From: Haloparvum sedimenti | GTDB taxonomy: Archaea; Halobacteriota; Halobacteria; Halobacteriales; Haloferacaceae | Direction: 5' to 3' | NCBI RefSeq assembly: GCF_001462205.1 | Contig: NZ_LKIR01000075.1 | Location: 1 to 40,698 of the forward strand | Length of the DNA: 40,698 nucleotides | Shown: positions 1-40,698 of the stretch, in pieces | Layout of the letters: every line of letters starts with the position of its first letter | Position numbering within the stretch: the stretch's first letter is position 1 | Notes under the pieces: model-generated | Database searches by the model: none | Told to the model about the DNA's origin: nothing | Seen by the model: the letters and a program-made list of their open reading frames with translations, nothing else | Made by a program: the position numbers and the translations under genes

Positions 1-30
1 GCGGGAGATTTGCGTCATAGACAACCGCAT
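1..30 (-). CDS. IS transposase, first codons only (partial)
   Basis: Ten codons are visible on the minus strand, starting with ATG at 30 or, in the same frame, ATG at 18 (MTQISR...). An in-frame stop lies just upstream of the first ATG, so the start is one of these two. The beginning resembles haloarchaeal IS5-group transposases, but almost all of the protein lies outside the window and the family cannot be proven. An identical start is present at 40667 on the plus strand. Confidence 0.5.
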   Translation of the reverse strand, partial: MRLSMTQISR

Positions 31-95
31 TCTCTCGCTTCAACTCCTTTGATTTAGCGGCCTAACTCGCTGCTGTATGGCGATTCAACACAGCC
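1..95 (-). mobile_element. Terminus of an IS5-like insertion sequence (partial, left window end)
   Basis: Positions 1-96 are the exact reverse complement of 40601-40696, so the window begins and ends inside two copies of one repeat. Read on the minus strand the repeat starts GGCTGTGTTGAATCGCC at about 95, which looks like a terminal inverted repeat. It reaches a start codon at 30 or 18 and continues out of the window. The element interrupts the phospholipase-D-like gene that resumes at 96. Assignment to the IS5 group rests on the terminus and the first transposase residues only and is tentative. Confidence 0.75.
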
Positions 96-1058
96 GTAAT
101 AACTGACGTAGAAGCGTGGGTAGGAACGTTCGGAGGAAGCTCTCGCCGGGAGATACAGAAACTCGTAGAATCGAATCAAGATCGAATACATAACATCCGC
201 GACATTCACGCTAAGGTAGTTATCTCCGACTATTCTGCTATTCTTGGGTCTGCAAATCTGACAGAAAAAGGAGTGACGGGACGGAGGGAGATGGGTGTTC
301 AATTTGAGGAGGACGACATCATCGAGGAGTTGCAAGATTGGTTCCTCAGCCTATGGTCGAAAAGCTCGTCAATCGACCTCGATGAATTTGAAGACCACAT
401 TCAATCCCTCTCTGCAATGCCGACGACGCATTCGGGAACCACGTCGTCGGTTACGTCCGAGGCTCCGCGAGTGAATGCCAGCTTCGTGAAGCAGGACGCC
501 CTGTCTGAGGACGACGTGGAGTCGGACGACGAAGCGCGGGAAACGTTGGTAGATATTCTCCAGATGGCTCCGAGTCAAGAGTGGGCGGATTCGTTCTTCG
601 ATCTGCTGGCCGACGTTATTCTCACTTGGGAACTCGAAAGCGACGACCCTCGTTTAGTGACCTCCATCGCTCAGAAAGACCGTATCGCGGTGTCCATCAA
701 CAACCGATACGTGTTGGGTGCGTTCCCAGCGGATGAACCTTCGACAGGTTTCACCATCGAGGATAGCACGAAGAACGTGGAGAGCCTCATCGAGGAGGCT
801 GACGAGTATATGGCGTTCGAGGCACTCTCAGGAGAGGACGAAGGCAGAACGCCGCATTGGGTCGAGTATAGTGCTTACCCCAAGCGGATGATGAACGACT
901 CGTTTCGCCGTGGGTGGATGAAAGCGATCTCCGACGAATTAGAGCGAGCATCTGGCTCCCCGTATCAGCAATATCACGAGCCACTGGTGTATCGAATGGC
1001 CGTCGATGCGGACTATAGAGAACTGATACTGCGGGATGCCTTCTTTGGGGGTCTGTGA
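96..1058 (+). pseudogene. Phospholipase-D-like (HKD) protein, 5' part removed by an IS
   Basis: The frame is open from the IS boundary at 96 to the stop at 1058, about 320 codons with no native start. Near its beginning it reads DIHAKVVISD, then GSANLTEKG about ten residues later, which is the H-x-K...GS-x-N signature of a PLD-superfamily catalytic half. An internal GTG at 273 would omit this motif. The remaining 240 residues are acidic and match no family I recognise. PLD-fold proteins include nucleases and helicase-linked restriction or defence components, but the N-terminus that would decide is missing. GC is visibly lower than in the rest of the window, which fits an accessory gene. Confidence 0.7.
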
Positions 1059-1164
1059 GTAACCATTAATCCAGATTTACCCAATCCACCGACGCTCGCC
1101 CCACCTCGATGGGTCGAAGTCCAGTGTCGATCGTGACCGCGATCAGCTGGATGTCGGCACTAAG

Positions 1165-1207
1165 CCCCTATCCTCAAAGGAGCGACCGCAGGGAGCGGAT
1201 TGGGAGG
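1165..1207 (+). other. Left-end hairpin of the IS200/IS605 element
   Basis: CCTATCC around 1167-1173 can pair with GGATTGG around 1197-1203 with one mismatch. A smaller CCGC/GCGG stem is nested inside. The block resembles the right-end hairpin at 2925-2970. In this family such hairpins are the single-stranded DNA structures bound by TnpA. The exact cleavage position is not evident. Confidence 0.5.
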
Positions 1208-1316
1208 AGATACAGCGTCGTTATCACTTGTCTATACATCGATACGCTTAGATGACCACAGGTCTACACAGTCGCAACTTTTTCGCATTGGGATACTATA
1301 CAATTAGAGGAACCCA

Positions 1317-1724
1317 ATGGAATATGACCTCGACTCGGGAGCGCACTCGACGTATTCCCTGCACTACCACCTGATACTCACCACGAAGTATCAGCGAGGA
1401 GTGCTAACCGAGGAGCGAACCCAATTCATTCACGAGGTCATCAGCGGGTTCACGGACAACTACGGTGTCGAACTGACGAACCTCGACGGCGAGGACGACC
1501 ACGTACACATCCTTTTCCGAGCGAAGCCAACGACAGACCTCGTGAAGTTCATCAACACGGTCAAGGGCGCGACCGCCCGCCGTATCCGCAATGAGTACGC
1601 GGACGAACTGAAGACCGAACTGTGGGGCGACTCATTCTGGAACGATTCGTACTGCCTCATCTCGACGGGGCAGGTGTCGCTGGATATGCTGAAACAGTAC
1701 GTCGAAGACCAGCGGGAGAGCTGA
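1317..1724 (+). CDS. tnpA: IS200/IS605 transposase TnpA (Y1 HUH family)
   Basis: This 135-residue protein has the full length of IS200-type TnpA. The HUH metal-binding motif is H62-V-H64 (DHVHILF) and the catalytic tyrosine is most likely Y128 in the C-terminal helix (KQYVEDQ). It nicks and rejoins single-stranded element ends, acting as a dimer. A purine-rich AGAGGA sits about 7 nt before the ATG, and an AT-rich TATA-like stretch lies at 1295-1306. The stop codon overlaps the ATG of tnpB by one base, implying translational coupling. No frameshift or missing residue is seen, so it may be active. Confidence 0.93.
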   Translation: MEYDLDSGAHSTYSLHYHLILTTKYQRGVLTEERTQFIHEVISGFTDNYGVELTNLDGEDDHVHILFRAKPTTDLVKFINTVKGATARRIRNEYADELKTELWGDSFWNDSYCLISTGQVSLDMLKQYVEDQRES

Positions 1725-2941
1725 TGTACTACACCTACAAGTACCGTCTCAAGCCGTCCGACGCCCACCGCGAGGAATTGGACCGCCACCGAGACATTTG
1801 TAGGCAACTGTACAACCACACGCTCTACCGTCTCAACGAGTACCAAGACGAACACGGCGAACTGCCGTCTATGACCACCCTCCGGTCGGAACTTCCCGAC
1901 CTCAAGGAGTGGTGGGACGGTCTCTCGGACGTGTACTCGAAAGTTCTCCAAACCGTCGTGGAACGCCTGTTCGACAACCTCAAAGGACTCTCGGCGCTCA
2001 AGAAGAACGGCTACGACATCGGTCAACTCAAGTGGAAGCCGCCACGGGAGTTCCGCAGTTTCACGTACAGTCAGTCCGGCTTCAAGCTCGACAAGAAGGG
2101 CGGTCAGACTGTCCTGTCGCTCTCGAAACTCGCGGATATTCCGATCCGGCTTCACCGCGCCATCCCCGACAATGCGACGCTCAAGCAAGTCACGGTCAAG
2201 AAGGAACCGACGGGCAAATGGTTCGCCACGTTCGGCGTCCAAATGGAACGTGAGGTACCCGAACCGCCTGAGAATCCCGAGAAATGCGTCGGCATCGACG
2301 TAGGGATTCTCAAGTACGCTCACGACACGGATGGAACCGCCGTGGGATCGCTCGATCTCTCCGACGAGCGTGAACGATTGGAGCGCGAGCAGCAGAAGCT
2401 CTCGCGGAAGCAACACGGGTCAAACAACTACGAGAAGCAACGACGACGCGTTGCGGAATGTCACGCAGATATCCGACGGAAACGCCGCGACTTCTTGCAT
2501 AAACTCTCGGCGTACTACGCTCGGAAGTACGACCTTGTGGCGGTCGAAGATCTGAACGTGAAGGGGATGATGGAGTCACCGTCGAACAGCCGCAACATGG
2601 CGTCTGCCGCGTGGCAGACGTTCCTCTCGTTGCTCGAATACAAGTGTGAGCGCGAGGGGACGCACCTCGTGGCGGTCAACCCGAGAGGGACGACCAAGGA
2701 GTGTGCGTCCTGCGGCGTCTCGACGGAGAAACCGTTGTGGGTCCGTGAACACTCCTGTCCTGCCTGCGATTTCGAGGCGGACAGGGACGCGAACGCGGCA
2801 TGGAACATTCTTTCTCGTGGCCTCGAAGACGTAGGAGTGGGATACTCCGAATCAACGCCTGTGGAGACTGCGCTCCCTGTGGATACGCCTGTATCTGCAA
2901 AGCGCGTCGTGGAAGCAGGAAGCCCTACCCTCAAGGAATGA
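1724..2941 (+). CDS. tnpB: TnpB, RNA-guided RuvC nuclease of the IS200/IS605 element
   Basis: The 405-residue protein starts at the ATG overlapping the tnpA stop, giving the family N-terminus MYYTYKYRLKP. RuvC residues are D192 (GIDVGI), E275 (AVEDLNV) and D355 (ADRDANAAWNI). The zinc ribbon is C327/C330 and C345/C348. TnpB proteins are known to bind an RNA made from the 3' end of their own gene and element, and to cut DNA matching the flank-derived guide, helping the element persist. All catalytic positions are intact. The last codons lie inside the right-end hairpin, so the coding region probably overlaps its own guide RNA. Confidence 0.95.
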   Translation: MYYTYKYRLKPSDAHREELDRHRDICRQLYNHTLYRLNEYQDEHGELPSMTTLRSELPDLKEWWDGLSDVYSKVLQTVVERLFDNLKGLSALKKNGYDIGQLKWKPPREFRSFTYSQSGFKLDKKGGQTVLSLSKLADIPIRLHRAIPDNATLKQVTVKKEPTGKWFATFGVQMEREVPEPPENPEKCVGIDVGILKYAHDTDGTAVGSLDLSDERERLEREQQKLSRKQHGSNNYEKQRRRVAECHADIRRKRRDFLHKLSAYYARKYDLVAVEDLNVKGMMESPSNSRNMASAAWQTFLSLLEYKCEREGTHLVAVNPRGTTKECASCGVSTEKPLWVREHSCPACDFEADRDANAAWNILSRGLEDVGVGYSESTPVETALPVDTPVSAKRVVEAGSPTLKE

Positions 2942-2970
2942 AGGGCGTCAGCCGTAAGCGAGTAGGGTAG
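2925..2970 (+). other. Right-end hairpin; candidate omega-RNA scaffold 3' portion
   Basis: CTACCCT at 2925-2931 pairs perfectly with AGGGTAG at 2964-2970, and the tnpB stop codon lies in the loop region. In IS200/IS605 elements the right end is both the TnpA substrate and the 3' scaffold of the TnpB guide RNA. Sense transcripts overlapping tnpB 3' ends have been described in haloarchaea. The guide would be read from the chromosomal flank starting at about 2973. The RNA itself is inferred, not seen. Confidence 0.55.
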
Positions 2971-2972
2971 TT

Positions 2973-3128
2973 CACGCGTTTCGATCCGGACGCCGTCCGC
3001 GAGGTCGTCGCACGGTCGCGGTCCGGCCGTCGGCGCTCGCCCGATCGCTTCGATCGCGCCGGTAGAGCCACCGCTCCCGGTTCGAGAACGGTCGTGGGCC
3101 GCAAGCCGGCCGTCGCTGCCTGCCCGCC
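2973..3128. other. Non-coding junction between IS200/IS605 element and chromosomal block
   Basis: No start-to-stop gene is evident. A plus-strand frame beginning just after the IS (FDPDAVREVVARSR) has coding-like composition but no start, and runs into the 3' end of the next gene on the other strand. It could be a scrap of a gene lost when the element arrived. Confidence is low. Confidence 0.3.
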
Positions 3129-3773
3129 TCAGGCGCGCTCCTCGGAGAGCGCGGCGATGCGGTCGGCGGTGGCGTCGGGGAGCGCCTGCCCCGGCGGCGG
3201 GAACTCGCCGTCGTAGTCGGCGGCGAGCTCGCGGGCGTACGTCTGCAGCTCGGTGGGGGGGTCGCCGCCCACGGCGGTCGTCCCGGCGACGACCGCGAGC
3301 TCGAAGACGTCCTCCTCGAGGTTGCGGTCGAGGTCCGCGGCCGCGGCGGGCGCGGCCTCCTCGCGGCGGGTCTGGTCGCGGCCGAACGCGCGGACCACGT
3401 CGACGGCGGCCGCGGCGGCCTCGGTGCGCGCGAGCAGGTAGAAGCCCCGCGAGACGAGCACGTCCGCGGCGAGGATGTCGAGGTCGGCGGCGATGTCCGC
3501 CTCCGCGGCCGCCTCCTCGACCCACGGCTCGTCGTGCGCGAGCCGGCGGGTGAGCCGGAGCCCCTCGTAGATCAGCTGGACGCCGGCGGCGCGGTCCGCG
3601 ACGGCGTCCATGTCCGCGGTCGGGTCCAGCGCGCGCGTGGCGACGAGCGCGAGGACGCCGGGCGTCACCGCCGCCGCAGCGAGTCTGTCGTCGAGGACCT
3701 CGCGGAGGCGCGCCGGCTCGATGTCGGCGACGGCCTCGCGCGCGGCGGCGCGTGCCCGCACGGCGTCGTCCAT
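3129..3773 (-). CDS. Haloarchaeal helical protein, possibly isoprenoid-synthase-like
   Basis: The predicted protein has 214 residues, is almost entirely alpha-helical and rich in Ala, Asp and Glu. The start is the ATG at 3773, beginning MDDAVRARAAAREAV; upstream in-frame sequence overlaps the divergent crotonase gene and is unlikely to be coding. The segment AAGVQLIYEGLRLTRRLAHD recalls helices of polyprenyl synthetases, but I see no DDxxD diphosphate-binding motif. If the fold is right it is probably a non-catalytic relative. It is divergent from the crotonase gene with a 60-bp gap. Function is unassigned. Confidence 0.75.
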   Translation of the reverse strand: MDDAVRARAAAREAVADIEPARLREVLDDRLAAAAVTPGVLALVATRALDPTADMDAVADRAAGVQLIYEGLRLTRRLAHDEPWVEEAAAEADIAADLDILAADVLVSRGFYLLARTEAAAAAVDVVRAFGRDQTRREEAAPAAAADLDRNLEEDVFELAVVAGTTAVGGDPPTELQTYARELAADYDGEFPPPGQALPDATADRIAALSEERA

Positions 3774-3833
3774 CGCCGGAAAGGAAGGCCGGGAAGGGCA
3801 AAGACCTTTGGAAACGACCCGTCTCTCCCCACC

Positions 3834-4526
3834 GTGATCCGCGCGACCGCGGACGGCCCGGTCCGGGTCGTCACCATCGACCGCCCCACTCGCCGCAACG
3901 CGCTCCGTCCCGAGGACCTCGACGCCCTCGCGGACGCCGTTCGCGAGACGAGCGAGCCCGTGGCGCTGCTCCGCGGCGCCGGCGACGCCTTCTGTGCCGG
4001 CGCCGACCTCGATGTCGTCGCAGACCTCGACGACCCCGAGGCGTTCGCACGTCGCGGGCAGCGGACCGCGCACGCCATCGAGACTGCCGACGCGGTGGTC
4101 GTGGCGGGCGTCGACGGCGCGGCCCGCGGGGGCGGGGTCGAACTCGCGCTCGCGGCCGACGTGCGCGTCGCGACGCCGGCGGCCACCTTCGGCGAACCGG
4201 GCGTCACCTTCGGCCTGTTCGGCGCGTGGGGCGGGACCGCTCGTCTTCCGCGGGTGATGGGCGAGGGCGAGGCGCTCGACTTCGCCTGCTCCGGACGCGT
4301 GCTCGACGCCGACGCGGCGCTCCGGACCGGCCTCGTCTCGCGAGTCGTCGACGACCCCCGGACCGTCGCCGATGAGATAGCGGCCAACGCGCCCGACGCG
4401 CTCGCGGTCCTGAAGCGCCGACTCCGCGACCGCCGGAGCGCGGAGGAACAGGAGGCGGCGGAGGCGGCCGCCTTCGGCGACCTCGTGCGGGAACACGCCG
4501 CGGATCTGGCCGCGGACAGGGAGTGA
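3834..4526 (+). CDS. Enoyl-CoA hydratase/isomerase (crotonase) family protein
   Basis: This 230-residue crotonase starts at GTG 3834 (MIRATADGPVRVVTIDRP). The oxyanion-hole elements are present: CAGADL around residue 57 and GAARGGGVELALAADVR around residue 95. At the two positions that carry the hydratase glutamates I read Gly (FGEPGVTFG) and Asp (EALDFACSG) by eye alignment. It may therefore be an isomerase, thioesterase or other crotonase activity rather than a true hydratase. It is also about 25 residues shorter than typical hydratases. No other beta-oxidation gene is adjacent. Family assignment is firm and the reaction is not. Confidence 0.88.
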   Translation: MIRATADGPVRVVTIDRPTRRNALRPEDLDALADAVRETSEPVALLRGAGDAFCAGADLDVVADLDDPEAFARRGQRTAHAIETADAVVVAGVDGAARGGGVELALAADVRVATPAATFGEPGVTFGLFGAWGGTARLPRVMGEGEALDFACSGRVLDADAALRTGLVSRVVDDPRTVADEIAANAPDALAVLKRRLRDRRSAEEQEAAEAAAFGDLVREHAADLAADRE

Positions 4527-4554
4527 CGGCGCCGTCGAGCGTGACGGCACCCTG

Positions 4555-5514
4555 TCACTCGACCGGGATCCGCGTCCTCCCGCGCTGCCGCCGACGGCGC
4601 TCCGCGTCGGCCCGTTCGGCCAGCCGCTCGACGCGCTCTTCGGTCGGGGGATGCGTAGAGATCCACCGCTCCAGCGTCGACTCCGTCTCGCGGTTGGTCG
4701 AGAGGGGACCGAGCGGCCACGCCGTCTCGGTCGCGCGCTCGATCCGCCGGAGCGCTCGCGCGAGCGCCAGCGGGTCGCCGGTCACCTCGACCGCGCGGTC
4801 GTCGGCCGCGAACTCCCGCCTGCGCGAGCGGGCGCGGACGAACAGCGTCGCCGCGAACAGGACCAGCACCGGCGCGGCGACGACGGCCCGGCGGAGTCGG
4901 CTCAGTGGACCGCGGCGGTCGCCCGGTCGGCCGCGCATCCACGCCGACCCGCGCGCGAGCCCCGACAGCGCGAGGATCGCGGGGAGGAAGGCGAGCGTCA
5001 CCAGACCGACCGCGGTCTGGACGACTCCCTGCGCGAGCGCGCGGCGGAGCCCGTCGTTGCGCTCCAGGTGGGCGAGCTCGTGGGCGACGATCCCCTCCAG
5101 TTCCGCGGGATCGAGCAGGCGGAACAGCGAGCGGTCGAGGACGAGCGCGCCGCGGTCGCTCCCGCCGACGGCGAAGGCGTTGGGTGCGCCCATCTCCCCG
5201 ACGTACAGCGTCGGCCGGTCCACGCCCATCCGCGCCGCGAGGTCGTCGATCCGGCGGTGGAGCCCGGGCGCGGCCGACCGCGGCAGCCGGTCCGTCGAGA
5301 GGGCGGCGAGCAGTTGGCTCGTGCCGACGCGGTAGCTCAGGTACGCGGACAGCAGGGTCGCGCCGACCAGGATCGCCGCCAGCGTCGGGGCGTCCGGGCG
5401 CGTCGCCCACAGCCACAGAAGCGCCCGGTAGCCGAGGAGCGCGGCCGCCAGATAGCCCGCGAGCAGGGCGACGCCGACCGCGGCCATGGCGACGCGCGCG
5501 GCGACTCGTCGCAT
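4555..5514 (-). CDS. htpX: M48-family membrane zinc metalloprotease, HtpX-like
   Basis: The 319-residue protein starts at ATG 5514 (MRRVAARVAMAAVG). Two hydrophobic segments near residues 5-60 are followed by a cytoplasmic-type protease domain. The zinc motif HEXXH is HELAH in IVAHELAHLERND, with the downstream glutamate in REFAADDRAVEVTG. A second membrane region lies between the two. HtpX proteases degrade misfolded membrane proteins in heat and membrane stress. The frame stays open upstream for about 100 codons, but that sequence is Arg/Ser-rich and overlaps the divergent gene start region, so I rejected it. Confidence 0.9.
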   Translation of the reverse strand: MRRVAARVAMAAVGVALLAGYLAAALLGYRALLWLWATRPDAPTLAAILVGATLLSAYLSYRVGTSQLLAALSTDRLPRSAAPGLHRRIDDLAARMGVDRPTLYVGEMGAPNAFAVGGSDRGALVLDRSLFRLLDPAELEGIVAHELAHLERNDGLRRALAQGVVQTAVGLVTLAFLPAILALSGLARGSAWMRGRPGDRRGPLSRLRRAVVAAPVLVLFAATLFVRARSRRREFAADDRAVEVTGDPLALARALRRIERATETAWPLGPLSTNRETESTLERWISTHPPTEERVERLAERADAERRRRQRGRTRIPVE

Positions 5515-5614
5515 CGGCCGGAAGTACGCGGGCGGTCCTGAAACAGGTTCCGGCGGTCGAGGCCCTCGGGACACACAGCGAAACCGGTAACACGACCGGC
5601 CGAGACGGGCGCGT

Positions 5615-6697
5615 ATGGACCCGCGTATCCGCGAACACGCAGAGATCATCGTCGACCACTCCGCCGGGGTCGAGGCCGGCGACGACGTGGTCATCCAGAT
5701 GCCCAAGGAGGCCGAGGACCTCGCCGTCGCGCTCCACGAGCTGTGCGGCGACCGCGGCGCGAACCCCCTCTGGCTCAACAACTCCGACCGCGCCGACCGC
5801 GCGTTCAAGCGCGCCGCGGGCGAGGCGTTCGAGGAACCGGCCCACGAGCGCGCCCTCTACGAGGAGACGGACGTCTTCATCATCGCCCGCGGCGGCGCCA
5901 ACGCCACCGAGGGCGCGGACGTCGACCCCGAGACGAACGCGGCGTACAACCGCGCACGCGCCGAGATCAAGAAGGAGCGCCTCTCGAAGACCTGGTGTCT
6001 CACGCAGTACCCCACCAGCGCCCACGCCCAGCTCGCGGGCATGAGCACCGAGGGCTACGAGAACTTCGTCTACGACGCGGTCTCGCTCGACTGGGACGAG
6101 CAGCGCGAGTTCCAGGCGCAGATGGTCGAGATCCTCGACGACGCCGACGAGGTGCAGATTCGTAGCGGCGAGGAGACGGACCTGACGCTCGACGTCTCGG
6201 GGATGAAGACGCTCAACGACTACGGCGAGGCGAACCTCCCCGGCGGCGAGGTGTTCACCGCGCCCGTCCGCGACGGCGTCGACGGCGAGGTGTACTTCGA
6301 CCTCCCCCTGTACCGCTACGGCCGGGAGATCGAGGACGTGCGCCTCACCTTCGCGGACGGCGAAGTGGTCGACCACTCCGCCGGCCGCAACGAGGACCTG
6401 CTGACCGGCATCCTCGAGACCGACGCGGGCTCGCGCCGCCTCGGCGAGCTCGGCATCGGGATGAACCGCGCCATCGACCGGTTCACCTACAACATGCTGT
6501 TCGACGAGAAGATGGGCGACACCGTCCACATGGCGGTCGGATCCGCCTACGAGGACTGCGTTCCGGAGGAGAACGAGTTGAACGAGTCCGCCGAGCACGT
6601 CGACATGATCGTCGACATGAGCGAGGACTCCGTCATCGAGGTCGACGGCGAGGTCGTCCAGCGCGACGGCACGTTCGTCTTCGAGGACGACTTCTAG
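5615..6697 (+). CDS. Aminopeptidase of the M29 family (AmpS/PepS-like)
   Basis: The 360-residue protein has the length of M29 aminopeptidases. These are dinuclear metal enzymes that remove N-terminal residues from peptides in the cytoplasm. Signatures include LPGGEVFTAP, LGELGIGMN and the block DEKMGDTVHMAVGSAYED, which carry the conserved Glu, His, Tyr and Asp metal or catalytic positions. The start is ATG 5615 (MDPRIREHAEII), with a TATA-like element (CGGTAACAC) about 28 nt upstream, suggesting a leaderless or near-leaderless transcript. It is transcribed divergently from the HtpX-like gene, and both are proteolytic. Confidence 0.93.
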   Translation: MDPRIREHAEIIVDHSAGVEAGDDVVIQMPKEAEDLAVALHELCGDRGANPLWLNNSDRADRAFKRAAGEAFEEPAHERALYEETDVFIIARGGANATEGADVDPETNAAYNRARAEIKKERLSKTWCLTQYPTSAHAQLAGMSTEGYENFVYDAVSLDWDEQREFQAQMVEILDDADEVQIRSGEETDLTLDVSGMKTLNDYGEANLPGGEVFTAPVRDGVDGEVYFDLPLYRYGREIEDVRLTFADGEVVDHSAGRNEDLLTGILETDAGSRRLGELGIGMNRAIDRFTYNMLFDEKMGDTVHMAVGSAYEDCVPEENELNESAEHVDMIVDMSEDSVIEVDGEVVQRDGTFVFEDDF

Positions 6698-6752
6698 ATC
6701 GGCGCGTCGAGCCGCCGTCCACTCCGCGCCTCGGAAGTCCGGTCCGGCTCGA

Positions 6753-7691
6753 CTACGCCTCGCGCTCGGCCTCCCGGATCCCCAGATCCGGCCCGAGCGT
6801 CACGGTCAACGTCTCGTCACTCTCGGGGATGGCCACGCGGAGCGCCCACGGGTCGCGGTCGAGGACCTCGACGTACTCGTCGCTGACGCACCACGGGAGC
6901 GTCCAGTAGGGGGTCGCCGAGAGGTCGACGCCGCGCTCGCGGTAGAAGGACACCACGTCCGACTGGTCCAGAAGCGAGAGGCCGACCGACGAACGGAGCC
7001 GGTGGCGGCACTGCGCGCAGACGTGTTCGACGTGGACCGAGAGCCCGAGCGGGGCGTCCTCGGGCTCGTCCGCCTCCACGATGTTCGTGGTCATCCGACC
7101 GTTACACTCGGGGCAGACCCCGTCCGCGGCCAGACAGTGGAGGTGGCGCACGCGCTGGTCGAACGCGCGCAGCAGTTCGGTCTCGTCGCGGTCGTTGAGC
7201 CCGCCCGGCGGGAAGGCGTACTTCCCGTGGGGCTTGCCGCAGTCGGGGCAGGCGACCGCGAACGTCTCGTCGGCGTAGCTCGCTCGCAGCTCCGCGCCGC
7301 AGTCGACGCAGGGGTCGCCGACGCCGAACGGCTCCACGTCCGGCGACTCGTTGAAGGTGCCCGCGAGCACCGCGCGCACGACGGCCTTGCCCGCGTGTCT
7401 GAGGTCGTACCCCTCGTCGGTCCGCACCACGAACTGGTCCGTGAGCTTCCCGAGGTGGTAGTTGAACTGCGCGGAGTCGCGCATGCCGACCTCTCGGCGG
7501 AGGTCCGAGAACCGCACCGGCGTCTCCTCGCTCCGCCACAGCGCCTCGAGGATGGACAGCCGCGTCTCGCTGGCGACCACGGAGAAGGCGTCCGCGGGCG
7601 ACATGCAGTCGTCGCAGGCCAGAAGCTCCTCCGCGTCCGCCTCGCGTCGCCCGCGCCGGTCCCGCTCCGGTGACGTGCTCGCCTCGCTCAT
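6753..7691 (-). CDS. HTH regulator (ArsR-like) with C-terminal zinc-ribbon region
   Basis: This 312-residue protein has a winged-helix domain at about residues 30-105: ASETRLSILEALWRSEET, then SAQFNYHLGKL as recognition region. A long C-terminal part follows with CVDCG...CPDCG, CPECN and CAQC pairs that should bind zinc. Such two-part proteins are common in haloarchaea and are presumed transcription factors; the ligand is unknown. The start is ATG 7691, preceded by GGGGC; an in-frame ATG at 7718 is an alternative. No co-transcribed partner is present, so the target cannot be inferred. Confidence 0.85.
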   Translation of the reverse strand: MSEASTSPERDRRGRREADAEELLACDDCMSPADAFSVVASETRLSILEALWRSEETPVRFSDLRREVGMRDSAQFNYHLGKLTDQFVVRTDEGYDLRHAGKAVVRAVLAGTFNESPDVEPFGVGDPCVDCGAELRASYADETFAVACPDCGKPHGKYAFPPGGLNDRDETELLRAFDQRVRHLHCLAADGVCPECNGRMTTNIVEADEPEDAPLGLSVHVEHVCAQCRHRLRSSVGLSLLDQSDVVSFYRERGVDLSATPYWTLPWCVSDEYVEVLDRDPWALRVAIPESDETLTVTLGPDLGIREAEREA

Positions 7692-7814
7692 GCCCCTAAC
7701 TGGCGCGTCCGGCCCCATAACCGTTGCCCGAACCGGATTTTTGTAGAACGTCTGAAACGAACGACGACCGCCGTCACCACAAAGAACTTGCTCACCGGGG
7801 GCGATTCGCCGACG

Positions 7815-8030
7815 ATGCTCACCACGGTAGCCCTCCAGGGCGGCGCGGGAGCGATCTTCGGCCTGATCGGGATCCTCCTGCTCGTCGCCCACCTCGCGCT
7901 GATCGTCTGGACGTACAGCGACGCCGAGTCCAACAGCAGTCACCCCGCGTTCCTCTGGGCCATCGTCGTCTTCCTCGCGCCGCTCCTGGGGATCGTTCTG
8001 TACCTGCTGCTCGGCCGCGACCGCCTGTAG
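7815..8030 (+). CDS. Small membrane protein with PLDc_N-type domain
   Basis: The 71-residue protein has two transmembrane helices separated by SDAESNSSHPAFLW, the pattern of the PLDc_N domain, which is often found alone in prokaryotes. The second helix ends in LYLLLGRDRL, matching the family YLLLGR ending. ATG 7815 is preferred; a TTG at 7788 would add nine residues. Function is unknown, and membrane stress or cardiolipin-synthase relationships are only by domain name. It is divergent from the HTH regulator, whose start lies 124 bp away. Confidence 0.8.
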   Translation: MLTTVALQGGAGAIFGLIGILLLVAHLALIVWTYSDAESNSSHPAFLWAIVVFLAPLLGIVLYLLLGRDRL

Positions 8031-8163
8031 CGCGGCCGCCCGGGTGGCGACGAAGTGTCCCCCGACGGCCGGCAGTTCCTCAAACGAGTTTCAGTAAGCT
8101 CCGGTACATAATTGTTCTTCTGCTTACACTTATCTGGGTTTCGGTCCATCGTTTACACGAGTC

Positions 8164-8493
8164 ATGACCCCATCCGACTCGACCCGACGGCGCGGACGCG
8201 AGACGACCGGCCCCGGCGGCGTCGGCCGCCGCGAACCGCCCGCAGCCCCCTCGATCCGCGCGGTCGCCGCGACGGCGCTGCTCCCGGCCGCGCTCGTCGC
8301 GGGCGTGACCGCGGCGCTGTGGCTCCGCGAGGCCGCCCGCGCGATCGATCCCTCGGCCGAGGCGGTCGCGCTCGCGGTCCTGCTGGTCGGCGTCTCGCTC
8401 GTCGCCCGCCCGCTCCGGCCGACCGCGCTGCTCGGCCGGATCGCCAGTCGGCTGCCGGCCCCCCGGCGCACGGCCGCGGCCGACGGGGCGTAG
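8164..8493 (+). CDS. Hypothetical membrane protein, two helices
   Basis: The 109-residue protein has an Arg/Pro-rich 30-residue N-terminus, then two hydrophobic segments (AVAATALLPAALVAGVTAAL and AVALAVLLVGVSLVA), and a positively charged tail. No known domain is recognised. A TATA-like stretch (TTACACTTATC) about 30 nt before the ATG supports expression. The opposite strand is also open here, but that frame is Arg-rich and lacks a plausible start. Confidence 0.6.
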   Translation: MTPSDSTRRRGRETTGPGGVGRREPPAAPSIRAVAATALLPAALVAGVTAALWLREAARAIDPSAEAVALAVLLVGVSLVARPLRPTALLGRIASRLPAPRRTAAADGA

Positions 8494-8545
8494 AGCGGCG
8501 CGCGGCCGGCCGAGCGGACTCGGCGCGTCCGCGACGGTCTCCGAG

Positions 8546-8593
8546 CCGAACCGGTTCGGGGACCGGTCCGAGCGGTCGGACTCCCCCGACCGT
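8546..8593. promoter_or_regulatory. Cluster of palindromes upstream of the redox operon
   Basis: A perfect 14-bp palindrome CCGAACCGGTTCGG at 8546-8559 is followed immediately by the perfect 10-bp palindrome GGACCGGTCC at 8560-8569. Next comes an inverted pair CGGTCGG/CCGACCG ending near 8593. A TATA-like CTTTATC follows at about 8602. The arrangement could be operator sites, or an mRNA 3' structure for the gene ending at 8493. Confidence 0.45.
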
Positions 8594-8679
8594 GTGCCGC
8601 CTTTATCCGCTACTCGGCGAACGCGTTCGCGGTCGTTCTCAGCCGCGTGGAACGCGGTCCACGCTTGACCGGGCGCCCC

Positions 8680-8697
8680 CCGTACGCTCGCGTACGG
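8680..8697 (+). other. Small perfect hairpin in the leader of the redox operon
   Basis: CCGTACG at 8680-8686 and CGTACGG at 8691-8697 form a 7-bp stem with a 4-nt loop. It lies about 95 nt before the ATG of the iron-sulfur gene and after the TATA-like element near 8602. If transcription starts there, the hairpin is in the 5' untranslated region. Confidence 0.4.
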
Positions 8698-8791
8698 ACC
8701 CGTCACGCGGACGCGTCGGTCGCGTGTGGCCTCCGGCGACGTGCCCGACGGCACCGCCGGCCGCGCGCGGTCGGGTCCCGGGAGACCGACC

Positions 8792-10087
8792 ATGAGCACT
8801 GACGACGACATCGACACGCCACCCGACGACGAGGAGCGGCACAGGCGACTCCTCGACGAGACGGACTACGACACGGACCTCGGGCTGGAGCTCGCGCGGG
8901 ACGCTCAGCGCGTCACCGCCGGCGAGCTGAGCGAGGCCGCGTTCTACCGGCGCTACCACGACCGGATCGTCGAGGAGTTCGAGATGGACGACCGCGAGAT
9001 CGACCTTCCCGACCCCGACGCGCTCGCCGCGGGCGAGGGGGGCGACGGCGGCGTCGGCGACGGGAGCGGCGACGCCGGCGGCTTTCTCGACCGCCTCGGG
9101 GACGCGCTCGAGGGTTTCGACCCCGACGACGGGGAGTCCCGGCGCTCCGTGATGAAGAAGGGGGCCGCCGCGGGCGCGCTCGCACTCGGCGGGCTCGGAA
9201 GCACCGGCGGCGCCGGCCCCGGCGACGGCACCGCGGCCGGCGCCGCGGGGTCCGGCGAGGAGGGCGACGGCACCCGCTGGGGGATGACGATCAACCTCAA
9301 CAACTGCGACGGCTGCCTCGCCTGCATGGTCGCCTGCGACCAGGAGCACAACCTCTCGCGCGGCGCCAACTGGATGTACGTCTTCGCCTTCGAGGACGAG
9401 AATCAGGGCGAGGAGACGAACTTCCTCCCGCGCACCTGTCAGCACTGCACGGACTCGCCGTGTACGAAGGTGTGTCCGGTCGGCGCCCGCCACACGCGCG
9501 AGGAGGACGGGCTCGTGCTGACGGACTACGACATCTGCATCGGCTGCCGCTACTGCGAGGTGTCGTGTCCCTACGGCGTCAACTACTTCCAGTGGGGCGA
9601 GCCCGACGTGCCGGAGTCGGAGATCGACGACGACCACCAGATCGACGACCGGGGCCGGTGGGTCGGCTCCCGGCCGCCCGAGGGCGTCATGGGCAAGTGC
9701 ACCTTCTGCGTCGACAGACAGGACGGCCAGATGGGCGAGGAGAAGATCGGCACCACCGCCTGCGAGGAGGCGTGCACGATGGACGCCATCCACTTCGGCG
9801 ACCTGAACGACCCGGAGAGCCCGCCGAACCGGCACCTCCGGGAGTACCGCGAGTCGCAGGAGAACGACCGCTCCGACTACCCGAACCGGAAGGAGCACAC
9901 CGTCTCCACGTTCCAGCTGCTGGAGGAGCGCGGCACCGACCCCAACGTCACCTTCGTCGGCAACGCGCCCTCGCAGGACGCCCGGCAGGTCGACGGGCCC
10001 GTCACCTACGAGGAGATGGGCCTGACCGATAACCGCAAGGAGGTGCTCGATCAGGGGGCCGAGGCCGCGGGAGGTGAGACGGCGTGA
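8792..10087 (+). CDS. Four-cluster ferredoxin subunit of a molybdoenzyme-type redox complex (NrfC/PsrB/DmsB-like)
   Basis: The 431-residue protein transfers electrons between a catalytic subunit and a membrane quinone subunit. Sixteen cysteines sit in four groups: C172/175/178/182, C216/219/224/228, C249/252/255/259 and C303/306/324/328, as expected for four [4Fe-4S] clusters. The first 110 residues are an extra acidic domain. They are followed by ESRRSVMKKGAAAGALALGG, which looks like a twin-arginine signal at residues 115-135, well inside the protein. ATG 8792 is used; GTG 8726 would add 22 residues of unconvincing sequence. The stop overlaps the next gene by 4 bp. No molybdopterin catalytic subunit is encoded nearby. 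Confidence 0.9.
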   Translation: MSTDDDIDTPPDDEERHRRLLDETDYDTDLGLELARDAQRVTAGELSEAAFYRRYHDRIVEEFEMDDREIDLPDPDALAAGEGGDGGVGDGSGDAGGFLDRLGDALEGFDPDDGESRRSVMKKGAAAGALALGGLGSTGGAGPGDGTAAGAAGSGEEGDGTRWGMTINLNNCDGCLACMVACDQEHNLSRGANWMYVFAFEDENQGEETNFLPRTCQHCTDSPCTKVCPVGARHTREEDGLVLTDYDICIGCRYCEVSCPYGVNYFQWGEPDVPESEIDDDHQIDDRGRWVGSRPPEGVMGKCTFCVDRQDGQMGEEKIGTTACEEACTMDAIHFGDLNDPESPPNRHLREYRESQENDRSDYPNRKEHTVSTFQLLEERGTDPNVTFVGNAPSQDARQVDGPVTYEEMGLTDNRKEVLDQGAEAAGGETA

Positions 10088-11406
10088 GCGTCGACGTGAC
10101 CGGCGTCGACCGCGACACGCTCGTCCGGCCGATCCGGACGGTCTCGACGCGCTACCTCGCGGCGCTGTCCGTGGCGCTCGGCATGATCGGCGTGTGGCTG
10201 TTCTTCTACCTCCAACAGCTCCGGCACGGCCTGATCGTCACGAACCTCGCCGACTGGGGTTCCGGCGGCGGCGTGCCGTGGGGGCTCTACATCGGCGCGT
10301 TCATCTGGTGGGTCGGCATCGCCCACGGCGGGATCATCCTGTCGGCCGCGGTCCGGCTGCTCGGGATGGACACCTACCAGCCCGTCGCGCGGCTCGCCGA
10401 GCTGTTGACGATCGCGGCGCTGACCTGCGCGGGGATCTTCATCCTGATCCACGTCGGCCGGCCGGACCGACTCGTGACGAGCGTCATCCCGGCGTGGCCG
10501 ACCCGGGTCCAGTGGTCGCCGCTGATGTGGGACGTGACGGTGATCACCGCGTACTTCGTGCTGACCGCGACGTACCTCGGGCTGACGATCCGGTACGACC
10601 TCCACCGGCTCCGCAACCGGCTGCCGAACCGGCTGGACCCGATCTACGACGTCCTCCTCGTCGGCTACTCCGAGACCGAGGACGCGGTCGTCGAGCGGAT
10701 GGTCTGGTGGATCGCGTTCGCGATCATCATCATGGCTCCCCTGTTGCTCCACGGCGGCGTGATCCCGTGGCTGTTCGCGCTGCTGCCATCGATGGCGGGC
10801 TGGGCCGGCGGGGTGCAGGGGCCGTCGTTCCTCTCCATCGCGCTCACCTCCGCGGTGAGCGGGATCATCATCGTCGCGGCCGCGTTCCGGTACGCGTACG
10901 GCTGGGCGGAGCTGATCCCGGAGGCCGTCTTCCGCGGGCTCGGGCAGTGGCTCGGCTTCTTCAGCCTGCTGTTCCTGTGGCTGCAGCTCCAGCAGGTGAT
11001 CACGGGGATCTTCGCGGCGCCGACGACGCTCCAGCACGCGACCGAGGTGAAGATCGCGACGCCGCTCTACTGGGTCGCGATCGGCGTCGTCGCGCTCGCG
11101 ATGCTCTACGTCTTCGCGGCGTCGCTGCGCCCCTCGCTGTTCAGCCTCCCGCTGCTCGTCGCGCTCTCGGTCGGCGTGCTCGCCGGGACGCTGATCGAGA
11201 AGGTGCTGTTCGTCGTGGAGGGGCTGATGCACGCGCACTTCGACCTCTACGCCGGCGTTCCCGGCGCGTACACCCCCTCGGCGGTCGAGCTGTCGGCGCT
11301 CGTCGGGACGGTGGGGATCGTGGTGCTGTTCTTCCTCGTCGTCTCGAAGGTGATCCCGGTCGTGGAGCTCCACGCCATCGAGGACCACGGGGAGGTGGAA
11401 GGATGA
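10084..11406 (+). CDS. NrfD/PsrC-family integral membrane subunit
   Basis: The 440-residue protein has about nine or ten transmembrane helices and starts at GTG 10084 inside the end of the iron-sulfur gene (4-bp overlap). The loop GGGVPWGLYIGAFIWWVG and the regularly spaced helices fit the NrfD/PsrC family. These proteins anchor the ferredoxin subunit and exchange electrons with menaquinol. The stop overlaps the next start by 4 bp. The three genes are clearly one operon. Whether it oxidises or reduces quinone cannot be read from sequence. Confidence 0.9.
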   Translation: MSVDVTGVDRDTLVRPIRTVSTRYLAALSVALGMIGVWLFFYLQQLRHGLIVTNLADWGSGGGVPWGLYIGAFIWWVGIAHGGIILSAAVRLLGMDTYQPVARLAELLTIAALTCAGIFILIHVGRPDRLVTSVIPAWPTRVQWSPLMWDVTVITAYFVLTATYLGLTIRYDLHRLRNRLPNRLDPIYDVLLVGYSETEDAVVERMVWWIAFAIIIMAPLLLHGGVIPWLFALLPSMAGWAGGVQGPSFLSIALTSAVSGIIIVAAAFRYAYGWAELIPEAVFRGLGQWLGFFSLLFLWLQLQQVITGIFAAPTTLQHATEVKIATPLYWVAIGVVALAMLYVFAASLRPSLFSLPLLVALSVGVLAGTLIEKVLFVVEGLMHAHFDLYAGVPGAYTPSAVELSALVGTVGIVVLFFLVVSKVIPVVELHAIEDHGEVEG

Positions 11407-11708
11407 CGGCTGCGCCGGCCGCCCTCCCGCCCCTCCTCGCGCTGGCGTCGCTCTCCGCGCCCCTGCCGGCGCTCCCCCTGCTCGCCGGCTCGGCCGACTA
11501 CACGCTCCCGTTCGTCGGCCCGGGGACGTACCTGATCTTCGGCATCGTCCTCCTGCCGGTGTACGTCATGGTCGGCGCGTGGTTCCTCGGCGACCCGAGC
11601 GACCGGTTCGCGAACCTGCTCGGCGTGGGCTACCTCGCCGGCCTGACCACCGTGCTGTGGGGGAGCCTGCTGGTGGCGACGCTGGTCATCGGGGCGGTGT
11701 TCTTCTGA
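11403..11708 (+). CDS. Small membrane protein, third gene of the NrfD operon
   Basis: The 101-residue protein has a hydrophobic Ala/Leu/Pro-rich N-terminus and two strong transmembrane helices (YLIFGIVLLPVYVMVGAWFL and the C-terminal segment ending VIGAVFF). A short DPSDRFANLLG loop lies between them. It overlaps the NrfD gene by 4 bp, so it is probably a structural subunit or assembly helper of that complex. I do not recognise the family. The gene ends directly with no hydrophilic tail. Confidence 0.75.
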   Translation: MTAAPAALPPLLALASLSAPLPALPLLAGSADYTLPFVGPGTYLIFGIVLLPVYVMVGAWFLGDPSDRFANLLGVGYLAGLTTVLWGSLLVATLVIGAVFF

Positions 11709-11747
11709 GCCCGCCCCGGCGCAGCGAGCGATAATCGAACACAGTAC

Positions 11748-11838
11748 CGCCCGCCGACCGATCCGCGACCCTGCATCGCCCGCCGACCGATCCCGACGCC
11801 GCATCGCGCCGCAACCGACCGCGGTCCGACCGCGGTCC
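11748..11838. repeat. Short direct repeats and tandem palindromes before the Mrp-family gene
   Basis: CGCCCGCCGACCGATCC occurs at 11748-11764 and again at 11777-11793, a 29-bp period. GACCGCGGTCC, which contains a perfect 10-bp palindrome, is repeated head to tail at 11817-11827 and 11828-11838. The second palindrome ends 16 bp before the ATG at 11855. It could be an operator or remnants of tandem duplication. No clear TATA box is visible. Confidence 0.5.
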
Positions 11839-11854
11839 GACCCACACCGAACCC

Positions 11855-13027
11855 ATGACCATCACCGAAGCAGAACTGACCGACCGGCTCCGAGCGGTAG
11901 CGGACCCGACGAACGACGACGACATCGTCTCGATGGGGCTCGTCAACGACGTGACCGTCAGCGACGGCACCGCCGAGGTCTCGCTGGCGTTCAACGCGCC
12001 CTGCGCCCCGGCGGAGATCGAGATCGGCGACCGCGTCCGCGAAGTCGTCGCGGACGCCGGCCTCGAACCGGACCTGAGCGCCAGTTTCGGCGAGGCGCAC
12101 GGCTTCGACCGGAGCGTACTGCCCGGCGTCAGAAACGTGATTGCGGTCGCGTCGGGCAAGGGCGGCGTCGGCAAGACGACCGTCGCCGCGAACCTCGCGG
12201 CCGGGCTGGACGAGCGCGGCGCCCGCGTCGGCATCCTCGACGCGGACGTGCACGGGCCGAACGTCCCCCGGCTGCTTCCCACCGAGAACGAACCGGGGGT
12301 GATGCCCGACGGCGACATCGTCCCGCCGCGCTCCGACGGGGTGCTCGTGATGAGCGCCCACCACATGCTCCCGGGCGACGACCAGCCGGCCGTCCTCCGC
12401 GGGCCGATGGTGAACAACGTGATGATGAAGTTCGTCAACGAGGTGGAGTGGGGACAGCTCGACTACCTGATCGTCGACCTCCCGCCGGGAACGGGCGACG
12501 CCTCGCTGAACCTGCTCCAGTCGCTGCCCGTCGCCGGCGTCGTCATCGTCACGACGCCACAGGAGATGGCGGTCGCGGACGCCCGCAAGGGGCTTCGGCT
12601 GTTCGACGACCACGACGCGCCCGTGCTCGGCGTCGTCGAGAACATGGCCGCGTTCCGGTGCCCCGACTGCGGCGACACCCACGAGGTGTTCGGCGAGGGC
12701 GGCGCGGCGTCGATCCGCGACGACTACGGCGTCCCCGTGCTCTCGCGGATCCCCGTCCACCCGGACTTCGACAGCGAAGGGGCCGAGGGGCCGACCGTCC
12801 GCGACGACGACAGCGACGTGCAGGACGACCTGTTCGCCCTCGTCGACGACGTGGCCGATCGCGTCGGAACGGTGACCCGCCGAAAGGTCGCGGAGCGGGT
12901 CGGGGACTGGAACCCCGAGGGCAGCGAGGAACGCGCCGCCGAACGCGGCGGTTCCGACGACACCACCGGCGAGAAGCACGCGGCCGACGGCGGCGAGGAC
13001 CCGTCGCGCTGCTCCTGCTCGGAGTGA
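11855..13027 (+). CDS. mrp: Mrp/ApbC-family P-loop ATPase, iron-sulfur cluster carrier
   Basis: The 390-residue protein has an N-terminal MIP18/DUF59 domain (about residues 5-80). The ParA/MinD-type ATPase begins at residue 94 with deviant Walker A GKGGVGKTT (101-109). The CxxC pair that bridges an Fe-S cluster in this family is C269-P-D-C272. The C-terminal 60 residues are hydrophilic and end in CSCSE, giving two more cysteines that could take part in cluster binding. The protein is expected to bind and transfer [4Fe-4S] clusters in the cytoplasm. It follows the Fe-S redox operon by 146 bp on the same strand. Confidence 0.93.
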   Translation: MTITEAELTDRLRAVADPTNDDDIVSMGLVNDVTVSDGTAEVSLAFNAPCAPAEIEIGDRVREVVADAGLEPDLSASFGEAHGFDRSVLPGVRNVIAVASGKGGVGKTTVAANLAAGLDERGARVGILDADVHGPNVPRLLPTENEPGVMPDGDIVPPRSDGVLVMSAHHMLPGDDQPAVLRGPMVNNVMMKFVNEVEWGQLDYLIVDLPPGTGDASLNLLQSLPVAGVVIVTTPQEMAVADARKGLRLFDDHDAPVLGVVENMAAFRCPDCGDTHEVFGEGGAASIRDDYGVPVLSRIPVHPDFDSEGAEGPTVRDDDSDVQDDLFALVDDVADRVGTVTRRKVAERVGDWNPEGSEERAAERGGSDDTTGEKHAADGGEDPSRCSCSE

Positions 13028-13045
13028 CCGGCGGCCGTTTCGGGG

Positions 13046-13080
13046 CGGTTTTTCGGGACAGTTTTCGAAGCGGGTTTTCG
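13046..13080 (+). terminator. Triple T-tract terminator after mrp
   Basis: Three GGTTTTTCGG/AGTTTTCGA/GGTTTTCGG-like units occur in a row 20-50 nt after the stop codon. Archaeal termination relies on runs of T in the coding strand, so this is a likely terminator. It may also be a small triplicated sequence. Confidence 0.5.
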
Positions 13081-13135
13081 GAGTGAGGCGGGTCGGCTCC
13101 CCCGGAACCCGAACATCTTCGGCGGAAGGGCCGGG

Positions 13136-14518
13136 ATGGCGGCGCTCGAGCGTGTGCACATGGGCGCGACACGATTCACGACACTCCTGACGGCGAGCGT
13201 CGTCGGCACGTACCTCGTTCTCGCTCTCGGCGCGACGACCGCGACGGCGGGGGAAGCGGCGACGCCCGGGCCGCTCGCGTGGGTCGCGAGGGGCCACTAC
13301 GCGCTCGCGGCCGCGGTCTGGCTGCTGGTCGCCGCGACCGCCGCCTCCGCGTGGCGCGATGAGCGCGCGGCGGGCGTCCGTGCGGGGCTCGCGCTGGCGA
13401 CGGTCGGCGTCCCGGTCCAGGGGGTGGTCGGCATGGCGGGACGCGTCGAAGGCTTCGACGGCGCGTGGTGGGGTATCGGCGTCGGAGGGGTCCACCTCTT
13501 CGGCGGCGTCGCGGCGTTCGCCGTGCTGCTCGTCGTGCTGGTCCGACACCTCGACGCGACGGTCGCCGAAGGGGACGCGACGGCGGAGAACGTGCCGACC
13601 GGGACCGGTTCCCGGCCGCCGCCGACCGACGCGTCCGCTCCGGACGGGCCCGCGGACCGCCTCCGCGCGTACCTCGCGCTGACGAAGCCGCGGCTGATGT
13701 GGCTGCTCTGTCTGCTCGCGCTCGCGGGGATGGCGCTGGCGGCGGCCACGGGCGCGGCGGTCGACGGCGTCACCGTGGTCGCGACGCTGGCCGGCGGCGT
13801 GCTCGCGGTCGGTGCGGCCGGGACGTTCAACCACCTGTTCGAGCGCGAGCGGGACCGGAAGATGGCCCGGACCGCCGACAGGCCGGTCGCGACGGCGGCG
13901 GTGCCGCCGCGGCGCGCGGCCGCGTTCGGGCTCGGGCTCGCCGCGGCGTCGATGACGCTGCTGTGGACCGTCGTCACCCCCCTCGCGACGCTGTTGACCG
14001 CCGCCGCGATCGGCTACTACGCCGTGGTGTACACCGTCCTGCTGAAACCGACGACGCGCTGGAACACCGCCGTCGGCGGCGGGTCGGGCGCGCTCCCGGC
14101 GCTCATCGGCTGGGCCGCGGTGACGGGCGGGATCGGGCTCCCTGCCGTCCTGCTGGCGGGCGTCGTGGTGCTGTGGACGCCCGCGCACTTCTACAACTTC
14201 GCCATCGCGCACCGCGAGGAGTACGCCAGCGCCGACTACCCGATGCTCCCGGTCGTCGCCGGAGTCCGGGCGACGCGCCGGCGCACGTGCTACTGGCTCG
14301 GAGCGACGCTCGTCGCGGCGGTCGCGCTCGGCGTCGTAGCGGAGTTTGGCGCGCTCTACGCCGTGACGACCGCGGGCGCCGGGGGCGTCTTCCTCGGGTC
14401 GCTCGTCCGACAGTACGACCGAGGGACGGACGCGGCCGCCCTCCGGACCTTCTACGCGTCGAACGCCTACCTCGGGCTGCTGCTCGCGGCGGTCGTCGCC
14501 GAAGCGGTGGTGGTCTGA
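13136..14518 (+). CDS. ctaB: Heme O synthase with N-terminal CtaA-like half (protoheme IX farnesyltransferase)
   Basis: The protein is 460 residues from ATG 13136; ATG 13160 (MGATRFTTLL) is an equally good start. The first 160 residues have four helices and paired histidines (GHYALAAAVW, H54; GGVHLFGG, H120), as in half of a CtaA/Cox15 heme A synthase. A hydrophilic linker leads to a UbiA prenyltransferase from about residue 170. The UbiA signatures are NHLFERERDRKMARTADRP and LLKPTTRWNTAVGGGSGALP. It makes heme O for terminal oxidases. Fusion of a CtaA-like half to CtaB is known in haloarchaea. The stop abuts the next gene. Confidence 0.92.
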   Translation: MAALERVHMGATRFTTLLTASVVGTYLVLALGATTATAGEAATPGPLAWVARGHYALAAAVWLLVAATAASAWRDERAAGVRAGLALATVGVPVQGVVGMAGRVEGFDGAWWGIGVGGVHLFGGVAAFAVLLVVLVRHLDATVAEGDATAENVPTGTGSRPPPTDASAPDGPADRLRAYLALTKPRLMWLLCLLALAGMALAAATGAAVDGVTVVATLAGGVLAVGAAGTFNHLFERERDRKMARTADRPVATAAVPPRRAAAFGLGLAAASMTLLWTVVTPLATLLTAAAIGYYAVVYTVLLKPTTRWNTAVGGGSGALPALIGWAAVTGGIGLPAVLLAGVVVLWTPAHFYNFAIAHREEYASADYPMLPVVAGVRATRRRTCYWLGATLVAAVALGVVAEFGALYAVTTAGAGGVFLGSLVRQYDRGTDAAALRTFYASNAYLGLLLAAVVAEAVVV

Positions 14519-14956
14519 GTGGCGGACGCGACCCGGACGCGACTCGGTCCGCCGCGGGTCCCTCGCCCCGCCGCGCTCGCGGCCGCGGCCGGCGACGTGA
14601 CCGCGATCTCGGCGTTCCTCGGCGTCGGCCTGCTCGCACACGCGATCAACCCCCTCGCGTTCCCGCGGCACGCGGCGCTGACCGCGCTCCCGTTCCTGCT
14701 GGCGTGGGCGGTCGTCGCACCGCTCAGCGGAGTGTACGGGCGGGAGATCAGGGGGGACCTCCGGGCGCTGGTCCCACGGGTGACCGTCGTCTGGACCGTC
14801 ACCTCGCTGCTGGGGGCTGGGCTCCGCGCGACCCCGATGCTCCCCGGCGATTCGCCGCCGACGTTTCTGTTGGTGAACGTCGGGATCGGGCTGGCGTTCC
14901 TGCTTCCGTGGCGACTGGCGTTCGCGGTCGGGATTCGCCGGTTCGAGGCGAAATGA
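14519..14956 (+). CDS. DUF3054-family membrane protein
   Basis: The 145-residue protein has four predicted helices and starts at GTG 14519, the base after the ctaB stop, so the two are co-transcribed. The opening GDVTAISAFLGVG and the central PFLLAWAVVAPLSGVYG fit the DUF3054 family of small integral membrane proteins of unknown function. The neighbour suggests, but does not show, a link to heme or the respiratory chain. Confidence 0.82.
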   Translation: MADATRTRLGPPRVPRPAALAAAAGDVTAISAFLGVGLLAHAINPLAFPRHAALTALPFLLAWAVVAPLSGVYGREIRGDLRALVPRVTVVWTVTSLLGAGLRATPMLPGDSPPTFLLVNVGIGLAFLLPWRLAFAVGIRRFEAK

Positions 14957-15116
14957 AGGGGTTCGCGGTCGGGTTCGGAGCGCCGGCTCCGGCCCAGTGC
15001 TGCACCCTCCGAATCGCCACCACGTGAGCGAACACTCCGGTTCGGTGCTGTGGCAGTGAGGTGCAACGGCAGCGCTCTTCAACTGCGGTATCGCCTGCAG
15101 CTGTTGTGGCGATGCG

Positions 15117-15215
15117 GTCGGCGCGCGCGAGTAACGCGCGCGAGGGAGGCGGCGGCGCGGCCGCCTGCTGTGCGGTCCCGCGGCCGCGCCGCCGCCGAGG
15201 CTGGGGAGGTGTGAG
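15117..15215 (+). repeat. Hairpin repeat family 1, copy A (short form)
   Basis: Two nested inverted repeats are present: GCGCGCG/CGCGCGC around GAGTAA, then GGCGGCGGCGCGGCCG paired with CGGCCGCGCCGCCGCC. A GAGGCTGGGGAGG tail follows. Copies B (23405-23768) and C (34411-34642) share the core in the same orientation. This copy lacks the AAAGGGGCAGCCGGCT tail of the others. It lies in the 395-bp gap 14957-15351, where I see no gene. Positions 15205-15290 add GGGGCGG-type low-complexity sequence. Confidence 0.8.
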
Positions 15216-15351
15216 GCTGCGGCTGCGGGGCGGTCGCGGGGCGGCTGCGGGGCGGTGGGACGAACAGGGCGACCGGGCGGAGCCAGAACAAGGCCCACCG
15301 ACCGCGCATCGGGCGCCACAGCCATTAGCCCCGGGCGCACAGACACCGCGT

Positions 15352-16608
15352 ATGCAGACCTCCGAGGCGTTCGTCGGACTCGACTGCGTCGACTGTGGCA
15401 ACCGCTTCGACCCCGGCGAGGAACCGGGGCGCTGCCCGGACTGCGGCGGGATCCTCGACCCGGCGTACGACTACGACCGCGTGGACCTCTCGCCGGAGCA
15501 ACTCGCGGACCGGCCCTTCGAGTCGATGTGGCGCTACGCGGAGCTGCTCCCGTTCCCCGCGGAGGCGGCGGTGTCGATGGGCGAGGGCGGAACCGCGCTC
15601 GTCGAGTGTCCCGAGCTCGCGGACGCGATGGGCGTCGGCCGCGTCCTCCTGAAAGACGAGGGACGCAACCCGACGGGGACGTTCAAGGACCGCGGGCAGG
15701 CGGCGGCGATGACCGCGGCGGCCCAACACGGCGCGGGGACGGTCGCGCTCAACTCCGCGGGCAACGCGGGACAGGCCGCGGCCGCCTACGCCGCCCGCGC
15801 GGGGCTGGACGCGCACGTCTACCTGCCGAAGCGCGCCGGCTTTACCCAGAAGGCGATGACCGAGGTCCACGGCGCGGAGCTCCACGTCTGTGACCCGGTT
15901 GGAGGGGCCGGCAAGAGCTCCCAGATCGGCGACGCGGGCGCCGCGTACGCGGCGGCGATGGACGACCACTCCGACTGGTACTCCGTGAAGACGTTCGTCA
16001 CGCCGTATCGCCACGAGGGGAAGAAGACGATGGCGCTGGAACTCCTCGAACAGCTCGACTGGGAGGCGCCGGACGCGGTCGTCTACCCGACCGGCGGCGG
16101 CGTGGGGCTCGTCGGCATGCACAAGGCCGCGGTCGAGGCGGAGAAACTCGGCTGGACCGACGACCTCGTGCCGATGTACGTCGCGCAGGCCGAGGGGTGC
16201 GCGCCCGTAGTCAAGGCATACGAGGCCGGCGCGGATGAGCACGAACCGCTCGCCGACGACGAAGTGGACACCGCCTGCAACGGCATCGCGATCCCCGACC
16301 CGGGCGCGAGTCCCCTGATCCTCGACGCGGTCCGGGAGTCCGACGGCGGCGCGGTCGCCACCTCGGACGCGGCGATCCTCGACGCCGCCATCGAGGTCGC
16401 GCGCCGCGAGGGGCTGGAGGTCGGCGCGACCTGCGCGGCCGCGGTCTCGGGCGCGTTCGAACTCGCCGATCGGGGCGAGTTCGGTCCCGACGACACCGTC
16501 GTCCTGCTGAACACCGGCGCGGGGAACAAGGACGTGGACGCGCTCCGTGCGCATCTCGGGGAGCGGGAGGCCGCGGAGGAAGCCGCGGATGGGGAGGTCG
16601 CGGAGTAG
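15352..16608 (+). CDS. thrC: Threonine synthase
   Basis: The 418-residue PLP enzyme converts O-phosphohomoserine to threonine. An N-terminal zinc ribbon (C12/C15, C28/C31) is followed by the fold-type II domain. The PLP lysine is K112 in GTFKDRG, the phosphate loop is GGGVG around residue 245, and [11 protein letters not shown] is the asparagine loop. ATG 15352 has a TATA-like CATTAGC at 15323-15329, 23-29 nt upstream, so the transcript is probably leaderless. The last 15 residues are a Glu/Ala tail. It follows the repeat-filled gap and appears monocistronic. Confidence 0.94.
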
Positions 16609-16703
16609 CGACGCCGCGGACGCCGACCCGACCGAGGCATAGTTCGGCGCGACGGTCCGGATCCTCCGAAATCGTTTTTCGCGAGTACACACAACGTACG
16701 CGT

Positions 16704-17069
16704 ATGAGTGGCAACCCCGACGACGAACGACTGGAAGAGCTTCGCGAGAAGAAGATGCAGGAGCTGCAGGAGCGCGCCGGCGGCGAGGGCGGCGCGGGCG
16801 GGGCCGACGCCGAGGCCCAGCAGGCCGCCCAGGAGCGCGCGGAGGCCCAGCAGGAGGCCGTGCTCAAACAACACCTCACCGACGACGCGCGCCAGCGGCT
16901 CAACGCCGTCGAGATGTCCAAGCCGGAGTTCGCCAAGAAGGTGAAAAAGCAGGTCGCGGCGCTGGCCCAGAGCGGCCGGATCCAGGGCCGGATCGACGAG
17001 GACCAGATGAAGGAGCTGCTGCGCGAGCTCCAGCCCGACCAGAAGAGCTTCGACATCCGGCGGCGGTAA
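16704..17069 (+). CDS. PDCD5-family DNA-binding protein
   Basis: The 121-residue protein has the length and helical pattern of archaeal PDCD5 homologues: an N-terminal [16 protein letters not shown] helix, a Gly/Ala/Gln-rich linker, and the conserved core [20 protein letters not shown]. The C-terminus is basic. These small proteins are annotated as DNA-binding, but their archaeal role is unclear. A TATA-like GTTTTTCG at 16674-16681 lies 23-30 nt before the ATG. The PP-loop gene starts 4 nt after the stop, so the two form an operon. Confidence 0.92.
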
Positions 17070-17073
17070 GGGG

Positions 17074-17667
17074 ATGGAGCTGGCCCTGCTGTACAGCGGG
17101 GGGAAAGACTCCTCGCTCGCCGCCCTCCTGTTGGACCGCTTCTACGACGTGCGCTGCGTGACGGGAACGTTCGGCCTCACCGACGACTACGAGCACGCCA
17201 GGCGGGCGGCCGAAGCGCTCGGCTTCCCCTTCGAGCGCGTCGACCTCGACGAGGCAGTCGCCCGCGAGGCCGCGGCGACGATGCGCGAGGACGGATTTCC
17301 CCGAAACGGCATCCAGCGCATCCACGAGCACGCCCTCGAGACGGTCGCGGAGCTCGACGTGGACGCCGTCGCGGACGGCACGCGCCGCGACGACCGCGTC
17401 CCCACCGTCTCACGCGCGCAAGCGCAGAGCCTCGAGGACAGACACGGCGTCGACTACATCGCCCCCCTCTCCGGGTTCGGTCGCCACGCCGTCGACCGGC
17501 TCGTGACCGCCACCTTCGAGGTGGAGCAGGGGCCAAGCGAGAAGATCGAGAAGGCCGACTACGAAGGGGAGATCCGCGCGCTCCTCCGCGCGGAGGACGG
17601 CGACGAGGTCGTCGCCGACGTGTTCCCCGACCACGAACAGACGTACGTCCACGGGCGCGCCGAGTAG
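17074..17667 (+). CDS. PP-loop (N-type ATP pyrophosphatase) family protein
   Basis: The 197-residue protein opens with LALLYSGGKDSSLAALLL, the PP-loop that binds ATP for adenylation of a substrate. Later motifs VADGTRRDDRVPTVSRA and YIAPLSGFGR are typical of a short archaeal branch related to tRNA-modifying and amide-forming PP-loop enzymes. The substrate is unknown. The start is ATG 17074, 4 nt after the PDCD5 gene, in a pairing that suggests translation-linked expression. T-rich CTTTCTTCC at about 17691 lies between this gene and its convergent neighbour. Confidence 0.85.
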   Translation: MELALLYSGGKDSSLAALLLDRFYDVRCVTGTFGLTDDYEHARRAAEALGFPFERVDLDEAVAREAAATMREDGFPRNGIQRIHEHALETVAELDVDAVADGTRRDDRVPTVSRAQAQSLEDRHGVDYIAPLSGFGRHAVDRLVTATFEVEQGPSEKIEKADYEGEIRALLRAEDGDEVVADVFPDHEQTYVHGRAE

Positions 17668-17711
17668 CGCGCCGCGGGCGTAACCGCCCCCTTTCTTCCG
17701 TCTCCCGGCGG

Positions 17712-18893
17712 CTACCGCTCCGTCTCCGCGATCACGTCGCTCGCGAGGTCCCGGACGTCCCGCGCCTCCGCGAGGCGGTCGTGAACCGTGCCGGAGGCGA
17801 CCAGTTCCAGTTCGTCGTCGTCCAGCTCCGCCCGCACCGTCGCAGCCTCCCGAACGCGCTCGTAGTCGTCGTTTCGCGTCGCCGTCAGCACGTCCCGGAG
17901 CGTCGCGACCGTCTCCTCGTCGGCGAACCGGGAGACGACGGGGATCAGCTCCTCGATCCGGTAGCGGAGCTCCTCGGCCGACTCCGGGGGCCACGCCAGC
18001 GCGAACGGCTCGCCGTCCAACCGCTCCAGATACGTCCGGTGGACCGCGACCGTCCGGCGGAGCGCACCGGGGTCGTCGACGTAGTGGTCCAGCTTCGACT
18101 GCGAGTAGTCGGCGTACTCCAACAGGTCCGGCACCGGCTCCTCGGCGGCGGGGTACTCCTCCACGTACTCCGTCAGGTCGGTCGGCGGCTCGTCCACGTC
18201 GATCAGCGGCGCGGACCCGGCCCGCTCCAGCAGGTCGAACAGCTCGCGGGCGCTCTCGTCCTTCTTGAACCGGCGGAAGTCCGCCTCGACCGCCTCGTTG
18301 TACTCCGTGACCGGCTCGCGGAGGCGGTCGACGGGCGCGTCGAGGTCGACCTCCGCGGCGTTCGCGAGGTCCGTCAGCTCGTCCACGCGGTCGTCCAGCT
18401 CGGAGCGCGCGGCGTTGGCGTCCCGGCGCGCGCGCCGATAGTCGTCGAGCGCCTCGTCGCGGCGTTCCAGCAGGTGGACGTACTCGCGGGCGGCCTCGAG
18501 GTGGTCGCGGGCCGCCTCGAAGTCCGACTCGGAGAGCCGGCGCTTGTCGACCGCCTCGTTGGCCGCCGCGAAGGCGTCGGCGGCGAGCGCGTCCGCCTCG
18601 ACGTCCGTGACGCCCTCGAACGCGCTCTCGAACTGGACGTACGCGCCGAAGTCGCCCGTCCCGACCGCGTCCTCCTCGTAGTCGTCGAGCACCCGGACCG
18701 CGTTCCGGTAGCGGTCCGCAGCGGCCTCCACGCGCTCGCGTCCGAGGTCCGCGATCCGCGCATCGATCGCCGCGAGGTCGTCGTACGCCTCGCGGAGATC
18801 GGCCGCGGCCGTCGCCGCCTCTCGGACCGCCCCCGCGGTCGGTCCCGGTCGCCCGTCGGCGGCGGCGTTCGCGCCGGGTCCCGAGTCATCCAT
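17712..18893 (-). CDS. Haloarchaeal coiled-coil protein, uncharacterised
   Basis: The 393-residue protein is very acidic with long heptad-like helices, particularly residues 25-200 (for example LREAYDDLAAIDARIADLGR). There are no membrane segments and no catalytic motif. The mid region DVDEPPTDLTEYVEEYPAAE interrupts the helices. The pattern resembles structural or SMC-arm-like coiled coils, but there is no ATPase. Its start lies 3 nt after the hisI stop, so it is expressed from the hisI promoter. A direct role in histidine synthesis is not implied. Confidence 0.8.
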   Translation of the reverse strand: MDDSGPGANAAADGRPGPTAGAVREAATAAADLREAYDDLAAIDARIADLGRERVEAAADRYRNAVRVLDDYEEDAVGTGDFGAYVQFESAFEGVTDVEADALAADAFAAANEAVDKRRLSESDFEAARDHLEAAREYVHLLERRDEALDDYRRARRDANAARSELDDRVDELTDLANAAEVDLDAPVDRLREPVTEYNEAVEADFRRFKKDESARELFDLLERAGSAPLIDVDEPPTDLTEYVEEYPAAEEPVPDLLEYADYSQSKLDHYVDDPGALRRTVAVHRTYLERLDGEPFALAWPPESAEELRYRIEELIPVVSRFADEETVATLRDVLTATRNDDYERVREAATVRAELDDDELELVASGTVHDRLAEARDVRDLASDVIAETER

Positions 18894-18896
18894 CGG

Positions 18897-19313
18897 TCAG
18901 TACACCTCGTCGGGATCGAACACCCGCTCGCCGACGTGCTCGCCGTCGACGGTCCGGTGGAAACAGGAGCGGTGCCCGGTGTGGCAGGCGCCGCCCGCCT
19001 GCTCGACGACGTACAGCAGCGCGTCGGCGTCGCAGTCGACGCGGACCTCCTCGACGGTCTGCGTGTGGCCCGAGGAGGCCCCCTTGTGCCACAACTCGTC
19101 GCGTGACCGGGAGTAGTAGTGCGCCTCGCCCGTCTCGCGGGTGCGTTCGAGCGCCTCGGGGGAGACGTACGCGAGCATCAGCACCTCGCCGGTCTCGGCG
19201 TCCTGTGCGACGGCGGGGACGAGACCGCTCTCGCCGAAGTCCATCTCGACCTCGCCGCGGGCCCCCCCGTCGTCCGCATCGCCCGTCTCACCGGTCGTCG
19301 CGTCGTCACTCAT
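18897..19313 (-). CDS. hisI: Phosphoribosyl-AMP cyclohydrolase
   Basis: The 138-residue monofunctional HisI catalyses the third step of histidine synthesis, opening the adenine ring of phosphoribosyl-AMP. Family motifs are [18 protein letters not shown], the metal-binding [14 protein letters not shown] and [12 protein letters not shown]. The first 20 residues are an acidic extension common in halophiles. No HisE domain is fused. It heads a two-gene operon with the coiled-coil gene 3 nt downstream. The ATG lies within CTCAT-GA-ATGAG, a small inverted repeat of doubtful meaning. Confidence 0.95.
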
Positions 19314-19400
19314 GAATGAGGGGACGGGCAGGCCGCGAATAGTCCTTTTGTCTGTCTCGGGGCGACGGGAATCGCTCCGAGGTCGAACGTCGGCGCCCGA

Positions 19401-20438
19401 TCAGGCCGCCCCGACCGCACGCAACAGCGCGAACAGCAGGTCGCCGTACGTTAGCCCGAGCACCAGTCCGACGAACAGCGGGACGACGAACGGCATTCCG
19501 GGGGAGACCCAGACCGTCTCGCGCGCGGCGACCGTCTCCAGTCCCTCCCGCAGGGCCTCCGGGTCGGTGCCGTACGCCGATCCCTCGATCTCCGCGAGGA
19601 ACCGCTCGGCGGCCCAGGGGTCCGCGGTCGGAGCCGCCTTCGACTCCGCGGCACGACCCGCTTCCCACTCCGCGGCCGCGTCCTCGAGATCCTCCCCGAC
19701 CGACTCCCCGCCGTCGGTTGCGGGACCGACGTGCGTCCCGCCGTCCGTCGGGTCGTGCGTCTCGCCGACGCTCGCGGGATCTCGGAACCGATCGGGGTCG
19801 GCCCGCACGTCCGTGAGCCTCAGCCCGCGCCAGCGCAGGTACATCCGGAGGGCATCAAGGTCCAGCCCGCGCCGGGTGAACCCCGCTCGCGTCTCGAACA
19901 GCCGCCCGTGGAGGTGCGGGAGCCGCCCGATCGGAACGCGTTTGGCGAGGAACATCGCCGCAGAGAACCGACCGCGTGCGGCGTTGTACGCACCGAGTCC
20001 GACCGGGTACAGCGCCCCGAGGATAACGGCGTTCGTCAGCACCGTCAGCGAAAAGACGCCGACGTAGGTCCGCACCGCCGGAAACGCCGGGAGCCACGCG
20101 ATCGGTAGGTAGTAGCTCGGGTAGGTGGGGAACAGCAGCGCGAGCGCGATCAGCGCCTTCGCGTCCGCACCGCCGAACCCCCCCACGTACCAGAAGGCGT
20201 AGCCGAGCGGCGCGACCACGAGCAGGCTGACCGCGATCCGGGTCAGAAAGAGGTCGCCGCCCACGCCCGCGAGCGGCCAGCGCGCGGCCACGTCCCACAG
20301 CAGCAGGGCCGCGCCGAGGAGGTATAGCGGCGGCCAGACGCGGTTGGGGACGCGCCGCGTCCGCACGTCGCGATAGGCGGCCCACGCGAAGACGGGGACC
20401 GCGACGAGCCGGAACAGGTCCGGCGCCGAGGCGATCAT
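19401..20438 (-). CDS. pibD: Archaeal prepilin/preflagellin peptidase (A24 family, PibD-like)
   Basis: The 345-residue membrane aspartyl protease removes class III signal peptides from pilins and archaellins. The catalytic aspartates are D24 in AYRDVRTRRVPN and D93 in GGFGGADAKALIALA, the family GxGD-type site. N-terminal helices are followed by a cytoplasmic acidic insertion of about 130 residues (roughly 185-315) and one last membrane segment. The insertion makes it longer than minimal family members. The start is ATG 20438. No pilin genes are adjacent, as is usual for haloarchaea. Confidence 0.93.
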   Translation of the reverse strand: MIASAPDLFRLVAVPVFAWAAYRDVRTRRVPNRVWPPLYLLGAALLLWDVAARWPLAGVGGDLFLTRIAVSLLVVAPLGYAFWYVGGFGGADAKALIALALLFPTYPSYYLPIAWLPAFPAVRTYVGVFSLTVLTNAVILGALYPVGLGAYNAARGRFSAAMFLAKRVPIGRLPHLHGRLFETRAGFTRRGLDLDALRMYLRWRGLRLTDVRADPDRFRDPASVGETHDPTDGGTHVGPATDGGESVGEDLEDAAAEWEAGRAAESKAAPTADPWAAERFLAEIEGSAYGTDPEALREGLETVAARETVWVSPGMPFVVPLFVGLVLGLTYGDLLFALLRAVGAA

Positions 20439-20611
20439 ACTCGAGCCGCGGTCGCCGGGGAGTTAGGGGTTCGGATCGCCCGCGGCCAGGCCCGCAGCCG
20501 GGAGCGGGTCCACAAGAACGAGTGACAAAGAGGGGAGAAAACGGGGGGTTGGCGGGCGGCGGTGGCGGCGTCAAAAATCGGGGAGCGATATGGCCTCGCG
20601 GCCGGGCAACC

Positions 20612-21001
20612 TCAGATGACGCGGTTCTGAAGGTAGTCGAGGTGCTTCGCGTTGTAAACGATCCGGACCTCCTCGGCGTCCGGACTGCCGATGCAGGTCA
20701 GGCGTACGTTCTTCTCCTCGACCTCCTCGTCGGAGAGGATCTGCTGCATGTCCATGTTGATGTCACCCTCCTTGACGATGGCCGCGCAGTTCGCGCAGGC
20801 ACCGGCGCGGCAGGAGAAGGGCCAGTCGTAGCCCTGCGCCTCCGCAGCCTCGAGGATGTACTCGCCCTGGTTCACGTCGAGGGTGCCGTAATCCTCCCCG
20901 TCGAGACCGGCGTCCGCCGCCTTCTCGAAGAGGTCGTCGTCGTCCATCGACCAACCGTGGTCGTCGAGCACTTCGTAGTTGAGGTATTCTACCGTGGGCA
21001 T
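20612..21001 (-). CDS. Halophilic 2Fe-2S plant-type ferredoxin
   Basis: The 129-residue protein binds one [2Fe-2S] cluster through C64, C69, C72 (CRAGACANC) and C103 (LTCIG). Residues 5-40 form the extra acidic helical insertion characteristic of halobacterial ferredoxins, which replaces a short loop of plant ferredoxin. It serves as electron carrier for 2-oxoacid oxidoreductases and other enzymes. The start is ATG 21001 ([10 protein letters not shown]). The upstream AT-rich segment 21080-21115 contains TTTATC and TATATCG on the gene's strand. The 292-bp gap to the oxidase gene holds nothing else recognisable apart from degenerate GGCACAGATCGGC-like duplications near 21140-21185. Confidence 0.95.
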
Positions 21002-21085
21002 CAGGCGCGAATTCGACGCCCACCTCATTAGGCTTTGCTGTTCGATAGAAACGAGCGCCGCCCCGCCACGGATCCGTGACGCGGT

Positions 21086-21114
21086 GATAAATGAGAAGAC
21101 GCGATATAGAAATC
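21086..21114 (-). promoter_or_regulatory. TTCTATATCGC motif, copy 1
   Basis: Read on the minus strand this segment begins GATTTCTATATCGCG and ends TTTATC. It lies 85-113 nt upstream of the ferredoxin start and points towards it. Related segments are at 23876-23903 and 24971-24999. It could contain an upstream TATA box or a regulator site. Confidence 0.45.
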
Positions 21115-21293
21115 GCAATGCCGGAGCCGGTCCCGCAAGCCGGGGACACAGATCGGCACTGAACCGAGGCACAGATCGGCAGTGAAGCGAGACACGGGCC
21201 GGAGACAGGATCAACCGCCAGGGACGGAACCGAAACGGACACGGAGAAAAGCGCGGTGTCGTGATACCCCCACCCCGCAGTATCGACGCGGCG

Positions 21294-22436
21294 CTACAGC
21301 TCGTAGCCCGCGTAGTCCATCAGCTGGGCGAAGATGTCCGAGTCCATCGCCTCCTCGTAGACGATGCCACCGACCATCCCGCCGGGGTAGCTGTTCCCGT
21401 TCATCGCGTGGCTCACCTTGTGGCAGTGGAGCAGGTAGATCCCGGGGTCGGCGTCGGCCTCGAACTCGATGGTCTTGCGCTCGGCCGGCGCGATGTTGAC
21501 CACGTCCTGGTCGTACTGGGCGACCTCCGGGATCGGCGAGCCGTCCTTCTCGACCACCTTGAACCGGTGGTTGTGGGTGTGGAGCGGATGGCTCATGTAG
21601 CCGTTGTTGGCGAAGTGGACGCGGACGGTGTCACCCTGCGAGACGATGATCGGCGAGCCGTCCTCGGGGTGGAGCGTCCGCGGCGCCGACCGGCCGTTGA
21701 TGGTGAACGTGTCCGGGCTCCGGTCGCGGGCGCTGTAGGAGACGTCCTCGCCAGCGAACTGGCGGTTGAGCCGGGAGTCCCAGTCTTTCACCGTCATGAA
21801 CAGCTCCTGATCGGCCGGCTCGTACCCCTCGGGGTCGACCCGGAAGAAGCCGTACATCCCCATGTCGATGTGGCGGTGGGTCTGGTAGTGGCAGTGGTAG
21901 AGGTGCGTACCGGGGACGTTCGCGGGGATCTCGTAGGTGTGGCTCTCCCCGGGCGCGACCGTGATCCCGGTGGTCGTCGGGACGCCGTCGTTCTCCCAGG
22001 TCTTGCTGACGCCGTGGAAGTGGACCGTATGAGGCATGTCGGCCTCGGTGTTGTCGAGCGTCACCTCGATGTCCTCGCCCTCGGTCGTTCGGAGGACCGG
22101 ACCGGGTACGCTCGGCGCGCGGTCGTCGGCCTGCCACGCCCACACGCGGGGCAGCTCGACCGGCCCACCCATCGCGTCACCGGGGTGAACGGGGAGCCGC
22201 GAGGTGACCGACCGGAGCGTCACCTGGTTGTTCTGCTCCGGGAGGTCGACGACCTGCGGCGCCGCGGCCGCGGGGAGGTCCGCGTCCCCTTCGGCCTGCG
22301 CGACGCCGTCCCCGTCCGAGGTCCCGTTCCGGGGCGCGGCACACCCCGCAAGCCCCAGAACGCCCGCCGATCCCGTCGCACGTACGAAATCCCGCCGTGA
22401 GAGCTCCGTCCCGGGAGCACCGATCTGGTTCGTCAT
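21294..22436 (-). CDS. Two-domain multicopper oxidase, Tat-exported lipoprotein
   Basis: The 380-residue protein has a twin-arginine signal ([21 protein letters not shown]) ending in lipobox Cys32, so it is probably anchored outside the membrane. Cupredoxin domain 1 spans about residues 60-200 and domain 2 about 210-360. Copper motifs are VHFHG (139-142), [12 protein letters not shown] (181-192), HPLHTHNH (283-290) and HCHKVSHAM (337-345). Both domains contain an HCH type-1-like site, which points to the rarer two-domain subclass with type-1 copper in each domain. Substrate is unknown; laccase-like oxidation or nitrite chemistry are possible. Confidence 0.9.
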
Positions 22437-22460
22437 AAGCAGGTGAACGTATTCGGGGCG

Positions 22461-22525
22461 ACCTTACAAACCCGAACGCACGTTCTCAGAGGGTTATAAC
22501 GCGAGAACGGGGGAAGCACTTATGT
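22461..22525. promoter_or_regulatory. Divergent promoter region of the copper oxidase
   Basis: On the minus strand a TATA-like GTTTGTAAG at about 22463-22471 sits 27-35 nt before the oxidase ATG. Overlapping inverted repeats are adjacent: GAACG-CA-CGTTC at 22474-22485, and CGTTCTC at 22481-22487 with GAGAACG at 22503-22509. A plus-strand TATA-like CACTTATG follows at about 22518. The repeats could be operators acting on both directions. Confidence 0.45.
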
Positions 22526-22635
22526 TTCCGTTTCTCGAAATAACGGCCTTGGACCGAAAACGGCCCTCACCGCCTGCACAGTTCTCACCGCTGACAATCG
22601 GGGCCAAACACTTATCGCTCGCTCGGCGTCGATTC

Positions 22636-22740
22636 ATGTATGGACGTTTCTTCCGTCGTGAGCACGCGGATAGTGGCCGCTCGCGGACCCACGACATGAC
22701 GCAACTCCGTGCCCAAAGAGGGAGCGCTGAGGCAAGATGA
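22636..22740 (+). CDS. Possible 34-residue upstream ORF coupled to the next gene
   Basis: The frame starts at ATG 22636 (MYGRFFRREHADSG) and its TGA overlaps the ATG of the next gene in ATGA. A TATA-like ACACTTATC at 22608-22616 is placed about 20-28 nt upstream, so ribosomes on a leaderless mRNA would meet this ATG first. The peptide is basic, unlike normal haloarchaeal proteins, so it is more likely a translational control element than a functional protein. Confidence 0.35.
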   Translation: MYGRFFRREHADSGRSRTHDMTQLRAQRGSAEAR

Positions 22741-23348
22741 CCCCACTTTCCGCGGCCGTGGAAGCGGCCGACAGCGTGCTCCTCACCGGGCCACCCATGA
22801 GCGGGGAGTACGACCTGTTCCACCGCCTGCTCCACGAGTGGACGTCGTCACCGATCGTGATCTCCACCGGTCGCACCGCCGAGAAAGTCAGGGCCGACCA
22901 CGAGCGAATCACGGGCGCGACCGACGACCGCGTCGTCGTGATCGACTGCATGACGCGCGACCGCGAGCTTTCGGCCGACGGCGCCGACGAGACGCGGTAC
23001 GTCGCCTCGCCCGGCAACCTCACCGACCTCGGTGTCCAGTTCACGGAGCTCACCGATGAGGCCACCCCCGCGACCCCTCACGCGGTCGGCCTCGACTCCC
23101 TCTCGCAGCTCCTGATGTTCTCCGACCCCGACCGCGTCCACCGCTTCACGCGCGCACTCGCGACACAGGCCGCGAACGAGGGCTGGCCGTTCGTCGCGAC
23201 CCTCGGGTCGACGATGCACGACGAATCGGTCAGACACACGCTCCACGAGGCGTTCGACGCGCTCGTGGAGACGCGCGTCGAGGGCGACGAGCGCCAGTTC
23301 CGCGTCCGCGAACGCGTCGACGGGCCGAGCGACTGGACCGCATTCTGA
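22737..23348 (+). CDS. Degenerate RecA/KaiC-like protein, haloarchaeal
   Basis: The 203-residue protein has a beta-strand followed by LLTGPPMSGEYDLFHRLL, where a Walker A loop would be but without the Lys-Thr/Ser (GEYD in its place). Further strands PIVISTGRTAEKV, RVVVIDCMT and PHAVGLDSLSQLLMFSD follow the order of a RecA fold. Such degenerate KaiC/GvpD-like proteins are common in haloarchaea and their role is unknown, perhaps signalling or regulation. ATG 22737 overlaps the stop of a 34-codon upstream frame. Confidence 0.75.
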   Translation: MTPLSAAVEAADSVLLTGPPMSGEYDLFHRLLHEWTSSPIVISTGRTAEKVRADHERITGATDDRVVVIDCMTRDRELSADGADETRYVASPGNLTDLGVQFTELTDEATPATPHAVGLDSLSQLLMFSDPDRVHRFTRALATQAANEGWPFVATLGSTMHDESVRHTLHEAFDALVETRVEGDERQFRVRERVDGPSDWTAF

Positions 23349-23404
23349 GCGATAGCGATACTGAGTGATGCAGACCGATTCAGACACCTCGATTTTTTGA
23401 AACT

Positions 23405-23768
23405 CGCGGCGGTGCGGTGCTGTGTGGTCGCGGAGCGTTGCGGTTGCGGTGCCGTACTGTCGGCGCGCGCCGCGGCGCCCCTGTGGCGCCGCGACCGCGC
23501 GAGGGAGGCGGCGGCGCGGCCGCCTGCGGTGCGTTGCGGTTTCGCGGCCGCGCCGCCGCCGAGGCTGGGGAGGGACGAGGCTGCTGTGCGGTTGCGGTGC
23601 GGGGTGGGGCTGAAAGGGGCAGCCGGCTCGATCCGGCCCCGACGACGTAAGCACCGCAGCGGGCTGTGCGGAGAGCGAGGAGCGCAGCGAGGCGCGGCCG
23701 GTCGAGCCGGCTGGGGCTTTCGAGGTGTTGCTGTCCAGATCAGCAGGATCCGCACCAGTCACAGAAAC
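23405..23768 (+). repeat. Hairpin repeat family 1, copy B (expanded)
   Basis: The core GGCGGCGGCGCGGCCG...CGGCCGCGCCGCCGCC-GAGGCTGGGGAGG lies at about 23508-23573. It is preceded by an extra hairpin CGCGGCGCC/GGCGCCGCG and by GCGGTG-rich sequence at 23405-23450. The tail CTGAAAGGGGCAGCCGGCT and the later CTGTCCAG..CAGCAGGATC match copy C. An 84-bp insertion interrupts the tail at 23622-23712. It occupies most of the 630-bp gap 23349-23978, where I see no gene. Confidence 0.8.
23621..23712. mobile_element. MITE-like insert inside repeat copy B
   Basis: Copy C has one AGCCGGCT followed by GGGGCTTTC. Copy B has AGCCGGCT at 23621-23628, then 76 extra bases, then a second AGCCGGCT at 23705-23712 followed by GGGGCTTTC. 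The extra segment begins and ends with near-perfect inverted repeats (AGCCGGCTCGATCCGGCC against GGCCGGTCGAGCCGGCT). This is the layout of a small non-autonomous element with an 8-bp duplication, though AGCCGGCT is itself palindromic. Confidence 0.5.
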
Positions 23769-23875
23769 AACGCAATCTGACAGAAAGACAGAACGAACCG
23801 CGTAGTAGACTCAGTATCGTTATTAGTCGGGCCTCGGCGCCAGTTCGAGAGCCAACAGAGGACCAGGCCCAGTCG

Positions 23876-23903
23876 TTCTATATCGCGCTATGAGATATAT
23901 TGT
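23876..23903 (+). promoter_or_regulatory. TTCTATATCGC motif, copy 3
   Basis: The segment starts GTTCTATATCGCG and ends ATATATTG, 76-103 nt upstream of the DUF5783 gene and pointing towards it. It shares TTCTATATCGCG with copy 1. The gene's own TATA-like ACTTTTTG is separate, at about 23949. Confidence 0.45.
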
Positions 23904-23978
23904 CCGAGCCGTACGCGGCTCCGAGCGTTCGAGGCGCGTACCGGCCGACTTTTTGCCGGCCGCGGCGGACCGTCGGCC

Positions 23979-24299
23979 ATGACCGACTTCGACCCCGAGA
24001 AGTTCGAGGACAAGTACGTCCACTACTTCCAGGAGCTCCAGCGCGCGTACAAGAACGCCTTCAACCAGATGAACGAGCGGTACGACTCCGAACTGATCCA
24101 CGGCATCGACCAGATGGTGCTCAACGAGTCGGAACCGTTCTACGAGGACGGGGAGTTCCGGGTCGAACTCCCCGAGAACCCGCGCGAGCGGCTCACCGGC
24201 GTGCTGGTCGACGACGAGAAGTTCGAGGAAACGCTGGAGGTCTACGTCGAGACGATCGAAGAAGAGCTCCATCGAGTTCTCGGGGTCGAGAAGCCCTGA
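23979..24299 (+). CDS. DUF5783-family haloarchaeal protein
   Basis: The 106-residue acidic protein (MTDFDPEKFEDKYVHYFQEL) matches a small conserved haloarchaeal family of unknown function. It is predicted mostly helical: helices around residues 8-35 and 80-100, with YDSELIHGIDQMVLNESEPF between. No cysteines or catalytic motifs are seen. ACTTTTTG about 25-30 nt before the ATG is a good TATA position for a leaderless transcript. The neighbours give no functional hint. Confidence 0.88.
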   Translation: MTDFDPEKFEDKYVHYFQELQRAYKNAFNQMNERYDSELIHGIDQMVLNESEPFYEDGEFRVELPENPRERLTGVLVDDEKFEETLEVYVETIEEELHRVLGVEKP

Positions 24300-24371
24300 A
24301 ACCCCGGTATTCGGAGTCCGTACTGCGGGAATGAACCAAAGGCATAAGCCGCCACACTGCCAAGCACGGGT

Positions 24372-24749
24372 ATGAGCACGGAATCCGCGGAGACGGAGGA
24401 CGACCTGCGCGACCGCATCACGAACTTCCTGCGGCGCAACTTCCCCCAGATCCAGATGCACGGCGGCGACGCGGCCATCAGCCACCTCGACCGCGAGGCG
24501 GGCGAGGTCCACATCCAGCTCGGCGGCGCCTGTTCCGGCTGCGGCATCTCCCCGATGACGATCCAGGCGATCAAGTCCCGGATGGTCAAGGAGATCCCGG
24601 AGATCGACACGGTCCACGCCGACACGGGCATGAGCGCCGGCGCGGACGGCGACCTCGGCGGCACCAGCAGCGGTGACAGCGGCATGAGCCCCTCGTTCCC
24701 CGGCGAGTCCGACGGCGAGGACGACGAGGGCCCGCAAGCTCCGTTCTGA
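24372..24749 (+). CDS. NifU-like (Nfu) iron-sulfur scaffold domain protein, paralogue 1
   Basis: The 125-residue protein has the NifU C-terminal domain with HGGDAAISHLDREAGEV and the cluster motif C54-S-G-C57 (GGACSGCGIS). Such proteins assemble or carry [4Fe-4S] clusters as dimers. Residues 90-125 are a Gly/Ser/Asp-rich tail absent from the minimal domain. TATA-like CATAAGCC at 24343-24350 is 22-29 nt before ATG 24372. A second, shorter paralogue is at 36388. Confidence 0.93.
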   Translation: MSTESAETEDDLRDRITNFLRRNFPQIQMHGGDAAISHLDREAGEVHIQLGGACSGCGISPMTIQAIKSRMVKEIPEIDTVHADTGMSAGADGDLGGTSSGDSGMSPSFPGESDGEDDEGPQAPF

Positions 24750-24754
24750 GGGCG

Positions 24755-24772
24755 TCTTCTTTCCGTTTTTCT
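24755..24772 (+). terminator. T-rich terminator after NifU-like gene 1
   Basis: CTTCTTTCCGTTTTTCTC begins about 6 nt after the stop codon, a typical archaeal T-run. The rest of the 326-bp gap to 25075 holds the motif at 24971 and a TATA-like CTTTTTGC near 25047-25054. I see no gene in it. Confidence 0.5.
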
Positions 24773-24970
24773 CACCTTCCGGAGCGGCCGCGCTGTTCGA
24801 GCCGCTCCCGACACGCCCGACCGAGGCGCTCCTGGCCACACGACTGAGAGACATCCGCACGATCGTGCAGCGCTCCCGCCTCCGGCTACGGCGTAGATCG
24901 CGGTCTCGAACGACATACCGCCGATACCGCCCGAGGCATCGTGTTCGACCGTGGCCGATGCCGACGCCAC

Positions 24971-24999
24971 GATAAATCAGATACTGCGATACAGAAATC
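24971..24999 (-). promoter_or_regulatory. TTCTATATCGC motif, copy 2
   Basis: Read on the minus strand this runs from GATTTCTGTATCGC to TTTATC, matching copy 1 at about three-quarters of 29 positions with the same spacing. It lies 77-105 nt before the PPC-domain gene but points away from it. Confidence 0.4.
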
Positions 25000-25075
25000 C
25001 GACCACACGTCGCAGCCGGCGGCGATTCGCGGCGGACGGGGAACGCTTTTTGCTCGCGGCGCGTCACTCGACTCC

Positions 25076-25495
25076 ATGAACTACCGGGAGGTCGAGTCGA
25101 GCGCGGAGTACGTCGCTCGACTGGAGACGGGCGCAGACTGGCGCGAGGAGATCGAGTCGCTGGCCCGCGCGGAGGACGTGGAAGCGGGCTGGTTCACGGC
25201 GATGGGGGCGGTGCAGGACGCGGACATCTGGTTCTACGACCAGGAGGAGACGGAGTACCAGTCGGTGACGTTCGACGAGCCGCTGGAGGTGGCCGCGTGC
25301 GTCGGGAACGTCTCGCTACTGGAGGACGAGGTGTTCGCGCACACGCACGCCGTGCTCTCGCGGCCGAGCGGACAGGCCCTCGCGGGGCACCTCGATTCCG
25401 CGACGGTGTGGGCGGGCGAGGTGTACCTGCGCGCGTTCGAGGAGCCGCTGGAACGGGCCCACGACGAGGCGACCGACCTGGACCTCTGGCTGTGA
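25076..25495 (+). CDS. PPC/DUF296-domain protein, putative DNA-binding
   Basis: The 139-residue single-domain protein resembles archaeal and bacterial PPC (AT-hook-associated DUF296) proteins, which form trimers. The core is EEIESLARAEDVEAGWFTAMGA, the conserved glycine-rich strand CVGNVSLLEDEVFAHTHAVL with a histidine pair, and GHLDSATVWAGEVYLRAFEE. There is no AT-hook. The prokaryotic role is not established. ATG 25076 has a TATA-like CTTTTTGC about 25 nt upstream. polC starts 33 nt after the stop and may be co-transcribed. Confidence 0.88.
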   Translation: MNYREVESSAEYVARLETGADWREEIESLARAEDVEAGWFTAMGAVQDADIWFYDQEETEYQSVTFDEPLEVAACVGNVSLLEDEVFAHTHAVLSRPSGQALAGHLDSATVWAGEVYLRAFEEPLERAHDEATDLDLWL

Positions 25496-25528
25496 TGGCC
25501 GGGGGCGCGTGGCGGGGGGTGCGGTGAC

Positions 25529-28500
25529 GTGCGGCCCGACGACGAGCGCTATTTCGCGCGGATCGAGGACCGGTTGGACGAGGCGTTCGAGGTCGCGGAG
25601 GCCGCGAAGGCGCAGGGGAAAGACCCACGCGAGGAGATCGAGATCCCGGTCGCGCGCGACATGGCCGACCGCGTCGAGAACATCCTCGGTATCGACGGCG
25701 TCGCGGAGCGCGTCCGCGAGCTGGAGGGGCAGATGTCCCGCGAGGAGGCCGCCCTGGCGCTGGTGACGGACTTCGTCGAGGGGACGGTCGGCGACTACGA
25801 CTCCCGCGCGGGCAAGGTCGAGGGCGCGGTCCGGACCGCGGTCGCGCTGCTGACCGAGGGGGTCGTCGCGGCCCCCATCGAGGGGATCGACCGCGTCGAG
25901 CTGCTGGAGAACGACGACGGCACGGAGTTCATCAACGTCTACTACGCCGGCCCGATCCGCTCGGCGGGCGGGACCGCGCAGGCGCTGTCCGTGCTCGTCG
26001 GCGACTACGCCCGCGCACTGCTGGGTATCGACGAGTACAAGGCTCGGTCCGAGGAGGTCGAGCGCTACGCCGAGGAGGTCGCACTCTACGACAAGGAGAC
26101 CGGCCTGCAGTACACGCCGAAGGACAAGGAGTCGAAGTTCATCGCCAAGCACATGCCGATCATGCTGGACGGCGAGGCGACCGGCGACGAGGAGGTGTCG
26201 GGCTTCCGCGACTTAGAGCGCGTGGACACCAACTCCGCCCGCGGCGGGATGTGTCTGGTCCTCGCCGAGGGGATCGCGCTGAAAGCACCGAAGATCCAGC
26301 GCTACACCCGCGAGCTCGACGAGGTCGACTGGCCGTGGCTGCAGGACCTCATCGATGGCACCATCGGGAAGGACGATGGCGGCGAGGCGACGGACGACGA
26401 CGCAGCGGTAGAGAGCGAGGGCGCGGAGGGGTCGGACGAGTCCACGGCCGCGGACGCCGACGACGCCGGCGAGAGCGTGGCGGTCGAGGGCGAACCGGAG
26501 AGTGACGCCGCAAGCGACGAGCCGCCCGGCCCGGAACGCGTCGAGCCCGCCACGAAGTACCTCCGCGACCTGATCGCGGGACGGCCAGTGTTCTCGCATC
26601 CCTCCGAATCGGGCGGGTTCCGGCTCCGATACGGCCGCGCGCGCAACCACGGGTTCGCGACCGCGGGCGTCCACCCCGCGACGATGCACCTCGTGGACGA
26701 CTTCCTCGCGACCGGCACGCAGATCAAGACCGAGCGCCCGGGGAAGGCCGCGGGCGTCGTTCCGGTCGACTCCATCGAGGGACCGACCGTGAAACTCGCC
26801 AACGGCGAGGTGCGCCACATCGACGACCCCGAGGAGGCGCTGGCGGTCAGGAACGGCGTCGAGAAGATCCTCGACCTCGGCGAGTACCTCGTCAACTACG
26901 GCGAGTTCGTCGAGAACAACCACCCGCTCGCGCCCGCCTCCTACGTCTTCGAGTGGTGGGTACAGGATTTCGAGGCGGCGGGCGCGGACGTGCAGGCGCT
27001 CCGTGACGACCCCCGCGTGGACCTGGAGCACCCCTCCGTCGAGGAGGCGTTCGAGTGGGCGCGCGAGTACGACTGCCCGCTCCACCCCGACTACACCTAC
27101 CTCTGGCACGACGTGAGCGTCGAGTCGTTCCTGACCCTCGCCGAGGCGGTCGCGGCCGGCGACGTGGTCGAGGGCGTCCTCGCCATCGAACACACCGACA
27201 TCACGCGCGCGGCGCTTGAGCGCCTGCTCGTCACCCACACCGAGACGCCGGACTCGTTGCGGATCCCCGAGTGGCGGCCGCTCGCGCACTCGCTCGGGCT
27301 CGGAGACGGGCTCCGTAAGGAGTGGGACGAGTCGGACCTCTCCGAGGCCGCCCTGAACTGGGCCGACGGCGAGAACGCGACGAAAGCGGTCAACGAGGTC
27401 GCGCCGTTCGAGATCCGCGAGCGCGCGCCCACCCGGATCGGCAACCGGATGGGCCGACCCGAGAAGTCCGAGAGCCGCGACCTCTCCCCCGCGGTTCACA
27501 CCCTGTTCCCCATCGGCGAGGCCGGCGGGACGCAGCGCGACGTGGCCGAGGCGTCCCGACAGATGGACGACCAGGGTCGCCGCGGCGTGTTGAACGTCGA
27601 GGTCGCGGATCGGGTCTGTCCCGACTGCGAGAGCCACACTTACCGCAACGCCTGTCCGGACTGCGGGACCCACACCGAACCGCACTACGAGTGCGGCCAG
27701 TGCGGCACCGAGTGCGAGCCCGACGAGGCCGGCCGCGTCGTCTGCCCGCGCTGCGAGTGGGAGGTCACGGCTGCGGACCGCCGCGAGATCGACGTGCACG
27801 CCGCCTACCGCGACGCCCTGGACGGCGTCGGCGAGCGCGAGTCCGCCTTCGAGATCCTGAAGGGGGTGAAGGGGCTCACCTCGACGAACAAGACGCCCGA
27901 GGCCATCGAGAAGGGCGTCCTCCGCGCGAAGAACGGCGTCACGTCGTTCAAGGACGGCACCGTCCGCTACGACATGACGGACCTCCCGGTCACGTCCGTC
28001 CGCCCCGCGGAGCTCGACGTGACCGCGGACCACTTCCGAGAGTTGGGGTACGAGACGGACATCGACGGCGAGCCGCTCCGCCACGACGACCAGCTGGTCG
28101 AGCTGAAGGTGCAGGACATCGTCCTCTCCGACGGCGCGGCCGAGCACATGCTCAAGACCGCGGACTTCGTCGACGACCTGCTGGAGCAGTTCTACGACCT
28201 GCCGGCCTTCTACAACGTCAACGAGCGCGACGAGCTCGTCGGCGAACTCGTCTTCGGGATGGCCCCCCACACCAGCGCCGCGACCGTCGGCCGCGTCGTG
28301 GGGTTCACCTCGGCGGCGGTGGGTTATGCTCACCCATATTTCCATGCAGCAAAGCGCCGGAACTGCTTCCACCCCGAGACGAAGGTGTGGTACGAGGACA
28401 AGTCCGGAACGTCACACCACGCGGAGATCGCCGACTTCGTCGAGCGCTATCTCGAGCGTTCCGAGGTCGAAGAGGACGACTTCGGAACTGTAGTCGGGAG

Positions 28501-30661
28501 GCTCGACGGCGTCGAGTCCGAGGTTCGTGTCCCGTCGATGAGCGCTAACGGAGAACAGGAGATGCAGCGGGTCGAGGCCGTGAGTAAGCATCCCGCACCT
28601 GACCACCTGATCCGTATTCGCACGCGATCGGGCCGTGAACTGAAACTCACACCGGACCACGAGGTCCACGTGTACGAGGGCGAAGCCGACGAACTCGTCG
28701 GGAAGGAGGCGCGAGAACTCGACGCGACCGACCGGCTCGTCACGCCCAGCTCGGTCGACCGGGACGGACGGACGGAGTCCACAAAGCGGTTCGATCTGCT
28801 CGAAGAGTTCATCGAGACCGAGGAGATCGCGAACGACCGCCTCATGGTGAAGGGGATGGAGAAGGACTGTCTCTACGACCTGTTTGAGGGGACGTTCGCG
28901 GACGACTGGGAGGGACAGTTCTACCCGCTGCAGAGCATGACGGAGGTCTTCGGGACGAACAAGAAGACGCTGAGCAACTACCTCTACCGCGGCAGCTTCC
29001 CGGTGTCGTACCTCGAACAATGCTTCTCGTCCGTGGACGACCTGCTGGCGTTCGTGCCAGAGGACGTGACGCTCGGAGTGAAGCGCGACCGGACCGAGAT
29101 CGATCGGTTCGTCGAACTCGACGAGCGAGTCGCGACGCTCCTCGGATACTACGCGGCGGAGGGCTTTGCCCGGGAACAGGAGACCCCGAAGGGAACGATC
29201 CATCAGACGACGATCTGCGGGACCGAAGAGGAGGCACGCCAGTTCTTCCTGCAGACCCTTCGTGACGAGTTCGGGGTCGAACCGTACGAGGAGAACCACG
29301 CGAAGGTGACGGTTTCTGGGCGTCTTCTCCGGATATTCTTCGACACGGTTCTGAACGCGGGGAACGACGCGCACACGAAACGCGTTCCGGCACCGATATT
29401 CGACGCGTCCGAAGAGGTGATCGCGGCGTATCTCGGTGGGTACGTCAGCGGCGACGGAAACGTCGATGCCGACTCGCTTCTCGTTCAGGCGACGACTGTC
29501 AGCGCCGAACTCAAGGAAGACGTGCTCGCACTTCTCTCCGCCCTCGGAATAAAGGCGACCGTCGAGCGGCCGACGCGCGTGCCGCTACACGTGAAGTTCC
29601 CCGAGTTCTACGAGGAGGACTACGATTCTCTGACGGCACAGAGCTACGTCATCGGGATCTCCTCGGAGGACGCCGTTCGGTTCTCCGAACTCGTGAACGT
29701 TCACATGACCCGGAAGCAGGATCGTCTGCAGAGGCGCACTACGGAGATCGAACCACGGAGTCGTCGCGTGTTCGACGGCGGGTCTGGAGAGTACCTGCTT
29801 GAGGAGATCGACGACATCCGAACCGTCGAAAGCGACGCCGACCACGTCTATTGTCTCACGGTCGCGGAGACGCACTCGCTTGTCGCAAACGACATGTCAG
29901 TTAAGCAATGCGACGGGGACGAGGACTGCGTCATGCTCCTGATGGACGGCCTGCTGAACTTCTCGAAGGAATTCCTGCCGGACAAACGCGGCGGCCGGAT
30001 GGACGCGCCGCTGGTGATGTCCTCGCGGATCGACCCCTCGGAGATCGACGACGAGGCGCACAACATGGACATCGTCCGGCAGTACCCCCGCGAGTTCTAC
30101 GAGGCGACCGTCGAGATGGCCGACCCCGAGCGCGTCGAGGACCTGATCAAGCTCGGCGAGGACACCCTCGGCACCGACGACGAGTACCGCGGCTTCGAGC
30201 ACAGCCACGACACGACGGACATCGCGATGGGGCCGGACCTCTCGGCGTACAAGACCCTCGGCTCGATGATGGACAAGATGGACGCCCAGCTGGAGCTCTC
30301 CCGCAAGCTCCGCGCGGTCGACGAGACCGACGTGGCCGAGCGCGTCATCGAGTACCACTTCCTCCCGGACCTGATCGGCAACCTCCGCGCCTTCTCGCGC
30401 CAGGAGACGCGGTGTCTGGACTGCGGCGAGAAGTACCGCCGGATGCCCCTGTCGGGCGACTGCCGCGAGTGCGGCGGCCGCGTCAACCTCACCGTCCACG
30501 AGGGGTCGGTGAACAAGTACATGGACACCGCCATCGAGGTCGCCGAACGGTACGGCTGCCGCGACTACACGAAACAGCGCCTCTACGTGCTGGAGAAGTC
30601 GCTGGAGTCCGTCTTCGAGGACGACACCAACAAGCAGAGCGGGATTGCGGACTTCATGTAG
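25529..30661 (+). CDS. polC: DNA polymerase D large subunit (DP2) containing an intein
   Basis: The precursor is 1,710 residues. Removing the 515-residue intein leaves 1,195, normal for DP2, the catalytic subunit of replicative PolD. Landmarks: DP2 N-terminal domain (NVYYAGPIRSAGGTAQALS), an acidic insertion near residues 285-335 typical of halophiles, zinc-binding CPDC...CPDCG...CGQCG...CPRC around residues 690-750, and the catalytic loop NCDGDED split by the intein after N945. A C-terminal zinc site CLDCGEKYRRMPLSGDCREC follows. The start is GTG 25529 (MRPDDERYFAR). It works with DP1, which is not in this window. Confidence 0.96.
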   Translation: MRPDDERYFARIEDRLDEAFEVAEAAKAQGKDPREEIEIPVARDMADRVENILGIDGVAERVRELEGQMSREEAALALVTDFVEGTVGDYDSRAGKVEGAVRTAVALLTEGVVAAPIEGIDRVELLENDDGTEFINVYYAGPIRSAGGTAQALSVLVGDYARALLGIDEYKARSEEVERYAEEVALYDKETGLQYTPKDKESKFIAKHMPIMLDGEATGDEEVSGFRDLERVDTNSARGGMCLVLAEGIALKAPKIQRYTRELDEVDWPWLQDLIDGTIGKDDGGEATDDDAAVESEGAEGSDESTAADADDAGESVAVEGEPESDAASDEPPGPERVEPATKYLRDLIAGRPVFSHPSESGGFRLRYGRARNHGFATAGVHPATMHLVDDFLATGTQIKTERPGKAAGVVPVDSIEGPTVKLANGEVRHIDDPEEALAVRNGVEKILDLGEYLVNYGEFVENNHPLAPASYVFEWWVQDFEAAGADVQALRDDPRVDLEHPSVEEAFEWAREYDCPLHPDYTYLWHDVSVESFLTLAEAVAAGDVVEGVLAIEHTDITRAALERLLVTHTETPDSLRIPEWRPLAHSLGLGDGLRKEWDESDLSEAALNWADGENATKAVNEVAPFEIRERAPTRIGNRMGRPEKSESRDLSPAVHTLFPIGEAGGTQRDVAEASRQMDDQGRRGVLNVEVADRVCPDCESHTYRNACPDCGTHTEPHYECGQCGTECEPDEAGRVVCPRCEWEVTAADRREIDVHAAYRDALDGVGERESAFEILKGVKGLTSTNKTPEAIEKGVLRAKNGVTSFKDGTVRYDMTDLPVTSVRPAELDVTADHFRELGYETDIDGEPLRHDDQLVELKVQDIVLSDGAAEHMLKTADFVDDLLEQFYDLPAFYNVNERDELVGELVFGMAPHTSAATVGRVVGFTSAAVGYAHPYFHAAKRRNCFHPETKVWYEDKSGTSHHAEIADFVERYLERSEVEEDDFGTVVGRLDGVESEVRVPSMSANGEQEMQRVEAVSKHPAPDHLIRIRTRSGRELKLTPDHEVHVYEGEADELVGKEARELDATDRLVTPSSVDRDGRTESTKRFDLLEEFIETEEIANDRLMVKGMEKDCLYDLFEGTFADDWEGQFYPLQSMTEVFGTNKKTLSNYLYRGSFPVSYLEQCFSSVDDLLAFVPEDVTLGVKRDRTEIDRFVELDERVATLLGYYAAEGFAREQETPKGTIHQTTICGTEEEARQFFLQTLRDEFGVEPYEENHAKVTVSGRLLRIFFDTVLNAGNDAHTKRVPAPIFDASEEVIAAYLGGYVSGDGNVDADSLLVQATTVSAELKEDVLALLSALGIKATVERPTRVPLHVKFPEFYEEDYDSLTAQSYVIGISSEDAVRFSELVNVHMTRKQDRLQRRTTEIEPRSRRVFDGGSGEYLLEEIDDIRTVESDADHVYCLTVAETHSLVANDMSVKQCDGDEDCVMLLMDGLLNFSKEFLPDKRGGRMDAPLVMSSRIDPSEIDDEAHNMDIVRQYPREFYEATVEMADPERVEDLIKLGEDTLGTDDEYRGFEHSHDTTDIAMGPDLSAYKTLGSMMDKMDAQLELSRKLRAVDETDVAERVIEYHFLPDLIGNLRAFSRQETRCLDCGEKYRRMPLSGDCRECGGRVNLTVHEGSVNKYMDTAIEVAERYGCRDYTKQRLYVLEKSLESVFEDDTNKQSGIADFM
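28364..29908 (+). other. Intein with LAGLIDADG homing endonuclease in polC
   Basis: The intein covers precursor residues 946-1460. It starts with C946 (CFHPETKVWY) and a block B TPDHEVHV containing the conserved histidine. It has two LAGLIDADG motifs (LLGYYAAEGFA and LGGYVSGDGNVDAD), then VYCLTVAETHSLVANDM, and ends SVKQ before extein C1461. The terminal residue is Gln rather than Asn and the penultimate is Lys rather than His, both variant. Splicing would restore AAKRRN-CDGDED, the polymerase active-site loop. Both endonuclease motifs keep their acidic residues, so homing may still occur. Confidence 0.93.
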
Positions 30662-30796
30662 GACCTTTTTCTGCGGTCGGGTTCGCGCGGCGCGGGCGCC
30701 GCGCTCACCACTCCCTTGAAAAATCTCCACCAAAAACCGCGCCGCGGTCGGCGCTCCGGGCGCTTCGCGCCCTCGCGCCGCCGCGGTACCACAACC
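30662..30796 (+). repeat. Hairpin repeat family 2, copy 1
   Basis: The repeat begins directly after the polC stop with GACCTTTTTCTGCGG, a T-run that could terminate transcription. It continues through GCGCGGGCGCCGCG and CTTGAAAAAT, then CGGGCGCTTCGCGCCC, a perfect short hairpin, and GCCGCCGCGGTACCACAACC. Copies 2 and 3 are at 36732 and 36885 with the same orientation. It fills the first third of the 382-bp gap 30662-31043. Confidence 0.82.
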
Positions 30797-30808
30797 GAAA
30801 CCGAGAAC

Positions 30809-30966
30809 CGCATCAGCACCGCACCGCGACCGCACCAGCACCGTACCGCGACCGCACCGCGACCGCACCAGCACCACACCGCGACCGCATCAGCACCGCA
30901 CCGCGACCGCACCAGCACCACACCGCGACCGCATCAGCACCACACCGCGACCGCATCAGCACCGCA
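30809..30966 (+). repeat. 22-bp minisatellite built of 11-bp half-units
   Basis: About seven units of period 22 alternate CGCAYCAGCAC with CRYACCGCGAC, with one extra 11-bp half-unit. Variation between units is mostly C/T or G/A. It follows repeat family 2 copy 1 and ends about 78 bp before the creatininase-family gene. There are no unique spacers, so it is not a CRISPR array. Confidence 0.85.
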
Positions 30967-31043
30967 CTCCGAGGTTCAGAAATCGGTTCGCGGCCGTGCC
31001 CCGGGCCGAAACCGCTTACCTCCGGGCGGCCGCATCGGGGGGC

Positions 31044-31952
31044 ATGACCGAGTCCGAGGGCGGCCTCGAGGAGTTCCGGCTGGAGCGCATGACCTGGCGC
31101 GACGTGGAGGCGGCGACCGCGGAGACGTCCACGCTCCTGTTACCGGTCGGCGCGACCGAGCAGCACGGCCACCACATGCCGCTCGGCGTGGACACGCTGA
31201 TGCCCGAGGCCATCGGGGAGCGCGTCGCCGAGGAGGTGCCCGCGCTGCTCGCGTCCGCCGTCCCCTACGGCGTCAGCGAGCACCACACGTTCAAGCCGGG
31301 GACGTTCACCGTCGAGAGCGAGACGTTCCGGCGCTACGTCCGCGACGTGGCCGGCTCCGCGGCCGAGTGGGGGATCGGCCACGTCCTCCTGCTGAACGGC
31401 CACTACCTCGCGCAGGACCCCGAGCTCGAGGTCGTCGTGCGGGACCTCCGGACGGAGTTCGACCTCGCGGCGTTCCACGTCCCCCTGATCGACGTCTTCT
31501 CCGACGCCGCGGCGCGCGTCCGGGACAGCGGCGTCACGTTCCACGCCTCCGAGTTCGAGACGAGCCTGATGCTGGAGCTGTTCCCCGACCTCGTCCGCAT
31601 GGACGAGGCCGAGGCCGTCGACCCGCCAGCGGAGAGCCTCCCGCTCACCGACTACGACGCGCTCGGCGACAACCGCGTGGGGTGGGCGCTCACCGCGACC
31701 GACATGGCGGCGCTGACCGACACCGGGAACCTGGGCGATCCCACGAGCGCCACGGCCGCGAAGGGACGCGAGATGACCGACGAGGCGGTCGAGAACCTCG
31801 TCACGCTCGTCGCGGCGCTGGAGCGCGGCGATCGGAACGGGGTCGCGACGACGGACGCGGCGGACCGTGATGGCGTCGCGGACGACCGTGGCGACGGCGC
31901 GAACCGCGGCCGTGACGACGCCGAGGCCGGCGACCGCCGCGACGGGGCCTAG
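31044..31952 (+). CDS. Creatininase-family metal-dependent amidohydrolase
   Basis: The 302-residue protein has the family signature LLLPVGATEQHGHHMPLGVD with Glu, His and Asp metal ligands. VLLLNGHY around residue 116 and FHASEFETSLM around residue 170 provide further ligands. Family members hydrolyse creatinine, formamidopyrimidines in archaeal flavin synthesis, or mature mycofactocin, so the substrate is open. The last 45 residues are an Asp/Arg/Gly/Ala-rich tail not found in the core family. ATG 31044 is used. The stop shares a CTAG with the stop of the convergent SDR gene. Confidence 0.88.
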   Translation: MTESEGGLEEFRLERMTWRDVEAATAETSTLLLPVGATEQHGHHMPLGVDTLMPEAIGERVAEEVPALLASAVPYGVSEHHTFKPGTFTVESETFRRYVRDVAGSAAEWGIGHVLLLNGHYLAQDPELEVVVRDLRTEFDLAAFHVPLIDVFSDAAARVRDSGVTFHASEFETSLMLELFPDLVRMDEAEAVDPPAESLPLTDYDALGDNRVGWALTATDMAALTDTGNLGDPTSATAAKGREMTDEAVENLVTLVAALERGDRNGVATTDAADRDGVADDRGDGANRGRDDAEAGDRRDGA

Positions 31953-32689
31953 AGCCGCTCGGGGATCCAGCCGCCGTCGATTTCCACGTTCTCGCCCGAG
32001 AGGTACGCCGACCCCTCGTCGAGGAAGAACAGCACCGCCTGCCGCACGTCCTCGAAGGTGGCCCACCGCCCGCGAGGCGCCTCGTCGGGGAACTCGTCGC
32101 TCGACTCCACCACGTACGGCGAGACTGCGTTGACCGTGACGCCGTCGTCGGTCGTGTCCCGCGCGACCGCCCGCGTGAACATCAGGACGCCCGTCTTGGC
32201 GATGAAGTACGGGAGGTTCTTCGGGTTCGCGAGCGCGCGGTCGCTGCCGGCGTAGCCGACGTTCACCACGCGCCCCCATTCCGCCTCGCGCATCGCGGGG
32301 AGCGCGCGGCGCGTGCAGAGGTAGGTCCCCTTGAGGTTCGTCTCCAGCACGCGGTCCCACGTCGCGACGCTCATCGCCTCCCAGTGCTCGGGCGCGAAGT
32401 CGCCGACGTTGTTCACCAACACGTCGACCGCGCCGAGCTCCGTCTCGACCGCGTCGAAGGCGGCGTCGACGCTCGCCGGGTCGGTCACGTCCGCCCCGAC
32501 CGCGGTCGCGGCCGGCGCGCCGCGGTCGCGCGCCTCCTCCGCGGTCGCGACCGCGGCCGCCTCGCTGGTGTTGTAGTGGACCGCGACGGCCGCGCCCGCC
32601 TCGGCGCACGCGAGCGCGATCGATCGCCCTAGCCCCCGCGCACTCCCGGTGACGAGCGCCACGCGCCCGGACAGGTCCGGCTCGATCAT
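31949..32689 (-). CDS. Short-chain dehydrogenase/reductase
   Basis: The 246-residue SDR has the NAD(P)-binding motif TGSARGLG (residues 14-21), NNVG at about residue 92, catalytic YFIAK around residue 165 and a C-terminal VEIDGGW typical of FabG-like members. The catalytic Ser is not at its usual distance before Tyr; the nearest is in GYAGSD, one residue closer by my count. Substrate is unknown. Its 3' end overlaps the convergent creatininase-family gene by 4 bp. An AT-rich AATTAATT at about 32751-32758 is a possible promoter element. Confidence 0.9.
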   Translation of the reverse strand: MIEPDLSGRVALVTGSARGLGRSIALACAEAGAAVAVHYNTSEAAAVATAEEARDRGAPAATAVGADVTDPASVDAAFDAVETELGAVDVLVNNVGDFAPEHWEAMSVATWDRVLETNLKGTYLCTRRALPAMREAEWGRVVNVGYAGSDRALANPKNLPYFIAKTGVLMFTRAVARDTTDDGVTVNAVSPYVVESSDEFPDEAPRGRWATFEDVRQAVLFFLDEGSAYLSGENVEIDGGWIPERL

Positions 32690-32782
32690 ACCCGACGATC
32701 CGCTCCCATCGGGAAAGTCTCGTCGTGTGAGATGATACCACGGGCCTGAAAATTAATTCAAAACCGAGTAAACAGACGGTGG

Positions 32783-32789
32783 TTTTAAG
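32783..32789 (+). promoter_or_regulatory. TATA box of the universal stress protein gene
   Basis: TTTTAAG lies 25-31 nt before the ATG at 32814, the expected archaeal TATA position for a leaderless transcript. The 124-bp divergent gap to the SDR gene is AT-rich around 32750-32790. Confidence 0.6.
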
Positions 32790-32813
32790 TTGTCGGGGGA
32801 GCAAAGGGCTGCC

Positions 32814-33272
32814 ATGAGCATCGACACGATGTTGCTGGCGGTCGGCGCGGACGACCGCGAGCGCGTGGAGCGACTCGGTGAGGAGACGACTGACGTGGCG
32901 GCCCCCTGTGGCGCGGAGGTCGTTCTCGCGCACGTGTTCACCGGAGAGGAGTTCGAGGACACATGCGAGAAGCTGAGCATCGACCCCGACAGCGAGGAGG
33001 CGACGCCCGACGGCGTGGCCAAGCGCCACGCGACGATCCGCGACCTGACGACGATCATGGACGAGGCGGGCGTCGACTACGCGATCCGGGGCGCGGTCGG
33101 CCACCGCGGCGAGGAAATCGTCGACGTCGCGAAGGACACCGACGCCGACCGCGTGGTCGTCGGCGGGCGCCAGCGCTCCCCCACCGGGAAGGCCGTCTTC
33201 GGGAGCGTCGCTCAGGAGGTCATGCTCTCCTCGCCGTGCCCGGTGACGTTCGTCCGCGAGGGGACGAAGTAG
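32814..33272 (+). CDS. Universal stress protein, UspA family
   Basis: The 152-residue protein has the single Usp domain. The opening strand is MLLAVGADDRERV, the middle helix leads to AIRGAVGHRGEEIVDVAKDTDADRVVVGGR, and the ATP-binding-type glycine motif follows in GRQRSPTGKAVFGSVAQEV. The usual G-2x-G-9x-G-S/T is only partly matched, so nucleotide binding is likely but not certain. It has its own TATA box and a 124-bp divergent promoter region shared with the SDR gene. Confidence 0.93.
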   Translation: MSIDTMLLAVGADDRERVERLGEETTDVAAPCGAEVVLAHVFTGEEFEDTCEKLSIDPDSEEATPDGVAKRHATIRDLTTIMDEAGVDYAIRGAVGHRGEEIVDVAKDTDADRVVVGGRQRSPTGKAVFGSVAQEVMLSSPCPVTFVREGTK

Positions 33273-33321
33273 CGCTCGGAAGCGTCTCAATTAAGTGCCG
33301 CCGGAGCCCCCCTTCGCGTAG

Positions 33322-34287
33322 ATGCACTACGTGGGCGTCGACCTCGGCGCGACCAACGTCCGTGCGGTCGTCGGCGACGGCGACGCGACGATCCTCGGCT
33401 CCGCGAAGCGCCCGACCCCGCGCGGGCCGACCGGCATCGCGGTGACCGAGGCCGTCCTCGGCGTCGTCCGCGAGGCCTGCGCGGAGGCGGGCGTCGATCC
33501 GGCGACCGTCGCCGCGGCCGGGGTGGGCTCCATCGGCCCGCTGGACCTGGCCGCCGGCGTCGTGGAGAACCCGGCGAACCTCCCCGACGCCATCGACCGG
33601 ATCCCCCTGACCGGCCCCCTCTCCGAACTGCTCGACACCGACGAGGTACACCTGCACAACGACACCAACGCGGGCGTCATCGGCGAGCGGTTCCACGCCG
33701 ACCGCAACCCCGACGACATGGTGTACCTCACCATCTCCTCGGGCGTCGGCGCGGGCGTCTCCGTCGACGGCAACGTGCTCGCCGGCTGGGACGGCAACGC
33801 CGGCGAGGTCGGCCACATGACGCTCGACCCCCACGGCTTCATGCGGTGCGGCTGCGGTTCCGACGGTCACTGGGAAGCCTACTGCTCCGGCAACAACATC
33901 CCGCGATACGCCCGCGAGCTACACGCCGAGGACCCGGTCGAGACGAGCCTGCCGGTCGACGACCCCGACTTCTCCGCGAAGGACGTCTTCGACGCCGCGG
34001 GCGACGACGACTTCGCCGACCACGTGGTCGCGCAGGTCGCCCACTGGAACGCGATGGGGCTGGCCAACGTCATCCACGCGTACGCGCCGCTGGTCGTCTC
34101 GGTCGGCGGTGCGGTCGCGCTGAACAATCCGGAACTCGTGCTCGACCCGGTCCGCGAGCAGCTCTCCGAGATGGTGTTCATCAACCTCCCCGAGATCAAA
34201 CTCACCGACCTCGGCGACGAGGTGGTCGTGAAGGGTGCACTCGCCAGCGCGCTCACCGGCGGGACGGGCGACCGCTCCCGGTTGTAG
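33322..34287 (+). CDS. ROK-family sugar kinase (probable glucokinase)
   Basis: The 321-residue protein has an N-terminal phosphate loop GVDLGATNVRAVVGD, the sugar-binding aspartate in HLHNDTNAGVIGE, the glycine-rich VGHMTLDPHG and the zinc motif CGCGSDGHWEAYCSG. The canonical ROK motif is CxCGxxGCxE; here the third Cys is His, which could still bind zinc. The length fits bacterial and archaeal glucokinases. TATA-like CAATTAAG at about 33289-33296 lies 26-33 nt before the ATG. Sugar specificity is inferred only. Confidence 0.9.
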   Translation: MHYVGVDLGATNVRAVVGDGDATILGSAKRPTPRGPTGIAVTEAVLGVVREACAEAGVDPATVAAAGVGSIGPLDLAAGVVENPANLPDAIDRIPLTGPLSELLDTDEVHLHNDTNAGVIGERFHADRNPDDMVYLTISSGVGAGVSVDGNVLAGWDGNAGEVGHMTLDPHGFMRCGCGSDGHWEAYCSGNNIPRYARELHAEDPVETSLPVDDPDFSAKDVFDAAGDDDFADHVVAQVAHWNAMGLANVIHAYAPLVVSVGGAVALNNPELVLDPVREQLSEMVFINLPEIKLTDLGDEVVVKGALASALTGGTGDRSRL

Positions 34288-34410
34288 AGCCGACCCTGCT
34301 TCTCGACGCCTGACCCGCCGGACGCGACACCGAGTCGCACAGACACCCGACCCGACTGCACTCACGGCGGGAGTTCCGCCGCATCCGCGAAAAACGTTCG
34401 TCCCACCGCA

Positions 34411-34642
34411 GTGGTGCGGTGCTGTGCGTACAGTGCGGTCGGCGCGCGCGAGAAACGCGCGCGAGGGAGGCGGCGGCGCGGCCGCCTTGCGGTGTGGTGC
34501 GGTTTCGCGGCCGCGCCGCCGCCGAGGCTGGGGAGGTGCGAGGCCTGCAGTGCTGTGCGGGGCGGGACTGAAAGGGGCAGCCGGCTGGGGCTTTCTGGGT
34601 GGTACTGTCCAGCACAGCAGGATCAGTAGCAGACACAGAAAA
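34411..34642 (+). repeat. Hairpin repeat family 1, copy C (most complete)
   Basis: The copy starts with GTGGTGCGGTGCTGTG, then GCGCGCGCGAGAAACGCGCGCG, then GGCGGCGGCGCGGCCG paired with CGGCCGCGCCGCCGCC and GAGGCTGGGGAGG. The tail is CTGAAAGGGGCAGCCGGCTG, GGGCTTT, CTGTCCAG..CAGCAGGATC and CACAGAAAA. It occupies the centre of the 470-bp gap 34288-34757 before the LVIVD gene, and nothing else is recognised there. Confidence 0.82.
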
Positions 34643-34757
34643 CGCGTCGTCGGGAGGGCCGGCCGAGGTTTCCGACCGTCGCGTTCCGAGCAACAGGAGC
34701 GACACGTCGACCCCTCGGGTGAGAAACCCTCATACGCGCGAGCCCCCACCGTCCGGT

Positions 34758-36311
34758 ATGGACAGACGGCGCTTCCTCCGGACCGGCGCGCTGGGCGTCG
34801 CCGGAGTGGCGTTGGGCGGCGCGGCGACCGGCGGGGTCGGGACCACGGCCGCCGCGGCGACCGCGACCGAGCAGGAGTCGTCCGCCTACGCCCCGATCGG
34901 CCGCCTCGACCTCGACGCAGCCTACGAGGCGGTCGTCGCCGAGGACGGAGCGACCGCCTTCGTCGCCACGGGCGACGGGTTCGTCGTCATCGACCTCTCG
35001 GACCCCGCCGACCCCCGTCAGGTCGCCGAGCGCAGCGACCTGCTCACCGACCGAGAGAACGGCCCGCTGACCCGCGTCTGGGACCTCGCGGTCGACGGGA
35101 CCGACCTGCTGGTCGCCGGTCCCGCGAACCCGAACCGGAGCGTGAACGCCGCCGTGCGCTTCGACGTGTCGGACCCCGCCGACCCGGAGCAGGTCGCCGT
35201 CGCCGAGGTCGGGTTCCCGATCCACAACTGCGCGCTCGCGGACGGGGTCGGCTACCTCACCGACAACGACCGCGACCGGAACCCCCTCGTCGTCGTCGAT
35301 CTGGGGGCGGACGCGGCGCGGAACGGAGACGGGGGCGCCGGCGAGGAACTCGCGCGCTGGTCGGTGATCGACGCCGACCCCGCGTGGGACGACGTGCGCC
35401 AGACCCTCCGCGTGGTCCACGACGTGAGCGTGACCGACGGCGTGGCGGCGCTGGCCTACTGGGACGCCGGCACGCACCTGCTCGACGTCTCCGACCCCGC
35501 GACTCCCGAGTACCTCGGCGGTGTGACGCCGCGCGAGCCCGACGACCTGGCCGCGCTGTCGGCCCACGAGGTCACCGTCGAGAACTCCGCGCTCCCGGGC
35601 AACCACCACTACGCGGAGACGGACGATACCGGCGACCTGTTGGCCGTCAACGCCGAGGCGTGGGCGGTCGAGACCGGTGACGGACTGCGGGGCGGCCCCG
35701 GCGGCGTCCACCTCTACGACGCCTCGGATCCGACGGACATCGTCTCGCTCTCGACGATAGCGCCCCTCGAGAGCCCCGACCCGACAGGCTCGGGCGTCTG
35801 GACCACCGCACACAACTTCGAGCTCCGGGGCGACCGCCTCTACACCGCGTGGTACGAGGGCGGCGTGACGCTCCACGACGTCTCCGACCCCACGGCGCCC
35901 GCGGAGCTGGCGCGGTGGCGCGACCCCGCCCACGCCAGTTTCTGGACCGCGCGCGTCGGCGTCCCCGGCGAGTTCTTCGTCGCCCCGAGCACGAGCCACC
36001 GCCCCGCGCAGGCCGCCCTCTACACCTTCCCCGACCGCGCCGGCGAGCAGGCCGACCCGCCCGCGCTGCGCGACGCCCTCCCGGACGCGTCGACCGAGAC
36101 CCCCGCGGCCGCACGAACACCCGCGGACGCGACCGACACGCGGGCCCCCGCGAACGCGACCGACGGCGCCGCAGACGACGCCGAGACGGACGGCGAGGCA
36201 GCCGGCTTCGGCCTCGGGACCGCGACCGGCGCGCTCGCGGCCGGTGCCGGCCTCCTCCGGGCCGCCCGGCGGGTCCGCGATGGTGGTGACGACGACGGCC
36301 GTGCGGAATAG
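34758..36311 (+). CDS. Tat-exported LVIVD-repeat beta-propeller protein with C-terminal anchor
   Basis: The 517-residue protein starts [21 protein letters not shown], a twin-arginine signal. LVIVD-type repeats recur, for example [57 protein letters not shown] and [14 protein letters not shown], indicating an extracellular beta-propeller. From about residue 430 a Thr/Ala/Asp-rich stretch leads to a hydrophobic segment [18 protein letters not shown] and a basic RAARRVR tail. That layout resembles archaeosortase PGF-CTERM signals although PGF is not exact. Ligand or partner is unknown. Confidence 0.9.
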
Positions 36312-36387
36312 TGACACAGTTGCTTACAGGGTCGGATCGGCCGGCCGAACCGCAAGCTTCCAAAGGCTCCGGCGCCAACTACGGACA

Positions 36388-36714
36388 ATGAGCGACGAGA
36401 GCCTCGCGGACCGAGTGGAGCAGTGGATGGTCGGCCAGATGCCGATCATCCAGATGCACGGCGGCACGAGCGTCGTGCGCGAGGCGGACGCGGAGGCCGG
36501 CGAGGTCGTCGTCGAACTCGGCGGCACCTGCTCCGGCTGCGGCATCTCCAACGTCACCGCCGAGAACATCCGCCGCGACCTCATCATGGACTTCGACGAG
36601 GTAAGCGAGGTCCACGTGAAGGTCCCCTCCTCGGGCGACCAGGGCGCCGCCACCGTCGAGGGCGGCCGCGGCGGCGACCTCCAACACGAGACCGAGAGCG
36701 CCGAGCACTTCTAA
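36388..36714 (+). CDS. NifU-like (Nfu) iron-sulfur scaffold domain protein, paralogue 2
   Basis: The 108-residue protein shares with the gene at 24372 the block [27 protein letters not shown] with C48 and C51, and a short hydrophilic tail. It is shorter and diverged, so the two are ancient paralogues and not a recent duplication. It likely carries [4Fe-4S] clusters. ATG 36388 follows the LVIVD gene by 76 bp. Two tandem copies of repeat family 2 lie immediately downstream. Confidence 0.92.
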
Positions 36715-36731
36715 CCGACCGTTTTCCCGCC

Positions 36732-36870
36732 GACCTTTTTCTGCGTCGGGTCGCGCCGGCGCTTCGCGCCGGCTTGACCGCTCCTTGAAAAATGTCGATC
36801 AAAAAGGGGCCGCGGTCGGCGCTCCGGGCGCTTCGCGCCCTCGCGCCGCCGCGGTACCACAACCCTCGAC
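36732..36870 (+). repeat. Hairpin repeat family 2, copy 2
   Basis: The copy begins GACCTTTTTCTGCGTCGGG 18 nt after the NifU-like stop and ends ACCACAACCCTCGAC. Its inner hairpin is GCGCCGGCGCTTCGCGCC-like, then AAAAATGTCGATCAAAAAGG and CGGGCGCTTCGCGCCC. It is repeated in tandem 153 bp further on. The two tandem copies fill most of the 432-bp gap 36715-37146. Confidence 0.85.
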
Positions 36871-36884
36871 GGAAACCGCAACCC

Positions 36885-37024
36885 GACCTTTTTCTGCGGT
36901 CGGGTCGCGGCGGCGCGGGCGCCGCCTTGACCACTCCCTTGAAAAATGTCGATCAAAAAGGGGCCGCGGTCGGCGCTCCGGGCGCTTCGCGCCCTCGCGC
37001 CGCCGCGGTACCACAACCCTCGAC
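36885..37024 (+). repeat. Hairpin repeat family 2, copy 3
   Basis: This is nearly identical to copy 2 from CTTGAAAAATGTCGATCAAA to ACCACAACCCTCGAC. Its GCGGCGCGGGCGCCGCC arm is closer to copy 1. It is followed at about 37028-37080 by CACCGC-rich sequence like the minisatellite after copy 1. Confidence 0.85.
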
Positions 37025-37092
37025 AGAAACGGCACCGCACAACCACAGCACCGCCACCGCACCGCCACCGCGACCGCGAACGGCAGAAATAG

Positions 37093-37121
37093 TGTATCAC
37101 GCTACCGTGACACATAATTAA
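37093..37121 (+). promoter_or_regulatory. Inverted repeat adjoining the TATA box of the zinc-ribbon gene
   Basis: TGTATCACG at 37093-37101 and CGTGACACA at 37106-37114 are inverted with 8 of 9 positions matching and a 4-nt spacer. The second arm touches the TATA-like ATAATTAA at 37114-37121, which is 26-33 nt before the ATG. A protein bound here would cover the BRE, so this is a candidate operator. Confidence 0.55.
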
Positions 37122-37146
37122 GACGATCCGGCACGTATTGCCGCGT

Positions 37147-37443
37147 ATGGCCTCCGAAGAACCCGTATTCGCGGACGTGACCATCGGACAGAGCGTCTAC
37201 GACGACGAAGGGAACGAACTCGGGTCGGTCCGCGGCGTCGACGACGACGGCTTCTACGTTCGGTCCCCGGACACCGGCGAGGCGCTGTCGCTCACGCGGG
37301 CGCGGGACGTGTTCGGCACCGCCTACGTGATGTGGCGATGCTGGGAGTGCGGCGAGATGGGCGAGATCGGCGACCAGCTCCCGGCGAACTGCCCGAACTG
37401 TGACGCGCCGCGCGAGGATCTCTACTACTGGGCCGAGGACTGA
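37147..37443 (+). CDS. Rubredoxin-like zinc-ribbon protein, haloarchaeal
   Basis: The 98-residue protein has an N-terminal PRC-barrel-like half (GQSVYDDEGNELGSVRGVDDDGFYV). A metal-binding half follows, MWRCWECGEMGEIGDQ...CPNCDAPREDLYYW, with two CxxC pairs about 18 residues apart. The pattern fits rubredoxin-type zinc or iron binding. Its function is not known to me. A strong TATA box with an adjoining inverted repeat suggests regulated expression. Confidence 0.85.
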   Translation: MASEEPVFADVTIGQSVYDDEGNELGSVRGVDDDGFYVRSPDTGEALSLTRARDVFGTAYVMWRCWECGEMGEIGDQLPANCPNCDAPREDLYYWAED

Positions 37444-37577
37444 CCTAGCGCGCTTCTGACCCCGTCGGTCAGGGGGTGACAACACCTCACAGGTTCCGAG
37501 AGCCGGCTCTAGCGGCGCGAGAGGAGCGCTTTCGAAGGCTTTATTCGCGGCGCGGAGGTGATATCCGACAAGTAACC

Positions 37578-38108
37578 ATGTCAGACAAGCCCGCCTCCAT
37601 GTACCGGAAGATCGACAAGCCGTCGTACACGCGCCGTGAGTACATCACGGGCATTCCGGGCTCGAAGATCGCACAGCACAACATGGGCGACCTCTCCACG
37701 GACCCGGACGACTACCCCGTCGAGATCAGCCTCCGCGTCGAGGAGACGCTCCAGATCCGCCACGGCTCGCTCGAGAGCGCGCGCCTGTCGGCCAATCGCC
37801 ACCTGCTGAAGGAACTCGGCGAGGGCAACTACAAGATGGTCCTCCGCAAGTTCCCCCATCAGGTCATCCGCGAGAACAAGCAGGCGACCGGCGCGGGCGC
37901 GGACCGCGTCTCCGACGGCATGCGACAGGCGTTCGGCAAGCCCGTCGGCACCGCCGCCCGCATCCAGAAGGACGAGGCCGTCTTCACGGCCTACTGTACG
38001 CCCGAGCAGGCCTCCGTCGTGAAGGAGGCCTTCCGCCGCGCGTACAACAAGATGTCGCCGCCGTGCCGGATCACGGTCGACCGCGGTGAGAAGCTGCTGA
38101 TCTCGTAA
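37578..38108 (+). CDS. rpl10e: 50S ribosomal protein L10e (uL16)
   Basis: The 176-residue protein starts [20 protein letters not shown], and the archaeal L10e signatures continue with [45 protein letters not shown] and [16 protein letters not shown]. It is the homologue of bacterial L16, located near the A-site of the large subunit. ATG 37578 has a TATA-like CTTTATT at about 37540-37546, implying a short leader. A T-rich terminator follows at 38117. It is monocistronic as usual in haloarchaea. Confidence 0.97.
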
Positions 38109-38116
38109 GCGGCTCG

Positions 38117-38135
38117 CAGTCTCTCGTTTTCTCTC
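38117..38135 (+). terminator. T-rich terminator after rpl10e
   Basis: CAGTCTCTCGTTTTCTCTC follows the stop codon by about 9 nt. A pyrimidine tract of this kind is the usual archaeal termination signal. Confidence 0.5.
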
Positions 38136-38216
38136 ACCCCGCCCAGCGATTGCGCCCTTCTTCGCCGGCCGCGACGCGCCGGCCGTTTTACCTCCCGCAA
38201 ACGCGTATCCCGAGCC

Positions 38217-39275
38217 ATGCACGCGTACCTCGCTCTCCCCGACCGACTGCTGGTCGCGGACCTCGCGTCCGGCGCCGTTCGCGAACGCCTGCCCGACCGC
38301 GAGCCGGAGTGCGTCGCCGTCTCGCCGGTCGCGCCGGACCGCGTCTTCGCCGGGACGTTCGACGACGGGCTGTACCGATCGACTGACGGCGGCGACTCCT
38401 TCGCGCGCGTCGGCGCGGACGCGATAGCGCCCGACGCCGTCACCGCGGTCGCGATCAGTCCCCACGACCCCGACGAGGTGTGGGTCGGGACGGAGCCCTC
38501 CGGCGTCTACCGCTCGACGGACGGCGGCGAGACGTTCGCACGCCTGTCGGGATTGACCGACCTCCCGTCGGCGTCGGACTGGTCGTTCCCGCCGCGCCCC
38601 GACACGCACCACGTGCGGTGGCTCGAACCCGACCCCGGCGACCCCGACCACTGGTACGTCGCGATCGAGGCCGGCGCGCTCGTGGAGACGCCCGACGCGG
38701 GCGAGACGTGGGACGACCGCGTGCCGGACTCGCGCCGCGACGTGCACACCCTCGGGACCCATCCGGACGCCTCCGCGCGCGTCTACGCCGCCGCGGGCGA
38801 CGGCTACGCCGAGAGCGACGATCGCGGCGCGACGTGGGACTACCCGCAGGCGGGGCTCGACCACCGCTACGTCTGGGGGCTCGCGGTCGACCCGGGCGAT
38901 CGGGACACGGTGCTCGTCTCCGCGGCCTCGGGCGCGGGGGCCGCCCACCGCCGCGGCGAGGCGTACCTCTACCGCCGGCGTCGCGGCGAGGAGTGGGAGC
39001 GGATCGGCGGCGGCCCACGAGCGAGAAGGGCCGAGAGCGAGGCCGCTGACGGAGCGTTCCCCGACGGTGAGGGGACCTACCGCGCGGTGCTCGCCGCGGG
39101 ACCCGAGGCGGGCGAGGTCTGGGCCGCCACCGACCGCGGACTGTTCCGCACCGACGACGCCGGCGACTCGTGGGACCTCGCGACCCCTCCGGAAGCGATC
39201 GACGGCGACGGCGACGACAGCCACGACGGCGAGGCGCGGTGGAAGCCGCCGCGGGGACTCGCGGTCGTCGGGTGA
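38217..39275 (+). CDS. BNR/sialidase-type repeat protein (beta-propeller)
   Basis: The 352-residue protein has repeated Asp-box motifs: YRSTDGGDSF, YRSTDGGETF, ETPDAGETWDD, AESDDRGATWD and FRTDDAGDSWD. These mark blades of a six- or seven-bladed propeller. There is no signal peptide and no membrane segment, so it is probably cytoplasmic. Similar proteins are often annotated as glycosyl hydrolase or photosystem-stability-factor-like, but catalytic residues are not evident. TATA-like GTTTTACC at about 38185-38192 precedes ATG 38217 by 25-32 nt. Confidence 0.87.
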   Translation: MHAYLALPDRLLVADLASGAVRERLPDREPECVAVSPVAPDRVFAGTFDDGLYRSTDGGDSFARVGADAIAPDAVTAVAISPHDPDEVWVGTEPSGVYRSTDGGETFARLSGLTDLPSASDWSFPPRPDTHHVRWLEPDPGDPDHWYVAIEAGALVETPDAGETWDDRVPDSRRDVHTLGTHPDASARVYAAAGDGYAESDDRGATWDYPQAGLDHRYVWGLAVDPGDRDTVLVSAASGAGAAHRRGEAYLYRRRRGEEWERIGGGPRARRAESEAADGAFPDGEGTYRAVLAAGPEAGEVWAATDRGLFRTDDAGDSWDLATPPEAIDGDGDDSHDGEARWKPPRGLAVVG

Positions 39276-39326
39276 GGCGCCGCTCGTCGGGAAGTGCTTA
39301 TCAGTCGCGGCGCGGTGCGTATCGGT

Positions 39327-40418
39327 ATGTACGATTTCGCCGTCGTGGGCGTCGGCCCGGCCGGCGCGCGCTTCGCCCGCCGCGCGGCGGAGGCGGGGTA
39401 CGACGTGGTCGCCTTCGAGAAGGGTGAGGTCGGGACCCCGCTGGCCTGCTCCGGGCACGTCTCCGACGACATCTGGGGCTACGTCCCCGACGAGGCGCGC
39501 GAGGAACTCCTCCAGAACGAGGTGTACGGCGCGCGGTTCCGAGTCGGCGGTCCGGACTCGACGCCCTACCCCTTTTATAAAGAAGAGCGCGTCTCGAACG
39601 TGATCGACCGCGTCGAGTTGGACCGGACGCTCGCCGACTGCGCCCGCGAGGCCGGCGCGGACGTGCGCGAGGGACACACCGTCACCGGTGTCGACGAGCG
39701 CGACGACCGCGTGGTGCTGGAGGTCAAAAAGGCCGACCGCGTCGGTGGGGGCACGGAGACGGTCGAAGCGCGGATGGTCGCCGGCTGTGACGGCCCCGTC
39801 TCGCGCGTCCGGCGCGCGGTCGGGCTCCCCGAACCCGAGGAGAAACTCCACGGCGTGCTCGCGTTCGACCGGACGCCGGACGGCGGCGACTTCGTGGACG
39901 TGCACCTGACGGCACCGACCTTCTTCGCGTGGCGGATCCCCCGCGGGGAGGCGGGCGTCGAGTACGGGCTCGCCGCGCCGCCGGGCGTCGAGGTGAACGA
40001 CATGTTCGACGCGCTCACCGACGCCTACGACGTGGAGACGGACCACTTCTGTTCGGGCGCCATCCCCGTCGGCCCCCCGGAGACGGTGACGACCGACCGC
40101 GTCTTTCTGATCGGCGACGCGGCCGCGCAGACGAAGCCGTTCACCGGCGGGGGGATCCGCTACGGGATGGCCGCCGCCGACGCCGCGGCGGAGACGATCG
40201 ATCCCGCTGACCCCGCCACGCTCGACGACTACGAGTCGGCGTGGCGCGACGAGTTGGCCAGGGAGATCCGGCTCGGCAAGCTCATCAGGAAGTGCTACTC
40301 GCTGCCGGAGCCGGTCCAGCGGCTCGGGCTCCGGGCGCTGTCCGGCGAGATCGGGGTCCACATGGACAGGCCGTCGTCGTTCTTCTCGCGGACGCATCTC
40401 CGCCGACTGCTCCGCTGA
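39327..40418 (+). CDS. Geranylgeranyl-reductase-family FAD-dependent oxidoreductase
   Basis: The 363-residue flavoprotein has the FAD-binding GVGPAGARFARRAAEAG (residues 8-24) and EKGEVGTPLACSGHVS. GCDGPVSRVRRAVG around residue 153 and the second FAD motif VFLIGDAAAQTKPFTGGGIRYG around residue 260 follow. This family saturates geranylgeranyl chains of archaeal membrane lipids, although several paralogues with other roles occur per genome. ATG 39327 has a TATA-like GTGCTTATC about 26-33 nt upstream. Confidence 0.92.
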   Translation: MYDFAVVGVGPAGARFARRAAEAGYDVVAFEKGEVGTPLACSGHVSDDIWGYVPDEAREELLQNEVYGARFRVGGPDSTPYPFYKEERVSNVIDRVELDRTLADCAREAGADVREGHTVTGVDERDDRVVLEVKKADRVGGGTETVEARMVAGCDGPVSRVRRAVGLPEPEEKLHGVLAFDRTPDGGDFVDVHLTAPTFFAWRIPRGEAGVEYGLAAPPGVEVNDMFDALTDAYDVETDHFCSGAIPVGPPETVTTDRVFLIGDAAAQTKPFTGGGIRYGMAAADAAAETIDPADPATLDDYESAWRDELAREIRLGKLIRKCYSLPEPVQRLGLRALSGEIGVHMDRPSSFFSRTHLRRLLR

Positions 40419-40470
40419 GGGGGAGTCGCGGGGGGTCCGGAGCACCTCGACTCTCCCGACTGCTCCGCTG
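40404..40470 (+). repeat. 15-bp direct repeat at the 3' end of the reductase gene
   Basis: CCGACTGCTCCGCTG occurs at 40404-40418, overlapping the stop codon, and again at 40456-40470 between the two convergent stops. It may be a trace of a small duplication or gene-end rearrangement. Confidence 0.5.
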
Positions 40471-40496
40471 CAGCGCCGAGAACGGAGTCCGCGCGG

Positions 40497-40601
40497 TCAG
40501 TCGCCGGCTCCCGGTTCGGTCCCGTCGTCGTCGAGCGCCGGGAACCGGAGTTCGACGACCGCGCCGCGGGGCTCCGCCTCCCGGTAGGAGACGGTTCCAC
40601 C
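40497..40601 (-). pseudogene. Histidine kinase C-terminus, truncated by an IS
   Basis: About 34 codons on the minus strand read GTVSYREAEPRGAVVELRFP and end at the TGA at 40497. A Gly-rich strand followed by Gly-Ala-x-x-x-x-L-x-(F/L)-Pro is the closing strand of the HATPase_c domain in haloarchaeal sensor kinases. The IS starting at 40602 removes everything before it. The rest of the kinase, if retained elsewhere, is not in this window. Confidence 0.7.
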
Positions 40602-40698
40602 GGCTGTGTTGAATCGCCATACAGCAGCGAGTTAGGCCGCTAAATCAAAGGAGTTGAAGCGAGAGAATGCGGTTGTCTATGACGCAAATCTCCCGCTT
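40602..40698 (+). mobile_element. Terminus of an IS5-like insertion sequence (partial, right window end)
   Basis: The segment begins GGCTGTGTTGAATCGCC and is identical over 95-96 bp to the reverse complement of the window start. The element continues out of the window. It interrupts the histidine kinase gene at 40601. No target duplication can be determined because the other end of the IS is not visible. Confidence 0.75.
40667..40698 (+). CDS. IS transposase, first codons only (partial)
   Basis: The start is ATG 40667 or in-frame ATG 40679, with AAGGAG at 40648-40653 as a possible ribosome-binding site. The reading MRLSMTQISR is identical to the start at 30 on the minus strand. Confidence 0.5.
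   Translation, partial: MRLSMTQISR

Follow-up and report, generated by a model that had tools for sequence, protein, structure and literature searches.

The FeS, NrfD-like, and small membrane protein genes at this locus form a triad that we propose to be a heme-free, molybdenum-free menaquinol:halocyanin oxidoreductase, similar to alternative complex III (ACIII), that replaces cytochrome bc in haloarchaea lacking it; we put the probability of this reading at roughly 64%. Its more specific form, in which a three-subunit heme- and Mo-free quinol:blue-copper oxidoreductase serves as the complex III that aerobic bc-less haloarchaea are missing and as an optional second one elsewhere, e.g., in the organism studied here, seems to us to have somewhat better than even odds. 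The triad is a strong candidate for the link between quinone and halocyanin in haloarchaea without complex III, for which we infer the direction of electron flow, halocyanin as the acceptor, and proton translocation. Together with an Mrp/ApbC ATPase gene, the triad makes up a conserved four-gene cassette predicted to encode a Tat-exported four-cluster FeS protein, a 10-helix NrfD, a small two-helix protein, and the ATPase.

The window (the whole 40,698-nucleotide stretch of DNA analyzed) makes up one entire contig of the haloarchaeal genome G000 (3.24 Mb). A sequence-only reading had described three genes with 4-bp overlaps, encoding a four-cluster FeS subunit, an NrfD-like quinone subunit, and a two-helix protein without assignment, and had noted that no molybdopterin subunit lies in the window. 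All of these observations held. The genes are correctly placed with all three frames open, and the overlaps read GTGA (positions 10084 to 10087, FeS/NrfD) and ATGA (11403 to 11406, NrfD/small). In the FeS subunit P0001, 16 cysteines fall into four groups, and the protein matches Pfam 4Fe-4S domains and Ferredoxin_N; P0002 matches NrfD (PF03916); and P0003 has two hydrophobic stretches, both within its conserved part, and no family match in Pfam, NCBIfam, or the PDB. The two places in the genome that match PF00384 sit on other contigs. The same reading left out the fourth conserved gene of the cassette, that of the Mrp/ApbC ATPase, which starts 146 bp past the small gene, and made no link to cytochrome b, halocyanin, or nitrite reductase.

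Features of the cassette and their positions in the window
Feature	Position	Strand	Basis
FeS subunit P0001, 431 aa: Ferredoxin_N, Tat-type motif, four [4Fe-4S] sites	8792..10087	+	ORF, Pfam, alignment
Ferredoxin_N domain PF16947, P0001 residues 13-69	8828..8998	+	Pfam, E 1.2e-22
Twin arginines, P0001 residues 117-118, Tat-type signal SRRSVMKKGAAAGALALGG	9140..9145	+	sequence and alignment
16 cluster-ligand cysteines of P0001, C172 to C328	9305..9775	+	sequence
NrfD/ActC-like 10-helix membrane subunit P0002, 440 aa, GTG start	10084..11406	+	Pfam, PDB, model
Small two-helix membrane protein P0003, 101 aa	11403..11708	+	sequence; in every cassette counted
Mrp/ApbC-type P-loop Fe-S carrier ATPase, 390 aa, cassette-linked	11855..13027	+	Pfam/NCBIfam, loci

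The distribution of the triad among haloarchaea is nearly complementary to that of cytochrome b. In a search of 292 haloarchaeal genomes, NrfD matches numbered 144 at an E value of ≤1e-10 and 96 at <1e-100, the latter defining the triad for this profile; cytochrome b (PF13631) was found in 223 genomes and was missing from 69. The triad was present in 67 of the 69 genomes without cytochrome b, while 194 of the 196 triad-less genomes had cytochrome b (triad+/b−, 67; triad+/b+, 29; triad−/b−, 2; triad−/b+, 194; Fisher P = 5e-40, a value that is not corrected for kinship and is inflated by shared ancestry, since family f4 supplies 56 of the 67). On a recheck with PF00033, all 69 genomes remained blank at E ≤ 0.01 and four of four positives were matched. 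A heme-copper oxidase (PF00115, E ≤ 1e-20) was detected in 66 of the 69; those without it were both triad−/b− genomes (G007 and G093) and one triad+/b− genome (G129). Because neither triad−/b− genome has an oxidase, every oxidase-bearing genome without cytochrome b in the sample has the triad.

A second marker gave a similar table. An FeS match (E ≤ 1e-60, six FeS candidates scored per genome) was also present in 92 of the 96 triad genomes, and requiring both markers yielded 63/29/6/194 in the same order (P = 5e-34). On reading, three of the four dropouts (G034, G091, and G092) have the cassette, and in the fourth (G285) it is cut by a contig end. Adjacency of the FeS and NrfD genes was seen in 66 of the 67 triad+/b− genomes, the exception being G096, where the reading covered one of three NrfD places. 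In the subgroup to which the window belongs (NrfD E < 1e-200), cytochrome b is found alongside the triad in 21 of 21 genomes, so that the complex would there be an additional quinol-oxidizing branch and not a replacement.

It might be argued that shared ancestry alone produces the cytochrome b pattern, with the triad doing something unrelated and these species using quinol oxidases only. Most genomes without cytochrome b do fall in one family, f4 (56/8/0/10 for triad+/b−, triad+/b+, triad−/b−, and triad−/b+), and the heme-copper oxidases of natronoarchaea without cytochrome b are read as quinol oxidases by Sorokin and colleagues (PMC6176080), which would make complex III needless there. However, the pattern recurs in family f3 (8/5/0/45), in f10, in f11, and within genus g35 (five triad+/b−, one triad+/b+, and one triad−/b+ genome), cytochrome b being missing from two f3 genera and sixteen f4 genera as well as from f10 and f11. 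Together with the lack of a single oxidase-bearing exception among the 69 genomes, this recurrence makes a pure effect of ancestry improbable.

Gene neighborhoods were read in a named set of 80 loci, an independent collection in which genes were called by a simple codon model made for this analysis. The set yielded 56 FeS-NrfD cassettes; the other 24 loci have NrfD without FeS upstream, and one of these, at a contig end, keeps the small and Mrp genes. The small gene was present in all 56 named cassettes, so the joint recurrence of FeS, NrfD, and small genes exceeds chance, and an Mrp gene lay at most four genes away in 52. Of 40 loci drawn first, 39 were called as NrfD loci, and 34 of these were cassettes; all 34 had the small gene and 33 had Mrp, halocyanin was present in 4, an NirK match lay within 10 kb in 6 (one of them weak, L052), and a Mo match turned up in 1 locus. 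No fifth constant cassette gene was seen among the loci read. A constant outer context was also sought and rejected, as neighbors differ by genus and in f4 are partly housekeeping genes.

Two recurrent neighbors lie on the acceptor side. A halocyanin gene is found one to two genes upstream in 13 of the 56 named cassettes, against an expectation of 0.25 (3 matches among 1,342 other genes), in at least five named genera; these cassettes are a minority, and none belongs to the window's clade. NirK lies within 10 kb of 12 of the 56, against an expected ~0.4 (assuming 1.3 copies per 3.8 Mb). Binomial values for both are too optimistic because the loci are related. Since halocyanin is, in the excerpts cited, the accepted haloarchaeal electron carrier (PMC8305020, PMC3403918) and its gene adjoins these 13 cassettes, it is the best candidate for the acceptor.

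The proximity of NirK could also indicate a quinol dehydrogenase dedicated to denitrification instead of a general complex III. NirK-near cassettes are accompanied by HTH_10 regulators and DUF2249 proteins, and in G138, a member of the window's subgroup, a divergent NirK gene sits just upstream of FeS, with a matching gene likewise placed in G281. The linkage is genuine in a subset, but having NirK does not go along with having the triad: NirK was found in 60 of 96 triad genomes compared to 103 of 196 triad-less genomes (P = 0.13), leaving 36 triad genomes without it, and the cytochrome b pattern would go unexplained. Denitrification was therefore rejected as the sole role, and we regard a dedicated NirK function as unlikely. 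A cluster of ~376-aa neighboring proteins, suspected to be NirK, proved on inspection to be something else.

Sequence does not reveal which way the electrons run, and the complex might instead pass electrons from an outside donor to menaquinone, as QrcABCD does. NrfD-type modules operate both ways, and QrcC and DsrO are the best NCBIfam matches of P0001; an excerpt of PMC13059093 describes QrcABCD as a quinone reductase and QrcCD as showing that such modules can reduce menaquinone. The complementarity with cytochrome b and the linkage to halocyanin and NirK, both on the acceptor side, are nevertheless better explained by quinol oxidation, and we see little likelihood in the reverse flow.

The least likely reading is that of a complex iron-sulfur molybdoenzyme that recruits a catalytic subunit encoded elsewhere in the genome; a missing or unlinked molybdoenzyme was rejected on two observations, the partnered MopB genes of G000 and ten triad+ genomes free of MopB. 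A MopB gene is present in 262 of the 292 genomes, but PF00384 at E ≤ 1 gave no match in any of ten rechecked triad+ genomes (cassettes L040, L050, L051, L068, L222, L224, and L226 to L229; in one of these genomes, G020, Mrp lies 80 kb from NrfD), which refutes the reading for MopB in those ten. Judging from neighboring genes read from sequence, both MopB genes of G000 have partners of their own: one is NasA-like and adjoins MobA-like and nitrite/sulfite-reductase-like genes, and the second resembles formate dehydrogenase and comes with FeS and cytochrome-b-like genes of its own. The sequence-only reading had offered an independent electron-transfer complex or one that recruits a catalytic subunit encoded elsewhere; these results support the first option and, for molybdoenzymes, do not support the second. 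The consistent linkage to a molybdoenzyme in relatives that it had named as grounds for refutation did not appear, as a MopB gene is near just 2 of the 56 named cassettes, both on deep-branching contigs. Orphan FeS genes of f4 were also considered as carriers of a catalytic partner, and the 13 loci (L244 to L256) showed no consistent one.

In favor of the molybdoenzyme reading, some relatives do sit beside MopB genes. On the two deep-branching contigs, an alpha/beta(/gamma)/chaperone set of the type II DMSO-reductase family precedes the triad, a placement that is also consistent with a quinol dehydrogenase supplying electrons to an exported enzyme. Haloarchaeal FeS/NrfD paralogues adjoin MopB genes at L100 to L114. 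Most of these encode Ferredoxin_N as a separate ~80-aa protein ahead of a MopB subunit that bears the Tat signal; their FeS subunit is without an N-terminal extension, and a gene for a TorD/NarJ-type chaperone comes next. In a third type (L110, L113, and L114), Ferredoxin_N is fused to FeS and MopB is present. The FeS subunit of the triad, unlike that of most MopB-linked paralogues, bears its own twin arginines, and these together with Ferredoxin_N suggest that it could be exported without a catalytic subunit.

In the mechanism that we propose for a menaquinol:halocyanin oxidoreductase, menaquinol would bind NrfD near its outer face and be oxidized there, and the exported FeS subunit would relay the electrons through its four [4Fe-4S] clusters and reduce a one-electron carrier outside the cytoplasm, for which halocyanin is the likeliest choice. 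From halocyanin, electrons would continue to the heme-copper oxidases and in some genomes also to copper nitrite reductase. The complex would amount to an alternative complex III without the cytochromes and without the MopB-like domain. R117-R118 of P0001, taken by us to be a Tat-type motif, are invariant in 29 of 29 aligned homologues. P0003 is probably a structural or assembly subunit. The Mrp ATPase may, from its linkage, be a dedicated loader of Fe-S clusters into the FeS subunit before export. A second Mrp elsewhere in G000 is 50% identical to the cassette-linked one, and each of 12 genomes tested had exactly two Mrp genes (E ≤ 1e-20), one nearest the window's and one ~50% identical. G046 differs in that the more distant Mrp is the one linked to its cassette, and in G020 it is the Mrp closer to the window's that lies away from NrfD.

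The NrfD subunit most resembles ActC. A profile search of the PDB (E ≤ 0.01) matched four distinct sequences, all ActC of alternative complex III (three so titled in the Foldseek output and the fourth, 6f0k, likewise titled). The P0002 model has 10 long helices (mean pLDDT, 80), and its top four Foldseek matches, with TM scores of 0.80 to 0.83, were ActC from Chloroflexus (first), Roseiflexus, Flavobacterium, and 6f0k; ActF chains ranked after these. With P0002 residues mapped onto 6f0k_C in an alignment of 30 sequences, ActC residues His139, Ser164, and Asp169 correspond to H123, S145, and D150, which are invariant in 30 of 30; the position of Asp253 is a leucine in P0002. Nine of 13 N-side channel residues are identical in the NrfD profile consensus, with one more changed from Ser to Thr; on the P side, Glu394 is kept, Arg395 is replaced by Lys, and four of six residues are not kept. 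The list of quinone-site and channel residues and their roles follow PMC8076601, an excerpt of which also groups 42 euryarchaeal sequences, called DmsC, with ActC and DsrP. A quick NrfD tree of 74 rows placed the cassettes in one region along with orphans and the two deep relatives linked to type II MopB, and the MopB-linked paralogues L100 to L104 outside it; L099 and L070 are long branches outside the region and of uncertain position. The tree agrees with descent from a MopB complex, a direction that it does not itself give.

According to PMC8305020, about one-third of haloarchaea have no genes for complex III, the Natrialbales above all. How electrons pass from quinol to halocyanin in haloarchaea without bc1 is presented as an unsettled matter both there and, for three species, in the Natrialba magadii paper (PMC3403918). 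According to an excerpt of PMC6176080, natronoarchaea also have no alternative complex III homologues. Among the open-licence literature we found no paper that assigns a complex III role to this cassette. With the triad there is now a named candidate that can be deleted and whose distribution among genomes is almost one-to-one. If the reading is correct, an NrfD-FeS pair alone can act as complex III without hemes, and the energy yield assigned to bc-less species changes. The triad would then be the smallest alternative to cytochrome bc known so far, descended from a molybdoenzyme that lost its catalytic subunit, and this loss would be tied to the birth of a respiratory complex.

Among known systems, the triad has the composition of the NrfD/PsrC family quinone module (NrfCD), with a PF03916 membrane subunit and a four-cluster FeS subunit. 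Compared to DsrMKJOP, the best NCBIfam matches fall below the curated cutoffs (FeS to DsrO, 148.7 bits against 200; NrfD to DsrP, 72.9 bits against 350), and no dsrMKJ-like genes were seen in the cassette. PsrABC and haloarchaeal DmsABC-type enzymes share NrfD and a four-cluster FeS subunit with the triad, and Ferredoxin_N occurs in both settings, but the triad has neither a MopB subunit nor a TorD/NarJ-type chaperone and carries the Tat-type signal and Ferredoxin_N on FeS. Haloarchaeal cytochrome bc1/b6f-type complexes (PetABC) would catalyze the same proposed reaction, from menaquinol to halocyanin, with unrelated subunits; the triad is without heme and Rieske protein, and no Q-cycle is expected of it. 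Relative to alternative complex III, the MopB-like half of ActB is missing and the FeS domain stands alone. No counterpart of the pentaheme ActA or monoheme ActE cytochrome was found, in that P0001 to P0003 contain no CxxCH (by eye) and the cassette has no fifth constant gene, and no second NrfD (ActF) was found in the cassette or, at E ≤ 1e-4, in G000, which has one NrfD match. No ActD was detected by sequence: P0003 has two hydrophobic helices but matches neither the two-helix ActD nor any other PDB chain. The 16 cysteines of P0001 probably bind four [4Fe-4S] clusters, in contrast to the one [3Fe-4S] and three [4Fe-4S] clusters of ACIII. What the triad shares with alternative complex III, and with the Chloroflexus form especially, is the ActC-like 10-helix NrfD with its menaquinol-site residues, an FeS subunit that resembles the ferredoxin part of ActB and aligns with the C-terminal part of ActB in PDB comparisons, and an FeS side that is exported in both. 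A blue copper protein is also the probable acceptor in both, auracyanin being named as the acceptor of phototrophic alternative complex III in the title of a reference in PMC10100899.

A divergent set comprising the FeS, NrfD, small and Mrp genes in haloarchaeal genome G046 is a further variant free of the molybdoenzyme catalytic subunit (MopB). In front of it lies a gene for a lipoprotein-like protein that carries an EB_dh domain, of the heme b gamma-subunit type, and a cytochrome b is also present in this genome.

Coordinates of triad-related and neighboring features
Feature	Source	Position	Strand
Divergent FeS/NrfD/small/Mrp set	L099 (G046)	7015-13076	
Ferredoxin_N	L100	4901-5146	
Ferredoxin_N	L105	5713-5949	
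Ferredoxin_N	P0001	residues 13-69	
FeS subunit, large insert	L071	6788-9088	
FeS subunit, large insert	L059		
FeS subunit, large insert	L064		
FeS subunit, large insert	L067	10703-12544	
Deep triad relative, downstream of alpha/beta/chaperone operon of the type II DMSO-reductase family	L129	417-12666	
Deep triad relative, downstream of alpha/beta/gamma/chaperone operon of the type II DMSO-reductase family	L179	2357-11498	
Multicopper oxidase	window	21294-22436	-
UbiA-family gene, adjoins cassette	window	13136-14518	+
Gene pair resembling an IS200/IS605-type transposase with TnpB (visual inspection of gene calls)	window	1317-2941	+

Ferredoxin_N (PF16947) adjoins Tat-exported subunits either as a stand-alone protein of ~80 amino acids or fused to the FeS subunit; this domain could act in export or assembly instead of belonging to a ferredoxin. 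In several groups, the FeS subunit carries large variable inserts between its last cysteine group and the C terminus, yielding a protein of 766 amino acids at L071.

NrfD genes lacking an FeS gene were found at L058, L060, L062, L063, and L065, plus 24 of the 80 loci in the independently collected named set. Such a second triad-family NrfD is frequent in Natrialbaceae-like genomes (family f4), where a lone triad-family FeS gene often also lies at a separate site (L244 to L254 and L256); the two possibly form a split paralogous complex.

Within the window, we read the UbiA-family gene as a CtaB-like heme O synthase; it is not conserved beside the cassette in most relatives. The multicopper oxidase, ~10 kb downstream of the triad, has weak similarity to NirK.

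Deep triad relatives lie downstream of type II DMSO-reductase-family operons at two loci, one of them from a Chloroflexota MAG.
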